From the NCBI RefSeq assembly GCF_016698645.1, contig NZ_CP068047.1, positions 1,337,001 to 1,401,000 of the forward strand: a DNA stretch of 64,000 bases, given 5' to 3'. Source of the DNA: Devosia oryziradicis (GTDB lineage Bacteria > Pseudomonadota > Alphaproteobacteria > Rhizobiales > Devosiaceae). The position numbers were made by a program, and so were the translations under genes. Below are positions 1 to 64,000 of the stretch, in pieces; within the stretch, counting starts at the first letter, position 1; each line of letters opens with the position of its first letter. The notes beneath the pieces were generated by a model, which was not told the DNA's origin, made no database searches, and saw only the letters and a program-made list of their open reading frames with translations.

Positions 1-693
1 GCGGGGATAGCTCAGCAGCAGGGCGACCATGGCCAGGCCGAACAGCAATACGCCGACGTGGTTTATGGCAACCATGACGGCAAAGGCCGTGCCGTCGATA
101 GCCAGTTCGCGATTGGCATAGAGCGCGGAAGTTGCGGTGGCCATGAGCAGGCCAATGGCCGTCAGCATGAACATGATGGGCCCCGGACTGCGCGGTCGCA
201 AGGCCCATACCCAGCCCGCTATCAACGTGCCGGCGACGCCGGTCAGCAACTGCACCCAGAAGCCGTCGGGCAGGCGCCACAGGGGCGAGCCCTCGGGGTG
301 GGCGACAACCGTGGTGAAGGTGTTGAGCGGACCGCGCAATCGCAGGGTGACATTGTCCTGAGCCAGCTGCTCGAAGAGCGCCGTCTGTCGCGCGAGGAAG
401 ACTTCATACTGCGCGTAGGTCTCGAGGCTGTCGGGCTCGGGAATGAGGTCCTGCGGCGTCACCTCGATGTCGCCGACCGCCAGCAGTTCCGAAAAGCGCT
501 CGACGGGCGCATGCAGGCGCGACGATGGATCGGTGCGCAGGACATAGACGCCCTGCCCATCGATGCCGGAAACCAGGGTGAGGCCCAGGCGGGGCATGAC
601 GGTCGCCACCGCAATCACCACCACCACGACAACCACGCAGAGCAGCGTGACCGTCGCGAGAAGCAGATTGGGTGTGGCGGAACTGGGCTTCAT
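1..693 (-). CDS. N-terminal part of a membrane sensor protein, probably a histidine kinase (runs off the left edge)
   Basis: The reading frame starts at an ATG at 693 and stays open to base 1 (231 codons), so the C-terminal part lies outside the window. Residues 10-32 form a Val-rich membrane anchor, followed by about 120 residues of soluble, probably periplasmic domain. Several further hydrophobic segments start near residue 145 (around LPDGFWVQLLTG), and the last visible residues are LLLSYPR. This layout resembles the sensory half of membrane histidine kinases that have a multi-TM region before the catalytic domains, but no kinase motif is visible here. No strong ribosome binding site precedes the start. 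A perfect 9-bp palindrome lies at 727-749, between this gene and the preceding SDR gene. Confidence 0.6.
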   Translation of the reverse strand, partial: MKPSSATPNLLLATVTLLCVVVVVVVIAVATVMPRLGLTLVSGIDGQGVYVLRTDPSSRLHAPVERFSELLAVGDIEVTPQDLIPEPDSLETYAQYEVFLARQTALFEQLAQDNVTLRLRGPLNTFTTVVAHPEGSPLWRLPDGFWVQLLTGVAGTLIAGWVWALRPRSPGPIMFMLTAIGLLMATATSALYANRELAIDGTAFAVMVAINHVGVLLFGLAMVALLLSYPR

Positions 694-726
694 GACCGCA
701 TGAAACGGCGTAAAGCCCTGTGGCGC

Positions 727-749
727 AAGACTATAGTGAATATAGTCTT
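727..749. promoter_or_regulatory. Perfect 9-bp inverted repeat, AAGACTATA-N5-TATAGTCTT
   Basis: The two arms are exact complements around a 5-base loop (GTGAA on the plus strand). The element overlaps the stop codon of the SDR gene and sits 34-56 bases upstream of the sensor gene start at 693. No T-run follows on either strand, so it is not a standard terminator. An operator for the downstream gene is possible; the function is inferred. Confidence 0.4.
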
Positions 750-1524
750 AATGTTCCCGGTGGATATCGAAGGCACCGATGGCTTGCGTGGTCGCCATCA
801 ACTGGATCTTGTTGATGTTGACATGGGCGGGCAAAGTCGTTGCCCAGTAAATTGACTCCGCAATGTCGTCGGCCGTCATCGCCTTGGTGCCCTGGTAGGG
901 CTTGGCTGCCTTGGCATCGTCGCCCTTGAAGCGCACCAGCGAGAATTCGGTCTCGGTGAGGCCCGGCTCGATATCGGTGACGCGGACGTTCTTGCCTTGC
1001 AGGTCCGAGCGGATCGCCAGGGCGAAATGCTTCACGAAGGCCTTGGTGGCGGCATAGACCGAGCCGCCGGGATAGGCATATTCACCCGCCACCGACCCCA
1101 GGGTGACGACGTGACCGCCGCCGCGGGCGATGAGCCCGGGCAGCAGCAGGCGGACGGTATAGACCAGGCCCGAGACATTGGTGTCGATCATGGTCTGCCA
1201 GTCGTCCAGATCGGTCTCTGCCGCCGGCTGCAGCCCGAGGGCGAGACCGGCATTGGCGAGGACGATGTTGATCTGGTCAAAGGGCGCGGGAATGGCGGCG
1301 ATGGCCTTTTCCATGGCGGCACGGTCACGCACGTCGAGTTCGATGATGTGGCAGTTTTCCGCGCCCAGCTCGGCCTGCAGTTCGACCAGCCGATCCCGGC
1401 GGCGGCCGGTCGCGATCACCTTGCCGCCGGCGGCGACATAGCGCCGGGCAGCGGCGGCGCCGAAGCCGGACGTGGCGCCGGTGATGAAAACGACGAAGCG
1501 GCTGGGGTCGAGCAGCTGGTACAT
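748..1524 (-). CDS. Short-chain dehydrogenase/reductase, YdfG-like
   Basis: This 258-residue Rossmann-fold SDR has the cofactor glycine motif TGATSGFG near residue 16, the NAG motif (LANAGLALG) and the catalytic YxxxK pair in YAATKAF. The arrangement and length match the YdfG branch, which oxidises 3-hydroxy acids such as serine or allo-threonine with NADP+. The Arg-rich stretch after the second strand (ATGRRRDRL) also favours NADP(H). The ATG at 1524 is preceded by AGGA at a good distance; an upstream extension to 1626 has Pro/Arg-rich, non-family sequence and was not used. The gene is divergent from macA. The exact substrate is not proven by sequence. Confidence 0.88.
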   Translation of the reverse strand: MYQLLDPSRFVVFITGATSGFGAAAARRYVAAGGKVIATGRRRDRLVELQAELGAENCHIIELDVRDRAAMEKAIAAIPAPFDQINIVLANAGLALGLQPAAETDLDDWQTMIDTNVSGLVYTVRLLLPGLIARGGGHVVTLGSVAGEYAYPGGSVYAATKAFVKHFALAIRSDLQGKNVRVTDIEPGLTETEFSLVRFKGDDAKAAKPYQGTKAMTADDIAESIYWATTLPAHVNINKIQLMATTQAIGAFDIHREH

Positions 1525-1696
1525 GGGAACGTCCTGAAGTCGGAAGGGGAGGCCGGCAAAGTGGCCCGGACGGGGTGGCGCGGTCAACGGGGTCGGATCT
1601 CGCTGGGACGTTTCCAACCTTACCAAGTGCTAACGTGAACTTGGCGGCCAGACGTATTATCCTGCGGCGAAATGATTTTTTGCGGGAATCGGCTGT

Positions 1697-2911
1697 TTGA
1701 AGAGCTTGGCTAAGTGGTTGGTGGTCTTGTTGGTGCTCGGGGGCGCCGGCTTTGGGGCGTGGTGGTATTTCCTGGCCGCGCCACAGGCTGCAACCGTGCC
1801 CAATACCGTCGTAGTCGGTCGGGCCGACATCGAGCGCACCGTCCTGGCATCCGGCGTGCTGGAGGCGAATTCGCTGGTGAGCGTGGGTGCCGAGGTCAGC
1901 GGGCGGATCGAGGCGGTGCATGTCGTCCTGGGTCAGGACGTCAGGAAGGGCGACCTGATCGTCGAGCTTGATAGCCTCGACCAGGAAAACGCGGTCAAGA
2001 CGGCGCAGGCTGTGCTGGCGGGGATCGAGGCGCAAAAGCGCAGCCAGGAGGCCACGCTCGCCAAGGCCGAAGCTGCGCTGGCGCGCAACCAGCAGCTGAG
2101 TGCCAATAGCCTGGTGTCGCAGACCGATCTCGAAACGGCGCAAGCGGCGGTGGATTCGGCGCAGGCACAGATCGACCAGCTCGATGCGCAGATTGCCCAG
2201 TCCGAACTCAGCGTGGAATCGGCGGAGCTCAACCTGGCGCGCACCAAGATCGTGGCGCCCAATGACGGCACCATCGTTGCGCTCTTGGTCGACGAGGGGC
2301 AGACGGTCAACGCCAACTCGACCATCCCGACGATCGTCAAGATCGCCGACCTCGATACGATGGTGATCAAGGCCGAGATATCGGAGGCCGACGTGGTGCG
2401 CGTGCAGGCGGGCCAGCGGGTCTATTTCACCATTCTGGGCGAGCCTGACGTCAAGATCGACGCAACGTTGCGCGAGGTGGAGCCGGCGCCGACTTCGATC
2501 AGCGCGGATACGGCCTCCAGCGACACGGCGGTTTACTACAACGGGCTGTTCGACGTGCCCAATCCCGACCACAAGCTGCGCATTTCCATGACGGCGCAGG
2601 TGACCATCGTGCTCGATGAGGTCAAGGACGCGCTGGTGCTGTCGTCGGGCCTGGTGTCGCGCAAGGATCCGCAGGGCAATGTCGTGGTTCCGGTCTATGA
2701 TCCGGCCACCGAGACTATCGCGCCGCGCCGGATCGAGGTGGGGCTCAACAACAATGTCATGGCCGAGATCAAGAGTGGCCTCAACGAAGGCGAACAGGTG
2801 GTCAGCGGCGGCACGGCTATTGTCCGTCCGGCTGGTGCCCAGCAGGGCGGCGGTTTCCGTACACCCGGCGGCGGCATGATGATGATGGGCGGGCCGCGCG
2901 GTGGCGGCTGA
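1697..2911 (+). CDS. macA: MacA-type periplasmic adaptor of an ABC efflux pump
   Basis: This 404-residue membrane fusion protein links the MacB ATPase/permease to an outer membrane channel. An N-terminal anchor (about residues 7-24) precedes the first half of the biotinyl-lipoyl-like domain (around GAEVSGRIEAVHV), a long coiled-coil hairpin with many Ala/Gln repeats (about residues 95-190), the second lipoyl half (KIVAPNDGTIVALLVDEGQ) and a beta-barrel. The start is a TTG, chosen because it gives the Lys-containing membrane anchor. The C-terminus is an unusual Gly/Met-rich tail with four Met in a row. macB follows after four bases. No TolC homologue is present in the window, so the outer membrane partner is encoded elsewhere. 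Confidence 0.9.
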   Translation: MKSLAKWLVVLLVLGGAGFGAWWYFLAAPQAATVPNTVVVGRADIERTVLASGVLEANSLVSVGAEVSGRIEAVHVVLGQDVRKGDLIVELDSLDQENAVKTAQAVLAGIEAQKRSQEATLAKAEAALARNQQLSANSLVSQTDLETAQAAVDSAQAQIDQLDAQIAQSELSVESAELNLARTKIVAPNDGTIVALLVDEGQTVNANSTIPTIVKIADLDTMVIKAEISEADVVRVQAGQRVYFTILGEPDVKIDATLREVEPAPTSISADTASSDTAVYYNGLFDVPNPDHKLRISMTAQVTIVLDEVKDALVLSSGLVSRKDPQGNVVVPVYDPATETIAPRRIEVGLNNNVMAEIKSGLNEGEQVVSGGTAIVRPAGAQQGGGFRTPGGGMMMMGGPRGGG

Positions 2912-2915
2912 CACC

Positions 2916-4865
2916 ATGAGTGATCCCATCATTTCGCTGCGTGGGCTGACGCGGCGCTTCCAGACCGGCGCGGAGGCCGTAACCGTGCTCCGCGATGTCG
3001 ATCTGGATATTCATCGCGGCGAGTTGGTGGCCATTATCGGCCAGTCCGGTTCGGGCAAGTCGACGCTGATGAATATCCTGGGGTGCCTGGATCGGGCGAG
3101 TGCGGGCAGCTACAAGTTTGCCGGCCGCGATATCGGCAAGCTGGGGCCCGACGCGCTGGCGGAATTGCGGCGCGAGCATTTCGGCTTCATCTTCCAGCGC
3201 TACCAGTTGCTGCCCGATCTCGACGCGGTCGAGAATGTGGAAATGCCGGCTATCTATGCCGGCGTCGATGGCGGCGCACGCCGGCGGCGGGCGATCGACC
3301 TGCTGACCCGGCTCGGATTGGGCGAGCGGCTCAGCCATCGGCCCAATGCGCTGTCCGGCGGCCAGCAGCAGCGCGTCAGCGTGGCGCGGGCGCTGATGAA
3401 TGGCGGCGAGGTGATCCTGGCCGACGAGCCGACCGGGGCGTTGGACAGCAAGAGCGGCAAGGACCTGATGGGCCTGTTGGGCGAGCTGCATCGCGACGGA
3501 CACACCATCATCATCGTGACGCATGACCCCCTCATCGCTGCACAGGCGGAGCGGGTGATCGAGATTTCCGACGGCGTGATCATCGGCGACCGGCGGACGG
3601 GCGAGGATACGCGGGTCGACCAGCGCAAGGAGCCCATTCGCCGCATTGCCCGCTGGCGTGAAGGGCTTGATCGGGGCATGGAAGCCCTGCGCATGGCGCT
3701 GCGGGCCATGGTGGCGCACAAGCTGCGCACCTTCCTCACCATGCTGGGCATCATCATCGGCATCGCCTCGGTGGTATCAGTGGTGGCGCTGGGCCAAGGC
3801 AGCCAGGAAACGGTGCTGGAAAATATCGCCTCGATCGGCACCAATACGATCAACGTCTATCCAGGCAGCGGCTTTGGCGACCGGCGCAGCAATCGAATCC
3901 AGACGCTGCTGCCCTCCGACGCCGAGGCCATTGCCAGCCAGCCCTATGCCGACAGCGTGTCGCCACAGGTCAGCTCCAACGCCACGGTGCTGTTCCGCAA
4001 TACTTCGTCCAACGCCTCGGTGACCGGGGTGGGCGAGGCGTATTTCCAGGTCAATGGCCGTACCTTTGCGGCCGGCGTCGGCTTCAACCAGGCGAGCATC
4101 ACCCAGCGGACGCAGGAGGCGGTGATCGACGCCAATGCGCGGGATGCCTTCTTCATCAATGGCGAAGACCCGATCGGGCAGGTCATCCTGCTCGGGCGGG
4201 TACCGGTGCGCGTGATCGGGGTGGTGGAGAATGTCACCGGCTTCGGGCCAGGCGGCAACAGCGCCAATGTCTATGTGCCCTATACGACGGCGATGGACCG
4301 CATCCTGGGACAGTCCTTTCTCAATTCGATCGCCGTGCGGGTGAGCGACGATGCCGACATGGACGAGGCCGAGGCCGAGATAACCGACCTGCTGACCCGG
4401 CTACACGACGGCAAGACGGATTTCTTTCTCCAGAACACGGCCACCATCCGCGACACGATCGAATCGACGGCTGCGACCCTGACGCTGCTGATATCGACCA
4501 TCGCCGTCATCTCGCTGGTGGTGGGTGGCATCGGGGTGATGAACATCATGCTGGTAAGCGTGTCCGAGCGCACCAAGGAGATCGGCATCCGCATGGCGGT
4601 AGGAGCGCGACGCGGCGATATTCTCAGGCAGTTCCTGATCGAAGCGGTGCTCGTCTGCTTTGTCGGCGGCGCGGCGGGCGTGGCTTTGAGCTTTGGGCTG
4701 GGGAGCCTGCTGACGAGCCTGGTCGCAGGGGCGCGGGTCACCTATTCGGCGGAGTCGATCATGTTGGCCATCGCATCGGCGAGCCTGATCGGCGTGATCT
4801 TCGGCTTCATGCCGGCGCGCTCGGCGGCACGAATGGACCCGGTCGAGGCGCTGGCGCGGGAGTAG
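2916..4865 (+). CDS. macB: MacB-type ABC efflux ATPase/permease
   Basis: A fused ABC half-transporter of 649 residues. The N-terminal ATPase has Walker A GQSGSGKST (42-50), the signature [10 protein letters not shown] and Walker B VILADEPTGALDS, typical of the MacB/LolD group. A TM helix near residue 270 (FLTMLGIIIGIASVVSVVAL) leads into a periplasmic MacB_PCD domain, then three C-terminal helices of the FtsX type, including the conserved SERTKEIGIRMAVGA segment. Members use ATP to drive export of macrolides, peptides or lipoproteins through MacA and an outer membrane duct; the substrate here is unknown. The ATG at 2916 follows the macA stop by four bases, indicating co-translation. Confidence 0.92.
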   Translation: MSDPIISLRGLTRRFQTGAEAVTVLRDVDLDIHRGELVAIIGQSGSGKSTLMNILGCLDRASAGSYKFAGRDIGKLGPDALAELRREHFGFIFQRYQLLPDLDAVENVEMPAIYAGVDGGARRRRAIDLLTRLGLGERLSHRPNALSGGQQQRVSVARALMNGGEVILADEPTGALDSKSGKDLMGLLGELHRDGHTIIIVTHDPLIAAQAERVIEISDGVIIGDRRTGEDTRVDQRKEPIRRIARWREGLDRGMEALRMALRAMVAHKLRTFLTMLGIIIGIASVVSVVALGQGSQETVLENIASIGTNTINVYPGSGFGDRRSNRIQTLLPSDAEAIASQPYADSVSPQVSSNATVLFRNTSSNASVTGVGEAYFQVNGRTFAAGVGFNQASITQRTQEAVIDANARDAFFINGEDPIGQVILLGRVPVRVIGVVENVTGFGPGGNSANVYVPYTTAMDRILGQSFLNSIAVRVSDDADMDEAEAEITDLLTRLHDGKTDFFLQNTATIRDTIESTAATLTLLISTIAVISLVVGGIGVMNIMLVSVSERTKEIGIRMAVGARRGDILRQFLIEAVLVCFVGGAAGVALSFGLGSLLTSLVAGARVTYSAESIMLAIASASLIGVIFGFMPARSAARMDPVEALARE

Positions 4866-4890
4866 GGCTAAAGTGTCCTCATTCACCGCC

Positions 4891-4976
4891 CGTCACCCTC
4901 GGGCTTGACCCGAGGGCGCTATACTTGCTGGGAATTTGATCAGTGCAGAGCCCTCGGGTCAGGCCCGAGGGTGACG
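4891..4976. repeat. Paired palindromic repeat, class A copy 1
   Basis: Two inverted copies of the unit CCCTCGGG-N5-CCCGAGGG lie about 30 bases apart, bounded by CGTCA and TGACG, so the whole element can fold as one long hairpin or as two small ones. The same architecture recurs at 11530-11613 and 18764-18836. It lies downstream of macB. The organisation is like REP/BIME extragenic elements; that comparison is by structure only. Confidence 0.8.
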
Positions 4977-5222
4977 ATCGACTTTGGTGGCGGCACCTGT
5001 GCCCCATCCGCCACGATCTGGCGCCTCCTATGCGTACGAAGCTGTTGGCAGGTTGTTCCCATCTCCTGCCAGCCCTAAACTCGCCATGAAATGAACGCCT
5101 GTTTGACGGGCGTGCAGCGTCGACGCGGCGGCCGAAAGAGGCTTAACGGAATCTTTCCGGGCCGGAGGGCAATATAGGCTTCTGCCTCAAGTGGTTGAAG
5201 CGTAACGGGCGGGAACGGGTCA
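4977..5222. other. Intergenic stretch before tamA, no gene seen
   Basis: Between the class A repeat and tamA there is no reading frame with protein-like composition or a plausible start. A purine-rich GGGCGGGAACGGG stretch just before 5223 could act as the tamA ribosome binding region. Confidence 0.5.
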
Positions 5223-5258
5223 CTGCAAAACGCACGTCTGGGAATTAGTCTTTGCGCC

Positions 5259-7139
5259 TTGTGCGTGGCCGCGACCCTTTTGGGCGCGAGCGCGATGCCC
5301 GTTGCCGCGTTCGACCTGTTCGGTCTCAAGCTGTTCGAGGATCAAAGCGAGCAGGATGCCGAGGCGGTCATCGCCGATCCGCAGCCCTATAGCGTCGTCG
5401 TCACCATCAACGCCACCGGCGACGTCGAGAGTGCGGTGCGCAACGCGTCGGCCCTGGTGGCGGACCAGGATGAGCCGGCTTCGGGCGCGGCGGGTCTGCT
5501 GGCCAAGGCGCGTGGCGACTACCGGCGCATCGTGGCGGCGCTCTACAACGAGGGCTATTACGGCGGCGTGGCGTCCATCCGCGTTGGCGGCGTTGAAGCC
5601 TCCCAGCTTGCGCCCGATGTGAACCTGCCCGACCCGGTGGATGTCGCCATCGTGGTGGATCCCGGTCCGCAATTCCGCTTCAACAGCGTCAATATCGTCA
5701 ACCAGGCGCTGCCGACCACCGATCCGTATGACCAGGTCGACCTGCCATCGAGCCAGGGCTTCGGCGCCGGCGAGATCGCCAAATCGTCGGTGATCCTCAA
5801 GGCCGAGCAGCTGGCGCTGGAGGCCTGGCGCCAGCAGGGATACCCCAAGGCCGAAATCGCAACGCGCGACGTGGTCGCAGACCATGCGACGACGTCGGTG
5901 GATGTGACGCTCACTGTCAATCCGGGGCCCAAGGCAGCGTTTGGCGAGGTGACGGTCACCGGCGCGGAAACGCTCGATCCGGGGTTTCTGGCGCGGCAGA
6001 CCGGGCTGACGCCGGGCGAGGAATACGACCCCGACGAGCTGGCATTGGCGCAGAAGCGTCTCGACCGGCTTGAAGTGTTCCGGGCGGCGCGGCTGGAAGC
6101 GGCGCAGGCGGTGGGCGCCGATGGCCTCCTGCCCTATAACCTGATCGTGCAGGAGCTGCCTGGCCGGCGCTTTGGCGTTGGCGCCACCTATTCCACCATC
6201 GACGGGCTGGGGCTGGAGGCGTTTCACCTTTGGCGGAACCTGTTCGGCCAGGCCGAGCGACTGCGGCTCGATGCGCGCGTCGCCAGCATAGGCTTTCCCA
6301 TCGACACGGCGCAGTTCGACTATTTCTTCGGCGGCACCTTCACCAAGCCGGGTATTTTCACTCCGGACACGGACCTGGTTGCGGCCGTTTCGGCGGAGCG
6401 GACGATCTACCCGACCTTCACCGAAACCTCGGCCAGCGGGCGGGTGGGGCTGACCCATATCCTGTCGGACCAGATCACGCTTGAGGGTGGGGCCCAGTTC
6501 GAAATCAACCGCTTTGACGATGTTTTCGGTACGCGCGATTTCAAGACTATCGGGCTCTATGGCGGCGCGACGCTGGATTTCCGCGATGACAGCGTCGATC
6601 CTACCGGTGGCTGGTTCGGCCAGGTCAACCTCGAGCCGTTCTATGAGCTCAACTACGGCAATGCCGCCGCCAAGCTGACGGCGGAGGGCCGCACCTACTT
6701 CGGCTTTGGCGAAGACGATCGCTTCGTCTTGGCCGGGCGGCTGAAGGCCGGTCTGGTACTGGGCCCGAGCCTCGCCGAAATTCCGCCCGACAAGCTGTTC
6801 TTTGCCGGCGGCGGCGGCTCGGTGCGCGGCTATGCCTTCAAGTCGATCGGCGTGAACAACGGCGCGGGGCTGGTTACCGGCGGGCGCTACCTGCTGGAGG
6901 GCTCGATCGAGGCACGGGCCAAGGTCACCGACGATATCGGCGTGGTCGGCTTCCTCGATGGCGGCTATGTGGCGGCGGACGTTTTTCCGGCGCTGACCGA
7001 CCTGCGCCTCGGGGCCGGCGTCGGTGTGCGCTACTATACCGGGCTCGGCCCGTTGCGGCTCGACTTCGCGGTGCCCCTCAACAAGCGGGCGGGCGACCCG
7101 GACTATGCGATCTATGTCGGCATAGGGCAGGCGTTCTGA
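5259..7139 (+). CDS. tamA: TamA-like outer membrane protein assembly factor (Omp85 family)
   Basis: TamA is the outer membrane half of the translocation and assembly module, which helps insert autotransporters and other beta-barrels. This 626-residue protein has POTRA-like domains in the N-terminal half (for example the TVNPGPKAAFGEVTVTGAE region), followed by a C-terminal surface antigen beta-barrel with the GGGGSVRGYAFKSIG element of Omp85 proteins and a terminal Phe. A secretion signal ends near PVAAF. The listed TTG start leaves the signal without positive charge; the frame is open upstream to 5199, and a CTG at 5223 behind a purine-rich stretch would add an Arg-bearing n-region. The stop overlaps the tamB start by one base. 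Confidence 0.88.
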   Translation: MCVAATLLGASAMPVAAFDLFGLKLFEDQSEQDAEAVIADPQPYSVVVTINATGDVESAVRNASALVADQDEPASGAAGLLAKARGDYRRIVAALYNEGYYGGVASIRVGGVEASQLAPDVNLPDPVDVAIVVDPGPQFRFNSVNIVNQALPTTDPYDQVDLPSSQGFGAGEIAKSSVILKAEQLALEAWRQQGYPKAEIATRDVVADHATTSVDVTLTVNPGPKAAFGEVTVTGAETLDPGFLARQTGLTPGEEYDPDELALAQKRLDRLEVFRAARLEAAQAVGADGLLPYNLIVQELPGRRFGVGATYSTIDGLGLEAFHLWRNLFGQAERLRLDARVASIGFPIDTAQFDYFFGGTFTKPGIFTPDTDLVAAVSAERTIYPTFTETSASGRVGLTHILSDQITLEGGAQFEINRFDDVFGTRDFKTIGLYGGATLDFRDDSVDPTGGWFGQVNLEPFYELNYGNAAAKLTAEGRTYFGFGEDDRFVLAGRLKAGLVLGPSLAEIPPDKLFFAGGGGSVRGYAFKSIGVNNGAGLVTGGRYLLEGSIEARAKVTDDIGVVGFLDGGYVAADVFPALTDLRLGAGVGVRYYTGLGPLRLDFAVPLNKRAGDPDYAIYVGIGQAF

Positions 7140-10100
7140 TGGTCGCGCTGTCCTCCACTTTGCGGCGTTTCGCGCTGGTTGGGCTGTGTCTTGCCGGCGT
7201 CGCCGCGCCTGCAGTGGCGCAGGACGCGGCCCTACCCGATCCTGGCGTTGAAGTGCTGGCGATGGGCAATGAAGAGCAGAAGGACTGGCTGACCAACTTT
7301 GTCCAGGACCGGCTGTCCACGCCCGAGCGGCAGATCAGGCTCAGCAATATCGATGGCGCGCTGGGATCGGATGTGTCGATCCGGGAGATCACCATTTCCG
7401 ACGCCAATGGCGTCTGGCTGCGCGTCAACAATGCACGGCTGAACTGGAACCAGGCGGCGCTGTTTGGCGGCCGGCTGGAAGTGCGCACGCTGGCGGCCGA
7501 CTCCATCGAATATATCCGCAATGCCGTGCCTGTCGAAGGGGCGGTAGACCTTCCGGCACCCGAGGCGAGTGGCGGTTTCCAGGTGCCCCAACTGCCAGTG
7601 GCCGTGATCCTCGAGCAACTCAGCGTGCCCAAGGTCACGTTCGGCGAGGGCGTGTTCGGGCTGGGCTCGGAGATCTCCCTGGCTGGCGCCATGACGCTCG
7701 ATGGCGGCAATCTCGACGCCAATCTCGACATCGTCAGGCTCGACGGACCGGGCGGCACCCTCGACCTCGACGTGGCCTATCGCAAGGCGGATAACAGCGT
7801 CGATCTGGGCCTGTCACTGGTCGAGCCGGAAAACGGCGTGATCGCCAACCTGCTCAATATCGAGAACCGCCCCGCGGTGACGCTTGCGCTCAAGGGCAGC
7901 GGGCCGGTAACCGAGTTGCGCACCGACCTCACCCTTCAGGCCAATGGCCAGACGGCGCTTTCGGGCGTGGCCACCGTCAACCAGCAGGCCGAGGGTATAG
8001 CCGTGGTAGCCGACCTGCGCGGACCGCTGGCAACGCTGATCGCAGAGCCGTACCGGCCGTTTTTCGGCGCGGAGACGGCATTGACGGCCAATGCGCTGAT
8101 CCGGTCCGAGGGCGGCATTTCCGTTACGGGTCTGCGGCTGACCGGTGGTCAGCTGTCGTTGGAAGCGGCGGCGGAAACGACGCCGGACAACTTCCTCAAG
8201 TCGCTTGATCTCGATGCCGTCATCGCCGACCCCAATGGCGGGCAGGTGACGCTTCCGGTGCCGGGCAGCGCGACGCGCGTCGGCTCGGCGCAACTGGCGG
8301 TCGGCTTCGGCGGAGAGGCCGAGGAGAACTGGACCGCGACGCTCGACATGGCTGGTTTCGAGACGACCGGCTTTGCCGCCGAGACGCTGGCGCTCACGCT
8401 GGGTGGCGTCGCCGCCAATCTCAGCGATCCAACGGCGCGGCGGCTGACTTTCAATGGCGATGGGACGCTGGCGGGCATTTCCGGCTCCGAGGAAATCGAG
8501 GCGGCGCTGGGGGACGGCATCGGCATCGGCATTGCCGGGCTGTGGAATGCGGGCGAGCCGGTGCAGCTGGCGGAGTTCCGGGTGGCCGGGCAGGCGCTGA
8601 CGGCGGCGCTGAACGGGCGGTTGGATGGGCTCGATTTCACCGGCGATGTGGCGCTGGAGACTTCCAGCATAGCGCCCTTTTCAGGGCTGGCGGGGCGTGA
8701 CCTGGCCGGCGCGCTGACCCTGCAGGCGAGCGGGTCGATCATGCCGTTGACCGGCGGGTTCGACCTGACGCTCGATGGCACAGGCAGCAACCTTGCCATT
8801 GGCGACAAGCTTGCTGACGGTTTGCTTGCAGGAAACGTGGCGCTTTCCGGTCGCGTGGCGCGCACCGAGGCAGGGCTGACGGCGGACGACTTCCGGATCG
8901 CGAACCAGCAAGTTCAGTTGCTGGCCGATGGCACATATTCCAATGCCTTGGCCGATTTCACCTTCAACCTCGATCTCAGCGACCTGGCGCTGTTGTCGGA
9001 TCAGGCGTCGGGCGCGCTCAGTGTGGTGGGGACGGCCAAGGGGCAGGACAGTGTCATCGACCTGGCCCTCGATGCTGGTGTGGCCGATGGCACCTTGGCC
9101 GGGCGGGTGCTGCGCGACGGCGCGTTGCGCTTTGACGGGCGCTACAATGTCGACCGGCTCGATGGCACCATTGGCGGGTCGGCGGCGCTGGATGGGTATC
9201 GCACGACGCTGGCGGCCAATCTAATGGTGACGCCCAGCGAGCAGGCACTGGGCAATATCGACTTTCAGGCGGCCGGGACGCGGATCACTGGCGGCGTCAC
9301 GCGGGTGACCTTGACTGGGCTGCTCGATGGGGGGCTGACGGTGGTTTCCCCCGACGTATCGGTACCGGCGGCGCTGGCGCTGATCGATGCGTCTGGCTCG
9401 GTCAATGCCGACGTGACGCTGGCGCCTGTCGATGGCAAGCAAGGCGTGACGCTGCGGGCCGATATGCGCGATCTCGTTGCCAACGACATCAGGGTCGGCG
9501 CCGCCGATATCAATGCCAGCGTGGTGGACCTGTTCGGTGTGCCGGTGGTGGATGGTGGCGCCAGCGCCAGCGACGTTTCGGCGGCAGGCGTCGACATCGA
9601 ACGGCTATCGGCGACGGCGACACAAACCGGCGACACGACGGCCTTCGATGCACAGGCCTCGCTGGCAACAGGCACGGATGTCGATATTGCTGGGTCGCTC
9701 ACGCCGGTTGAACAGGGCTACCGGCTTGCGGTGGACCGGGCGCAATTGCAGCAGGGGCAGTTGTCGGCACGGCTCGCCCGGCCGACAGTGGTGCAGGTCA
9801 GCGGTTCGAGCGTGGCGCTGGATGCGGTGAGGTTCGATGTCGGGTCGGGCTCGATCACGGCCACGGGGTCGGCCGGCGAGACGCTGGGCATCGACCTTGA
9901 GATCAACGCACTGCCGCTGTCGATCGCCAATGCGGTGGCACCGGATCTGGGCCTTGCCGGAACCATCAATGGTCGGGCCAGCATTACCGGCACGGGCAGC
10001 GATCCACAGGTGAACTTTGAAGCACGGGCTGCGGGCATCAACGCAGCGGCCATTCGCGATTTCGGCATAGCCCCTCTCGACGCGACAGCCAGTGGCACGT

Positions 10101-11500
10101 TCCGCAATGGCACGGTGACACTGGCGGCAGTGTCGGCCAATGGCAATGGCGGGCTGACGTTGCGCGGTTCGGGCACAGTGCCGCTCGATGGGGGTGGGCT
10201 GAACCTGGCTGTGACTGGTTCGGCACCGCTGGCGCTGGCCAATCGTTTCGTGGCCGATCGCGGCGGGCAGTTGAGCGGCGTGGTGGCGCTGGATGCGCGG
10301 GTGAGCGGCAGCCTTGTTAGCCCGCAATTCGGCGGGCGGGTGTCCACCAATGGGGCCGGCTATATCGACCCGGAACTCAACTTGCGGCTGCAGGGCATCA
10401 GCGGCTCGGCGAGCCTTGAGGGCAGCAATCTCGTTATCGACAGCCTCTCGGGCAACCTGGCGACGGGCGGCTCGGTCAGTGCTTCGGGCTCGGTGGGGCT
10501 CAGCGGGGGCGTTCCGGCGAATGTACGGGTCGCACTCAATTCGGCGCGCTATGCCGATGGCAACCTGTTCGTGGCGACGCTTTCGGGCAATCTGGCGCTG
10601 ACCGGCAATCTCACCGGCTCGCCCTTGCTGGCGGGCGACGTGTTCGTCGAAGAGGCCAATATCACGGTGCCGGAGAATTTCGGCGGCGGAGCCCAGCTGA
10701 TCGATGTCGACCACATCAACACGCCGCCGGCAGTGGAACAGACGCTTCAGCGGGCCAAGATCGATGACCGGACCGGCGCACCGATTCCGCAGACGCGGCC
10801 GGCAGGGTTGCTGCTCGACGTCAATGTGAACGCGCCCAACCAGATCTTCATTCGCGGCCGCGGGCTCGATGCGGAAGTGGGCGGGTCGGTGCGGCTGACG
10901 GGGCCGATCAACAATATCCAGCCGGTGGGTGGCTTTTCGCTCAATCGCGGGCGGCTGGCGATCCTGGGGCAGCGCGTCACCTTCGAAAGCGGCACGGTAA
11001 CGCTGGTGGGCGACCTCGACCCGTTCCTCAACCTGGTGGCGCGCACCGAGGGTGACGGGATCACGGTGTTCGTCACGGTTTCGGGCCGCGCCTCCGATAT
11101 CGATGTGAGCTTCACCTCGAACCCGATGCTGCCCCAGGACGAAGTGCTGAGCCGGTTGATCTTCAACCGCTCGATGGGTGAATTGTCGCCTCTGCAGCTG
11201 GCCAAACTGGCGGGCGCGGCAGCCGAGCTGGTCGGAGGCGGCGGCAATGGACTGGTCGACAGCCTGCGTGGCGCGGCGGGGTTGGCCGATCTCGACATCG
11301 TCACCGACGACAAGGGCAATGTCGCGGTGCAGGCGGGCACCTACATCCAGGACAATGTCTATCTGGGCGTGCAGGCCGGGGCCGGGGGGCAGAGCAAGGT
11401 GACAATCAATCTAGACGTCACCAATGACCTCAAGGTCACGGGCGCTGCCGGGCAGGACGGCAATTCGAGCCTGGGCGTGTTCTACGAGAAGGACTATTGA
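7139..11500 (+). CDS. tamB: TamB-like translocation and assembly module protein
   Basis: At 1453 residues this is a typical long TamB/AsmA-like protein: an N-terminal signal-anchor (around FALVGLCLAGVAAPAVA), a very long repetitive beta-rich body full of Gly, Asp, Ala and Leu, and a conserved C-terminal DUF490 domain (about the last 350 residues, including VGGFSLNRGRLAILGQRVTF and DEVLSRLIFNRSMGELSP). TamB spans the periplasm from the inner membrane and works with TamA; related proteins also move phospholipids between membranes. The ATG overlaps the tamA stop (TGATG), so the two are translationally coupled. Confidence 0.92.
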   Translation: MVALSSTLRRFALVGLCLAGVAAPAVAQDAALPDPGVEVLAMGNEEQKDWLTNFVQDRLSTPERQIRLSNIDGALGSDVSIREITISDANGVWLRVNNARLNWNQAALFGGRLEVRTLAADSIEYIRNAVPVEGAVDLPAPEASGGFQVPQLPVAVILEQLSVPKVTFGEGVFGLGSEISLAGAMTLDGGNLDANLDIVRLDGPGGTLDLDVAYRKADNSVDLGLSLVEPENGVIANLLNIENRPAVTLALKGSGPVTELRTDLTLQANGQTALSGVATVNQQAEGIAVVADLRGPLATLIAEPYRPFFGAETALTANALIRSEGGISVTGLRLTGGQLSLEAAAETTPDNFLKSLDLDAVIADPNGGQVTLPVPGSATRVGSAQLAVGFGGEAEENWTATLDMAGFETTGFAAETLALTLGGVAANLSDPTARRLTFNGDGTLAGISGSEEIEAALGDGIGIGIAGLWNAGEPVQLAEFRVAGQALTAALNGRLDGLDFTGDVALETSSIAPFSGLAGRDLAGALTLQASGSIMPLTGGFDLTLDGTGSNLAIGDKLADGLLAGNVALSGRVARTEAGLTADDFRIANQQVQLLADGTYSNALADFTFNLDLSDLALLSDQASGALSVVGTAKGQDSVIDLALDAGVADGTLAGRVLRDGALRFDGRYNVDRLDGTIGGSAALDGYRTTLAANLMVTPSEQALGNIDFQAAGTRITGGVTRVTLTGLLDGGLTVVSPDVSVPAALALIDASGSVNADVTLAPVDGKQGVTLRADMRDLVANDIRVGAADINASVVDLFGVPVVDGGASASDVSAAGVDIERLSATATQTGDTTAFDAQASLATGTDVDIAGSLTPVEQGYRLAVDRAQLQQGQLSARLARPTVVQVSGSSVALDAVRFDVGSGSITATGSAGETLGIDLEINALPLSIANAVAPDLGLAGTINGRASITGTGSDPQVNFEARAAGINAAAIRDFGIAPLDATASGTFRNGTVTLAAVSANGNGGLTLRGSGTVPLDGGGLNLAVTGSAPLALANRFVADRGGQLSGVVALDARVSGSLVSPQFGGRVSTNGAGYIDPELNLRLQGISGSASLEGSNLVIDSLSGNLATGGSVSASGSVGLSGGVPANVRVALNSARYADGNLFVATLSGNLALTGNLTGSPLLAGDVFVEEANITVPENFGGGAQLIDVDHINTPPAVEQTLQRAKIDDRTGAPIPQTRPAGLLLDVNVNAPNQIFIRGRGLDAEVGGSVRLTGPINNIQPVGGFSLNRGRLAILGQRVTFESGTVTLVGDLDPFLNLVARTEGDGITVFVTVSGRASDIDVSFTSNPMLPQDEVLSRLIFNRSMGELSPLQLAKLAGAAAELVGGGGNGLVDSLRGAAGLADLDIVTDDKGNVAVQAGTYIQDNVYLGVQAGAGGQSKVTINLDVTNDLKVTGAAGQDGNSSLGVFYEKDY

Positions 11501-11529
11501 GGGGCTCCTCCTCTTAGCTCCCCAATGCC

Positions 11530-11613
11530 CGTCACCCTCGGGCTTGACCCGAGGGCGTTGAACTTACTGAGCTCGGTAAGTGAAAAGCCCTCGGGTCAAG
11601 CCCGAGGGTGACG
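11530..11613. repeat. Paired palindromic repeat, class A copy 2
   Basis: It has the same two inverted CCCTCGGG-N5-CCCGAGGG units and CGTCA/TGACG ends as copy 1, with an unrelated middle of similar length. It sits between the convergent tamB and yejA genes, where it may also act as a bidirectional transcription barrier, though no T-run follows the stems. Confidence 0.8.
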
Positions 11614-11661
11614 ATCGGTGGGTGGGCTGCGATGTGCCGTGAGGTGGCAATTTGTGTCGTC

Positions 11662-13512
11662 TTACTGCCCTGCTCCACCCGTCTTTGCGGCCTTCTCGGC
11701 GTCCCACCACCAGATTGTCGGGAAGCCGCTCGAAAACTCTGGGAGGTTTTCCGGGCGGCTGAAGCGGTCCCAACGGGCGGTGCGGGAGTTGCGTAGGGTA
11801 TAGCCCGGCACGACGTAATGGTGGTGCAGCAGGACACGGTCTAGCGCCTTCACGGCGGCTTCCTGGCTGGCGCGGTCGTCGGCAACGATCAACTTGTCGA
11901 TCAGCGCGTCGATGCCCGGATCGGCAATGCCCGCATAGTTGCGCGACCCCTCTTCAGTCGCGCTTTGCGAACCAAAGAAGAAGCGCTGCTCGTTGCCGGG
12001 AGACCAGGACTGGGGCCACTGCGTATAGACCATGTCATAGTCAAAGCTGCGCAGGCGGTTGATATATTGCGGGCTGTCGACATTGCGGATGGTGGCCAGC
12101 ACGCCGATCGTCCCGAGATTGGTGACCAGGTTCTGGAACATCGGCTCCAGCGAGGGCTGATTTGTCAGAATCTCGATGGTCAGCTGCTGGCCGGCGGCGT
12201 CGACGAGCTGGGTGCCGTTGAGGGTGTATCCGGCTTCATTGAGCAGGCTTAGCGCCTGGCGCAGGTTGCCGCGAAGCTTCCCGGCATCGCCGTTGACAGG
12301 ATTGACGTAAGGCTCGGTAAAGACGCTTGGAGGGATCAGGTCCTTGACCGAATTGAGGATGTCCAGTTCCTCGCCCTCGGGCAGGCCCGTGGACTTGAAG
12401 GGCAGGCCGAAGAAGTGGCTATCGACGCGCTCATACTGACCATAAAACAGGGTCTTGTTCAGCGACTCGAAGTCGAAGGCGTAGTTGAGCGCTTCGCGCA
12501 CCCGTTCGTCCTGGAACTTCTCGCGGCGCAGGTTGGGAATGAAGCCCACCATCAACCCGCTGCCGTTGTAATCCTCGGCGAACAGTTCCTGCACCACGCG
12601 ACCTTCCTTGACCGCCGGGAAGTCGAAGCCGGTGGCCCAGCGGCGGGCGGTGTATTCACTCCAGAAGTCGAACTGGTCGCCCTTGAAAGCCTCGAACCAG
12701 ACCGTTTCGTCCAAGAAGAATTCGACGCGGTATTCGTCGAAATTGTTGGTGCCGACATGGGTCGGGTGGTCGTTACCCCAGTAATCCTCTGCGCGCCGAT
12801 AGGTGACCGTGCGGCCTGCATCGAAGCTGGACAGCTCATAGGGTCCAGAACCCATGGGCGGCTCGAGCGTGGATTCGTTTATGCTGCGCTGCTTGCCGCT
12901 GGCGTCCTTGCCCTCCCACCAGTGCTGCGGCAGGACCAGCAACTGGCCCAGGATCAGGGGTAACTCTCGATTGCCGGTCTGGTTAAAGGTGAAGGTGACT
13001 TCGCCAGGGGCCGTCACTTCGGCTTTTTCGATACTGGCATAGTATTGCTGCTGGTCCGGATTGACCTCGATGGCCTTGTTGAAGCTCCAGACTACGTCCT
13101 CGGCAGTCACCGGTTCGCCGTCATGCCAGCGGGCATCGGGGTCCATGCGGAACGTCACCGAACCATAGTCGTCCCCAATCTTGAGCGCCTCCGCCAGCAA
13201 GCCGTAATAGACGCTCTGCTCATCCAGGGACGGGGTCATCAGCGTTTCATAGACCAGCCCGAGGCCGGAGACAGGATCACCCTTGGGCAAAATGGGGTTG
13301 AAGGTGTCGAAGCCGCCCATCGTGCCGATGCGCACGACGCCACCCTTGGGCGCATCGGCGTTGACATAATCGAAATGGGTGAAGTCGGGGCCGTATTTCG
13401 GCTCGCCTTCCATGGCGAAGGCGTGGACCCATTGGCCGGTCTGCGTCTGCGCCCATGCCGGGGCAATGAGGCCCAACAGCAGAATGGTAGCCAAGAACGG
13501 GACAAGCTTCAT
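11662..13512 (-). CDS. yejA: YejA-type periplasmic peptide-binding protein
   Basis: A 616-residue family 5 solute-binding protein. A classical signal peptide ends at APAWA-Q. The mature start contains the YejA hallmark run HAFAMEGEPKYGPDFTHFDY and DAPKGG, and the family 5 core WHDGEPVTAEDVVWSF. YejA proteins deliver oligopeptides, including microcin C-type peptides, to the YejBEF importer. The ATG at 13512 was chosen because the 11 extra upstream residues break the signal peptide. It is last in the operon yejB-E-F-A, 49 bases after yejF, whereas in E. coli yejA comes first. Confidence 0.9.
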   Translation of the reverse strand: MKLVPFLATILLLGLIAPAWAQTQTGQWVHAFAMEGEPKYGPDFTHFDYVNADAPKGGVVRIGTMGGFDTFNPILPKGDPVSGLGLVYETLMTPSLDEQSVYYGLLAEALKIGDDYGSVTFRMDPDARWHDGEPVTAEDVVWSFNKAIEVNPDQQQYYASIEKAEVTAPGEVTFTFNQTGNRELPLILGQLLVLPQHWWEGKDASGKQRSINESTLEPPMGSGPYELSSFDAGRTVTYRRAEDYWGNDHPTHVGTNNFDEYRVEFFLDETVWFEAFKGDQFDFWSEYTARRWATGFDFPAVKEGRVVQELFAEDYNGSGLMVGFIPNLRREKFQDERVREALNYAFDFESLNKTLFYGQYERVDSHFFGLPFKSTGLPEGEELDILNSVKDLIPPSVFTEPYVNPVNGDAGKLRGNLRQALSLLNEAGYTLNGTQLVDAAGQQLTIEILTNQPSLEPMFQNLVTNLGTIGVLATIRNVDSPQYINRLRSFDYDMVYTQWPQSWSPGNEQRFFFGSQSATEEGSRNYAGIADPGIDALIDKLIVADDRASQEAAVKALDRVLLHHHYVVPGYTLRNSRTARWDRFSRPENLPEFSSGFPTIWWWDAEKAAKTGGAGQ

Positions 13513-13561
13513 CGGATGGCTCCGGGACGGTGCGTTGAATTGCAAAGACTAGGCGTAAACG

Positions 13562-15175
13562 TCATGGCGCAACAGGGGGCACGGGGGTGATGCGGTCGGT
13601 GTTGAAGGCCGCTGCCATCAACGCTTTGGTATAGTCGGACTGCGGGGCGGCGAAGATGTCGGCCGCGTCTCCCTGCTCGACGATCCTGCCGTTGCGCATG
13701 ACGACCAGCCGGTTGGCCAGCGCCCTGATCACCTTGAGATCGTGCGAGATGAACATGTAGGTCAGGCCATGGCGCTGCTGGAGATCGCGCAGCAGGTCCA
13801 CCACCTGGGCCTGGATCGACACGTCGAGAGCCGAGGTCGGTTCGTCCAGCACGACGAATTTGGGCTGCAGCACCATGGCTCGGGCAATGGCGATGCGCTG
13901 GCGCTGGCCGCCGGAAAATTCATGCGGGTAGCGGAAGCGGCTGGCTGGCGGCAGGCCGACTTCCTCAAGCGCCCGGACCACCCGATCGTTGCGCTCCCGG
14001 GCAGTCAGATGGGGGGCGTGCACTGCCAGACCTTCGCCGATGATCTGGTCGACCGAGAGGCGGGGGCTCAGCGAGCCATAGGGATCCTGGAACACGATCT
14101 GCATGCTGGCGCGCAACGGGCGCATGGCCTTCCATGAACGCGCCTGCACGGCATTGCCGAGCACGATGATCCGGCCGTCGGACGGCAGCAGGCGCAGCAC
14201 GGCATAGCCCAAGGTGGACTTCCCCGAGCCGCTTTCACCGACGACGCCCAGCGTTTCGCCGCGGCGGATGGAGAGATCGACGCCATCGACGGCCTTGATA
14301 TGACCGACAGTGCGGCGCAGCAGGCCACGCTTGACCGGGAACCAGACCTTGAGATCGGCCACGTCGACGATGCTGGGTGCCTGTGGGTCGGACACCGGTG
14401 GAGTGCCGCGTGGTTCGGCGGCCAGCAGGTGTTTGGTATAGGCGTGCTGCGGGGCGGCGAAGACGGTTTCGACGGCGCCGGTTTCGACAATCTCGCCTGC
14501 AGTCATGACGCAGACGCGGTCGGCGACCTTTTTGACGATGCCCAGGTCGTGGGTGATGAACAGCATGGCCATGCCGAGGCGGCTCTGCAATTCCTTGAGC
14601 AAGGTCAGGATCTGGGCCTGCACCGTTACATCGAGCGCGGTGGTGGGCTCGTCGGCGATCAACAGGTCAGGTTCGTTGGCCAGCGCCATGGCAATCATCA
14701 CGCGCTGGCGCTGTCCTCCGGAGAGCTGGTGGGGATAGGCGGCGAGGCGACTGGCCGGATCGGGAATGCCGACCGCATCGAGCAGTTCCAGGGTGCGCTT
14801 GCGGGCGGCTGTGGCGCGCAGGCCGCGATGGATGGCAAGAACTTCGCCGATCTGCCGCTCGATGGTGTGGACCGGATTGAGCGAGCTCATCGGTTCCTGG
14901 AAGATCATCGAAATGTCGTTGCCGCGCACGGCGCGCAGTTCGGCCGGCGCAACGGAGAGCAGGTCCTTGCCGCGGAACAGTACCTGGCCGGAGAGGTGCC
15001 CCGATGGGGGCAGGAGCTTGAGCACGGAGAGGGCAGTGACGGACTTGCCCGAACCGGACTCGCCGACGAGGGCCACGGTTTCGCCAGGCGCAATATCGAA
15101 GGAAACCGAGCGCGCCGCCTGGTTCGCGCCAAAGGCGACGGTCAGGTCGCGGATGGAGAGCAGGGGCGCGGTCAT
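13562..15175 (-). CDS. yejF: YejF-type fused double ABC ATPase for peptide import
   Basis: This 537-residue protein carries two complete ABC ATPase domains of the oligopeptide (Dpp/Opp) type in tandem. The first has Walker A GESGSGKS, signature [15 protein letters not shown] and Walker [13 protein letters not shown]. The second has [26 protein letters not shown] and [12 protein letters not shown]. Such fused pairs power YejB/YejE. The ATG at 15175 overlaps the yejE stop in an ATGA arrangement, which fixes the start and rules out the longer frame beginning at 15280. Confidence 0.93.
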
Positions 15176-16314
15176 GCCAGCGACTTTCGTGGATCGAACG
15201 CGTCGCGCACCGCTTCGCCGATGAAAACCAGCAGCGTCATCATGATGGCGATGGTGAAGAATCCGGTGACGCCGAGCCATGGCGCCTGGAGGTTGTTCTT
15301 GCCCTGGGCCAGCAATTCGCCCAGCGACGGCGAGCCCGGCGGCAGGCCGAAGCCGAGCAGGTCCAGCGAGGTCAGCGTCACCACCGAGCCCGAGAGGATA
15401 AAGGGCATGAAGGTAAGCGTTGCGACCATGGCATTGGGCAGCAGGTGCCTGAACATGATGGTGAGGTTGGAGACGCCCAGCGCCCGGGCGGCGGCGATAT
15501 ATTCGAAATTGCGGCCGCGCAGGAACTCGGCGCGGACGATGCCCACCAGCGATACCCAGGAAAACAGCAGCAATATGCCCAGCAGCACCCAGAAGCTGGG
15601 CGTGATCACCGACGAGATAATCAGCAGCAGGTAGAGAGCGGGAATCGAGGTCCAGATCTCGATCACGCGCTGGAAGATCAGATCGAGCCAGCCACCGAAA
15701 TAGCCCTGCACGGCGCCGGCGAAGACGCCGATGACCGAGGAGATCACGGTCAGGGTCAGTCCGAACAGAATGGAAATGCGGAAGCCGTAGAGCAGGCGCG
15801 CCAGGACATCGCGGCCGCTATCGTCGGTGCCCAGCCAGTGGAAGTTGCCCCAGTGGCAGTTGGGGTCTTCGGCCTGTAGGGGATAGCCGGCGCAGTTCTG
15901 CGCCCGGTCCATGGTCCAGCTGGGAGCGACAGCGCCCGAATAGGGCAGGAAGGTATCGACGGTCTGGTAGTTGAAGCGCACCGGGGGCCAGATCATCCAG
16001 CCATTGGCGGCGATCTCGGCAGCGTTGAACTCGTCGCGATAATTGGTGACGGCAAGGAAGCCGCCGAACTTGGATTCGGGATAGTCCACAAAGGCGGGAA
16101 ACAGCAGCTCGCCCTTGTAGAGCGCGATGATGGGCTTGTCGTTGGCGATGAATTCGGAGCCGAGGGTGGCGACGAAGAGCGCCAGGAAAATCCACAGCGA
16201 CCAGTAACCGCGCCGGTTCTTGCGGAAATTGTCGAGCCGGCGCTGGTTGAGCGGGCTCAGCCAGCGATTGCGCGGCGCCTCGATGGCCGCGGCCTGTTCT
16301 GCCATCTCGCTCAT
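15172..16314 (-). CDS. yejE: YejE-type peptide ABC transporter permease
   Basis: An inner membrane permease of 380 residues. After a cytoplasmic Arg-rich N-terminus (NQRRLDNFRKNRRGYWSLW) and the first TM helix comes a large periplasmic segment with the GNFHWLGTDDSGRDVLARLL motif shared by OppC/DppC proteins, then five TM helices. The EAA loop is visible around AAARALGVSNLTIMFRHLLP. It overlaps yejB upstream and yejF downstream by four bases each, so the three are translationally coupled. Confidence 0.93.
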   Translation of the reverse strand: MSEMAEQAAAIEAPRNRWLSPLNQRRLDNFRKNRRGYWSLWIFLALFVATLGSEFIANDKPIIALYKGELLFPAFVDYPESKFGGFLAVTNYRDEFNAAEIAANGWMIWPPVRFNYQTVDTFLPYSGAVAPSWTMDRAQNCAGYPLQAEDPNCHWGNFHWLGTDDSGRDVLARLLYGFRISILFGLTLTVISSVIGVFAGAVQGYFGGWLDLIFQRVIEIWTSIPALYLLLIISSVITPSFWVLLGILLLFSWVSLVGIVRAEFLRGRNFEYIAAARALGVSNLTIMFRHLLPNAMVATLTFMPFILSGSVVTLTSLDLLGFGLPPGSPSLGELLAQGKNNLQAPWLGVTGFFTIAIMMTLLVFIGEAVRDAFDPRKSLA

Positions 16315-17417
16315 ACTTCGCGGCTTTCAAAATCCAGCCGCGGATCGACCCACATATAGGTCAGGTCCGAAATCAGCGCGATGATCAGGCCGAGCAGGCT
16401 GAAGATGTAGAGCGTGGCGAAGACCACAGGGTAGTCGCGGTTGGCGACGGACTGGAAGCCGAGCAGGCCAAGGCCATCGAGCGAGAAGATGGTCTCGATC
16501 AGCAGGGAGCCACCGAAGAAGGCCCCGACGAAGGCGCCCGGGAAGCTGGCGATGATGAGCATCATGGCGTTGCGGAAGACGTGGCGGTAGAGAACCTGGT
16601 TTTCCGTCAGCCCCTTGGCGCGCGCGGTGGTGACATATTGCTTGCCGATCTCGTCGATAAACGAGTTCTTGGTCAGCAGGGTGGTGGTGGCGAAGGCGCC
16701 TAGGCCCATGGCGGTGATGGGCAAAACCAGGTGCCAGAAATAGTCGAGCACCTGTCGCCACCAGGGAAAGGTGTCGAAGCCGGGCGAGGTGATCCCGCGC
16801 AGTGGGAAGATCGACCAGAAGGAGCCGCCGGCAAACAGGATGATCAGCGCGATAGCGACGAGAAAACCGGGAATGGCATAGCCGATGATTACAATGGTGG
16901 AGGTGGCGATGTCGAAGCGCGAGCCGTCGGAAATGGCCTTCCTGATGCCCAGGGGAATGGAGACGCCATAGGCGATCAGCATCATCCATAGGCCAAGGGA
17001 AATCGAGACGGGCATTTTCTCGACGATCAGTTCGACGACCGATGCGTCGCGATAGTAGCTGTCACCGAAATCGAAGCGGAGATAGTTCCACAGCATCATG
17101 CCGAAGCGTTCGAGCGGCGGCTTGTCGAAGCCGAACTGCTTTTCGATGCGGGCGACCAGCTCGGGAGGCAGACCCTGGCTGCCGCGATAGCCGGTGCTCT
17201 TGCCGCCAACAGGATTGTTCGGAGCCTGGCCCGCGAGATCACCACTGCCACCCCCACTGATCCGCTCGGTCAGCGAGACATTCTGCCCGGACAGGTTCGC
17301 CAGCGCCTGTTCGACCGGGCCGCCCGGGGCAAATTGGGTAATGACGAAAGAGATAGCCATGATGCCGAACACGGTCGGGATCATCAGCAGCAGGCGGCGA
17401 AGGATATAGGCGCCCAT
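16311..17417 (-). CDS. yejB: YejB-type peptide ABC transporter permease
   Basis: The first gene of the yej operon encodes a 368-residue permease of the OppB/DppB class. TM1 (LLLMIPTVFGIMAISFVITQ) is followed by FAPGGPVEQAL, a Gly-rich periplasmic stretch and the GFDKPPLERFG segment. Further helices and the EAA loop (TTARAKGLTENQVLYRHVFRNA) follow. It pairs with YejE to form the channel that takes up peptides delivered by YejA. The upstream 187 bases separate it divergently from the small gene at 17605 and must contain both promoters. Confidence 0.92.
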   Translation of the reverse strand: MGAYILRRLLLMIPTVFGIMAISFVITQFAPGGPVEQALANLSGQNVSLTERISGGGSGDLAGQAPNNPVGGKSTGYRGSQGLPPELVARIEKQFGFDKPPLERFGMMLWNYLRFDFGDSYYRDASVVELIVEKMPVSISLGLWMMLIAYGVSIPLGIRKAISDGSRFDIATSTIVIIGYAIPGFLVAIALIILFAGGSFWSIFPLRGITSPGFDTFPWWRQVLDYFWHLVLPITAMGLGAFATTTLLTKNSFIDEIGKQYVTTARAKGLTENQVLYRHVFRNAMMLIIASFPGAFVGAFFGGSLLIETIFSLDGLGLLGFQSVANRDYPVVFATLYIFSLLGLIIALISDLTYMWVDPRLDFESREV

Positions 17418-17604
17418 CGGGTCTCCGCGCAGGCTTGGTCCGTGGAGCTAAGCGCTGGCCATCGGGGCCGGCAAATCACCATGCAGTGAAACGGCTTATC
17501 GCAAATGCTACACTTTGACGACGGCTTGGCAAGATGACGGGCTTTGGGGGTTGCTCACGAAGGCCGTGCCGTTCAACATCGAAGCGATCCCTATGGAGCG
17601 GACC

Positions 17605-17838
17605 ATGGCCTATCAGATCATCGCGCAAGTGAAGAATGCCTCGCAGGCGCGGGCATTGGTCGTCGCCTTGCGGGCCTATGGCTTCCATCCACTTGAGCAG
17701 GGTGATGGCGGACTGCCGGGCGTGCCGAATCTGTTCGGGCCAGAGGGGGTGCCGGTACAGGTGCCCGAGGACGAGGCGGGCGATGCAACCGTTCTGGCTC
17801 GGGACCTGTTAAAGGAAATGGCGGCGTCCGACCCCTAA
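17605..17838 (+). CDS. Small DUF2007-like protein (putative signal transducing protein)
   Basis: A 77-residue soluble protein beginning MAYQIIAQVKN. The pattern of an N-terminal strand, a helix with Ala/Leu (SQARALVVALRAYGF), a middle loop with GVPNLFGPEGVPVQV and a final Glu/Asp/Ala helix resembles the DUF2007 family of short predicted signal proteins. The ATG at 17605 has GGAG six bases upstream; an ATG at 17593 is in frame but would place that GGAG inside the gene. It stands alone between the divergent yej operon and the lipoprotein gene. Biochemical role unknown. Confidence 0.6.
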   Translation: MAYQIIAQVKNASQARALVVALRAYGFHPLEQGDGGLPGVPNLFGPEGVPVQVPEDEAGDATVLARDLLKEMAASDP

Positions 17839-17960
17839 AAGGCCACATTGGCAAGCGTTAGTGCATAGGCGGGACGGGCGGTTGAACGTGGCGTGGCCTT
17901 TGGCTATAAGCCAGCCAAGCTGTTAACCTTTATTAAGCCCTAGGGCAGGAGCGAGACCCC

Positions 17961-18587
17961 ATGACGGTTTGGATGCGCGGATCGTTGTCCGCGGTAGGCG
18001 TAGCGGCAATGGCCGTTGTGCTGGCGGCATGTCAGTCCACTGGGTCCAACACGGCCAATCTCAATACCATAGGCGCCCCCGCGCAGGTACAGGCCGTGCC
18101 CAATTCGACAGTGCAACAGGGCACGCTGCCGGCAATCGGCGCGACCGGCACCCCGGCTCCCGGCTTGAGCGGCCAGCCGGTTCTGGGTGGCGTTCCCGCC
18201 AATCAGACGGCCATGGCGACCCCCGGTACATTGCCGGCCACCACGACACCCGGTGCCTCGCCGTCGATCGTTTCGCTCGATCCGCTGGCCCAGCCGGTGG
18301 CGGGTGGCATGAGCACCGGGCCCGAAGGGGCCTGGAATGTCGTGGCGGGCGCTGCGACCTGCCGCATCAACCTGCCCAAGACCGCCAAGACCGGCACCAG
18401 CTATTTCCGAGCCTCTGCACCGGGCTGCACCGTGCCGCAGATTGCCGGCGTGACCGGCTGGCAGCAGGTGGGCAGCCAGCTGCAGCTTTATGATGAGAAC
18501 GGCAACATCGCCGCTTTCCTGGCCCCTTCGGGCGGCCGTTATATCGGCACGATGGGTGGTGGCCAGGCCATCTCCATGTCGCGCTGA
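17961..18587 (+). CDS. AprI/Inh-type metalloprotease inhibitor lipoprotein
   Basis: A 208-residue secreted lipoprotein. The signal peptide ends in a lipobox (VLAACQ, Cys near residue 24), followed by about 85 low-complexity residues rich in Thr, Pro, Gly and Ala. The C-terminal about 95 residues (from GPEGAWNVVAGAATCRINL) form a small beta-barrel-like domain with paired Cys and the closing LQLYDENGNIAAFLAPSGGR pattern of the AprI/Inh inhibitors, which block serralysin-type zinc proteases in the periplasm. No such protease is encoded in the window. A clear AGGAG precedes the ATG. Confidence 0.75.
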   Translation: MTVWMRGSLSAVGVAAMAVVLAACQSTGSNTANLNTIGAPAQVQAVPNSTVQQGTLPAIGATGTPAPGLSGQPVLGGVPANQTAMATPGTLPATTTPGASPSIVSLDPLAQPVAGGMSTGPEGAWNVVAGAATCRINLPKTAKTGTSYFRASAPGCTVPQIAGVTGWQQVGSQLQLYDENGNIAAFLAPSGGRYIGTMGGGQAISMSR

Positions 18588-18588
18588 G

Positions 18589-18711
18589 TTTTCGGTGAAG
18601 CCGGTCTGCAAATGGCCGGCTTCTGCGCTTCCGGTGCTCACGTACTGAAGTACGCTCCGCTCCGGTTCGCGAAGACGACCATTTTCGACTCGGCTTGACC
18701 GAAAACGCATC
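18589..18711. repeat. Long imperfect palindrome, about 123 bases
   Basis: The outer arms, GTTTTCGGTgAAGCCG and CGGCTTgACCGAAAAC, match at 15 of 16 bases as inverted copies. Further inside, an AAATGG...CTTC...GCG...CCGG series on one side is mirrored by CCGG...GCG...GAAG...CCATTT on the other. The centre holds the small palindrome CGTACT-GA-AGTACG. It begins just after the lipoprotein stop, so the transcript could end in or be stabilised by this fold. Confidence 0.65.
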
Positions 18712-18763
18712 GAGCTCGTTGCTCGCTTGTGCTCCCGCCCCGGCCTTACCCAACCACCGCGTT

Positions 18764-18836
18764 GCCTCGGGCTTGACCCGAGGGTCAATCTTCACGCACT
18801 GGATGCTGCAGCAGGCCCTCGGGTCGAGCCCGAGGG
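18764..18836. repeat. Paired palindromic repeat, class A copy 3
   Basis: A third, slightly shorter version of the unit seen at 4891 and 11530: CCTCGGG-N5-CCCGAGGG, a spacer of about 30 bases, then the inverted copy. It lacks the CGTCA/TGACG ends. It ends 15 bases before the zapE start, inside the 5' untranslated region. Confidence 0.75.
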
Positions 18837-18851
18837 AACGCCACTCTAGTC

Positions 18852-20000
18852 ATGTCATCCAAGTCTTCGGCATCATCCTCTGGCCCTGTCACCTCTGCCT
18901 ATGCGGAGCTGGCGGGGCGTGGCGCTCTAACCGCGGACCCGGCGCAGCGCGAGGCGGCGGGGCTGCTGGATGCCGTGGTGGCGGCTCTTGTGGCTGAGCA
19001 GCCAAAGGGTTTCCTAGGCAAGCTGTTCGACAAATCCGCGCCGGCGGCGAAGGGCCTCTATCTCCATGGCGAGGTGGGGCGCGGCAAGACCATGCTGATG
19101 GACCTCTTCTTCGCGGCCGTGCCGATCAAGCAGAAGCGGCGGGTGCATTTCCATGAATTCATGGACGAGATGCATGCCGGCATGGCGGCGTTTCGCAAGA
19201 GTGACAAGGGCAAGGATGCCGATCCGGTAGAGGCGGTGGTCAAGCCGATCGTCAAATCGGGCTTGCGCCTGCTGTGCCTGGACGAATTCCATGTGCATGA
19301 CATCACCAATGCCATGCTGCTCTATCGGTTGTTCGACAAGCTGTTCGCGCAGGGCGTGACGCTGGTGGCAACGTCCAATGTCGTGCCGGACCAGCTCTAC
19401 AAGGATGGGCTCAACCGCCAGCTGTTCCTGCCATTCATCGACTTGCTGAAGGAGCATTGCGTGGTGGCGAGTCTGGAGGCCGAGAGGGACTATCGGCGGA
19501 TGAAATTCGCCGGCCAGCACGTCTACGCCTTTGGCACCGGCCCGGATGTGCGGGCCGAGATGGACAGGCTGTGGTTGCGGATCACCGGTGGGGAGCCAGG
19601 CCACCCCGATGTGGTCGAGAGCATCGGCCGGAAAATTCACGTGCCGTTGGCGGCAATGGGGGCGGCGCGCTTCGGCTTTTCCGATCTCTGCGAGAAGCCG
19701 CTCGGGTCGCGCGACTTCGTGCGTATTTCCCACCAGTTCGATTCCATGATCATCGACGACGTGCCGCAGATGGACCGGACCAAGTCCGATGCCGCCAAGC
19801 GCTTCATCCTCCTGATCGACAATCTCTACGATCGGGGCGTAAAGCTGGGGGCCAGTTTCGCCGTGCCGCTGGAGCAATTGGGCAAGGACGACAAGACGGC
19901 GTTCGAGTTCCAGCGCACGATTTCCCGGCTCGATGAGATGCAGTCGGAGGAGTATCTGGACAAGGCGCTGCGCGACAGGCCGAGCGAGCTCGCGGGCTAG
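18852..20000 (+). CDS. zapE: ZapE/AFG1-family cell division ATPase
   Basis: A 382-residue AFG1-like P-loop ATPase. Walker A is GEVGRGKT (73-80), followed by the family motif RRVHFHEFMDEMHAG and Walker B LLCLDEFHVHDI. Later blocks include LVATSNVVPDQLYKDGLNR and the C-terminal YDRGVKLGASF. ZapE proteins act at the division ring and during protein quality control. It lies directly upstream of mdh and the TCA genes, an order common in Hyphomicrobiales. The P-loop gene at 20003 begins two bases after its stop. Confidence 0.92.
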   Translation: MSSKSSASSSGPVTSAYAELAGRGALTADPAQREAAGLLDAVVAALVAEQPKGFLGKLFDKSAPAAKGLYLHGEVGRGKTMLMDLFFAAVPIKQKRRVHFHEFMDEMHAGMAAFRKSDKGKDADPVEAVVKPIVKSGLRLLCLDEFHVHDITNAMLLYRLFDKLFAQGVTLVATSNVVPDQLYKDGLNRQLFLPFIDLLKEHCVVASLEAERDYRRMKFAGQHVYAFGTGPDVRAEMDRLWLRITGGEPGHPDVVESIGRKIHVPLAAMGAARFGFSDLCEKPLGSRDFVRISHQFDSMIIDDVPQMDRTKSDAAKRFILLIDNLYDRGVKLGASFAVPLEQLGKDDKTAFEFQRTISRLDEMQSEEYLDKALRDRPSELAG

Positions 20001-20002
20001 GC

Positions 20003-20548
20003 ATGCAACGCGTCATGATCATCGGCGGTCCGGGTGCCGGCAAAAGTTGGCTGGCCCGGCACGTTGCTGATTGCCTTGATCTGCCGGTGGTCGCGATCGA
20101 TGACCTTGTGCATGGCCAGGGCGGCGAGCAGCGTTCGGATGCCGAAATCGACGCTGACGCAATTGCTGCCGCATCTGCGGACCGTTGGGTCATTGAGGGC
20201 GGTAACACCAGGACCTATGGGGCCCGCCTCGAGCATGCCGATTGCCTCATACGGTTGAAGCCTTCCAGATTGATCAGGCTGTGGCGAGTGGTTCGACGTG
20301 GCGGCGCATCGTGGTCCCTGTTGCGCTGGGCCTGGCGATACGACTTCGTGTTCGGGCCGAGGGACGACAAGCTAGTGCAATCGGCCCGCGGGCGCGTGGA
20401 ATGTCACGACCTGCGAACGTCGGCACAGGTGCGCGCTTTCCTGTACGCGCTTCCTTGCCCATCCGGCACGACCCCTTCGCTCATCAGCAAGGGCGAAAAC
20501 GGCTTTACGACGAAGGGTTCACTTGCCCCTCCGGACCGACAGGGTTAA
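20003..20548 (+). CDS. Small P-loop NTPase, adenylate kinase/FlaR-like
   Basis: A 181-residue protein starting with a beta strand and Walker A GGPGAGKS (8-15), then DLPVVAIDDLVHG and WVIEGGN, the pattern of the kinase-like FlaR / DNA topology modulation family. A late RLIRLWRVVRRGG segment would be the Arg-rich lid region. The last about 25 residues look less conserved. It is probably co-transcribed with zapE. Substrate and role are unknown. Confidence 0.72.
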   Translation: MQRVMIIGGPGAGKSWLARHVADCLDLPVVAIDDLVHGQGGEQRSDAEIDADAIAAASADRWVIEGGNTRTYGARLEHADCLIRLKPSRLIRLWRVVRRGGASWSLLRWAWRYDFVFGPRDDKLVQSARGRVECHDLRTSAQVRAFLYALPCPSGTTPSLISKGENGFTTKGSLAPPDRQG

Positions 20549-20580
20549 GAGGTGCGCCAATTCAACGCAGTCTGGGATGA

Positions 20581-21549
<969 letters not shown>

Positions 21550-21562
21550 GACTATCAGTAGA

Positions 21563-21644
21563 CCTCATCCTGAGCGTGTCGAAGGATGAGGTCGTGGCAA
21601 CATAGCGGTACGCCCTCGTGGTTCGACAAGCTCACCATGAGGGC
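21563..21644. repeat. Intergenic repeat of a different class, two hairpins
   Basis: The first hairpin is CCTCATCC-N13-GGATGAGG. The second is GCCCTC-g-TGGT-N10-ACCA-t-GAGGGC with a TTCGACAAGCTC loop; the first loop has the related GCGTGTCGA. The two-part layout lies in the 144-base gap between mdh and sucC, where it may separate expression of the two. It is unrelated in sequence to the class A palindromes. Confidence 0.7.
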
Positions 21645-21693
21645 TACTGTTTACCTCGGCTCAGGTCGAACACCCATCCAAGGGGACTGACAA

Positions 21694-22887
21694 ATGAACA
21701 TCCATGAACATCAGGCCAAAGAGCTGCTGAAATCCTACGGTGCGCCGGTTGCGGCGGGCGTGGCGATTTTCTCGGCGGACGAAGCCGAGGCGGCCGCCAA
21801 GTCGCTGCCGGGTCCGCTCTATGTGGTCAAGAGCCAGATCCATGCCGGCGGGCGTGGCAAGGGCAAGTTCAAGGAACTCGGGCCCGACGCCAAGGGTGGC
21901 GTGCGCCTCGCCAAGTCGGTCGCCGACGTGGTGGCCAATGCCAAGGAGATGCTGGGCAATACGCTGGTGACCAAGCAGACCGGCGAGGCCGGCAAGCAGG
22001 TCAACCGCCTCTATATCGAAGACGGTGCCGATATCGCGCGCGAGCTCTACTGCTCTCTGCTGGTCGATCGTGGGACCGGCCGCGTTTCGTTCGTGATCTC
22101 GACCGAAGGCGGCATGGACATCGAGGCTGTCGCGCATGACACGCCCGAGAAGATCATCGCCGTCGATATCGATCCGACTGCTGGCGTGACCGAGGCGAAC
22201 GTTGCCGAGATCGTCACCGCGCTCAAGCTCGAGGGCGATGCCAAGGCCGATGCGGCCAAGCTCTTCCCGATCCTCTACAAGGCGTTCACCGAAACCGACA
22301 TGAGCCTGTTGGAAGTGAACCCGCTGATCGTCATGACCGACGGCCACCTGCGTGTGCTCGATGCCAAGGTCAGCTTCGATAACAACGCCGCGTTCCGCCA
22401 CGAAGAGCTCAAGGCGCTGCGCGACCTGACCGAAGAAGACGCCAAGGAGATCGAGGCGTCCAAGTTCGACCTCGCCTATGTGGCGCTCGACGGCAATATC
22501 GGCTGCATGGTCAATGGCGCGGGCCTGGCCATGTCGACCATGGACATCATCAAGCTCTATGGCGCCGAGCCGGCCAACTTCCTCGACGTTGGCGGCGGTG
22601 CCTCCAAGGAAAAGGTGACGGCTGCGTTCAAGATCATCACCGCCGATCCGGCGGTGAAGGGCATCCTGGTCAACATCTTCGGCGGCATCATGCGCTGCGA
22701 CGTCATTGCCGAAGGCGTGATCGCCGCAGTCAAGGAAGTGGGCCTCAAGGTGCCGCTGGTGGTTCGCCTGGAAGGCACCAATGTCAAGGAAGGCAAGGCC
22801 ATCCTCGACCAGTCCGGCCTCAACGTGATTTCGGCCGACGACCTGGACGACGCCGCCCAGAAGATCGTCAAGGCGGTGCAGGGCTAG
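21694..22887 (+). CDS. sucC: Succinyl-CoA synthetase (ADP-forming) beta subunit
   Basis: A 397-residue ATP-grasp protein that, with SucD, converts succinyl-CoA to succinate with formation of ATP. The N-terminus [15 protein letters not shown], the [14 protein letters not shown] loop, EVNPLIVM and the C-terminal GGGASKEKV and [15 protein letters not shown] blocks are diagnostic. AAGGGG precedes the ATG. An unusual feature of this locus is that a secreted protein gene starts four bases after sucC and separates it from sucD. Confidence 0.97.
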
Positions 22888-22891
22888 CGCC

Positions 22892-23419
22892 ATGCGCGCC
22901 GGCCTCGCCCTCATCGCTGCCCTTGCCCTCTGCGCGACGCCTGCCGTCGCGCAAGGCAAGACCAAGGCGGGCGCCGTGCCGCAAAGCGTGCAGGCGCTGG
23001 AAATGTGCGAAACCTTTGCCAAGGGCGACGTGCTGGCGGTGGAAGCGGCCATCGAAAAGGGCTGGGACGCCTATGAGGAAACGGCAGAAACGCCGTTCGT
23101 AAAGTCCTATTCCGGGAGCAAGGAGCTGCCCGGCATCGGCTACGCCACCATGTTCGCGCTGGTCGAGGATTATCCGCAGAACACGTTCGGCTACTGCCGG
23201 GTCGATGTGACCGAGGTGACCGGCGATGCGCAGGTGGCCGTGCAGTCGATCCAGAACCTGGATCGCTACGAAGGCCAGGCGATCCAGAACGGCGATGGTA
23301 CCTTTGCCAGCCTGGCCGGTACCGATGACAAGAACAGGATGCTGCTGGCGCATCTGGCCGATGGCAAGTTCGTCATCCAGCTATCCAACATTACGCCCAA
23401 GGCCGATACGGCCGATTGA
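22892..23419 (+). CDS. Unknown secreted protein lying between sucC and sucD
   Basis: I do not recognise a family. The 175-residue product has a clear signal peptide ([16 protein letters not shown]). The mature part is mixed alpha/beta with two Cys (in EMCETF and FGYCRVD) that could form a disulfide, and no membrane segment. Spacing of four bases from sucC and 68 bases to sucD suggests transcription with the succinyl-CoA synthetase genes although the product is exported. Codon use looks like that of its neighbours. Confidence 0.7.
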
Positions 23420-23487
23420 TTCAACGGCGCCTGGCCCCTGGCAGGCGGAAGACGGCGCCGAGCGCCCAAACGACGGAAGAGAAATAG

Positions 23488-24393
23488 ATGTCGATCCTCG
23501 TCAACAAAGATACCCGCGTTCTCGTACAGGGCCTGACCGGCAAGACCGGCACGTTCCATACCGAGCAGGCGCTGGCCTATTACGGTACCAAGATGGTGGG
23601 CGGCGTGAACCCCAAAAAGGCCGGCGAGACCTGGTCTTCGGGCGTCGATGGCACCGAGCTGCCGGTCTTCGCCTCGGTGGCCGAAGGCAAGGAGCGCACC
23701 GGCGCCAATGCCTCGGTTATCTATGTGCCGCCTCCGGGCGCGGCTGCTGCCATCGAAGAAGCGATCGATGCGGAAATCCCGCTCATCGTCTGCATCACCG
23801 AAGGCGTGCCGGTGCTCGACATGGTGCGGGTCAAGGCCAAGCTCGAAAAGTCCAAGTCGCGGCTGATTGGCCCGAACTGCCCGGGCGTGCTGACGCCGGA
23901 AGAATGCAAGATCGGCATCATGCCGGGCTCGATCTTCTCGAAGGGCTCGGTGGGCATTGTTTCGCGCTCGGGCACGCTTACCTATGAAGCAGTGTTCCAG
24001 ACCACCAATGAAGGCCTCGGCCAGACCACCGCTGTCGGTATCGGCGGCGACCCGGTCAAGGGAACGGAGTTCATCGACATGCTCGAGATGTTCCTCGCCG
24101 ACGAAGCCACCAAGTCGATCATCATGATCGGCGAAATCGGCGGTTCGGCCGAGGAGGATGCGGCGCAGTTCCTGATTGACGAAGCCAAGCGCGGCCGCAA
24201 GAAGCCGATGGCCGGTTTCATTGCGGGCCTGACCGCTCCGAAGGGCCGCACGATGGGCCATGCCGGTGCGGTTATTTCGGGCGGCAAGGGCGGCGCGGAA
24301 GACAAGATCGCGGCGATGGAAGCGGCCGGTATCCGCGTGTCCAAGTCCCCGGCGCGTATCGGCCGGACGCTGGCCGAGGTGCTCAAGGGCTGA
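23488..24393 (+). CDS. sucD: Succinyl-CoA synthetase alpha subunit
   Basis: A 301-residue partner of SucC that binds CoA and carries the phosphorylated His. Features are [12 protein letters not shown] at the N-terminus, the NPKKAGETW block, [20 protein letters not shown], and the active-site His in [24 protein letters not shown] lies just before the ATG. The gene is separated from sucC by the 175-residue secreted protein gene. Confidence 0.97.
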
Positions 24394-24695
24394 AGCCCAC
24401 CGGGTATCGGATTTCCGCAGCCGGCAATGACAATGAATTGAGGTGGCCGGATGAACGCGGGCACCAAGATGCGACTAAGGTCGGTCGCGGTTCGGACACA
24501 GATCGGTGCTAGTTGTTCGCGGTCTGTGACGATAAGTATGACTAAATGAGCCGCGAACCTGCTCAGGGGACGCATAACTTAACAGGATACTAAGAAAAAG
24601 CGGTCAGTATCCGCACAAAATCAGGGACCGCATGAGACCGGTTACGGCCGGTTCGTTGAGAAGGATGGCGGGGCGTGGGCCTCGCATGAAAAGCG
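24394..24695. promoter_or_regulatory. 302-base sucA leader with two inverted repeats
   Basis: No gene is visible here. Two inverted repeats stand out: GTTCGCGG at 24515-24522 with CCGCGAAC at 24551-24558, and GGATACT at 24585-24591 with AGTATCC at 24606-24612. The AT content is higher than in flanking genes around 24530-24600. Together this suggests a separate promoter and regulatory region for sucAB; the specific regulator is not identified. Confidence 0.5.
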
Positions 24696-27600
24696 ATGAC
24701 ACGACAGGAAAAGAACGACACGTTCTTGCTGACTTCGTTCCTCTATGGTGGGAACGCCGACTACATCGAACAGCTTTATTCCCGCTACAAGACTGATCCA
24801 CAGAGCGTCGATGAGACGTGGAAGAGCTTCTTTTCCAAGCTCGATGACGGCGAAGGTGTCGCCCAGCAAAATGCCGAAGGTCCCAGCTGGGGCCGCAAGG
24901 ACTGGCCGCAGAGCGCCAATGGCGAACTCGTCAGCGCGCTCGACGGCAACTGGGGCGAAATCGCCGTAAAGACCGAGAAGGCCGTCGCCAAGAAGGCCGA
25001 GGCCCTGGGCGTCGCCAAGTCATCCGTCGCCGACGTGCTGCAGGCCACGCGCGACTCCATCCGCGCCATCATGATGATCCGTGCCTATCGCATGCGCGGC
25101 CACCTGCATGCCGATCTCGATCCGCTCAAGATGAAGGCCGAAGAGCCTGCGCCCGAACTCGATCCCAAGAGCTACGGCTTCACCGAAGCCGACTATGGCC
25201 GCAAGATCTTCATCGACAACTATCTGGGCCTCGAATACGCGACGATCCCGGAGATGCTGGCCATCCTGCAGCGCACCTATTGCGGCACTGTGGGCATCGA
25301 GTTCATGCATATCTCGGATCCCGAAGCCAAGCAGTGGATCCAGGAACGCATTGAAGGTCCGGACAAGGAAATCACCTTCACCAAGGAAGGCAAGAAGGCC
25401 ATTCTTGCCAAGCTGGTCGAGGCCGAAGGCTTCGAGAAGTTCATCGACGTCAAGTATACCGGGACCAAGCGCTTCGGCCTTGATGGCGGTGAATCCACCA
25501 TTCCGGCGCTCGAGCAGATCATCAAGCGCGGCGGCGCCCTTGGCATTAAGGACATCGTGCTGGGCATGGCCCATCGCGGCCGTCTCAACGTGCTGACGCA
25601 GGTGATGGCCAAGCCGCACCGCGCCCTGTTCCATGAATTCAAGGGTGGCGCCTTCTACCCCGACGACGTCGAGGGTTCGGGCGACGTGAAGTACCACCTG
25701 GGTGCTTCCAGCGACCGTGAGTTCGACGGCAACAAGGTGCATCTGTCTCTGACGGCCAATCCCTCGCACCTCGAGATCGTCGATCCGGTGGTGCTAGGCA
25801 AGTCGCGCGCCAAGCAGGACCAGCACATTTCGCCCGATGGCAAGCTGGTCAATATCGCGGTGGACGGCAAGCCGGACCGCTCGATGGTGCTGCCGCTGCT
25901 GATCCATGGCGATGCGGCCTTTGCCGGGCAGGGCGTGATTGCCGAATGCCTGGGGCTTTCGGGCCTCAAGGGTCACCGTACAGGCGGTTCGATCCACTTC
26001 GTGATCAACAACCAGATCGGCTTCACCACGAGCCCGATGTATTCGCGCTCGTCTCCATACCCGACCGACGTCGCCAAGATGATCGAGGCGCCGGTTTTCC
26101 ACGTGAACGGCGACGATCCGGAAGCGGTGGTGTTCGCGGCCAAGGTCGCGGTCGAGTATCGCCAGAAGTTCGGCAAGCCCGTCGTCATCGACATGTTCTG
26201 CTATCGCCGCTTCGGCCACAACGAAGGCGACGAGCCCAGCTTCACCCAGCCGCTGATGTATTCCAAGATCCGCGCGCACAAGTCGACGCTGGAGCTCTAT
26301 GCGGAAAAGCTGATCGCCCAGGGTCATGTGACGGCCGAGGAAGTGGAGAAGCTCAAGGCCGACTGGCGCAGCAAGCTGGAAAGCGAGTTCGAGGCCGGGC
26401 AGGACTACCGCCCGAACAAGGCGGACTGGCTCGATGGCGCCTGGAAGGACCTCAAGCCAGCTGAGCAGGAAGGCCCGCGCCGCGGCGAGACCGGCGTCGA
26501 GATCGAACGCCTGGCCAAGATCGGCACGGCGCTGACGCGCATTCCTGATGATTTCAACGTCCACAAGACGGTCAAGCGCTTCCTCGACAACCGGCTCGCG
26601 GCCATCGAGTCCGGCGAGAATATCGATTGGGCTACGGCCGAAGCGCTGGCTTTCGGTACGCTGGTGACCGATGGTCATCCGGTGCGCCTCAGCGGTCAGG
26701 ACGTCGAACGCGGCACGTTCAGCCAGCGTCATTCGGTATTGAATGACCAACTGGTCGACAACAAGAGCTATACGCCGCTCAACAACCTCGATCCGCAGCA
26801 GAGCCGCTACGAGGTCATCAACTCCATGCTGTCCGAAGAAGCCGTGCTCGGCTTCGAATACGGCTACTCGCTGGCGGAACCGAAGGCGCTGACCATCTGG
26901 GAAGCCCAGTTCGGTGACTTCGTGAACGGCGCGCAGGTGGTGATCGACCAGTTCATCAGCTCCGGCGAACGTAAGTGGTTCCGCATGTCGGGCCTCGTGA
27001 TGCTCTTGCCGCATGGCTATGAAGGGCAGGGCCCGGAGCACTCCTCCGCGCGTCCCGAGCGCTTCCTGCAGCTGTGCGCCGAAGACAATATGCAGGTCGC
27101 CAACTGCACGACGCCGGCCAACTACTTCCATGCCCTGCGCCGCCAGGTGAACCGCGACTTCCGCAAGCCGCTGATCCTGATGACGCCCAAGAGCCTGCTG
27201 CGCCACAAGCGCGCCGTGTCCGGGCTGGTCGAGATGGGTCCGGATTCGTGCTTCCATCGCCTGTTGTGGGACGATGCCGAGGCCCCTGGCGCACCCAAGA
27301 CCACGATCAAGCTGGCCGCAGACGACAAGATCCGTCGCGTCGTGCTGTGCACGGGCAAGGTCTATTACGACCTGCTGGAAGATCGCGAGAAGCGCGGCAT
27401 CAACGACGTGTACCTGTTGCGCATCGAACAACTCTATCCGTTCCCGGCCAAGGCCTTGCTCGACGAGCTCAGCCGCTTCCAGAATGCCGAGATCATCTGG
27501 TGCCAGGAGGAGCCCAAGAATATGGGTGCCTGGGCCTTTATTCAGCCCTATGTTGAGTGGGTATTCGACCAGATGGGCCGGAACGGTCAGCGCGTGCGCT

Positions 27601-27698
27601 ATATCGGCCGCCCGGCATCGGCTTCCACCGCTACCGGCCTGATGCGGACTCACCTGGCCCAATTGCAAGCCTTCCTCGACGAAGCCTTCGCCAACTAA
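24696..27698 (+). CDS. sucA: 2-oxoglutarate dehydrogenase E1 component
   Basis: At 1000 residues this is the thiamine diphosphate-dependent E1 subunit that decarboxylates 2-oxoglutarate and passes succinyl to the E2 lipoyl group. The N-terminal peripheral-subunit binding part ([20 protein letters not shown]) is intact. The ThDP/Mg site is seen in [14 protein letters not shown] and [10 protein letters not shown], and the C-terminal transketolase-like part has [19 protein letters not shown]. sucB follows after 11 bases. The start lacks a strong Shine-Dalgarno match. Confidence 0.97.
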
Positions 27699-27709
27699 AG
27701 GACAAGACA

Positions 27710-29020
<1,311 letters not shown>

Positions 29021-29040
29021 GGTCCGACAGTCTAGTTTGG

Positions 29041-29072
29041 AAAGGGCCGGTGCCACGCGCCGGCCCTTTTGT
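29041..29072 (+). terminator. Rho-independent terminator after sucB
   Basis: Stem AAAGGGCCGG (29041-29050) pairs with CCGGCCCTTT (29060-29069) around a 9-base loop, followed by TTGTTT. It ends the sucAB transcript 20 bases after the sucB stop. The next gene's ribosome binding site, GGGGGAG, lies just beyond it. Confidence 0.88.
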
Positions 29073-29084
29073 TTGGGGGAGCGA

Positions 29085-29843
29085 ATGAACAAAGGCGTTC
29101 TCGTGGTCACCGGCGGGTCGCGCGGCATCGGAGCGGCTACGGCGCGGCTCGCTGCGGCGCAGGGCTATGCCGTGGTCGTCAACTATGCGGCCAATGCGGA
29201 TGCGGCTCAGGTCGTCTGCGCCGATATCCATGCTGCCGGCGGCGTTGGCGCGGCCGTGCGGGGCGATGTTTCCAATGAAGCCGACATAGACCTCATCTTT
29301 GCGGCGGCCGACCGGTTGGGACCGCTGGCAGGGTTGGTCAACAATGCCGGCGCCATAGACGTCGCGGCCCGGGTGGATGGGATGGATCTGGCGCGGATCA
29401 GCCGCATCTTTGCGGTCAATACGCTGGGGACCATTCTCTGCTCCGGTCGGGCCGTGCGGCGCATGTCGACGCGGCATGGCGGCAAGGGTGGCGCGATCGT
29501 GAACATCACATCAGCCGCCGCCAAGCTGGGAGCCCCGGCCACATATGTCGACTACGCCGCGGCCAAGGGTGCGGTGGACAGCTTCACAGTCGGTCTGGCA
29601 TTGGAAGTTGCCGGAGAGGGTATTCGGGTCAACGGCGTGCGCCCGGGGATCATCGACACCGAATTCCATGCCTCGGGCGGCGATCCGGACCGGGCGGCGC
29701 GGCTTGCGAGCAGCCTGCCAATGCCGCGGGTCGGCACGGCCGAGGAGGTCGCGCGGGCCGTGATGTGGCTCATGTCGGAAGAGGCCAGCTATACAACGGG
29801 GTCGGTGATCGACGTGACGGGCGGGCGGGGCATTCGCCCCTAG
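29085..29843 (+). CDS. Short-chain dehydrogenase/reductase
   Basis: A 252-residue classical SDR with TGGSRGIGAA near the N-terminus, LVNNAGAID, and the catalytic Tyr/Lys in YAAAKGA. The C-terminal VTGGRGIRP is typical of the FabG / glucose-1-dehydrogenase-like group. The N-term MNKGVLVVTGG start at 29085 follows GGGGGAG. The gene sits between sucB and lpd, behind the sucB terminator, so it probably has its own promoter and is not part of the TCA operon. Substrate unknown. Confidence 0.88.
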   Translation: MNKGVLVVTGGSRGIGAATARLAAAQGYAVVVNYAANADAAQVVCADIHAAGGVGAAVRGDVSNEADIDLIFAAADRLGPLAGLVNNAGAIDVAARVDGMDLARISRIFAVNTLGTILCSGRAVRRMSTRHGGKGGAIVNITSAAAKLGAPATYVDYAAAKGAVDSFTVGLALEVAGEGIRVNGVRPGIIDTEFHASGGDPDRAARLASSLPMPRVGTAEEVARAVMWLMSEEASYTTGSVIDVTGGRGIRP

Positions 29844-29991
29844 AAATCGCCGCATTGCAATGTGAAGACCGGGCAAAGCCTGCGGTTCACCGGCTTGTTA
29901 TGCGTCCTGCCGGTTCGTGCTAACAGTCTATTAACGTCATTGGTCCAGACGCGGTGGGCTGCCCATACGATGTCTCGGAGTACCCGGCCCC

Positions 29992-30438
29992 TTGCGACCA
30001 CTGATCTTTCCGGCCGTCATCTGGCTTTCTGCCCTTGCCCCGGTTACGGCACAGGAGGCATCCAATGCCGAACTGATCGGCGAACTGATGGCATTTCATG
30101 GATCGCATGCCATTGTTTCGGCAATGACCACGCATTGCTACGAGACGACGGGGCTCGATCCCGCCTACCAAACGGCCAATGACAACTGGTACCTGCGCAA
30201 TATCGGCTTCCTGGACCTCGCGGATCGGGTCATCGCTCGATTGGGGGGTGGTGCTGCAGGGGAACGGGAGGCCGCCGAGACCTACGGCGGTAGCCAGATC
30301 ATGAGCGCCTATAACCAGGCCGGGGACAAAGAAGTATTCTGCCGGGCCTTCCTCGAACAGGTCGAGAGCGGGACGCTCGACATCGACAAGCAATTGCCCG
30401 ACGCATTGGCCAAGGCGCAGGACATCGCGGCGCAATAA
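29992..30438 (+). CDS. Unknown small secreted protein
   Basis: I do not recognise a family. The TTG start gives a 148-residue protein with a short signal peptide (LIFPAVIWLSALAPVTAQ). The mature protein is mostly helical, with Cys in HCYETTG and VFCRAF that could pair. An ATG at 29970 is in another frame. It stands 149 bases after the SDR gene and before another unknown secreted protein. Confidence 0.62.
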   Translation: MRPLIFPAVIWLSALAPVTAQEASNAELIGELMAFHGSHAIVSAMTTHCYETTGLDPAYQTANDNWYLRNIGFLDLADRVIARLGGGAAGEREAAETYGGSQIMSAYNQAGDKEVFCRAFLEQVESGTLDIDKQLPDALAKAQDIAAQ

Positions 30439-30509
30439 TACCCCTGCTCGCGGGTTGGCCCTGGCTTGAGGTCAGCTAATGTTGCCCGCTGAACCAAGGG
30501 GGACAAGCG

Positions 30510-30995
30510 ATGCTGCGATCAACAATTCTGGCCATGACATTGCTGGGCGGCGTCGCCCAGGGTGCCGAATGCACAATCAGCAATGCACGCTATGAGCACG
30601 ATCAGGCAGCCTGGTATCTGAGCTTCAAGCCGGTACCCAAATTCGTGGCGCCCAACCAGACCGCCGCCTTCATTATCGAACTGCCCAATTCCGGCATCAC
30701 GCTGGAAGGGGCGGTGCACCGGCCCAACGGCTTCGGCTCGCCGTTGTGGTCGATCTCGGGTCTATGCTCGGAGGGCAGCGCGGGTCTTTGCACATTCGTT
30801 GAAGGCAACCCGGCGGCCTATGGCAATTATGCCGGCAAGGTCGGCTGGTTCGACGACGCCGCCGGCGCCAAGGCGCCCGAGCAGCTTATCCTGCCGCAGC
30901 TGGCGGTGAGCCTGTGGTATTCGTCCTATCGTGAGGCCGAGTTCATGCCCGACGCCAATGAAGGCGATGTGTTCACGCTTGTCGGTTGCGAGTGA
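30510..30995 (+). CDS. Unknown small secreted protein, Cys-containing
   Basis: A 161-residue exported protein with signal peptide AMTLLGGVAQGAE. The mature part begins with CTISNARYEHDQAAWYLSF, is rich in aromatic residues and beta-type sequence, and has four Cys: one at the mature N-terminus, two in the LCSEGSAGLC segment and one at the C-terminus (VGCE). No family was recognised. GGGGGAC upstream of the ATG acts as the ribosome binding site. Confidence 0.68.
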   Translation: MLRSTILAMTLLGGVAQGAECTISNARYEHDQAAWYLSFKPVPKFVAPNQTAAFIIELPNSGITLEGAVHRPNGFGSPLWSISGLCSEGSAGLCTFVEGNPAAYGNYAGKVGWFDDAAGAKAPEQLILPQLAVSLWYSSYREAEFMPDANEGDVFTLVGCE

Positions 30996-31136
30996 TCATC
31001 CGCACGTCCCGCCCGAGAAGAAGGGAATCGCCGTTTCGGATTGATGCCGACTTCGGTAAAGAAAGATTCCCGACCTCTTCTTGGGTGCCGCGCGATGTGA
31101 CACCGGGTGCGGGATGACTGCGTGGCGGTGGACCCT

Positions 31137-31769
31137 ATGACCTTCCCCTGGTTCGAATTTGCAGCATTGATGCTGGCCTTCGGCATTAATGCCGTGATCC
31201 CCGGCGCCGACTTCGCCATGGTGCTGCGCCAATCGATCGCGCATGGCCGCCGCGCGGCATTGTTCACCTCGGCGGGTATCGCCACCTCGATCCTGGTCCA
31301 TGGCAGCTATACCCTGCTGGGCATCGGCGTGATTGTCGGGCAGTCGCTGCTGTTGTTCAACATCATCAAGTGGGTTGGCGCGGCTTACCTGGTCTGGCTG
31401 GCCATTTCGGCCCTGCGCAGCCCGGCGCCCAAGCCACCGGCCGAGGAAGACCTGGCATCGGCGCGTCGCGGCGACTTTGCGGCCTTCGCCCTGGGTTTCC
31501 TGACGAACCTGCTGAACCCCAAGGCCGTACTGTTCTTCCTTGCGCTGTTCTCCACGCTGGTCTCGGCCCATACCGCCGGCGACATCAAGGTGATCTATGT
31601 GCTGTGCATGAGCCTCATGCTTTTTGCCTGGTTCGCATTGGTCTCGGTTTTCTTTACGACAGCCTCGGTAAGGCAGGGCTTTTTCCGCTTCGGCCGGTGG
31701 TTTAATCGGGTTACCGGCATTACATTCATCTTGCTGGCAGTGCGCGTGGCACTGGCCCAGCAGCACTAG
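31137..31769 (+). CDS. LysE/RhtB-family amino acid exporter
   Basis: A 210-residue inner membrane protein with five to six TM helices. The family pattern is evident in NAVIPGADFAMVLRQSIAHGRRAA, then GAAYLVWLAISALRS and GFLTNLLNPKAVLFFLALF, which holds the NPK motif of LysE/RhtB transporters that export lysine, homoserine, threonine or related compounds by proton exchange. The ATG at 31137 gives the standard N-terminus. lpd follows after 14 bases, so the pair may share a transcript. Confidence 0.88.
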   Translation: MTFPWFEFAALMLAFGINAVIPGADFAMVLRQSIAHGRRAALFTSAGIATSILVHGSYTLLGIGVIVGQSLLLFNIIKWVGAAYLVWLAISALRSPAPKPPAEEDLASARRGDFAAFALGFLTNLLNPKAVLFFLALFSTLVSAHTAGDIKVIYVLCMSLMLFAWFALVSVFFTTASVRQGFFRFGRWFNRVTGITFILLAVRVALAQQH

Positions 31770-31783
31770 CTTTGGGGCACTAA

Positions 31784-33193
31784 ATGGCAGACGCGTTCGA
31801 TCTCACCATCATCGGTTCGGGTCCGGGCGGCTATGTCGCGGCGATCCGCGCGGCGCAGCTGGGGATGAAGGTTGCGGTCGTCGAGAAATGGGCGACGTTG
31901 GGCGGTACCTGCCTCAATATCGGCTGCATCCCGTCCAAGGCACTGCTGCATGCCTCCGAGCTGTTCGAAGAGGCCGGGCATGGCTTCAAGGCGCTGGGCA
32001 TCGATATTCCCAAGCCGGTGCTGAACCTGCCCACCATGATGAACCACAAGACCGAAACGGTCGCGGCCAATGTCGGCGGCGTGGACTACCTGTTCAAGAA
32101 GAACAAGATCACGACCCTGCGCGGCATCGGGACCATCGTGTCGCCGGGCAAGGTGCTGGTGACGCCCCAAACCGGCGACGCCAGCGAGATCGAGACCAAG
32201 AACATCGTCATTGCCACCGGCTCGGTGTCGGCTGGCCTGCCGGGCATCGAGATCGACGAGAAGCGCATCGTGACCTCGACCGGGGCACTGACGCTGGACA
32301 AAGTGCCGGGCAAACTCCTGGTCATCGGCGCCGGTGTGATCGGGCTCGAGCTGGGTTCGGTCTGGGCACGTCTGGGGGCACAGGTGACCGTGGTCGAATA
32401 TCTCGACCGCATCCTGCCCGGAATGGATAGCGAGGTGGCGCGACAGTTCCAGCGCATGCTGCAGAAGCAGGGCATGGAATTCAAGCTGTCGAGCAAGGTC
32501 GCCGGCATCGACAAGCAGGATGACGGCTCGCTCAAGGTGCGGGTCGAGCCGGCCAAGGGCGGCGACATGGAGATCCTCGATGCCGATGTCGCGCTGGTGG
32601 CGATCGGCCGGAAGCCGTTCACCGAGGGCCTGGGGCTCGATATCGTCGGGGTGGCGCTGGATGAGCGCGGCCGCGTGCGCGTCGATGCGCATTACAAGAC
32701 GTCGGTCGACGGCATCTATGCCATCGGCGACGTCATTGCCGGTCCGATGCTGGCGCACAAGGCCGAGGACGAAGGCATTGCGGTAGCCGAGATCCTGAGC
32801 GGGCAGGCCGGACATGTGAACTATGCGGCAATCCCGGCGGTGGTTTATACCAATCCGGAAATCGCCTCGGTGGGCAAGACCGAGGACGAGCTCAAGGCTG
32901 AAGGCATCGACTACAAGATCGGTAAGTTCCCCTTCACCGCCAATGGTCGCGCCAAGGCTATGCTGGCGACGCAGGGCTTCGTGAAGATTCTGAGCGATGT
33001 GGCGACGGACCGGGTTCTCGGCGCCCATATCGTGGGCAAGAATGCCGGCGAGATGATCCACGAACTGGTCGTGCTGATGGAATTCTCGGGCTCGTCGGAA
33101 GACCTGGCGCGGTCAACCCATGCTCACCCGACGCTGTCGGAAGCGGTGCGCGAGGCGGCACTTTCGCTCGGCGACGGTGCAATCCACATCTGA
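31784..33193 (+). CDS. lpdA: Dihydrolipoyl dehydrogenase (E3)
   Basis: A 469-residue FAD/NAD flavoprotein that re-oxidises the dihydrolipoyl groups of SucB. The FAD site [10 protein letters not shown], redox disulfide C43/C48 in GGTCLNIGC, the NAD site [17 protein letters not shown], the second FAD motif GIYAIGDV and the C-terminal catalytic [10 protein letters not shown] with His-Glu are all intact. It completes the 2-oxoglutarate dehydrogenase set but is separated from sucB by four unrelated genes. A strong terminator follows. Confidence 0.97.
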
Positions 33194-33218
33194 CGCAACT
33201 GGTCGTTCACCGAACTCG

Positions 33219-33251
33219 AAAGGCCCCGTGCAAGCGGGGCCTTTTGTTTTG
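33219..33251 (+). terminator. Rho-independent terminator after lpdA
   Basis: Stem AAAGGCCCCG (33219-33228) pairs with CGGGGCCTTT (33235-33244) around a 6-base loop, followed by TGTTTTG. It closes the TCA region before the uronate operon. Confidence 0.9.
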
Positions 33252-33292
33252 CCGGGAAGGAAGGACCAAAGGCGAAAATCGCCCCAAGTCAT

Positions 33293-33346
33293 CATACAAC
33301 ATAATCAGTTTTGTATGTTGACTTACCATTTTGTCTTCCATACCAG
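33293..33346 (+). promoter_or_regulatory. Candidate operator and promoter of the uronate operon
   Basis: An inverted repeat, CATACAA (33293-33299) and TTGTATG (33311-33317), lies directly against a TTGACT box at 33318-33323, which fits a -35 element. A weak TACCAG lies 17 bases further on. This AT-rich patch contrasts with its surroundings and is the best candidate site for the GntR/FCD regulator encoded at 36336. The assignment is inference from position and symmetry. Confidence 0.5.
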
Positions 33347-33479
33347 TTTGAGCACCAAGCCGGTACGGAGTCCAGAGGGCACGGGCGGGCTTGAGCGATG
33401 GGCAAAACCTGTCGCGTGAAACGGCATCGGCAAACGGCGCGGAGGACGGGCCGGACCGTTGCACTTTGGGAGGACATCC

Positions 33480-34460
33480 ATGTTTCATCTGCCTAAACTG
33501 GCAGCGACGGCGCTCGTCGCTGCGACCCTGATGGTATCGACCGCCAGCGCCCAGACGGTGCTGCGCTCGTCCGATACCCATCCGGACGGTTATCCGACCG
33601 TGGAAGCGGTCAAGTATTTCGGCGAGCTGCTGAAAGAGAAGACCGACGGCCGCTATTCGGTGGAAGTGTTCCACTCGGCACAGTTGGGCGAAGAGAAGGA
33701 CACGATCGAACAGACCCAGTTCGGCGTGATCGACCTCAACCGCATCTCGATCGGCGCCTTCGGTACGCAGGTGCCAGAAGCGACCGTGACCCAGTTGCCC
33801 TATATCTTCCGCTCGGCCGACCATTTCCATGCCGTGCTCGATGGCCCGATCGGCGAGGAAATCCTGGCGGCCTTCGACAAGGTCGACGTGGTGGCCCTGG
33901 CCTTCTACGACGGCGGCGCCCGCTCCTTCTACAACAGCGAGAAACCCATCACCTCGCCAGCCGACATGGCCGGCATGAAGTTCCGCGTCATGCAGTCGGA
34001 CATCTTCGTGGACATGGTTGGCGCCCTGGGCGGCAACGCCACGCCGATGCCTTATGGCGAAGTCTATTCGGGTATCCAGACCGGCGTCATCGACGGCGCC
34101 GAAAACAACTATCCGAGCTACGACACTGCCGGCCACGCCGAAGTCGCCAAGTTCTACTCGCTGGACGAGCACCTGATGGTGCCCGAAGTGCTGGTCATCT
34201 CCAAGATCGTCTGGGATGGCCTCACCCCCGAGGACCAGGCGCTGTTCCGCGAAGCTGCCAAGGAATCGGTTGCCAAGCAGCGCGAGCTCTGGGCCGCCAA
34301 GGAAGTTGAATCCAAGGCTGCCGTAGAAGCCCTGGGTGCGACCATCAACGAAGTCGACAAGGCTCCCTTCATCGAAGCCATGAAGCCGGTCTACGACAAG
34401 TATGTTACCGATCCGGCCCTCAAGGACCTGGTGGCCCGCATCCAGGCCACCGAAGGCTAG
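33480..34460 (+). CDS. TRAP transporter periplasmic binding protein (DctP family)
   Basis: A 326-residue periplasmic receptor. The signal peptide ends at STASA-Q; GGGAGG precedes the ATG at 33480. The DctP pattern is seen in [41 protein letters not shown] and [20 protein letters not shown], with the conserved Arg in GMKFRVM that usually contacts the substrate carboxylate. With kduI, kduD and kdgF in the same operon it most likely binds a uronate or an oligouronate. A hairpin directly after its stop separates it from the membrane subunits. Confidence 0.92.
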
Positions 34461-34468
34461 TCAAACCC

Positions 34469-34491
34469 GGGCCGGTGCCACGCACCGGCCC
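34469..34491 (+). promoter_or_regulatory. Intercistronic hairpin between TRAP receptor and permease genes
   Basis: A perfect 9-bp stem, GGGCCGGTG and CACCGGCCC, has a 5-base loop and no following T-run. In this position it is likely to stabilise the receptor mRNA or reduce read-through, giving more receptor than permease. Its stem and loop nearly repeat the core of the sucB terminator at 29041. Confidence 0.65.
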
Positions 34492-34516
34492 AATTCCTGC
34501 CGACCGGGAGGCTATG

Positions 34517-35044
34517 ATGAAGACCTGGCTCATGCCGACCAGCCGCGTGCTGGGCAAACTCTCCAATGCCATTCTGTATCTGGCCGGCGTCGGCCTTGTG
34601 GCGATGACCGTCATCGTCGCCTATCAGGTGTTTATGCGCTTCGTGATCAATGCCTCTCCGTCCTGGACCGAGGCGGGATCGATCATGATCATGACCTGGT
34701 TCATCTTCCTGGGCGCGGCCGTGGGCGTACGCGAGAACTTCCATATGGGGTTCGACGTGCTGCTCTACGTGCTGCCGCCGGGTGCCAAGCCCTGGCTGCG
34801 CGCCATCAGTGACGCCTGCGCTTTCGCCTTTGGCTTCGGCATGGTGTTCTACGGCGGCGAACTCGTCATCCGCTACTGGTCGACGCGCATTCCGGTGCTC
34901 GGGCTGCCGACTTCCTTCACCTATTTCCCGATCGTGGTGTCGGGCGTGCTGATCTGCCTGTTCTCGCTAGAGCGCATCCTCTTGCGCGCCGCAGGCGAGC
35001 CGATCGACGACGTCGCCGCCGACCCCACGATTACCGAGGCCTAA
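34517..35044 (+). CDS. TRAP transporter small permease (DctQ family)
   Basis: A 175-residue inner membrane protein with four TM helices, beginning with ILYLAGVGLVAMTVIVAYQVFMRFV. The family segment PSWTEAGSIMIMTWFIFLG and the VRENFHMGFD loop are clear. The second of two adjacent ATGs is favoured because GGGAGG then stands six bases away. The DctM gene follows after five bases. Confidence 0.9.
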   Translation: MKTWLMPTSRVLGKLSNAILYLAGVGLVAMTVIVAYQVFMRFVINASPSWTEAGSIMIMTWFIFLGAAVGVRENFHMGFDVLLYVLPPGAKPWLRAISDACAFAFGFGMVFYGGELVIRYWSTRIPVLGLPTSFTYFPIVVSGVLICLFSLERILLRAAGEPIDDVAADPTITEA

Positions 35045-35049
35045 AGACT

Positions 35050-36333
35050 ATGGAATACTGGATCCTGTTCGGCGTCTTCACCGTGCTGATGATGATCGGC
35101 ACGCCTATTGCTTACTGCCTGGGCATCGCCAGCTTCGCCACCATTGTCTACCTGGGCCGGCCGGCCATCGTGGTGTTCCAGCAGCTCAATTCAGGCGTGT
35201 CGGCATTCTCTCTCCTGGCCATTCCGTTCTTTATCTTTGCCGGCGACCTGATGATGCGCGGCGGGATCGCAGCGCGGATCATCTCGTTCGCCGGCTCGAT
35301 CATCGGCCATGTGCGTGGCGGGCTGGGGCAGGTCAATATCGCGGCCTCGACCCTGTTCGGCGGCATTTCCGGCTCGGCCGTCGCCGAAGCCGCTGCGGTT
35401 GGCGGCATCATGATCCCGCAGATGAAGCAGCGCGGCTATGGCGCCGACTATGCGGTCAACGTCACCTCGATGGCAGCGCTGATCGCATTGCTGCTGCCGC
35501 CCAGCCACAACATGATCATCTATTCGCTCTCGGGTGGCGGCAACATCTCGATTGCCGACCTGTTCACGGCCGGCATCATTCCCGGCCTGCTGCTGGCGGC
35601 GGTGCTCAGCGTCACGGCCTATCTCGTGGCGGTCAAACGCGGCTATCCGACCGAGCCGTTTCCCGGATTCAAGCGGGCGGGCTACTATTTCCTCGTTTCC
35701 ATCCCCGGACTGATGCTGATCGCCATCATCTTCGGCGGCGTGCGTTCGGGCATCTTTACGGCGACGGAATCATCCTGCATCGCGGTGATCTATGCGCTGC
35801 TGGTGACGCTGCTCATCTACCGGTCGCTGAACTGGAGCGAGTTCGTGCATGCGGTGCTCGGCGCCGTGCGGACGACGGCCATGGTGCTGTTCATCATCGG
35901 TGCGGCAGCATCCTTCGCGTGGCTGATGGCCTATCTCAAGGTGGCGGTCATCCTCACGCAGGGCATGGCCAATATTTCGTCGGATCCGCTGATCGTCCTG
36001 CTGATGATCAATGTGATCCTGCTGCTGCTGGGCACCTTCATGGATATGGGCCCGCTGATCATCATCACGACCCCAATCTTCCTGCCCATGGTCAAGGCCT
36101 TCGGTGTCGATCCGGTGCATTTCGGGGTGATCATGATCCTCAACCTGGGCATCGGGCTCAACACGCCACCCCTGGGGCCGGTACAATTCGTGGCTGCCGC
36201 AGTGGGCAAGATCACGGTCATGGAAGCGATGAAGAGCATCTGGCCGTTCTACCTGGCGGGCATCATCGTGCTGGGCCTGGTGACCTACATCCCGGCACTT
36301 TCGCTCTGGCTGCCAGCGGTATTCCGGGGGTAG
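35050..36333 (+). CDS. TRAP transporter large permease (DctM family)
   Basis: A 427-residue ion-coupled transport subunit of the ion transporter superfamily with about 12 TM helices. Typical blocks include IPFFIFAGDLMMRGGIAARI, STLFGGISGSAVAEAAAVG and MDMGPLIIITTPIFLPM, followed by NLGIGLNTPPLGPV. It uses a sodium or proton gradient to import the acid delivered by the receptor. The regulator gene starts almost immediately after its stop. Confidence 0.94.
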   Translation: MEYWILFGVFTVLMMIGTPIAYCLGIASFATIVYLGRPAIVVFQQLNSGVSAFSLLAIPFFIFAGDLMMRGGIAARIISFAGSIIGHVRGGLGQVNIAASTLFGGISGSAVAEAAAVGGIMIPQMKQRGYGADYAVNVTSMAALIALLLPPSHNMIIYSLSGGGNISIADLFTAGIIPGLLLAAVLSVTAYLVAVKRGYPTEPFPGFKRAGYYFLVSIPGLMLIAIIFGGVRSGIFTATESSCIAVIYALLVTLLIYRSLNWSEFVHAVLGAVRTTAMVLFIIGAAASFAWLMAYLKVAVILTQGMANISSDPLIVLLMINVILLLLGTFMDMGPLIIITTPIFLPMVKAFGVDPVHFGVIMILNLGIGLNTPPLGPVQFVAAAVGKITVMEAMKSIWPFYLAGIIVLGLVTYIPALSLWLPAVFRG

Positions 36334-36335
36334 TG

Positions 36336-37085
36336 GTGAGCCTGAGTGACGATATAGCCATTCCGGGGCGCAAGCCGAAGCTGGCCGACCTGGTGATCGG
36401 CACACTGCGCAAGCGCATCAGCGCGGGCGAGTACCGCGCCGGTGCCAAGCTGCCCACCGAGAGCCAGATGACGACGATATTCGGCGTCAGCCGGACCGTG
36501 GTGCGCGAGGCGATAGCGGCTTTGTCGGCGGATGGGCTGGTGCAGTCACGCCAGGGAGCGGGGGTGTTTGTCGTCGGCAGTGCGGCGAGCCCTTTCAACG
36601 CGATCGGGGCGGACTCGTCCAACAAGATCTCGGTGGCGCTCAATGTGCTCGAAGTGCGCATGGGCATCGAAATCGAGTCTGCAGGACTGGCCGCCATCCG
36701 GCGCAGTGCCAGCCAGGACGCGGCGATCCAAGAGGCCTGGAATGAGTTCGAGCGGTTGCTCAAGGTGGGCACGCCGACCGGGAAAACCGACTTCGCCTTC
36801 CACCGGGCCATCGCCGCAGCAACCAACAATCCGTTCTATATCGAAGTGCTGGATGGGCTGGGGAGCAGGACCATTCCCTGCGACGTCGCCTCACCCTGGG
36901 GCACCGAGAGCGTCCTGACCTATGAATATCAGGCCGGCTTGCAGCGCGAGCACTTGGCTATCCTGCGGGCCATTTCGGCGCAGGATGCCGAGGGCGCCCG
37001 CGAAGCCATGCGCCAGCATCTCTCGCTCAGCCAGGAGCGCTATCGCAACCGCCTGCGCGAACAGACGACCGCCAAACAGGAATAA
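36336..37085 (+). CDS. GntR-family regulator with FCD domain
   Basis: A 249-residue regulator. The winged-helix domain covers about residues 14-85 (LPTESQMTTIFGVSRTVVRE is the recognition region). The C-terminal FCD domain has Asp/His metal-binding positions in DFAFHRAI, REHLAIL and MRQHLSL. FCD regulators of this group (UxuR, ExuR, KdgR-like) respond to sugar acids. The GTG at 36336 is chosen since GGGGG lies five bases upstream; a GTG at 36333 overlaps the dctM stop and is possible. Its position inside the operon predicts autoregulation, perhaps through the inverted repeat at 33293. Confidence 0.9.
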   Translation: MSLSDDIAIPGRKPKLADLVIGTLRKRISAGEYRAGAKLPTESQMTTIFGVSRTVVREAIAALSADGLVQSRQGAGVFVVGSAASPFNAIGADSSNKISVALNVLEVRMGIEIESAGLAAIRRSASQDAAIQEAWNEFERLLKVGTPTGKTDFAFHRAIAAATNNPFYIEVLDGLGSRTIPCDVASPWGTESVLTYEYQAGLQREHLAILRAISAQDAEGAREAMRQHLSLSQERYRNRLREQTTAKQE

Positions 37086-37088
37086 ACC

Positions 37089-37919
37089 ATGACCACCGAC
37101 TTCGACATCCGTTTCGCCATCGATCCGGTGAGCGCCTCGACCATGAATACCGAGGAACTGCGCGACCACTTCCTGATCAATGACCTCTTCGTCCCGGGCG
37201 CGGTCAACTGGACCTATACCCACTATGACCGCATGGCTGTCGGTAGTGCGGCGCCGAATGGCAAACCGCTGAAGCTCGAAACCATCAAGCCGACTGGCAC
37301 CGAGAACTTTCTCGATCGCCGCGAACTGATTGCCGCCAATATCGGCGAAGCAGGCACCATCACGGTCGATGGCACTGACTATGCCGTAGGTTCCCGTGAC
37401 ATGCTCTATGTCGGCATGGGCGCCAAGGACGTGCAGTTTGCCGGCGATGGCGCTAAGTACTACCTCCTCAGTGCACCGGCCCATGCGAGCTACCCGACGA
37501 CGCTGATCAAGCAGAGCGACGCGAAGCGGCTCGACCTGGGCAGCCAGGAAACGGCCAACGAGCGCTCGATCTTCCAGTTCGTCAACGCCGACAGCGTCAA
37601 GACCTGCCAGCTGGTGGTGGGGCTGACGAGCTTTGCGCCGGGCTCGGTGTGGAACACCATGCCGGCGCATATCCACGACCGGCGCATGGAGGCTTACCTT
37701 TATTTCGACCTCAAACCGGATGCTTTCGTGGTTCACCTGATGGGCGAGCCTGACGAAACACGGCACCTGATCGTGCGCAACGAGGAAGCAGTGATTTCGC
37801 CGCCCTGGTCGATCCATTCGGGTGCGGGTACCGGCGCTTACACCTTCATCTGGGCCATGGCCGGCGACAATGTCGACTATACCGATGTCGACAAGATCGG
37901 CATGGACGAGCTGCTGTGA
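37089..37919 (+). CDS. kduI: 5-dehydro-4-deoxy-D-glucuronate isomerase
   Basis: KduI converts 5-keto-4-deoxyuronate (DKI) to 2,5-diketo-3-deoxygluconate (DKII) in pectin and unsaturated uronate breakdown. The 276-residue bicupin has the metal site HIHDRRMEAYLYFD (two His and a Glu) and a further His in SIHSGAGTGAYTF. The N-terminal HYDRMAVGSAAP and FLDRRELIAANIG blocks are family-typical. The stop overlaps the kduD start by four bases. Confidence 0.95.
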   Translation: MTTDFDIRFAIDPVSASTMNTEELRDHFLINDLFVPGAVNWTYTHYDRMAVGSAAPNGKPLKLETIKPTGTENFLDRRELIAANIGEAGTITVDGTDYAVGSRDMLYVGMGAKDVQFAGDGAKYYLLSAPAHASYPTTLIKQSDAKRLDLGSQETANERSIFQFVNADSVKTCQLVVGLTSFAPGSVWNTMPAHIHDRRMEAYLYFDLKPDAFVVHLMGEPDETRHLIVRNEEAVISPPWSIHSGAGTGAYTFIWAMAGDNVDYTDVDKIGMDELL

Positions 37920-38680
37920 CCGACCTTTCCGCGTTCAGCCTCAGCGGCAAGACCATCCTGGTCACCGGCGCCAATACCGGCATCGGGCAGGGCATTGCGC
38001 TGGGCATCGGGCGGGCCGGCGGCCGGGTCATCGGTGTCGGACGGTCCAGCATGGACGAGACCGCAGCGCTGATGGCGGGGCAGGGGGCCGATTTCATCGA
38101 AGTTCGGGCTGACCTGGGGTCGACGTCTGCGGCGCAGGCCATGTTCGAGAAGGCTTGGGAAACCCATGGCCCCATCGATGGGCTGGTCAACAATGCCGGC
38201 ATAATCAAGCGCGTCGATGCGGTGGATTTCACCGAGACCGATTGGGACCAGGTGATGGACATCAACCTCAAGACGATGTTCTTCCTGTCGCAGGCGCTGG
38301 GCAGGAAGGCCATCGCAGGTGGACGGCCGGCCAAGATCGTCAACATCTCCTCGATGCTCAGCTTCCAGGGCGGGATTCGCGTAGCCAGTTATACGGCGTC
38401 GAAAAGCGGTGTGCTGGGGATCACCCGGCTGCTGGCCAATGAGTGGGCGGCCAAGGGCATCAACGTCAATTCGATCGCCCCGGGCTATATTGAGACCAAC
38501 AACACCGAGGCCCTGCGGGCCGATCCGGATCGCTCGGCGTCCATCCTGGCACGCATTCCCGCCGGGCGCTGGGGAGTTCCCTCCGATATCGGCGATGCAG
38601 CAGTTTTCCTGCTGTCGCAGGCGTCCAATTACATGCATGGCGCCGCCATCCCGGTGGATGGCGGCTGGCTCGCGAGGTAG
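37916..38680 (+). CDS. kduD: 2-deoxy-D-gluconate 3-dehydrogenase / 2-dehydro-3-deoxy-D-gluconate 5-dehydrogenase
   Basis: A 254-residue SDR that reduces the KduI product to 2-keto-3-deoxygluconate. The cofactor motif is TGANTGIGQG, with LVNNAGIIKR and catalytic YTASKSG; GRWGVPSDIGDAAVFLLS and the PVDGGWLAR terminus match KduD. It is translationally coupled to kduI; kdgF starts four bases after its stop. Confidence 0.94.
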   Translation: MTDLSAFSLSGKTILVTGANTGIGQGIALGIGRAGGRVIGVGRSSMDETAALMAGQGADFIEVRADLGSTSAAQAMFEKAWETHGPIDGLVNNAGIIKRVDAVDFTETDWDQVMDINLKTMFFLSQALGRKAIAGGRPAKIVNISSMLSFQGGIRVASYTASKSGVLGITRLLANEWAAKGINVNSIAPGYIETNNTEALRADPDRSASILARIPAGRWGVPSDIGDAAVFLLSQASNYMHGAAIPVDGGWLAR

Positions 38681-38684
38681 TCAA

Positions 38685-39020
38685 ATGAGCGACCAGAAAT
38701 TCTTTGCCCAACCCAACGAAACCGAGTGGACCGAGCTGGCGCCGGGCAATACCCGCCGGGTGCTCATCCATACGCCGGAGCTGATGCAGGTCGAGTTCGG
38801 ATTCGAGCAGGGTGCAATCGGCGCGCTGCACAGCCATCCGCATATCCAGGTGAGCTACGTCGCAGAAGGCCGGTTCGAAGTGACCATCGATGGGCAAACC
38901 CAGGTGGTGGAACAGGGTGGCAGCTTCATCGTGCCGTCCGGGCTCGAGCATGGCGTGGTGGCGCTGACGCGCGGCCGGTTGGTGGATGTATTTACGCCGA
39001 TGCGGGCGGATTTCGTTTAG
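38685..39020 (+). CDS. kdgF: KdgF-like cupin, unsaturated uronate linearisation
   Basis: A 111-residue single-domain cupin with the metal motif in GALHSHPHIQVSYVAEGRFEV and the second motif in FIVPSGLEHGVVAL. KdgF opens the ring of 4,5-unsaturated uronates to give the linear keto acid that KduI uses. Length and operon context support this over a generic cupin. The last four bases overlap the end of the convergent gene 39017-39646. Confidence 0.88.
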   Translation: MSDQKFFAQPNETEWTELAPGNTRRVLIHTPELMQVEFGFEQGAIGALHSHPHIQVSYVAEGRFEVTIDGQTQVVEQGGSFIVPSGLEHGVVALTRGRLVDVFTPMRADFV

Positions 39021-39646
39021 CCGATCCCTCCGATCTCCGACAGCATCGCAGCATAGGCAGCGTCATGCCTTCCCGCCCAATTGGCCTTGCCCGGCTCCGT
39101 CAGCCTGCCGCGTCTGGGCGGGATGAAGCTGTAGATTCCGCGGATTGGCTCTTCACGCCATTGCAGGTTGAAGGCGGCGAGCTTGGGGAAGAACTCCATG
39201 TCCGAATAGGGCAGGTGATCGTGTACCCACCAGGCCATGGCTTCCCAGTCGCCGGTGCGTTCGTAGTAAGGCACGAAGCGGTTGACCACGATGCAGGCGG
39301 TGGCGCCCATGCGGCCCTCGGCATCGCGGCGATCCCAGATATGGCCGGCATAGTTGGTTTCGTTGCGGCCGCAATTGAGCTTGTTGACGTTGCCGAAGTG
39401 GTTAACTTCGGTCGAGCGATAGGCGGAGCGGATGGAGATCTTGCCGAAGCGGGCCTGCAGCGGCTCGAGCAGCGTTTCGCAGAGGACCTTGCCTACGGCG
39501 ATCGCAAGGTCTGGATCATCGGGGATGTTCCGGAAGCCGTGGATGATGGCAATCTCGGAATGGAGGAAATCGCGCAGGAAGAAGTTTTCACTGAGCCTGA
39601 CGCGACCGAGGTCTTCGAGGGCGTTGACGGATTTGGGTTGGCGCAT
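39017..39646 (-). CDS. Unknown protein with an M15 peptidase-like motif
   Basis: A 209-residue soluble protein with no signal peptide. The segment ISIRSAYRSTEVNHFGNVNK resembles the SGYRS...N motif of zinc D-Ala-D-Ala peptidases (M15), and there is a later HIWDRRD and WWVHDHLPYSDMEFF that could supply His/Asp ligands, but spacing does not clearly match. It is convergent with kdgF (4-base overlap) and divergent from the 39719 gene. I would not assign an activity. Confidence 0.6.
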   Translation of the reverse strand: MRQPKSVNALEDLGRVRLSENFFLRDFLHSEIAIIHGFRNIPDDPDLAIAVGKVLCETLLEPLQARFGKISIRSAYRSTEVNHFGNVNKLNCGRNETNYAGHIWDRRDAEGRMGATACIVVNRFVPYYERTGDWEAMAWWVHDHLPYSDMEFFPKLAAFNLQWREEPIRGIYSFIPPRRGRLTEPGKANWAGRHDAAYAAMLSEIGGIG

Positions 39647-39718
39647 TGGGCTTGCTTCCAGGATGGTGTCTGGTCACATGGTATGTCCTGACGAGCGTCC
39701 CGCAACCCGGTTTCCACT

Positions 39719-40336
39719 ATGCTGCTGACCGCCTTCTACATTGCTGTTGCCGCAGAAGCGATGACCGCCGCGCTGGCGGCCGGACGACGGAACATGGATT
39801 GGTTCGGCGTTTGCCTCATCGCCTGCGTCACTGCCCTGGGTGGGGGCACGATGCGCGACATTTTGCTGGATCACTATCCGCTGGTCTGGGTGCAAAACCC
39901 CTACCTGCTGTTGCTGGTGTGCGGTTCGGCGCTGGCAACAATTCCATTGGCCCGGCTGGTCGAGCGGCTGCGTTGGCCATTTCTGCTGCTCGATGCGCTG
40001 GGCCTGGTGGTGTTCACGGTGATCGGCTGCAATATCGGCATCGAGGCTGGGGTACACCCGATCATCGTCATCGTGGCCGGCATGGTGACGGGGACGGCAG
40101 GCGGTATCCTGCGCGACGTGCTGTGCAACGACGTGCCGCTCATCTTTCAGGGCGAACTGTATGCCACGGTCTCCATGGTGGCCGGCATCATCTACTATCT
40201 GGGCCTGATCGGCGGCATGCCGGTCGACCTCATGGCGCTTGTCGCCATCGCGGCGGGGTTTACGTTGCGCGTACTGGCATTGGCTTTCAAATGGGAAATG
40301 CCCAAGTTCGTCTATGATCGCGAGATGCGCAAATGA
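39719..40336 (+). CDS. UPF0126/TRIC-type membrane protein (YadS-like)
   Basis: A 205-residue protein with about seven TM helices and two repeats of the family glycine motif: CVTALGGGTMRDILLDHYPLVW and TGTAGGILRDVLCNDVPLIF. Members share the fold of trimeric intracellular cation channels; some bacterial ones are proposed glycine transporters. Its stop overlaps the next start as ATGA. Confidence 0.9.
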   Translation: MLLTAFYIAVAAEAMTAALAAGRRNMDWFGVCLIACVTALGGGTMRDILLDHYPLVWVQNPYLLLLVCGSALATIPLARLVERLRWPFLLLDALGLVVFTVIGCNIGIEAGVHPIIVIVAGMVTGTAGGILRDVLCNDVPLIFQGELYATVSMVAGIIYYLGLIGGMPVDLMALVAIAAGFTLRVLALAFKWEMPKFVYDREMRK

Positions 40337-40683
40337 GGCCCCAGCGTATCGTCCTGTCGCGACGCGCCGGTTTTGACTTGCAGGCGATTTCGCGGGCACT
40401 GAACGGGCTGCCGGCGCAATCCGTGGCGCGACCAGGGCCTTGGGGCAATCCCTTCACTATCGATGACGTAATGACGGAGACCGGCCTCGACAAGGACGCC
40501 GCGCAAGCTGAAGCCGTGGCGCGATTTGGACGCTGGATGCGTGGCGAGATCGAGGGACCCAAGCCGCCGCCCGCGCGCGAGAAAATCCGTGCCGCGCTTG
40601 CAGGCAAGAACCTCGCCTGCTGGTGCCGGGCGGGCTCGCCGTGCCACGTGGATACGCTGCTGAAACTCGCGAATGCCGCCTAG
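40333..40683 (+). CDS. DUF4326 domain protein
   Basis: A 116-residue protein with QRIVLSRRAGFDL near the start, the VARPGPWGNPF motif, and the Cys-rich closing LACWCRAGSPCHVDTLLKLAN. This spread of WGNPF and CWC...CH is the DUF4326 signature. Three Cys and a His could bind a metal. Function unknown. It is translationally coupled to the UPF0126 gene. Confidence 0.85.
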   Translation: MRPQRIVLSRRAGFDLQAISRALNGLPAQSVARPGPWGNPFTIDDVMTETGLDKDAAQAEAVARFGRWMRGEIEGPKPPPAREKIRAALAGKNLACWCRAGSPCHVDTLLKLANAA

Positions 40684-40804
40684 GTGACGAAGCCGATATC
40701 TCGCCGCGTCCGCCTTGTAATCATCAATGGACTCGGCTGCTTGGGGCCTTCCCCGCAAGCGAGTCCTGTGGCAAGGACTACCATACAAGAGTGGAGTGCC
40801 TGAT

Positions 40805-42016
40805 TTGCGACAGACGTGGCGGTGGTTCGGACCCAAGGACCTGTGCAGCATCGACGACATCACCCAGGTCGGTGCCGAAGGCGTCGTCAGTGCCCTGCAC
40901 CACATCCCCAATGGGGTGGTGTGGACGCCCGAGGAGATCGCCAAGCGTCACCAGGAAATCCGGACCCGCAAGGACGGCACGCCTTCCGGCCTCACCTGGG
41001 ACGTGGTCGAAAGCCTGCCGGTATCCGAGGATATCAAGAAGCAGAAGAACGCCTGGCGCGAGCATATCGAGAACTACAAGATTTCGATGAAGCACCTCGC
41101 CGACAGCGGCATCGAGGTGATCTGCTACAATTTCATGCCGGTGCTTGATTGGACGCGCACCGACCTGCGTTGGGCGGTGCCCAATGGCGGCTCGTGCATG
41201 CGCTTCGACATCAACGATTTCGCCGCCTTCGACATCCATGTGCTCAAGCGGCAGGGTGCGGCGACCGACTACACCAATGCCATTGCCGATGAGGCGGAGC
41301 GGCGCTTTGCCGGCATGGATGACGCGGCGCGCAAGCAACTCGCGCGCAACGTCACCATGGGCCTGCCGGGCTCGACCGAGTCAATGTCGCTCGACGACGT
41401 GCAGGCGCATCTGGACGAATATGGCGCCATCACGCGCGAGCGGCTGCGTGCCAATTTCGTGGATTTCCTGGATGCGGTGATACCCACCGCGGAGGACCTG
41501 GGGATGCGGCTGTGCTGCCACCCCGACGATCCGCCGTTCGCCCTGCTTGGCCTGCCGCGCGTGATGTCGACCGCGGAGGACTACCAGCACATTCTCGACG
41601 CCGTGGACAGCCCGTCCAACGGCATGACCTTCTGCACGGGATCCTTGGGCGCGCGGCCGGACAATGACCTGCCCGCCATGTTCGAGCGCTTCGCCGACAA
41701 GGTACATTTCCTGCATCTGCGCAACGTCAAGCGCGACACGACCGACATTGTTGGCTCGTTCTATGAGGCAGAGCACCTTGCAGGCGACACGGATATGGTC
41801 GCTGTGATCGCCGCGGTTGTGCGCGAGGAACGTCGACGCCGGGCAGCGGGGCGGAAGGATGCCATCATCCCCATGCGCCCGGACCACGGCCAGGATATTC
41901 TGGACGACCTGGGACGTCGGTCGCAGCCGGGCTACCCGACCATCGGCCGGATGAAGGGTCTCGCCGAATTGCGCGGCGTGATGACCGCATTGGAGCATGC
42001 CGAACTGGGGCTCTGA
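40805..42016 (+). CDS. uxuA: Mannonate dehydratase
   Basis: UxuA dehydrates D-mannonate to 2-keto-3-deoxygluconate, the same product that the kdgF-kduI-kduD route makes. The 403-residue form starts MRQTWRWFGPKD from a TTG at 40805, with GGAG eight bases upstream, which is the family start; a longer frame begins at 40727. Metal and active-site blocks include LCCHPDDPPF, FCTGSLGARPDND, VHFLHLRNVKR and MRPDHGQDIL. It lies 1.8 kb from the main uronate operon, with three unrelated genes between. Confidence 0.95.
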   Translation: MRQTWRWFGPKDLCSIDDITQVGAEGVVSALHHIPNGVVWTPEEIAKRHQEIRTRKDGTPSGLTWDVVESLPVSEDIKKQKNAWREHIENYKISMKHLADSGIEVICYNFMPVLDWTRTDLRWAVPNGGSCMRFDINDFAAFDIHVLKRQGAATDYTNAIADEAERRFAGMDDAARKQLARNVTMGLPGSTESMSLDDVQAHLDEYGAITRERLRANFVDFLDAVIPTAEDLGMRLCCHPDDPPFALLGLPRVMSTAEDYQHILDAVDSPSNGMTFCTGSLGARPDNDLPAMFERFADKVHFLHLRNVKRDTTDIVGSFYEAEHLAGDTDMVAVIAAVVREERRRRAAGRKDAIIPMRPDHGQDILDDLGRRSQPGYPTIGRMKGLAELRGVMTALEHAELGL

Positions 42017-42112
42017 ATCGCCCCATTAGCTTCACGACGAGAATACTAGTTTACGAGTTGTCAAAAGGTTGGGGCCAGAGTCGAAGCGACGTTTTCGCGC
42101 GAGGCGATCCCC

Positions 42113-44005
42113 GTGGCTTTCCTGACCTTTCTGCAGCGGGTGATGAACTGGTTCGTCCCCGAGCACCTCAGCGGTGACCTGCATACGCGCAAGCGTGTGC
42201 AGATGTTCATCATCAGCCATGTGTTCGGTCCGATCATTGCCACGCCGATCCCGGTGTTTCTGTGGTTCGCCGATCCGCAGCCCTGGCCGCAGGTGACGAT
42301 CCTGGCGGCGTCGATCTATGGCTTTTGGCCATTCCTGGCGCTGGTCAAACTGTTTCCGCGGGCCTACACGCCACTGGCCATGGCATCGGTGCTGAACCTG
42401 ACGTTCTGTATCCTGTGGGGCACCTACAATTACGGCGGCACCAGTTCCCCGTTCCTGGTCTGGCTGGTGCTGGTGCCACTGCTGGCCTTCATGTATCTGG
42501 GCTCGACCTGGACGGCGCGAATTTTCGTCTTTGGCCAGATTATACTGGGCATTGCCGGGCTCTACGGCATCTACCTCTATGGCAACTTCCCCAACCATAT
42601 TCCCGTGGAGAACATGGTGGTGGCGGGGGTGCTGTCCGCCCTTGGCTCGAACATCTACGTCTTCATGATGGCAGCTTACTATTCCAGCGTGGTGGACAGC
42701 CAGTCGGAGCTGATCAAGGAGATCGACCGGCATCAGGCAACGCTCAAGGCGCTGACGCGCGCCAAGGACGAGGCGGAGCGCGCCAACAGGGCGAAGTCGG
42801 AATTCCTGGCCAAGATGAGCCATGAACTGCGCACGCCGCTCAATGCCGTGCTGGGCTATTCCGAACTCATGCTCGAGGATGCAGAGCTGGAGGGGCGAAG
42901 CGAGCAGATTGCCGACCTCCAGAAGATCAGCGCCGCAGGCAAGCACTTGCTGGCGATGGTCAACGATATTCTGGATATCTCCAAGATCGAAGCAGGCAAG
43001 ATGGTCCTGCACGTGGAGAATGTAGACCTCGACCAGTTGATCGATGACGTGGAGGCGACGGCCCGCCCGCTGGTTGCCAAGAATTCCAACAGCTTTGCCG
43101 TCGAGCGTGGGCACAATCTGGGGACAATGCGCGCCGACATCACCAAGCTGCGGCAAGCAATCTTCAACCTGCTCTCCAATGCGGCCAAATTCACGCATAA
43201 CGGCCAGATAACCCTCTCGGTCAAGCGGGACGGGGATTGGATGGAAATTGCCGTCCGCGATACCGGAATCGGCATTTCGCCCGAGCAGCAGAAGGCGCTG
43301 TTCACCAATTTCAGCCAGGCAAACTCCAAGATTGCGGCGGTCTATGGTGGCACCGGGCTTGGCTTGTCACTCAGCCAGAACCTGTGCCGTTTGATGGGCG
43401 GCAGGATCGAACTGGAGAGCGAGTTGGGCAAAGGCAGCCGCTTCATCATCCGGTTGCCAGCACAGTCGGAACACGACCCCGCCGAGCCATTGGCATCGCC
43501 GCTGCGTCTGCGGCCACGTCAATCAACGGAAGTTTCCATTCACGCCGAGGACCGGCCAGATACTGCCGAAGCCACGCTGGCGGAGGCCAGTCCGCAGCCG
43601 GCCGACCCCGACCAGCGTGCTCGCCTGCTGGTGGTGGATGATGACCGGAATTTCCTGGAACTGGCGGAACGTCTTTTCGTGCGCGAGGGCTACACGCCCA
43701 TCTGCACCGATGCTCCCCAATCGGCGCTGCAAATCGCCCGTACGGCCAAGCCAACGGCGATTTTTCTTGATATACTGATGCCCGGCTTCGATGGCTGGGA
43801 TGTGCTGGCGGCGCTCAAGGCCGATCCGATCACCGCCGATATCCCGGTTTTCATGATCTCGATCCTGAGCGAGCGCTCGAAGGCCCTGGCAGCAGGAGCG
43901 GACGGGATCGTGATGAAGCCGTTCGACGGCAGCAAGGTCAAGGCGGCCTTGGCCGGGCTCAAGGCCACGCGCGGACGCGCGCGTGCCAAAGCCGCCAACG
44001 GATAG
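42113..44005 (+). CDS. Membrane hybrid sensor histidine kinase with C-terminal receiver
   Basis: A 630-residue protein. Five or six TM helices fill residues 30-195 with no separate periplasmic domain. A short coiled coil leads to the HisKA domain with H237 in FLAKMSHELRTPLN. The ATPase domain has NLLSNAAKFT, DTGIGI and GGTGLGLSL. After a Pro-rich linker comes a receiver domain (about 504-620) with the acidic pair in LLVVDDD and phosphoacceptor D553 in FLDILMP. The GTG start is the first in frame. A single-domain receiver gene follows 15 bases later, pointing to a phosphorelay. Confidence 0.9.
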   Translation: MAFLTFLQRVMNWFVPEHLSGDLHTRKRVQMFIISHVFGPIIATPIPVFLWFADPQPWPQVTILAASIYGFWPFLALVKLFPRAYTPLAMASVLNLTFCILWGTYNYGGTSSPFLVWLVLVPLLAFMYLGSTWTARIFVFGQIILGIAGLYGIYLYGNFPNHIPVENMVVAGVLSALGSNIYVFMMAAYYSSVVDSQSELIKEIDRHQATLKALTRAKDEAERANRAKSEFLAKMSHELRTPLNAVLGYSELMLEDAELEGRSEQIADLQKISAAGKHLLAMVNDILDISKIEAGKMVLHVENVDLDQLIDDVEATARPLVAKNSNSFAVERGHNLGTMRADITKLRQAIFNLLSNAAKFTHNGQITLSVKRDGDWMEIAVRDTGIGISPEQQKALFTNFSQANSKIAAVYGGTGLGLSLSQNLCRLMGGRIELESELGKGSRFIIRLPAQSEHDPAEPLASPLRLRPRQSTEVSIHAEDRPDTAEATLAEASPQPADPDQRARLLVVDDDRNFLELAERLFVREGYTPICTDAPQSALQIARTAKPTAIFLDILMPGFDGWDVLAALKADPITADIPVFMISILSERSKALAAGADGIVMKPFDGSKVKAALAGLKATRGRARAKAANG

Positions 44006-44020
44006 GACGGAGTATCGACA

Positions 44021-44416
44021 ATGGCCCTGGTTCTGATCGTCGAGGACAATCCGATCAATCGCGACGTGCTTGGCCGGCGGCTGGAGCGACGTGGATTTTC
44101 CATCCGCTTTGCCGAGGACGGACCGAGCGGCATCGCGGCTGCCAAGGCATTGATGCCGGATGTGATCCTGATGGATATCGGCCTCGGCGAGATGGATGGC
44201 TGCGAAGCGACGCGCCGCATTCTTGCCGACCCCGAAATGGCCAAGCTGCCGATCATCGCACTGACTGCCAGCGCTTTCGAAAGTGATCGCGCCAATGCTC
44301 TGGCGGCAGGCTGCATCGACTTTGAGACCAAGCCAGTGGACCTGCCGCGCTTGCTGGGCAAAATGCAGGTCGTACTGGGGCCCAAGACGCCTCCTGCAGC
44401 CATGAACTTCGGCTAG
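44021..44416 (+). CDS. Single-domain response regulator, DivK-like
   Basis: A 131-residue stand-alone receiver. It has the acidic start LIVEDNPINRDV, the phosphoacceptor Asp in VILMDIGLGEMDG, Thr/Ser in IIALTAS and the Lys in ETKPVDL. The closest architecture is DivK/CpdR-type receivers that pass phosphate to or regulate a kinase. The gene is in the same transcript as the hybrid kinase upstream. Confidence 0.88.
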   Translation: MALVLIVEDNPINRDVLGRRLERRGFSIRFAEDGPSGIAAAKALMPDVILMDIGLGEMDGCEATRRILADPEMAKLPIIALTASAFESDRANALAAGCIDFETKPVDLPRLLGKMQVVLGPKTPPAAMNFG

Positions 44417-44475
44417 GCCGTAACCGCCTGCGACTGGCCGACAGGTGCGTTCGACGGCCGCGTTGGGTTATGCGG

Positions 44476-45822
44476 TCAGACGTTGGCCGGGTGGCGGCCG
44501 GTAGCGACCTGACCCTGGTGGCCGGCGCGGTATTCCACATCGGCGTCACGCATGGCCTTGGCCAGGATGGAAACAACCTGGTCGATGTCATCCCTGGTAT
44601 GGCTGGCCATCACCTGGAAGCGGAAGCGCGCGGCGCCTTGGGGCACGGCGGGATATTCCACCAGGTTGGCAATGCCGCCCATGGCCATTAACTGGCGGCT
44701 GGCAAAGCGCCCGACGCCTTCGAGTCCCAGGCTGACGGGAACGATAGGCGACGGATCGCCGAGCACTTCGAGACCCGCCTTTGTCATCTGCTCGCGCAGA
44801 TAGACGATGTTGTCCATCAGTTTGCGGCGCAGCAGCCGTCCCTCCTCGGAACGTACGATGTTGAGGGCACACAATACAGTGGCAGCCTGCACGGGCGACA
44901 GCGCGTTCGAAAAGGTGTGGGTGGCGCTGTAGTACTTAAGATATTCGGCGGTGGCGCGGTCGCGAACGGCAATGAAGCCGCCATTGGACGCGAAGGTCTT
45001 GGAAAAGCTGCCGATGATGATGTCGGCCGCGGCGAGGGCATTCTGCTTACCCAGGTGGCCCAGGCCATCGTCTCCCATCGAACCCAGATCATGGGCGCAG
45101 TCGACCAGTAAAGTCGCGCCATAGGTGTCGCACAGCGCCCGCATCGCCATCAGGTCGGGCGTGTCCGCATGCATCGAGAAGAGGCTTTCAGTGACGACGA
45201 GAATGCCATTTTCATGGTCGGTGGCGCGGATGCGCTCAAGCTTGCGCGTCATGGCATCAAGATTGAGGTGGCTGTGGTAGTGGATGTTGGTGGTGGCCGC
45301 CTTGGCACCTTCCTGCAGGCAGGAATGGGCCAGGATATCCATGACGATATGGTCGTTGGCCCGCACAAAGCCCTGGACTGAACCATAGCCGGCTGCCCAA
45401 CCCGTCGGGTAAAGCACGATCTCGCGACCGCCGAGAAACTCCGACAGGCCCTGCTCGAGCAGGAGGGAGTTGGCGGTATTGCCCAGCAGCGCGGCCGAGC
45501 CAGCGCTATGGACGCCGAACGCCTCGATCGCCTCGATCGCTGTGGCCTTGATGGCGGGGTGGGACGAGAGGCTCAGGTAATCCTGGCTGGCGAAGTTGAT
45601 GCCGGAAAACGCAGCGCCGGTGTCGCTTCGAGCCTCGCAGCGGGCCTGCGGAGCGGTTGAGGTCGACCGCGCATAGGGCCAGAGATCGTGCTCACGACGC
45701 AGGTTCTGCCACTCATAGAAGCCGGCCACGCGGCCGATCAGATCGGAGCCGTGGGGGGAGCGATAATCGCGCAGACTGCCAGTTAGTGCACGCTCCGGAA
45801 CCGGGTTGCTCTTGGTTGTCAT
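44476..45822 (-). CDS. Alpha-oxoamine synthase-like PLP enzyme (BioF/serine palmitoyltransferase type)
   Basis: A 448-residue fold type I PLP enzyme. Substrate classes in this family join an amino acid to an acyl-CoA (BioF, KBL, HemA, SPT). The PLP Lys is K275 in GSFSKTF, and the pyridine Asp is D241. The usual DEAH motif at this site reads DCAH, with Cys instead of Glu. A 65-residue N-terminal extension precedes the family core. It begins at an ATG with GGAG seven bases away (45822); the frame could extend to 45885. No bio or sphingolipid gene is adjacent, so the product is unresolved. Confidence 0.8.
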   Translation of the reverse strand: MTTKSNPVPERALTGSLRDYRSPHGSDLIGRVAGFYEWQNLRREHDLWPYARSTSTAPQARCEARSDTGAAFSGINFASQDYLSLSSHPAIKATAIEAIEAFGVHSAGSAALLGNTANSLLLEQGLSEFLGGREIVLYPTGWAAGYGSVQGFVRANDHIVMDILAHSCLQEGAKAATTNIHYHSHLNLDAMTRKLERIRATDHENGILVVTESLFSMHADTPDLMAMRALCDTYGATLLVDCAHDLGSMGDDGLGHLGKQNALAAADIIIGSFSKTFASNGGFIAVRDRATAEYLKYYSATHTFSNALSPVQAATVLCALNIVRSEEGRLLRRKLMDNIVYLREQMTKAGLEVLGDPSPIVPVSLGLEGVGRFASRQLMAMGGIANLVEYPAVPQGAARFRFQVMASHTRDDIDQVVSILAKAMRDADVEYRAGHQGQVATGRHPANV

Positions 45823-46005
45823 GCACGTTCTCCGCAAAAAGGGCCCCGGCCTGCTCCAGTGGCTGAAACCGGCGGTGGCACTCAAACTCGACTAAGGACC
45901 GCAGTTTATTATGGTTAGCCCCGCCGCTGTACAATTCGAAACTAAGGAAAGGTTAATTGTAGCAGTTTGCGCCCGGTTCGGATGCAGAGTCTCACGCAAA
46001 ATTAA

Positions 46006-48426
46006 ATGCTGCGCGAGATACTTGGCGCCATGAGCGTCATTCCGGGTTTGGGCCTGATTTCCCTGATCAACGGTTTCGTCGACCGCGCCATCGGGGCGGA
46101 CGGCCTGACGCCGCGCGTGCGCGACAAACTGCTGCGCCAGCAATTGGCCTCGATGGCGCGCATGGCGCCGGCCATGCTTGCGGCATCGCTCGTGGTGCTT
46201 GCGGTCTTTCTGACCCTGACCTGGGGCACGGCCTATTTTTGGCCGGTGCTTGCCGCGGCGTTGCCCATTACGCTGATCGGCCTCCATGGCAGCTACCTGG
46301 CAGCCTGGGCGCCGAACAAGGCTACGGGAAGTACCCAGGTCGCCGTGTTTCGCACCACAGCCTACGCAGCCCTGCTGGGATGCCTCTGGGGATTCGTGGT
46401 CAACGTGCTGCCGGTGGATCAGAGTCCCACCATCAGGGCCGCCGCGACGATCGGGGTAGGCGGGCTGTTCTGCGTGGCAATGATGGTCCTGGTGCACTAT
46501 CCGCAGGCACTGGCCGCATTCTGCATTCCCCTGGTTGTCGGGGCATTGAGCACGGTGCTGAACCTGGACAGCGCGCCTGATATCTGGGTGCAGTCCACGC
46601 TGTTGATGGGCTTTACCTTCATCATGGTCGTGGTGACGCTCAAACATGCCGCCGCTTTTGCTGCGCATCGGGCGTCGGAGACGCTGGTCAAGGAAAAAGG
46701 GGAGATTATCGGCCTGTTGTTGCGCGAGTTCGAACAGAGTGCTTCCGACTGGGTCTGGGGCTTCGACGCGGATGGCGCGATCAACCGCATGTCGACAGGG
46801 TTCACCGCTGCAACTGGCGTGGCCGAAGAGGCCCTGCTGGGGGCCGACTTCGTGCACTTCCTGCGCTGCATCACGCCGCCCGACGACCCACTGATGGGGC
46901 ATGTCGAACGAGACATACAGAAGCGACGCACATTTCAGGATGTCGAGCTGCGGGTTACGGCGGATGGCGTGGAGCGGTGGTGGAACCTGACCGGCAAGCC
47001 GGCCTTCGACGAAGCAGGCAACTACCTTGGATATCTCGGGACCGGGTCCGATGTGACCGAGCGCAAGATCGCCGAGCGCCGCATCACCATGCTCGCCCAT
47101 CACGACCCGATGACGGGTCTGCTTAACCGCACCAAGTTCACCGAACAGCTCAATAGCTGCGTCGCGCGGCTCGAGCGTTACGGAACGCCATTTGCGGTGA
47201 TGTTCCTCGACCTCGACCAGTTCAAGTCGGTCAACGACAGCCGGGGCCACCTGGCTGGCGACAAGGTGCTGACGCAGGTGGCGCACCGCATCCATTCCGC
47301 GGTGCGGCAGACCGACTTCGTGGCCCGGTTGGGCGGCGACGAATTCGCCATCATCCTCCCCAACGACAGCAGCATGGATGGCCTTGGTCGCCTGGCCATG
47401 CGCCTGATCGAGGAAATCAAGCGCCCCATCGCGTTGGAGGATGAGCAGGTGACCGTCGGGGCCAGCGTGGGCATAGCGATCGCGCCGATGAACGGCGCGC
47501 ATGCCGACGAAATCCTGCGCAATGCGGACATCGCGCTTTATCGTGCCAAGGCCGACGGCCGCTCGGCGTTCCGCTTCTTCGAAAGTCAGATGGATGCGGA
47601 GGCCCGTGACCGGCGCGCGCTCGAGGCCGAGCTGCAGGATGCGATCAAGCAAGAGCAGCTCGTGCTCTACTACCAGCCGCAGGTGACTGCGGACAGTGCG
47701 ACGCCAACGGGCTTCGAGGCCCTGATCCGCTGGAACCATCCCGCTCGCGGTGTCGTGCTGCCGGCTGAGTTCATTCCGGTTGCCGAACAGTCAAATCTCA
47801 TCGTCGATATCGGCGACTGGACTATCGTTCAGGCCTGCATGACGGCGGCAGGGTGGCCCGAGCACCTCACGGTGGCCGTCAACCTGTCGGCCAAGCATTT
47901 CCGCCGGTCGGACATTTCGCTGGTTATCAAGCGGGCGCTGGCCATTTCAGGACTGTCGGCCAACCGGCTCGAGATCGAGATCACCGAAGGGCTGCTGATG
48001 GAGAATACAGCCGAGGTAATCGGCAGGCTCCACGAAATTCGGGCTCTGGGTGTGACCGTGGTCATGGATGATTTCGGCAGCGGCTATTCCAGCCTCAGCT
48101 ACCTGCTGAAATTCCCCTTCGACAAGATCAAGGTCGACCGGTCGTTCGCTGACGCATCCGAGGGCGACGACGTGGCACGCGATTTCCTCAAGGCCATTGC
48201 AGCCCTGGGCAAGACACTGGGACTGACGATCACCGCGGTGGGTGTGGAGACGCGGGCGGAGGCGGAGTTCCTCGCCGAGATCGCCTGCCATCAGCTACAG
48301 GGCTTCTACTTCTCCCGGCCGCTCGACCATGTCGCGCTCGCCGACTATCTGCTGACCCGTGTTGCGCCACAGGCGCCGGTCCTCAAGGCGGAAGCCGAAG
48401 CCAGGCTGGCGGCGCTGGCGGGGTAA
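46006..48426 (+). CDS. Membrane PAS-GGDEF-EAL cyclic-di-GMP protein
   Basis: This 806-residue protein has about six TM helices (55-215), a PAS domain (about 240-355), a GGDEF domain with intact RLGGDEF (443-447) and an EAL domain with E571-A-L in GFEALIRW. The catalytic EAL blocks NLSAKHF, EITEGLL, MDDFGSGYSSL and KVDRSF are present. Both synthesis and hydrolysis of c-di-GMP are therefore possible. The ATG at 46006 has no clear ribosome binding site; Met-9 at 46030 is an alternative. It is divergent from the PLP enzyme gene. Confidence 0.93.
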   Translation: MLREILGAMSVIPGLGLISLINGFVDRAIGADGLTPRVRDKLLRQQLASMARMAPAMLAASLVVLAVFLTLTWGTAYFWPVLAAALPITLIGLHGSYLAAWAPNKATGSTQVAVFRTTAYAALLGCLWGFVVNVLPVDQSPTIRAAATIGVGGLFCVAMMVLVHYPQALAAFCIPLVVGALSTVLNLDSAPDIWVQSTLLMGFTFIMVVVTLKHAAAFAAHRASETLVKEKGEIIGLLLREFEQSASDWVWGFDADGAINRMSTGFTAATGVAEEALLGADFVHFLRCITPPDDPLMGHVERDIQKRRTFQDVELRVTADGVERWWNLTGKPAFDEAGNYLGYLGTGSDVTERKIAERRITMLAHHDPMTGLLNRTKFTEQLNSCVARLERYGTPFAVMFLDLDQFKSVNDSRGHLAGDKVLTQVAHRIHSAVRQTDFVARLGGDEFAIILPNDSSMDGLGRLAMRLIEEIKRPIALEDEQVTVGASVGIAIAPMNGAHADEILRNADIALYRAKADGRSAFRFFESQMDAEARDRRALEAELQDAIKQEQLVLYYQPQVTADSATPTGFEALIRWNHPARGVVLPAEFIPVAEQSNLIVDIGDWTIVQACMTAAGWPEHLTVAVNLSAKHFRRSDISLVIKRALAISGLSANRLEIEITEGLLMENTAEVIGRLHEIRALGVTVVMDDFGSGYSSLSYLLKFPFDKIKVDRSFADASEGDDVARDFLKAIAALGKTLGLTITAVGVETRAEAEFLAEIACHQLQGFYFSRPLDHVALADYLLTRVAPQAPVLKAEAEARLAALAG

Positions 48427-48433
48427 TGCGCTC

Positions 48434-49576
48434 TCAGTCTTCCAGCAGATAGGCGCCTGCACGCGCCGGCAGGATATCGGTCCCCACGATCTTGGCGATG
48501 CCAGCGCCGCGCACGACGTATTTGCCCATGACGCGGGACAGCACGAAGCCGTTCGTCCCCGCCAGGATCGGCCGGCGCGCCATGAAGGCCTCGGGGCCGT
48601 CCATCGCGATCAGGTCGGCAATGGGCTGGCCCTTGCTGACGCGCTCGCCTAACTCGACGCGATAGGCCAGCAGCCCCGGGGCGTCGACGCGGAGGACCTC
48701 GGTGGCCTCGAAAGGCGTCGGCGCAGGCGCTGGGGCGGGGCGCGGCCCGGGGTCGGTCGCTATCAGTCCCCGACCGGCGAAGAAACCGAAGAGCCCCTTG
48801 GCGTCCTCCTCGCCGATGGCGTCGAAACTATCGGCCCGACCGCGATATTCGAGCGTCGCCGTTTCGGCGCCTGCCGGAATGGGATGACCGGGGTGGGCGA
48901 TACGCGCCTTTCGGTAGAGCGTGGGCAGCACTTCGTCGAAGGAACCGCCGCCACTGTCCTCGGCGGTGAGCGTTGCCGCCAACCCCATCCAGTCGGCCAG
49001 GTCCTGCAGGCCAGGCATCAGTTCGGGCGAGGTGAAAATGTGCTTGAGGCTGTCGTCGTCGCAGTGAAGGTCGAGGACGATATCGGCCGCGGCGGCTGAC
49101 TTGAGAACAAGCAGGCGCAGGTGCTGGATCGCCGTGCGCGGTTCCTGGCTGTCGATCCACGCAGCGACCGCGGCGCGGATGGTGGCGATGTTGGCTCGAC
49201 CATCGCCGGTCAGCCTACCGGCAATGGCGTCGGCGACCAGCGGGTAAAGGTCGGGCCAACGGCGGTTGTAGTTGACGCCGGTCTCGATGTCGTAGCGGCC
49301 GATATGATGCCGCAGCGAATAGTTGGCAAGGCCGAGCGGGTTCACCGAGGGGAAGATGGTGAAGTGTGCCCGGAGCTGGCCTGCGGCATCGGCATCGCGC
49401 AGCCGAGGCAGCAGGTGGTGCAGCGCCATGGTCCCCGGCTGTTCGTCGGCATGGAGGGCCGCCTGCAGGTGGACGCGGGTGTCGGCGTCCTCGGGGCCGG
49501 CGGTGTACCAGTAGAGCTTGGTGGATACTCCCGGCGTATCGCCTGCGAGATTGGTATGATGCAACTGGAAGGTCAT
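48434..49576 (-). CDS. Succinylglutamate desuccinylase/aspartoacylase-like deacylase
   Basis: A 380-residue M14-like zinc enzyme. Metal ligands fit H and E in QAALHADEQPG and His in IVLDLHCDDD; the NPLGLANYSLRHHIGRYD block also matches the AstE/AspA family. Members remove acyl groups from N-acylated amino acids. The C-terminal about 90 residues (from VLRVDAPGLLAYRVELGERV) look like a lipoyl-type barrel found in many relatives. It is the last gene of an amino acid ABC transporter operon, which suggests that the imported molecule is an N-acyl amino acid or is hydrolysed after import. Confidence 0.85.
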   Translation of the reverse strand: MTFQLHHTNLAGDTPGVSTKLYWYTAGPEDADTRVHLQAALHADEQPGTMALHHLLPRLRDADAAGQLRAHFTIFPSVNPLGLANYSLRHHIGRYDIETGVNYNRRWPDLYPLVADAIAGRLTGDGRANIATIRAAVAAWIDSQEPRTAIQHLRLLVLKSAAAADIVLDLHCDDDSLKHIFTSPELMPGLQDLADWMGLAATLTAEDSGGGSFDEVLPTLYRKARIAHPGHPIPAGAETATLEYRGRADSFDAIGEEDAKGLFGFFAGRGLIATDPGPRPAPAPAPTPFEATEVLRVDAPGLLAYRVELGERVSKGQPIADLIAMDGPEAFMARRPILAGTNGFVLSRVMGKYVVRGAGIAKIVGTDILPARAGAYLLED

Positions 49577-49585
49577 GCTTATTCC

Positions 49586-49873
49586 TCAGGCGAGGGCGGC
49601 CAGCTTGTCGGCCATGGTCTGGGCTTTGTCGTTCCGGGTGGAGAACGACATGGTGCAGAAGATGCGTTCCACGCCCATGTCGTGCAGCCGCGCGCAGCAG
49701 GCTTCGACACAGGCGGTGACAGCGGACATCTCGCCCTCGATATTGGTGCCATTGGCGTGCAATTGGTGGCTCAGGCCCGAGGCGTCGATGATAGCCGCCA
49801 CCTCCCTTATGTAACGGGAAACGGATGGGCCGACGCCCATTGGGACGATGCACAGATCGGCAATGATCTTCAT
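49586..49873 (-). CDS. UPF0045/MTH1187-type small protein
   Basis: A 95-residue ferredoxin-like fold protein. The opening KIIADLCIVPMGVGPSVSRYI and the middle LHANGTNIEGE match the MTH1187/YqgV group, whose members have been described as thiamine- or pyrimidine-binding. The start at 49873 is placed eight bases after the upstream permease. Its place between permease and deacylase genes in a six-gene operon suggests a linked role, not yet defined. Confidence 0.8.
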   Translation of the reverse strand: MKIIADLCIVPMGVGPSVSRYIREVAAIIDASGLSHQLHANGTNIEGEMSAVTACVEACCARLHDMGVERIFCTMSFSTRNDKAQTMADKLAALA

Positions 49874-49881
49874 GATGTTCC

Positions 49882-50616
49882 TCAGCGCAGCCATTTGGGC
49901 GCAAAGCGCAGGCCCGGCGCGGCCGGCATATGGCGCATCAGCCGGCGATAGACCAGGCCGAAAAGAAAGAACACCACCAGCGAGACTGCGAGGAACCACA
50001 GGGCGGCGACCGAGAAATGCAGGAACGCATTGTAGTCGCGCTCGAATAGATCCTTGGCCGTGATCATCAGGTCGCGCTGGTTGCCGATGACGGGCAGGGC
50101 GAAATAGACGATGGCCGTGGCGTGGAACAGGAACACGACCTCGTTGGTGTAGGCCGGCCAGGCAAGGCGAATGAGATTGGGCCAGACGACGTGACGGAAC
50201 TGCTGGGACCGGCTCATGCCATAGGCGCGGGCGGCTTCGACCTCGCCGCGGGGCACGGCGCGCAAGGCCCCATAAAAGATTTCGGCGGTGTAGGCCCCCG
50301 TGTTGAGCGTCAGCACCAACGGGCCGATGAACAGCGGATGCAGCACGAACCAGGAAATGCCCCACGGTTTCCATAGGCCGACGTTGAACGACAAGGCCAG
50401 CGAATAGAGCATGAAGAACTGGATGAAGAGCGGCGAGCCGCGAAAGGCGTAGATATAGCCGCGGCTGAGGCGGGAGATGAGCGGATTGGAGGAGGCTTTG
50501 CCCAGGGCCAGAAAGACGGCAAACACAAAGCCCAGCGGAATGGAAGCCGCGGCGAAGTAGATGTTGAACACCACGGCTGGTGCAAACACGGCAATTTCCT
50601 GGAGCAGGCGGTCCAT
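49882..50616 (-). CDS. Polar amino acid ABC transporter permease (HisM-like)
   Basis: A 244-residue permease with five TM helices and the EAA loop in EVEAARAYGMSRSQQFRHVVWP. The N-terminal half contains AFRGSPLFIQFFMLYSLAL, characteristic of the HisM/ArtM subfamily. The start overlaps the stop of the other permease by one base (TGATG), so the two are made in equal amounts. Confidence 0.93.
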   Translation of the reverse strand: MDRLLQEIAVFAPAVVFNIYFAAASIPLGFVFAVFLALGKASSNPLISRLSRGYIYAFRGSPLFIQFFMLYSLALSFNVGLWKPWGISWFVLHPLFIGPLVLTLNTGAYTAEIFYGALRAVPRGEVEAARAYGMSRSQQFRHVVWPNLIRLAWPAYTNEVVFLFHATAIVYFALPVIGNQRDLMITAKDLFERDYNAFLHFSVAALWFLAVSLVVFFLFGLVYRRLMRHMPAAPGLRFAPKWLR

Positions 50617-51428
50617 CAGTGGTGCGCCTCGTTGAGGATGCCACGACCCGCACGACGCATGACGGCGTCGAAGGCCCGCTCGGAAATCATCGTGACCAGG
50701 ATGTAGAACACGAAGAGCACCAGGTAATAGCGCCAGCGCCAGTCGTCATGCACAAGGCCGACCGAGGGCAGGAAATTTGGCGCGCCCAGGCGGTCTGCCC
50801 AAAGCACGATATCGGCGATCTGCAGCAGGGATAGCAGCGAGGTCGCCTTGATGATCAGCATCCACACATTGGACAGGCCGGGCAGGGCATAGACCCACAT
50901 CTGGCGGATGTGGACGCGCCACAGCACCTGGCTGGCCGACATCCCATAGGCGCGGGCCGCTTCGAGCTGCCCCTTGGGCACGGAGCGCAGCGCGCCGTGG
51001 ATGACGTTGGTGGCAAAGGCGCCATAGACCAGGCCAAGCGAAACCGAGGCCAGGATCAGGTATTCGGGCGTGCCGAGGAACCAGTTGGCCTCCTTGCAGG
51101 GCGGCCAGGCAGCGGTCTGGGCCGCCAGCATGTCGGGCGTGCAGACCTGGCTGGCGATGACCCATTCCACCGCCTGCTCGAAGGCCAGGGGGAAGAACAG
51201 GAAGAACAGCACATCGGGCACACCGCGCACGATCGAGGAATAGATCGTGCCAATCAGCCGGAGCGGCAACAGCCGCGAATTCTTGAGCGTGGCGCCGATC
51301 AGTCCGAAAACGACGGCCAGCAGCCCGCCGAAGACGGCTGCAAAAATCGTGAACTGGAAGCTGGCATACCAGGTGAGATGCTTGCCGTTGGTGATGTAGC
51401 TCAGCCAGAAGGCGAGGTCGTCGCTCAT
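50616..51428 (-). CDS. Polar amino acid ABC transporter permease (HisQ-like)
   Basis: A 270-residue permease of the same family as its partner. TM1 (FTIFAAVFGGLLAVVFGLIG), SIVRGVPDVLFFLFF and the EAA loop QLEAARAYGMSASQVLWRVHI are visible. A periplasmic insertion with two Cys (QVCTPDML and WPPCKEANW) separates the middle helices. It follows the binding protein gene after a 151-base gap rich in hairpins. Confidence 0.93.
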   Translation of the reverse strand: MSDDLAFWLSYITNGKHLTWYASFQFTIFAAVFGGLLAVVFGLIGATLKNSRLLPLRLIGTIYSSIVRGVPDVLFFLFFPLAFEQAVEWVIASQVCTPDMLAAQTAAWPPCKEANWFLGTPEYLILASVSLGLVYGAFATNVIHGALRSVPKGQLEAARAYGMSASQVLWRVHIRQMWVYALPGLSNVWMLIIKATSLLSLLQIADIVLWADRLGAPNFLPSVGLVHDDWRWRYYLVLFVFYILVTMISERAFDAVMRRAGRGILNEAHH

Positions 51429-51472
51429 GGGCTGGTCGTCCGGCGCAAGGTCATCGGCTATCCTGGATAAGG

Positions 51473-51512
51473 CTCCCTCCCGCTGGTGGGAAGGGCTGGG
51501 GTGGGGGTGTCA
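51473..51512. repeat. G-rich intergenic repeat-like element
   Basis: The stretch has CTCCCTCCCGCTGGTGGGAAGG followed by a run of GGGGTGGGGGT. The first part can form a CCTCCC/GGGAAGG hairpin. On the transcribed minus strand it lies between the binding protein and permease genes. It looks like a dispersed extragenic element, but only one copy is seen here. Confidence 0.45.
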
Positions 51513-51535
51513 AGACCTCCACTCCCATCATGAGG

Positions 51536-51568
51536 CCCTGGTCTTTCCCGCAGGATACGGACCAAGGG
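51536..51568 (-). promoter_or_regulatory. Intercistronic hairpin after the binding protein gene
   Basis: CCCTGGTC (51536-51543) pairs with GACCAAGGG (51560-51568) with one bulged base. In the transcript it lies just downstream of the binding protein stop at 51580. It may protect the upstream mRNA and lower permease expression, as is common in ABC operons. Confidence 0.5.
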
Positions 51569-51579
51569 CGGAAAGTTGG

Positions 51580-52332
51580 TTACTCGGCGAAGTATGGCCC
51601 GCGGCCCTCGAACCACTGAGCGATCAGCTTGTCGACGGTGCCATCCTTCTTGAGGGCAGTCAGAGCGTCGTCGAACTTGGTCTTGAGCACGGCTTCGTCC
51701 TTGCGCAGGCCGGCACCGACGCCATTGCCGATCATCACGTCGTCGCCGACGAATTCAAGCGAGCCGCTGGAGGCGGCGACCACGGGCTCAAGATAGGCGC
51801 CATCAGCGAGGATCAGGTCGAGATTGCCGCCGGCCAGGTCGGCCATGGCCTGATCGGCGGTGCCGAATGAAACCACGGTGTTCTTGCCACCAAGGTTTTC
51901 CTCGGCATAGGCGGCCTGGATGGTGCCGCCCTGGACGCCAACGCGCTTGCCTTCAAGGGCCGCCACGTCGAGGCCCGAACCTGCAGCGGCGACATACTTG
52001 GACGGATCGGGCGGGAAGTAGTTCTGGGTGAAGTCGATGGTCTCGAGGCGCTCGTCGGTGATCGACATGCCAGCCATGATCACGTCGTAGTTGCCGGCCA
52101 GCAGGTTGGGGATGATTGAATCCCAGTCGTTGATGATGAATTCGCAGGTGAGGCCGGCCTGGGCGCAGATGGCATTGCCCAGGTCGATTTCGAAACCAGC
52201 GGGCTCGCCGGCGTCATTGAGGAAGTTCCAGGGCGCATAGGCCCCTTCGGTGGCGATGCGCACGGTTTCCTGTGCCTGGGTGGCAGCGCCCAGCGCCAGG
52301 GTGGCGACTGCGGCGAGGAAGAGCTTCTTCAT
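51580..52332 (-). CDS. Polar amino acid ABC transporter binding protein (family 3)
   Basis: A 250-residue periplasmic protein with signal peptide KKLFLAAVATLALGAATQAQ. The mature domain begins ETVRIATEGAYAPWNF and has GFEIDLGNAICAQAGL and IMAGMSITDERLETIDFTQNY, the usual pattern of lysine/arginine/ornithine- and histidine-binding proteins. Two Cys (AICAQ and LTCEF) could form a disulfide as in LAO-binding proteins. The ligand may be basic, but the linked deacylase raises the chance of a modified amino acid. Confidence 0.93.
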   Translation of the reverse strand: MKKLFLAAVATLALGAATQAQETVRIATEGAYAPWNFLNDAGEPAGFEIDLGNAICAQAGLTCEFIINDWDSIIPNLLAGNYDVIMAGMSITDERLETIDFTQNYFPPDPSKYVAAAGSGLDVAALEGKRVGVQGGTIQAAYAEENLGGKNTVVSFGTADQAMADLAGGNLDLILADGAYLEPVVAASSGSLEFVGDDVMIGNGVGAGLRKDEAVLKTKFDDALTALKKDGTVDKLIAQWFEGRGPYFAE

Positions 52333-52397
52333 CTGTTTCTCCGTTCGTTTTTGCTATCGTGGCGCGTTGGCCGGGACTTGCCGCCAACGCCGGTGGC

Positions 52398-53195
52398 CTA
52401 TTGGTGGCTGGCGGCGTTGAGGAATTGCTTGAGGCGGGCCGATTTGGTGGCCCCGAACACCTGTTCGGGCGGGCCTTCTTCCTCGATCATACCCTGATGG
52501 AGGAAGATAACGCGATCGCTGACGGAGCGGGCGAAATCCATGTCGTGGGTCACCAGGATCATGGTCCGTCCCTCGTCGGCGAGTATCTTGATGACGCGCA
52601 GCACTTCGACTTCGAGCTCGGGATCGAGCGCCGAGGTGGGTTCGTCGAACAGCATGACCCGCGGATTGATGCAGAGGGCGCGGGCAATGGCGGCGCGCTG
52701 CTGCTGCCCGCCTGACAGCTGGGCCGGGTAGGCGCCCGCCTTTTCCCGGATACCCACCTTGGCCAGCATCGCCAGGGCCTCTTCCTGCACCTCGCCTCGA
52801 TCGCGCTTCTGCACGACCAGCGGGGCCTCCATGACGTTTTCCAGAATGGTCAGGTGGGCCCAGAGATTGAAGCTCTGGAACACCATGCCCAGCTCGGAGC
52901 GGATGCGCCGGATCTGGTTCTCATCACCGATCTGGCGATGCGGCGCCGTCCCGCGCAGCTTGATGTCTTCGCCATCGATGGCGACGGTCCCGCTATCGGG
53001 CACTTCAAGCATGTTGATGCAGCGCAGCAGGGTGGACTTGCCCGAGCCGGAGGAGCCGATCAGAGATACGACCTCGCCTTCTCGAGCCGCGAAGGAAATG
53101 CCCTTGAGCACTTCCAGTTCGCCGAACGATTTGTGCAAGTCGCGGATAGCCACGACAGGCCACTTTTCCGCGGTGGCGGCAGCAGCTTGCGCCAT
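52398..53195 (-). CDS. Polar amino acid ABC transporter ATPase (HisP-like)
   Basis: The 265-residue ATPase heads the operon. Walker A is GSSGSGKST, the signature [15 protein letters not shown], Walker [15 protein letters not shown], and the switch His is in LVTHDMDFA. The ATG at 53195 is supported by AAAGGG about seven bases upstream and by family length; a longer frame runs to 53261. Confidence 0.94.
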
Positions 53196-53401
53196 ATTCA
53201 CCCTTTGCCCGCCGTGACGGGCGCCTTCCTGAACCGGATTGCTCGTTTTTGAGGCTGGCAATCCTTACCGCCGTCAAGAAAAGCAAAAGCGGGGCAGATG
53301 GCAAGGGAAATGATGGTTCCGCCGACCTTGCCTGGGGACGGAAGCCTCGCTTCGCTGCGACCTGTCCCCTATCCTGAGGCAACCATGATTGGGATATCTG
53401 C

Positions 53402-54202
53402 ATGTTTTTCGTGATCTCGAAGGTTTTCTGGGGCGTTGCGCAGCCGGTCAGCCTGATCTTCCTGCTGCTGCTGGCCAGTTGGATATTGTTGCTGCGCGGG
53501 AGGCGCAGGCTAGGGCTGTGGCTCGGCGTGTTTGGCCTCATGTTGTTTGTCCTCTGCGCTTTCACCACCCTGGGCGCCTTGCTCATCCAGCCCCTGGAGG
53601 ATCGCTTTGCGCGACCCCAAACCATGCCGCCTGTCGTCGACACGATCGTGATGCTGGGTGGAGCCACGTCTGGTCGTATCAGCACGGCGCGGCAGGTCGC
53701 CGAACTGACCGAAGCCGGTGACCGGTTGGCCGAAACGCTGCGACTGGCCCAGCTCTACCCACAGGCGCGTATCGTGCTCAGCGGTGGTTCGGGGTTGCTG
53801 GTCAACGACGGGGAGCCGGAAGCCGATACGGCGGCGCGGTTTTTCCAAAGCCTTGGAATCACCCGCGAGCGGCTGGTGCTGGAATCGGAGTCGCGCAATA
53901 CCGACGAGAATGCCGAACTGACCAAGGTCATGCTCGGTGACAATCCCGGCGTGGTCGTGCTGGTGACGTCGGCCTTCCACATGCCCCGATCAGTGGGGCT
54001 GTTTCGCAAGGTGGGCATCGAGGTGGTCGCATGGCCCACCGATTATCGGAGCGCCGGCAGTGAAGGGTTGGGGTTCGACATCGTAAGCCCTGCCCTCAAC
54101 CTCACCACAAGCGGCACTGCGATGAAGGAATGGATCGGGCTGGCCGTCTATCACTGGACCGGTCGTATCGATGACCTGTTGCCGGCTCAGCGTTCGAACT
54201 GA
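53402..54202 (+). CDS. YdcF/ElyC-family DUF218 membrane protein
   Basis: A 266-residue protein with two N-terminal TM helices (about 15-55) and a periplasmic DUF218 domain: DTIVMLGGATSGR, LSGGSGLLVNDGEPEAD, LVLESESRNTDENA and VTSAFHMPRSVGLFRK. Relatives (ElyC, SanA, YdcF) act in envelope biogenesis. The gene overlaps the convergent kinase gene by 16 bases at the stop ends. Confidence 0.9.
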   Translation: MFFVISKVFWGVAQPVSLIFLLLLASWILLLRGRRRLGLWLGVFGLMLFVLCAFTTLGALLIQPLEDRFARPQTMPPVVDTIVMLGGATSGRISTARQVAELTEAGDRLAETLRLAQLYPQARIVLSGGSGLLVNDGEPEADTAARFFQSLGITRERLVLESESRNTDENAELTKVMLGDNPGVVVLVTSAFHMPRSVGLFRKVGIEVVAWPTDYRSAGSEGLGFDIVSPALNLTTSGTAMKEWIGLAVYHWTGRIDDLLPAQRSN

Positions 54203-55161
54203 TCTGCGGGTACCGATAGTCTGTAGTGTACGCTGTCATGCTCGATCCGGAAGTCCGCTGTGCCACCAACGGAAAGAGGGACAATCCGTTCGAGCACCAT
54301 CGTGCCGAAATGGGGTTCAAGGGGGCGCAGATCGATCCTGACCCCAGTTTCCTGCCACTCGATGGCCAGCATGGGCCCCCGGTCTGGCGTGTCGACGATG
54401 CGGGCATCGATCTGGATGTTGCCAGGCTTGTCCTTTGACATTGCGCCATGCGTCACGGCGTTGGCAGCCAGTTCGTGCAGAGCGAGGCCAACATGGAGCG
54501 ACGCATTGGGTCCCAGGCGCGGATTTTCGCCGGTGACCCTAACGTTAGCGAGGATGGCCTGGCCGACGCGCGCGAGTTGCGAAGCGATCAACGATTGAAG
54601 GTAGGTACCACGCCAGTTGCTTTCGGTCACCAGATCCTGCGTACCGGACAGGGCATGGAGGCGTCCGCGGAATCGATCAAGGAAATCCCCAATGCTGCCG
54701 CTGTGGTGAGCGGTCTGCATGGCGACCGACTGGACGATGGCCAAAAGGTTCTTTGAACGGTGGCTCACTTCCCGGAGCAGGGATGCCACAGCCAGCTCTC
54801 GGGCACGCTCATCGGTGATATCGACGACAACAGTGGTTACGCCCGCCTGATCGGCCACCAACTTCGCCCGGAAATGGCGGCGGCGCAGGCTCTCGCCCAA
54901 TTCAAATTCGATAGTCTGTTCTTCGCCCGTGCGACGTACATGATTGAATGCGAGCGCAAAGGCGCCGGCGGCTTCGGGGGGTAGAACGTCGGCTTCACGC
55001 CCACCAAGGATTTCGTGCTGGGGCCAATCCTGTGGCAGGTTTTCGGCGAGGTCGAAACGATGATCTGCATCCTGATGCAGAATGCAGATGCCTTGCGAGC
55101 GTAGGCCCGCGGCCAAGGCACTAAGCCTGATATGTGGATCCAGGGCTGGGGGTGACGGCAT
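54187..55161 (-). CDS. Cytosolic PAS sensor kinase of the HWE/HisKA_2 type, possible PhyK
   Basis: A 324-residue soluble kinase with a PAS-like N-terminal domain (about 8-120, ending in the VVVDITDERARE link) and a histidine kinase domain with the phosphoacceptor in LLREVSHRSKNLLAIVQS, then LALHELAANAVTHGA as the N-box and FGTMVLERI later. Such kinases phosphorylate PhyR in alphaproteobacteria. AAGGGG precedes the start. It lies downstream of the DUF1328 gene and its terminator, so it needs its own promoter; no EcfG-type site was found for it. Confidence 0.87.
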   Translation of the reverse strand: MPSPPALDPHIRLSALAAGLRSQGICILHQDADHRFDLAENLPQDWPQHEILGGREADVLPPEAAGAFALAFNHVRRTGEEQTIEFELGESLRRRHFRAKLVADQAGVTTVVVDITDERARELAVASLLREVSHRSKNLLAIVQSVAMQTAHHSGSIGDFLDRFRGRLHALSGTQDLVTESNWRGTYLQSLIASQLARVGQAILANVRVTGENPRLGPNASLHVGLALHELAANAVTHGAMSKDKPGNIQIDARIVDTPDRGPMLAIEWQETGVRIDLRPLEPHFGTMVLERIVPLSVGGTADFRIEHDSVHYRLSVPADQFER

Positions 55162-55188
55162 AAAGAAGCCCCTTCAACGATCGGTGAC

Positions 55189-55217
55189 AAAAACGGCCTC
55201 GCCATGGGGCGAGGCCG
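55189..55217 (-). terminator. Terminator after the DUF1328 gene
   Basis: Plus-strand arms CGGCCTCGCC (55194-55203) and GGCGAGGCCG (55208-55217) form a 10-bp stem with a 4-base loop. On the minus strand it is followed by five T residues. It ends the short DUF1328 transcript before the kinase gene. Confidence 0.85.
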
Positions 55218-55248
55218 CATCAACTACCTGGCCGGGCTAGATTATGGG

Positions 55249-55413
55249 TTAGGCGCGCCGGAAGAAACCGATGACCAGCGAGATGACCAGAAAGGCCAGG
55301 AAAAGGAAGAACAGGATTTGCGCTATACCCGCCGACGCCCCAGCAATACCGCCGAAGCCAAGAACACCAGCAATAAGCGCGATAACCAGGAAGACAAGTG
55401 CGTAGTAAAGCAT
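55249..55413 (-). CDS. DUF1328 small membrane protein (YtjA-like)
   Basis: A 54-residue protein with two TM helices. It begins [20 protein letters not shown], has [17 protein letters not shown], and ends VIGFFRRA, the DUF1328 pattern. AGGAG lies nine bases before the ATG. A GGAAC-N17-CGTT site upstream (55446-55471) and a terminator downstream make it a self-contained stress-regulated gene between phyR and the kinase gene. Function unknown. Confidence 0.92.
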
Positions 55414-55445
55414 CTCACTCTCCTATTGGAAGATGTTGTTCTAAG

Positions 55446-55471
55446 AACGTTTTCTGGTGTGGGCCGGTTCC
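55446..55471 (-). promoter_or_regulatory. EcfG-type promoter of the DUF1328 gene
   Basis: On the minus strand GGAAC (55471-55467) and CGTT (55449-55446) are separated by 17 bases, a full match to the known alphaproteobacterial EcfG consensus. The -10 box lies 33 bases upstream of the start codon. Confidence 0.8.
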
Positions 55472-55482
55472 TGATGCGCAAT

Positions 55483-55515
55483 AAAAAAGGCCGGGACAAC
55501 GCCCGGCCTTTTTCG
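55483..55515 (-). terminator. Terminator after phyR
   Basis: AAAAAAGGCCGGG and CCCGGCCTTTTT flank a short loop. The structure has A- and T-runs on both sides, so it can work in either direction. It lies 16 bases beyond the phyR stop and inside the region upstream of the DUF1328 promoter. Confidence 0.9.
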
Positions 55516-55530
55516 TGTGAACGCTAGCGC

Positions 55531-56325
55531 TCAGGCCGCTGCGCGCGAGCCTTCGTCAAAGAACAGCGCCTGGCTGATCAGGGCCTTCACCATGTCGGGG
55601 TTGAATGGCTTGGTGACCAGGAAAGTCGGCTCAGGCCGCTCGCCGGTAAGCAGGCGCTCCGGGAAGGCCGTAATGAAGATCACTGGCACGGAATGGCTAT
55701 TGAGGATGTCGTTGACCGCGTCGATCCCCGAGCTGCCATCGGCAAGCTGGATATCGGCCAGGATCATGCGCGGCTGGGTCTGTGCGAACAGATTGACCGC
55801 TTCCTTATGGGTGCGCGCGACGCTCACCACCTTGTGGCCAAGACTTTCGACGAGCTGCTCGATGTCCATGGCGATCAGCGGTTCGTCCTCGATGATCATG
55901 ATCTCGGTCGCGACCTGGCGGGAAATCTCGATCGAGGCCTCGTCGAGAAGGGAGGCAAACTCCTCCTCCGAAACCGAAAGAATTTCGGCGGCTTGTCCGT
56001 GCGTGAAGCCTTCGACGGCGACCAGCAGGAAAGCCTGCCGTGGCCGCGGCGCCAGGTTGGCCAGGTTGGCCGCGGCGCGCTTTTCCCACGCATAGGTGGA
56101 AGTCGGTTGCGGTACCTTGACGGCTGAAGATGAAAAGAGTGCCGAGAAAAGCTTATAGAGCGCGATGCGGTCGTTCGATGCCTCGGGGAACAGCGAAATA
56201 TCGGCGATAAGCGCTTCGAGGGTGGCGGCAACGTAGGCGTCGCCTGAAGTTTGAGACCCGGTTACTGCGCGGGAAAACCGCCGTAGATACGGCAGGTGCG
56301 GAGCAATCCGCGTGGACAAAGTCAT
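55531..56325 (-). CDS. phyR: PhyR general stress response regulator
   Basis: A 264-residue protein with an ECF sigma-like N-terminal domain (about 1-135) and a C-terminal receiver (about 140-260). When D191 (in MILADIQLADG) is phosphorylated, the sigma-like part binds NepR and frees EcfG. The receiver has the acidic pair in MIIEDEP and Lys in FLVTKPF. The start at 56325 has GGGAG eight bases upstream; the frame extends to 56565 but that would run over its own promoter. It is divergent from nepR-ecfG with a perfect EcfG-type promoter. Confidence 0.96.
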   Translation of the reverse strand: MTLSTRIAPHLPYLRRFSRAVTGSQTSGDAYVAATLEALIADISLFPEASNDRIALYKLFSALFSSSAVKVPQPTSTYAWEKRAAANLANLAPRPRQAFLLVAVEGFTHGQAAEILSVSEEEFASLLDEASIEISRQVATEIMIIEDEPLIAMDIEQLVESLGHKVVSVARTHKEAVNLFAQTQPRMILADIQLADGSSGIDAVNDILNSHSVPVIFITAFPERLLTGERPEPTFLVTKPFNPDMVKALISQALFFDEGSRAAA

Positions 56326-56373
56326 TAGTGAACTCCCAGTGACGCTCAAGCTCGTGCTGACACGAAACCACAA

Positions 56374-56398
56374 AACGTCATGCAAGGAACAAAGTTCC
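56374..56398 (-). promoter_or_regulatory. EcfG-type promoter of phyR
   Basis: On the minus strand GGAAC (56398-56394) and CGTT (56377-56374) are 16 bases apart. The -35 box is nine bases away from the -35 box of the divergent nepR promoter. Confidence 0.85.
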
Positions 56399-56407
56399 GA
56401 AGCGTTG

Positions 56408-56432
56408 GGAACTTTTTTTGAAATGGTGCATT
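56408..56432 (+). promoter_or_regulatory. EcfG-type promoter of nepR-ecfG (one mismatch)
   Basis: GGAAC at 56408-56412, a 16-base spacer with a T-run, and CATT at 56429-56432 in place of CGTT. It lies 48 bases upstream of nepR and predicts positive autoregulation. Confidence 0.7.
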
Positions 56433-56479
56433 GTTGAGCGAACGCGGGCAATTCAACATATCTGGCGGTCAAGACACGC

Positions 56480-56701
56480 ATGATGAAGGAAAAACTGGTG
56501 ACCCAGCAACGTATGCGAACGCAGACGGGGCGGGCAGAGGATGGGCTGGGTCCAAATACGGACATCGGCGCACGGCTGCGCGCGCTCTATGGTGCGGTGC
56601 AGGAGGAGGGTGTTCCGGATCAACTCCTCGATCTGCTTGAGCGACTCGACAGCGCCGAGCAAGCACACAAAGCCAAGAATGCTGCTCGTGACGGAGAATA
56701 A
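56480..56701 (+). CDS. nepR: NepR anti-sigma factor
   Basis: A 73-residue soluble protein that binds EcfG in the absence of stress and is captured by phosphorylated PhyR. The core IGARLRALYGAVQEEGVPDQ and LLDLLERLD matches the NepR two-helix motif. The flanks are charged and probably unstructured. Its end overlaps the start region of ecfG. Confidence 0.92.
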   Translation: MMKEKLVTQQRMRTQTGRAEDGLGPNTDIGARLRALYGAVQEEGVPDQLLDLLERLDSAEQAHKAKNAARDGE

Positions 56702-57260
56702 CGCGGTGGCGGCCGAACCGACTTCATTCAAGCGCGAGATGCTTGCGACGCTGCCCAGCCTGCGAGCCTTTGCGGTGTCGCTGACCGGCAAGCACGACAA
56801 GGCCGACGACTTGGTACAGGACACCGTCATGAAGGCTTGGGCCAAGCAGTCCAGCTTCGAGATGGGTACCAATATCAAGGCCTGGCTGTTTACGATCCTG
56901 CGCAATGAGTTCTACAGCCAGATGCGCAAGCGGGGCCGCGAGGTGCAGGACAGCGATGGCGCATTCACCGAACGTCTCTCGGTCCACCCTGCCCAGTATG
57001 GGTCGATGGACATGCAGGACTTCCGCAAGGCGCTGGCGCAGTTGCCCGATGATCAGCGCGAAGCCGTGATCCTGATCGGCGCGTCCGGCTTTTCATACGA
57101 GGAAGCGGCAGAGATCTGCGATTGCGCCGTCGGCACGATGAAGAGCCGGGTGAGCCGGGCTCGCACACGGCTGCAGGATATCCTCAAGATATCAGGTGAA
57201 GCCGATTATGGTCCGGATGCGGTGTCGGCGCAGGTCACCACCAGCAACCACTCGTTCTAA
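56679..57260 (+). CDS. ecfG: EcfG general stress response sigma factor
   Basis: An ECF sigma factor of 193 residues from the ATG at 56679. Region 2 covers about residues 18-85, with KADDLVQDTVMKAW and the -10-recognition part; region 4 (about 125-175) has LPDDQREAVILIGASGFSYEEAAEI and GTMKSRVSRARTRL. It directs RNA polymerase to GGAAC...CGTT promoters. A GTG at 56706, nine bases after GGAG and just past the nepR stop, is a plausible alternative start. The gene overlaps the convergent receiver gene by four bases. Confidence 0.93.
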   Translation: MLLVTENNAVAAEPTSFKREMLATLPSLRAFAVSLTGKHDKADDLVQDTVMKAWAKQSSFEMGTNIKAWLFTILRNEFYSQMRKRGREVQDSDGAFTERLSVHPAQYGSMDMQDFRKALAQLPDDQREAVILIGASGFSYEEAAEICDCAVGTMKSRVSRARTRLQDILKISGEADYGPDAVSAQVTTSNHSF

Positions 57261-57625
57261 ACTCGAGGGGCGAGCGCCTCCCGGATGGCGCTCGTCATCT
57301 CATCCTCGGGCAGTGGTTTGAGGATGACCGGCAGATCTGGAAAGGCCCGCGAAGTCCTGCCAAGCGTAACGTCGCTCGTGGTCAACACCAGCGGGACGCC
57401 TGTATTCCGCAGCTGCTCAACCAGATCGTGGGCGGGCGTGTGGTGGTCGCGCACTTCGACGACCGCCAGGCCGAGGTCCGGCCAATGGGCGCGCAGCTGT
57501 TCGGCCTCGGAGGCGGTGCGTGCGAACAGGGTCTGCCCGACATCGAGAGTTTCAAGCATGCGCTGGATGTCGAGTGCGATCAGGAATTCTTCCTCGACGA
57601 CGAGGGCCGTCCGGCCATTGAGCAT
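57257..57625 (-). CDS. Degenerate receiver domain protein (Glu in place of phosphoacceptor Asp)
   Basis: A 122-residue stand-alone receiver fold. The N-terminal strand and acidic pocket read ALVVEEEFLIALDI, aligning with MIIEDEPLIAMDI of PhyR. At the phosphorylation strand, LAVVEVRDHH has E57 where PhyR has D191. The late Lys is kept in VILKPLPEDE. It should be unable to take a normal Asp phosphate and may be locked in one state. It is convergent with ecfG; no EcfG site was found in front of it. Confidence 0.82.
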   Translation of the reverse strand: MLNGRTALVVEEEFLIALDIQRMLETLDVGQTLFARTASEAEQLRAHWPDLGLAVVEVRDHHTPAHDLVEQLRNTGVPLVLTTSDVTLGRTSRAFPDLPVILKPLPEDEMTSAIREALAPRV

Positions 57626-57699
57626 GTCGGGTTCCGCTTGCCTTGGGCCCTTTCAGTGGCCGCGGACGTGGATTCTGTCATTTAACTTTGACATGTGCG

Positions 57700-57724
57700 G
57701 GAACGGGGTATCGTTGCCGGCGTT
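57700..57724 (+). promoter_or_regulatory. EcfG-type promoter of the Crp/Fnr gene
   Basis: GGAAC (57700-57704), a 16-base spacer, and CGTT (57721-57724): a perfect consensus match. Transcription would begin near 57732, which requires a start codon downstream of that point. Confidence 0.82.
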
Positions 57725-57760
57725 GGCCTGTCGACATCCATCCAGCGTCAATGGTGCCAC

Positions 57761-58516
57761 TTGAGTCTCGTACTCCCCAGTTCTGGCCGCAGGGTTCCCT
57801 GCGAGCAGTGCCCGCTCAGGGCTATGCCCAATTTTCGGGAGTTCGAGCCGCAGGAGCTGAGGTTTGTGTCGTCGTTCAAGGCGGGCGAACTGGTTGCCGA
57901 GGTTGGCACCACCCTCCTGTCTGAAGGAAACCACAGTGCCCACCTCTACACGCTGCTGTCAGGCTGGGCCTTCCGCTACAAGACCCTGCAGGACGGGCGG
58001 CGGCAAATCCTGAATTACCTTCTTCCAGGCGACCTCATCGGGCTGCAGGGTTCGATCATCGGGGAACTGCAGCATTCGGTCGAAGCGCTGTCGCCGCTGG
58101 TGCTCTGTGTGTTCCAGCGAGATCGACTGAGCGAGCTGTTCCGCAACCATCCGGGTCTAGGCTTTGACATAACCTGGCTGGCCGCGCAGGAAGAGCGCAT
58201 GCTCGACGATCACCTGCTCAGCCTGGGCCGGCGCACGGCGCTCGAGCGCGCGGCCTATCTGATCGCCTTCCTCTACCAGCGGGCCGCGTCGGTGGGCCTG
58301 GCCGCCTCGAGCACGCTCTATGTGCCCATTACCCAGATGCATGTCGCCGATACGCTCGGACTTTCGATTGTTCATACCAACAAGACCCTCCGCAAGCTGG
58401 CCGACAGATCACTGATCCGCTGGCTCGACCGGTCCTGCGAGGTTCTCGATGTGGACGGGTTGATGGATCTTGCCGGATGGGACGGCCTGCCAGAGCGTCG
58501 GCGGCCATTGATATGA
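57761..58516 (+). CDS. Crp/Fnr-family transcription regulator
   Basis: A 251-residue regulator. An N-terminal CxxC pair in RVPCEQCPLRAM precedes a cyclic nucleotide-binding-like domain (GNHSAHLYTLLSGWAFRYKTL and LPGDLIGLQG), a long dimer helix and a C-terminal winged helix (ITQMHVADTLGLSIVHTNKTLRKL). Only two Cys are present at the N-terminus, so a standard FNR cluster is unlikely. The TTG at 57761 is preferred over a GTG at 57695 because that one lies upstream of the promoter at 57700-57724, and because it leaves the usual short lead before CxxC. Confidence 0.87.
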   Translation: MSLVLPSSGRRVPCEQCPLRAMPNFREFEPQELRFVSSFKAGELVAEVGTTLLSEGNHSAHLYTLLSGWAFRYKTLQDGRRQILNYLLPGDLIGLQGSIIGELQHSVEALSPLVLCVFQRDRLSELFRNHPGLGFDITWLAAQEERMLDDHLLSLGRRTALERAAYLIAFLYQRAASVGLAASSTLYVPITQMHVADTLGLSIVHTNKTLRKLADRSLIRWLDRSCEVLDVDGLMDLAGWDGLPERRRPLI

Positions 58517-58598
58517 GCAGCTGCCCAGCCTCAAATCCGCCATTGGGCTGGGCGAAGGAGAGGCGGTCGTCAATCGGCCGCCGCGGACGACAGATACA

Positions 58599-60026
58599 AT
58601 GAGCCTTGCGAGCACACTGATCGGTCATCAGGAGATGGGAGTGCGCCGTCATTTTGGCCAGCGACTGATCGTCTTGCTGTCCCTGGCCCTCGTGATGCTA
58701 GCCGCCGGGGCGGCACTGGTGATGGTGCAGGGCATTGATCGGCAGATCGACGACGTGAACCGCACCTATGAGGTGCGCAACCAGGCTCGTGAACTCACCA
58801 GTGCGCTCAGTGAGGCCGAGAGCAGCCAGCGAGGTTATCTGCTCACGCGCGACCCAAGTTATCTCGAGCCTTACCATGGCGCCGCCGCTTCAATCGACGC
58901 CCGATTATTGTCGCTCAGCGCCCTCACCAATGGCGATCCGAGGCAGGCTGAAAGGGTGAAGGCTATTGCGAGCGAGGTCGTGACCAAGGCCGCGGAAATG
59001 GCGCGGGCCGTGGCATTGGTCCAGCAGGACCGGGGCTTCGAGGCGCGAACGCTGATCCAGACGGGCTTGGGCGAACGGCTCATGGACAGCATCCAGCTCG
59101 CTCTGGAGCGCTTCATCGGTGAAGAAAACCAGAAGCTGCTCGACCGAAACCGCGACATCGATCAATCGCGCAAGCTCCTTGTCGGGGCACTGATCGCGGC
59201 TTTGGCGGGTGCGGTGCTGCTCGCCTATACGCTGTTGTCGCGGACGCAACGGGAGGTCAGCGCCCTGGCACAAAGCAAGGAGCGGCTCGTCACCGAAAAC
59301 GAGGTCCTTGAGGCGCGTGTGCGGGAGCGTACGCAGGCCCTGGAAGAGGCGCGCGGGCATGCCGAGCGGGAACGGCAGCGCGTGGAAGCCCTGTTGCAGG
59401 ATGCCAACCACCGCATCGGGAACTCCCTGGCAACGGTCTCCTCGCTGCTGGGGCTGCAATTGCTGCGCGGCAAGTCGGACGAAGTGCGTGCGGCCTTGGA
59501 GTCAGCCCGATCGCGGGTGCATGCAATCGCGTCGGCGCACCGCAGGTTGCGATTGGGCGAGGATTTCGAGACCGCCAGTGCCGATGAATTCCTGGGTGCC
59601 GTGCTTGAAGACATTGCCACCACGGCGGGCAGCGACACAAAAAATGTCCAGCTGCAGGGCGAGTTCGACTCGATTGTCGTGGGCGCACGCGATGCAACGA
59701 CGCTGGGTATCCTGGTGGGGGAACTCGTGACCAATGCGGTCAAGCACGCCTTTCCCGCAGGCCGAAGCGGCACCATCAGCGTTACGCTGAAGCGGGACCA
59801 GTCGGGTGTACCGATGCTGCGGGTTATCGATGATGGTGTCGGCATCGCGGGCGGGCAGCTACCCGCAGACGGCGGGCTCGGTTCGGTCATCATCAAGCAA
59901 TTGGCAGCACAGTTTGGCGGTGACCCGTTTTATGAGGCGCGCCCTGGTGGGGGGCTCAGCGTCAGCGTGTCCTTACCCGGCATAACCGGCACCTCGCCGC
60001 CCCAAGGCCTCTCACCAGGAGCATGA
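58599..60026 (+). CDS. CHASE3 sensor histidine kinase of the HisKA_2 type
   Basis: A 475-residue membrane kinase. TM1 (about 23-44) and TM2 (about 196-214) enclose a helical CHASE3 domain (SSQRGYLLTRDPSYLEPY is diagnostic). A coiled coil (about 220-270) leads to the kinase core with the phosphoacceptor in LLQDANHRIGNSLATVSSLL and the ATPase N-box VGELVTNAVKHAFP, then GLGSVIIKQLAAQFGG. It lies downstream of the Crp/Fnr gene and is one base from a lipid kinase gene, so it probably belongs to the stress signalling set. Confidence 0.9.
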   Translation: MSLASTLIGHQEMGVRRHFGQRLIVLLSLALVMLAAGAALVMVQGIDRQIDDVNRTYEVRNQARELTSALSEAESSQRGYLLTRDPSYLEPYHGAAASIDARLLSLSALTNGDPRQAERVKAIASEVVTKAAEMARAVALVQQDRGFEARTLIQTGLGERLMDSIQLALERFIGEENQKLLDRNRDIDQSRKLLVGALIAALAGAVLLAYTLLSRTQREVSALAQSKERLVTENEVLEARVRERTQALEEARGHAERERQRVEALLQDANHRIGNSLATVSSLLGLQLLRGKSDEVRAALESARSRVHAIASAHRRLRLGEDFETASADEFLGAVLEDIATTAGSDTKNVQLQGEFDSIVVGARDATTLGILVGELVTNAVKHAFPAGRSGTISVTLKRDQSGVPMLRVIDDGVGIAGGQLPADGGLGSVIIKQLAAQFGGDPFYEARPGGGLSVSVSLPGITGTSPPQGLSPGA

Positions 60027-60027
60027 C

Positions 60028-60945
60028 TTGCGCATCATTGCCGTTCTCAATCGCGATGGCGGGACGCTGCGTACAATGGACCTGGCGGCCTTCTGCGCCA
60101 GTGCCGAGGAGGTCTTCGCCCGACACGGACATGCACTCGAATGCAGGGTCGTCCCGGGCAGCGACGTGGAGCCGACACTTCGCCAGGCGGCGGGAAGTCA
60201 GGGTGTCGATGCCATCCTGGCCGGTGGCGGCGACGGCACGATTTCGACGGCCGCCGGCATTGCCTATGAGACGGGCATGACGCTCGCGGTCTTGCCGGTG
60301 GGGACGATGAACCTTTTTGCCCGGGCGCTTGGCGTACCGCTGGTGCTCGAACAGGCGCTGGAGGCCATCGCGGGGGGCGAGGTGGGTGCGATAGACATCG
60401 GCACGGCCAATGACCGCCCCTTCGTCCATCAGTTCGGGGTGGGCGTGCATGCCCGGCTGGTGCGTATCCGCGAAAATCTCAGCTATGGAAGCCGCTACGG
60501 CAAGATGCTGGCAAGTTTGCGCGCTATCGGTGCCGCGGCGCTGAACCCACCCCAATTCGATGCCGAGTTCCATACTGGCGCCCACAGCGAGACGCGGCGC
60601 GTCTCGGGCATAGCGGTCTCCAACAATCCGCTCGGGGATGGCCAGATCCACGCCAATCGCCTCGATGGCGGCGTGCTCGGGGTCTATATAGCGGCGCCGC
60701 TATCCACGTCAGCCTTGCTCAAGCTGGCAGCGGACGTGTTCATGGGCACCTGGCGTGCCAGCCCTGCCGTCACCGAGCAAGAGGTTGACGAGGTGACCCT
60801 GCATTTCCCAAAGCGGAAGCGCGGTGCCCATGCGGTGATCGACGGCGAGCTGATCAAGCTGGACCGATCCGTAACACTCAAGATACACCCTGGTGCATTG
60901 AAGGTAATCTTGCCGAAATCGGAACAACCCGCAGCCGGTTCATAA
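60028..60945 (+). CDS. Diacylglycerol/lipid kinase family protein
   Basis: A 305-residue member of the DAGK catalytic family. It has the nucleotide motif LAGGGDGTISTAA and the LPVGTMNLFARALGVP block, then a beta-sandwich C-terminal half with VSNNPLGDGQ and AHAVIDGELI. Such enzymes phosphorylate diacylglycerol, sphingoid bases or related lipids using ATP. The TTG start is one base after the CHASE3 kinase stop, which implies tight co-expression. Confidence 0.87.
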   Translation: MRIIAVLNRDGGTLRTMDLAAFCASAEEVFARHGHALECRVVPGSDVEPTLRQAAGSQGVDAILAGGGDGTISTAAGIAYETGMTLAVLPVGTMNLFARALGVPLVLEQALEAIAGGEVGAIDIGTANDRPFVHQFGVGVHARLVRIRENLSYGSRYGKMLASLRAIGAAALNPPQFDAEFHTGAHSETRRVSGIAVSNNPLGDGQIHANRLDGGVLGVYIAAPLSTSALLKLAADVFMGTWRASPAVTEQEVDEVTLHFPKRKRGAHAVIDGELIKLDRSVTLKIHPGALKVILPKSEQPAAGS

Positions 60946-61039
60946 TTCTTTGCAACCAAATCATGCCTTCCGCGTTCGGGATCATTAGCCGTAGGGCTTG
61001 GGTATTGCAGGGCACGTTGCGTTAGCGTCAGGACGGAAA

Positions 61040-62563
61040 TTGATTAATGATGGGGCCGACCTGCCCGGCGATGTACGGCGGGTCGTTGATGATCCAGTGC
61101 GGTTGCAAGCGCTGGCGGCGATGGATGTGCTCGATAGCCATCCCGACACCGATTTCGAACGGCTGAGCCGGACTGCTGCTTTCGCGTTGGATGCCGAAAT
61201 CGCCTTGGTGACACTTGTCGATAAAGGGCGGCAGTGGTTCCGCGCCTGTTTCGGCATCGAGGGCGTGAGCGAGACCGAGACCGGAAGCTCGTTCTGTGCC
61301 TACACCATCGCGCTACCACAGGATGACGATACGCTGGTCGTCCTCGACGCGACGCAGGATGAGCGCTTCAAGGACAATCCCCTGGTCACCGGCTGGCCTG
61401 GTATCCGTTTCTATGCGGGCGCCGCCATTATCGTCGGCGGCCAGAAGGTCGGTGCCCTCTGCGTCATCGACACCAAGCCACGTGCGGCGTTTGCCCCCAG
61501 CCAAGTCGAGCAGCTGGTCAACCTGGCGAGCCTGACCTCGACCCTGTTCTCACTCAAGGACGAGGCTCGTGTGCGCGCGCGCACGGCTGCGGCATTGGTG
61601 CGGGAGGAGTGGCGCCACGCACTCACGCTCGAGGCGGGCAAGGTGGGAAGCTGGGTCTGGGATGTGCGCACCGGCGACGTGGTGTGCAACGAAATGTTCC
61701 ACCGCATGTATGGCCTGGCCGAGGGTCCGGTGCTGGTCGGCGATGTTCTGGCCGCCACGCACCCCCTCGACCGGGCAATGGTCGAAGCCAGTATCGAAGC
61801 CAGTTTCGAGGATGGCCTGGATTACAGTGCCGAAGCGCGCATCGCGGCCACGGGACGCTGGCTGACCATGCGCGGCCGGGTGTACCAGCGCGACGCCAAT
61901 GGCAAACCGCTGGTTATGATGGGCGTCAGTATCGACATCACGGACAGCAAGCAGAGCGCCGACCATACCCGGCTGCTGCTGCGCGAGCTCAATCACCGGG
62001 TGAAGAACACCCTGGCCATGATCCAGTCGGTGGCACGGCAGACCATTCGCCAGAACCCCGATCCAAAGGACTTCATCGAGGCGTTTTCCGGTCGCCTGCG
62101 AACCATTTCGGATGCCCATGTGCTGCTCGCCGACCGAGACTGGTCCGGTGTGCAGCTCTACGAAGTCATTGCTTCCCAGCTGGGTCCCAAGTTCAAGACC
62201 AATCCCGACAGGGCAGAGGTGCGCGGTGATGATGTTACCCTGCCGGCCGATCATGCCCTGGGCCTCGGACTGATCCTGCACGAGTTGACGACCAATGCGC
62301 ACCGTCACGGCGCCTGGTCGGGCCCGACGGGTACCGTCAACATAGATTGGCAGATCAAGCCTGAGCCAACGCGCGGCCTAGCGCTGACGTGGCGGGAAAG
62401 CGGGGGGCCGACAGTATCGGCCCCTGCTGAATATGGCCTTGGTGCCAAGTTGATCGAGCGTAGCCTCGCCAAGGTACTCGACAGCGAGGTGGCGCTGAGT
62501 TTTGAACCATCGGGCGTAGTTGCCCGGGTCTGGATGCCGCTGCCGGCGGAGGACGCCGCCTGA
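61040..62563 (+). CDS. GAF-PAS sensor kinase of the HWE family
   Basis: A soluble kinase of 507 residues. A GAF domain (about 14-165, with TGSSFCAYTIALP and FYAGAAIIVGGQKVGALCVID), a PAS domain (about 190-310, with GSWVWDVRTGDVVCNEMFHRMYG) and an HWE kinase core with His in LLRELNHRVKNTLAMIQSVA; the N-box is LILHELTTNAHRHGAW. The TTG at 61040 is chosen because AGGAC lies five bases upstream; the frame runs back to a TTG at 60998. It may feed phosphate to PhyR along with the other HWE kinases. Confidence 0.9.
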   Translation: MINDGADLPGDVRRVVDDPVRLQALAAMDVLDSHPDTDFERLSRTAAFALDAEIALVTLVDKGRQWFRACFGIEGVSETETGSSFCAYTIALPQDDDTLVVLDATQDERFKDNPLVTGWPGIRFYAGAAIIVGGQKVGALCVIDTKPRAAFAPSQVEQLVNLASLTSTLFSLKDEARVRARTAAALVREEWRHALTLEAGKVGSWVWDVRTGDVVCNEMFHRMYGLAEGPVLVGDVLAATHPLDRAMVEASIEASFEDGLDYSAEARIAATGRWLTMRGRVYQRDANGKPLVMMGVSIDITDSKQSADHTRLLLRELNHRVKNTLAMIQSVARQTIRQNPDPKDFIEAFSGRLRTISDAHVLLADRDWSGVQLYEVIASQLGPKFKTNPDRAEVRGDDVTLPADHALGLGLILHELTTNAHRHGAWSGPTGTVNIDWQIKPEPTRGLALTWRESGGPTVSAPAEYGLGAKLIERSLAKVLDSEVALSFEPSGVVARVWMPLPAEDAA

Positions 62564-62566
62564 CGG

Positions 62567-63004
62567 CTAGTCCCCCTTCGGCTCGTTCTGCTTGCGCATC
62601 AGGAAATACGCGCCGATCGCGGCTGCGGGCAGGGCGATGGCCCGACCCATGGGCGACTTCAGCACAACAGGCAGGGCGGTCAGCGCCGCCGTGGTGACGA
62701 AGGCGCTGGTCTCGGTGGACTTGCGCTTTTCCGCTGCCTGGCGCCGATTTCGGTTTTCCCCGATGCGCGTGCCCAGATACACGGCAAGGGCCAGCACGAT
62801 AAAAGCACCGGCCAGGATCAGCGCCGCATAGATACCGCCATAGCGGTCGGCAAGGGCCAGAAATCCCGCGACGATCAGGAACACCACACCAACCAGCGCA
62901 AGGCCGAACATCACCACATTGACGATGATGGTGTTGCGGACCCGGGCGGTGATGGATTCGACCTCTATGCCGAGCAAGGCGGCAAGCGGAACGAGCAGAT
63001 GCAT
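62567..63004 (-). CDS. Holin-like small membrane protein (phage holin superfamily type)
   Basis: A 145-residue protein with two central TM helices (VVMFGLALVGVVFLIVAGFLAL and AALILAGAFIVLALAVYLG), an Arg/Lys-rich stretch, and a third hydrophobic segment near the C-terminus. Chromosomal relatives are often labelled phage holin family, but no phage genes are present. It follows the DUF883 gene by two bases and shares its EcfG-type promoter, so it is likely a stress-induced envelope protein. Confidence 0.75.
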   Translation of the reverse strand: MHLLVPLAALLGIEVESITARVRNTIIVNVVMFGLALVGVVFLIVAGFLALADRYGGIYAALILAGAFIVLALAVYLGTRIGENRNRRQAAEKRKSTETSAFVTTAALTALPVVLKSPMGRAIALPAAAIGAYFLMRKQNEPKGD

Positions 63005-63006
63005 GG

Positions 63007-63384
63007 TTAGTGCCGGGACAGCAGGGCGAGAATGAAGCCGATGCCCAGGGCGCTGGCGACGGCGGTCAAAGGTTTTTCGCGGATGGTGTCCTTGATCTGC
63101 TGCTCAAGGGCGCTGGCCTGCTCCTGGACGTCCTCAACGACGTGCTGGCCCTGGCGCTGGAGATGGCGCGCTTCGCTCTTGGCGACATCGCGGACTTCGT
63201 TGACCTTTTCATTGCTCAGGCGGGCAAGCGTGGATGCAATGGCCTTGATGTCATCCTGCAGCTGGGCAACCTGATCCTCGAGCCGCGCTTCGCGCGCGCT
63301 GGTCGTGGCTGCCCCGGCACGGTTGCCGGTGGTTCGAGCCGATCGCGTGGTGCGGCCGGGGGCCATGTCGGGGGTGTTCGCCAT
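63007..63384 (-). CDS. DUF883-type membrane-anchored protein (ElaB/YqjD-like)
   Basis: A 125-residue protein with a basic, low-complexity N-terminus, a long amphipathic helix (about 35-100, rich in Glu, Gln and Arg), and a C-terminal TM segment (LTAVASALGIGFILALLSRH). ElaB/YqjD relatives are stationary-phase inner membrane proteins that bind ribosomes. The ATG at 63384 has AGGAG seven bases upstream. Upstream lies a perfect EcfG-type promoter (63413-63437). Confidence 0.85.
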   Translation of the reverse strand: MANTPDMAPGRTTRSARTTGNRAGAATTSAREARLEDQVAQLQDDIKAIASTLARLSNEKVNEVRDVAKSEARHLQRQGQHVVEDVQEQASALEQQIKDTIREKPLTAVASALGIGFILALLSRH

Positions 63385-63412
63385 TTGACGCTCCTGTCGT
63401 AGTTTGTGGTTC

Positions 63413-63437
63413 AACGTGCGGAAAACCCTGCGGTTCC
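63413..63437 (-). promoter_or_regulatory. EcfG-type promoter of the DUF883/holin-like pair
   Basis: On the minus strand GGAAC (63437-63433) and CGTT (63416-63413) are separated by 16 bases, a perfect match. The -10 box is 28 bases upstream of the DUF883 start codon. Confidence 0.82.
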
Positions 63438-63585
63438 AGCGCGGTACAAAGAAGACACCCCGAGGCACGCTGGGTGCATCGGGGTGGCTAAGGGGCGGGC
63501 GAAAGGGGGGCAGCTTTCAGCCCGCGGGCGCCTCTCACTGTGTGAGAACCGGAAACCGGCTGCGCCTGTTATCGTTTTGGGAGTG

Positions 63586-63744
63586 CTAGATGCGTCCCAT
63601 CAGAACCAGGATGAGGACGACAACCAGGACAACACCCAGGATGCCGGACGGGAAGTAGCCGAAGCCGCGCGAGTAGCCCCAGTTGGGAAGCGCGCCGATC
63701 AGCAGCAGAATGAGGATAATGATGAGGATTGTTCCCAGACCCAT
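63586..63744 (-). CDS. DUF3309 small membrane protein
   Basis: A 52-residue protein: MGLGTILIIILILLLIGALP, then NWGYSRGFGYFPSGILGVV and a second hydrophobic helix ending LMGRI. This is the DUF3309 pattern, common in alphaproteobacterial stress loci. AGGAGA stands before the ATG. It lies between the DUF883 gene and another small membrane protein on the same strand; no EcfG site was found directly upstream. Confidence 0.9.
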   Translation of the reverse strand: MGLGTILIIILILLLIGALPNWGYSRGFGYFPSGILGVVLVVVLILVLMGRI

Positions 63745-63789
63745 GGTCGGTCTCCTTGGTTATTATTCTTGTGACGCTTTGGTGCCGGG

Positions 63790-63945
63790 CTAGAGTATGG
63801 CCAGCATCAGGGCGGCGGCGGTGATCAGGATAAACATTGCCGGTGCGAGAGCTTTGAACACGTCGGCATAATGGGTTTCCCCGTCATAGCCTTCGGCCCA
63901 TACCGTCGCGGTGCGGCTGGCGTTCTCGAGCGCCTTGATTTCCAT
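63790..63945 (-). CDS. Small single-TM protein of unknown function
   Basis: A 51-residue protein (from MEIKALENASR) with a soluble N-terminal half containing GYDGETHYADVFKAL and a C-terminal TM helix (APAMFILITAAALMLAIL). The ATG at 63945 is preferred; a GTG at 63978 would extend it by 11 residues. It may be co-transcribed with the DUF3309 gene 46 bases downstream. No family recognised. Confidence 0.6.
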   Translation of the reverse strand: MEIKALENASRTATVWAEGYDGETHYADVFKALAPAMFILITAAALMLAIL

Positions 63946-64000
63946 GTGAGTCACGCCTGCCTCCCCATTGATCGCCACGCAGTGTTGCGCTGCCCCATGA

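Follow-up and report, generated by a model that had tools for sequence, protein, structure and literature searches.

Introduction

The general stress response (GSR) that is built on PhyR, NepR and EcfG has been described in R. etli, S. meliloti, M. extorquens, Sphingopyxis and S. melonis. Both GSR operons are reported to be EcfG-dependent and usually divergent (PMC4814048, PMC8103513), and in R. etli the motif GGAAC-N16-CGTT is reported together with reporter dependence (PMC3892343). According to the promoter data given for Sphingopyxis granuli, the -35 boxes seen most often are GGAAC and GCAAC; at -10, CGTT leads and CATT is among the most frequent others (PMC7083833).

The locus analysed here lies in a window of 64,000 nucleotides (the whole stretch of DNA that was examined) and is very probably a GSR locus of a Devosia-like bacterium, in which EcfG would read sites of this kind. 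The three proteins and the promoter motif are common to this locus and to the systems named above, and the -35 and -10 variants are like those of Sphingopyxis granuli. Divergence of phyR and nepR-ecfG, found in most species of Alphaproteobacteria, HRXXN kinases nearby and classical stress genes in the regulon recur here as well. What sets this locus apart from the known systems is its set of predicted targets, among them a GAF/PAS kinase, a Crp/Fnr regulator with cysteines, a DUF883 protein and the p62-DUF3309 pair. The outcome is an EcfG promoter map, checked by sequence, for a Devosia-like genome; no study of Devosia was seen, by title, among the literature matches listed. Such an EcfG island is ordinary biology and a system of known kind; the back-to-back geometry of its central promoters and an 18-bp element ahead of crp look less described than the rest. 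Features are collected in Table 1.

Table 1. Genes, predicted promoters and other elements of the locus (window positions)
Feature	Position	Strand	Basis and remarks
DUF1328 small membrane protein, 54 aa	55249..55413	-	PF07043, 55.7 bits
Predicted EcfG promoter of DUF1328	55446..55471	-	GGAAC-N17-CGTT, 32 nt ahead of start codon; 10/10 copies including window
phyR, anti-anti-sigma response regulator	55531..56328	-	PF22029, PF22233, Response_reg (PF00072); NF006623, 391 bits
Predicted EcfG promoter of phyR	56374..56398	-	GGAAC-N16-CGTT; 20/21
9-bp gap separating the two diverging -35 boxes	56399..56407		gap 7-10 bp in 74/80 loci
Predicted EcfG promoter of nepR-ecfG	56408..56432	+	GGAAC, T-tract, N16, CATT
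nepR, anti-sigma factor	56480..56701	+	PF18557 NepR, 52.5 bits
ecfG, ECF sigma factor	56682..57260	+	passes thresholds of NF009169 and NF009199; 95% to Devosia sp. Root635
GTCATTTAACTTTGACAT, conserved element ahead of crp	57677..57694	+	5 bp ahead of EcfG -35 box; 21/23 loci
Predicted EcfG promoter of crp	57700..57724	+	GGAAC-N16-CGTT; GGAAC 6/15, GCAAC 3/15
Crp/Fnr-family regulator (reading frame, start codon uncertain)	57752..58516	+	PF00027, PF13545
Predicted EcfG promoter of GAF/PAS kinase	60952..60976	+	GCAAC-N16-CGTT; GGAAC or GCAAC form in 9/11 orthologues
HWE histidine kinase, GAF + PAS domains, HRVKN motif (TTG start uncertain)	60998..62563	+	PF07536 92 bits, PF01590, PF08447
Small hydrophobic protein ('holin-like')	62567..63004	-	without Pfam match; own site 0/20
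DUF883-type small protein, ATG at 63384	63007..63384	-	DUF883_C 25.1 bits, slightly below 27-bit cut-off
Predicted EcfG promoter of DUF883	63413..63437	-	GGAAC-N16-CGTT; 15/20
DUF3309 small protein, behind p62	63586..63744	-	PF11752, 78.6 bits; own site 0/19
p62, small protein	63790..63978	-	start GTG 63978 or ATG 63945; without Pfam family
First base of exact EcfG site predicted for p62-DUF3309	64000..64000	-	runs on to 64025 outside window; 13/15

The PhyR-NepR-EcfG switch

All parts of the switch are recognizable by profile. PhyR combines a sigma-like domain with a receiver, a NepR protein is encoded next to the sigma gene (with only 26.9 of 100 bits on the NCBIfam NepR model), and the sigma factor itself exceeds the thresholds of two NCBIfam models (NF009169, 355 of 321 bits; NF009199, 345 of 219 bits). 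The operons phyR and nepR-ecfG diverge, each behind an EcfG-type promoter as judged from its letters. Three HWE/HisKA_2 kinases are encoded nearby, and the motifs HRSKN, HRIGN and HRVKN can be read in their translations. By analogy with the core step known in other Alphaproteobacteria, phosphorylated PhyR would remove NepR from EcfG, and the freed sigma factor would bring RNA polymerase to GGAAC-N16/17-CGTT and to variants with CATT at -10 or GCAAC at -35. We infer that EcfG fires at these sites and that the GAF/PAS kinase signals to PhyR. The sites predicted to be EcfG-directed precede phyR, nepR-ecfG, the GAF/PAS HWE kinase, the Crp/Fnr gene, DUF1328, DUF883 and p62-DUF3309. Since they include phyR, nepR-ecfG and the kinase, EcfG would feed back on its activator, its inhibitor, itself and probably one sensor; it would also turn on small membrane proteins.

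Could a different ECF sigma factor encoded in the genome be the main reader of the sites? A second match exists (G000:C1:993161-993652), and R. etli is reported to have two EcfG proteins with partly shared targets (PMC3892343). However, the genome holds a single strong EcfG, the second match being 35% identical and containing one stop codon, and the sites cluster round ecfG and precede its own operon; we regard this alternative as very improbable.

EcfG-type sites in the window and in the genome

The preliminary description, made by eye, had placed exact GGAAC-N16/17-CGTT sites before DUF1328, phyR, crp and DUF883 and a CATT variant before nepR-ecfG (G000 1393408-1393432 in genome coordinates); all five are present. 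The strands relative to the genes are also right, and the claim of a correct distance is loose at crp, as it is for the kinase and p62, because the start codons of these three are uncertain. Two targets had been missed. An extra exact site, found in the genome scan, starts at the window's final base (64000-64025; G000:C1:1401000-1401025) before p62-DUF3309, and GCAAC-N16-CGTT, the only GCAAC-N16/17-CGTT match within the window, precedes the GAF/PAS histidine kinase. With PhyR, NepR and an EcfG-type sigma factor identified by profile and sites that are kept in relatives, EcfG control of the listed genes, as first proposed, is the best reading. We hold with high confidence that the region is an EcfG regulon island, in which the two switch operons are joined by a likely sensor kinase, the Crp/Fnr regulator and small membrane proteins.

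It had also been suggested that hit density here be compared with random expectation across the genome, and the comparison is favourable locally: the 64-kb window holds four exact sites against 0.73 expected (four were reached in 1 of 100 shuffles), and five of the 54 exact sites of the genome fall within 8,579 bp (~8.6 kb), a density equalled in 6 of 20,000 random placements. The raw genome-wide count does not follow, as the 54 exact matches compare with 72 for the reversed pattern. Raw numbers were therefore rejected as proof of a regulon; position relative to genes carries the signal. Thirty-one of the 54 sites are promoter-like: according to a simple purpose-made gene caller they lie between genes and have a start on their own strand 5-150 nt downstream, as against 4.0% of sampled window positions. 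The remaining 23/54 are not promoter-like by this caller; the phyR and DUF883 sites were overlooked by it too. Genes behind promoter-like sites elsewhere in the genome encode, for example, a sigma factor that resembles RpoH, and further GrpE, Ku, a KaiC-type ATPase, ExoD, CsbD, two DJ-1/PfpI and two alpha-amylase-type enzymes.

A second, weaker DUF1328 match of the genome (26.6 of 27 bits) is likewise preceded, at 33 nt, by an exact site. In Salmonella, the DUF1328 small membrane protein YtjA is similarly reported to be tightly controlled by the general stress sigma factor, there RpoS, which is unrelated to EcfG (PMC5437024). Among the literature matches listed, none joined DUF1328 with EcfG, RpoE2, SigT or PhyR, and none joining DUF883 and EcfG was found.

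Conservation of the sites in relatives

Sites in GGAAC or GCAAC form were counted per gene over the window and the 20 loci closest to it. They are present before DUF1328 in 10/10 cases, phyR in 20/21, p62 in 13/15, DUF883 in 15/20 (14 GGAAC, 1 GCAAC), the kinase in 9/11 (5 GGAAC, 4 GCAAC) and crp in 9/15 (6 GGAAC, 3 GCAAC). Even the relaxed form is thus absent in some relatives (crp 6/15, DUF883 5/20, kinase 2/11, p62 2/15, phyR 1/21). The preliminary description had grouped DUF883 with the holin-like gene: the DUF883 site holds, and the holin-like gene has no site of its own in the 20 close loci (0/20) and no Pfam match at E<=1e-3; co-transcription with the DUF883 gene ahead of it is the only route left. 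DUF3309 also lacks its own site (0/19).

Seven genes (DUF1328, phyR, crp, DAGK, kinase, DUF883, p62) entered permutation and spacing scans, the permutation being confined to the GGAAC form. For none of them were the observed GGAAC/CGTT counts reached by any of 350 letter-permuted patterns, and among spacings of 12-23 this form occurs at 16 and 17 only. GCAAC-CGTT was found eight times at spacing 16/17 and four times off-spacing. That the sites are chance matches in a GC-rich genome, as the raw CGTT count below its reversed control might hint, is hardly credible given how they cluster, how they are conserved and how the spacing and permutation controls came out.

The Crp/Fnr gene and the kinase

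The proposed link of the Crp/Fnr gene to the stress response keeps its site and is the weakest of the set, being lineage-dependent. It is conceivable, if unlikely, that only phyR, nepR-ecfG, DUF1328, DUF883 and p62 are EcfG targets and that the sites before crp and the kinase gene act weakly or not at all: the crp site is poorly kept even in relaxed form, GCAAC-CGTT stands at the wrong spacing of 25 in one crp orthologue, crp has a separate and better kept upstream element, and the kinase site of the window exists only in GCAAC form. Yet GGAAC/CGTT before both genes is restricted to spacing 16/17, and the kinase site stays in position although its -35 box is GGAAC in some orthologues and GCAAC in others. 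The frequency of GCAAC in Sphingopyxis (PMC7083833) also speaks against this alternative, as does a Crp-type 'cAMP-binding' protein reported for Sphingomonas melonis among the top genes that depend on EcfG (#0072, motif 10 nt before the CDS; PMC6599016), which is likened to the protein here by family, orthology being putative. On our preferred reading EcfG controls both genes, which would place within the stress-response loop a likely sensor kinase as well as a Crp/Fnr regulator that bears cysteines.

The 18-bp element upstream of crp, GTCATTTAACTTTGACAT, occurs in strict form in 21 of 23 loci, window included, and no second copy with <=1 mismatch exists in the genome. A role of GTCATTTAA-N4-GACA as operator of a wide regulon is doubtful, with a single copy at <=1 mismatch in the genome. 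Its longer form has 21 matches at <=3 mismatches against 7 for the reversed control (0 at one mismatch, two at two), and a weak regulon is conceivable.

FNR, an iron-sulphur oxygen sensor, has four cluster-binding cysteines, three N-terminal and one central. Four cysteines are invariant in the Crp/Fnr protein as well (23/23), in another arrangement: a CxxC and a central cysteine are conserved in 23/23 with no third conserved N-terminal cysteine, and an additional C-terminal cysteine is invariant (23/23).

Back-to-back promoters of phyR and nepR-ecfG

Among 80 loci with the promoter pair, the -35 boxes are separated by 7-10 bp in 74 and by 19-20 bp in six, the long form being that of Brucella-group loci. 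On the tree the gap length changes at least 20 times: once from short to long, once between 19 and 20 and otherwise within 7-10 bp. An order-wide pattern scan gave a gap peak at 8-9 bp (34/90 pairs), and the pair was found in 74/249 genomes of the order (gaps 1-31) versus 7/142 class-wide, own genome included (gaps 5-22). No work on back-to-back EcfG promoters was seen, by title, among the literature matches listed.

The narrow gap may be mere compactness without function, to which we give a little under an even chance. Intergenic regions are short, 19-20 bp suffices in the Brucella group, and a single origin of the long form on the tree leaves any helical phasing dependent on one event; on the other side stand the confinement of nearly all gap changes to 7-10 bp and the order-wide peak. 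A functional reading, which we offer tentatively and consider rather doubtful, is that both promoters form one unit. With -35 boxes just 7-10 bp apart, two EcfG polymerases could not sit simultaneously; the shared site would pick PhyR or NepR plus EcfG, and the strength of the -10 boxes (CGTT or CATT, depending on lineage) would set the ratio. The constrained geometry, found in many members of the order, raises a testable question: do activator and inhibitor genes compete for one polymerase site?

CATT and CGTT at the -10 box

In close loci the nepR side carries CATT in 69/80 and CGTT in 0/80, and nepR2 of Sphingopyxis granuli is reported with CGTT (PMC7083833). Twenty distant phyR-ecfG loci, chosen by eye from the order-wide scan (gaps 5-10 bp), have CGTT on the nepR side in 10, CATT in six and no match in the ecfG direction in four; in these four, the opposite-strand match gives nepR CGTT and phyR CATT. 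CGTT at nepR thus occurs in other genera of the order. CATT at nepR as an order-wide rule was rejected on the ten distant loci with CGTT. Nor is CATT special to nepR: the genome has 26 matches to GGAAC-N16-CATT (2 for the reversed pattern), of which 11 are promoter-like by the gene caller, and nepR, missed by the caller, is not among them. Published work reports that a CATT -10 box fires, more weakly. CATT is no defect, and lineages differ in the promoter that bears it. In R. etli, EcfG2 is reported to read the phyR promoter and not the ecfG1 promoter (PMC3892343), a choice for which the CATT/CGTT difference might account.

Probable EcfG promoters in the window and its relatives

The EcfG system of this locus is of a known kind, here in a little-studied genus. 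The EcfG protein is 95% identical to its counterparts in Devosia, Devosia sp. Root635 among them, which makes the host Devosia-like. The genome is a single contig of 3.495 Mb, of which the window covers positions 1337001-1401000. The preliminary description, which listed five EcfG sites, is correct and slightly incomplete. A pattern scan of the window found its four exact GGAAC-N16/17-CGTT sites in place and the nepR-ecfG site to read GGAAC-N16-CATT. Two sites had been overlooked: an exact one ahead of p62-DUF3309 (p62 being a small protein) and GCAAC-N16-CGTT, the sole such match in the window, ahead of a GAF/PAS HWE histidine kinase. In relatives, the latter site has GCAAC in three and GGAAC in five, and these are reported as the two commonest -35 boxes in Sphingopyxis (PMC7083833).

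Features of the locus and loci with a relaxed EcfG site (or, for the last row, the element) upstream
Feature	Position (strand)	Loci
DUF1328		10/10
phyR promoter	56374-56398 (-)	20/21
nepR-ecfG promoter	56408-56432 (+)	0/21; CATT in its place
p62 promoter	window's last base to 64025	13/15
DUF883		15/20
Kinase promoter	60952-60976	9/11
Kinase (GAF+PAS sensor)	60998-62563 (+)	
crp		9/15
Lipid kinase DAGK		5/20; other lineages, not the window
Receiver-like gene	57257-57625 (-)	0/9
HK_CHASE3	58599-60026	0/17
HK_PAS	54187-55161	0/8
'holin'		0/20
DUF3309		0/19
DUF218		0/8
crp element GTCATTTAACTTTGACAT	57677-57694	21/23

The 64 kb contain 4 exact matches versus 0.73 expected, a number equalled in 1 of 100 shuffles. 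Genome-wide, the motif by itself proves little, since it has 54 exact matches and its reversed pattern has more, 72. The comparison with random density that had been proposed favours a local cluster: 5 of the 54 matches fall in a stretch of 8,579 bp here, as in only 6 of 20,000 random placements. Moreover, 31 of the 54 are promoter-like (between genes and followed at 5-150 nt by a start on the same strand), versus 4.0% of sampled window positions, as classified by a simple hexamer gene caller of our own, rough enough to miss the phyR and DUF883 sites and also nepR.

Conservation was counted in the window and its 20 closest loci (L031-L050), most of them Devosia, with gene starts taken from alignment to the window's proteins. 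The relaxed site was GGAAC or GCAAC, N16/17 and [CGT]GTT, at most 150 nt upstream; matches below identity limits of 40% (RR), 45% (HK_PAS, kinase and DUF218) or 65% (crp) were dropped beforehand. With the window left out, the GGAAC/CGTT counts of the seven positive genes were in no case reached by any of 350 letter-permuted patterns; before these genes this form occurs at spacings 16 and 17 only, among 12-23. GCAAC/CGTT, to which the permutation control does not extend, occurs in the seven scanned genes 8 times at 16/17 and 4 times at other spacings (10 to 25).

DAGK has its own exact site in 5 of 20 copies (L043, L045, L047, L048 and L049): the gene cluster is the same, locally rewired. Three HRXXN kinases (HWE/HisKA_2), with PAS, CHASE3 and GAF+PAS sensor parts, lie within 9 kb; of these, the GAF+PAS kinase alone carries an EcfG-type site in the window. 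The small receiver-like protein, which has no Pfam match at E<=1e-3, reads like a degenerate single-domain receiver whose phospho-acceptor position looks changed by eye.

Divergent phyR and nepR-ecfG promoters

The geometry of this promoter pair and the element upstream of crp are the parts that merit bench work. One GTTCC/GGAAC pair, facing apart within 22 bp, is present in 80 of 81 loci (80 relatives and the window), the sole exception being Bartonella tamiae. The gap measures 7 bp in 21 loci, 8 in 26, 9 in 26 and 10 in 1, or, in a long class, 19 bp in 1 and 20 bp in 5. A quick EcfG and PhyR tree, where support is below 80 on 31 of 76 inner branches, requires a minimum of 20 changes in gap length; one of these leads from short to long, in the clade of Brucella and relatives. 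Across the order, a pattern scan detected pairs of this kind in 74 of 249 genomes, versus 2 for the reversed control; their gap peaks at 8-9 bp (34 of 90 pairs listed), and not every pair is phyR-nepR. In a sample of 20 chosen by eye, whose gaps span 5-10 bp, every locus encodes PhyR and EcfG in divergent orientation. A holoenzyme covers roughly -55 to +20; because the two predicted transcription starts are only about 70 bp apart, two footprints would overlap, and we infer that two holoenzymes exclude each other here.

The phyR -10 box is CGTT in 71 of 80 loci, and that of nepR is CATT in 69 of the 80 and CGTT in none. In vitro work in Sphingopyxis reports that changing CGTT to CATT lowers transcription and that the reverse change raises it (PMC7083833); CATT is thus a box that works, if more weakly. 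Beyond the close group, CGTT is frequent at nepR, and four loci carry CATT at phyR instead, so that no fixed functional reason for a CATT box at nepR is established. In Rhizobium etli, EcfG2 is reported to read the phyR promoter and not that of ecfG1 (PMC3892343); the difference between the -10 boxes may explain this choice.

The Crp/Fnr-family gene

The Crp protein combines a cNMP-binding domain with a Crp-type HTH and scores far below the cut-offs of the FnrL and FixK models. Four cysteines are invariant in 23 of 23 sequences: a CxxC, one central and one C-terminal. FNR binds its cluster through three N-terminal cysteines and one central; since a third conserved N-terminal cysteine is absent among the 23 sequences, this protein is not a plain FNR. 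Redox sensing is plausible.

The pattern GTCATT[AT]AA-N3/4-GACAT stands before crp in 21 of 23 loci, the window among them; our script gives 22 by allowing a looser form in L047, and finds none in L049. The element ends 4-5 bp ahead of the EcfG -35 box in the window, L031, L036, L038 and L042, and 12-27 bp ahead in five other loci. As a genome-wide scan gave no second copy with at most one mismatch, the simplest proposal is that Crp regulates itself. In S. melonis, a Crp-type gene is reported to be one of the top EcfG-dependent genes (PMC6599016).

The putative wider regulon

Of 42 listed genes with promoter-like sites across the genome (one gene twice), 30 were run against Pfam, and 23 of these matched a family at E<=1e-5. 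The CGTT sites precede a KaiC-type ATPase, DUF1236, GrpE, PAP2, an acyltransferase, Ku, DUF982, ExoD, a sigma-70-type factor reading like RpoH, a UvrB-type helicase, CsbD, DUF6894, two alpha-amylase-type proteins and two DJ-1/PfpI proteins; behind CATT sites are DUF2937, DUF6766, DUF1236, an FMN reductase, a zinc peptidase, an isochorismatase and a response regulator. An exact site stands 32-33 nt before each of the two DUF1328 matches in the genome, one of which falls just below the cut-off, and in Salmonella DUF1328 (YtjA) is listed among sigma-S-controlled small proteins (PMC5437024).

An ExoD-type gene (L013/L145; genome positions 1066008-1066136) carries two EcfG-like sites in tandem, a CATT one followed after about 80 bp by a CGTT one. 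A second ECF sigma match (L163; G000:C1:993161-993652, minus strand) shares 35% identity with EcfG, and its matched stretch contains one stop codon.
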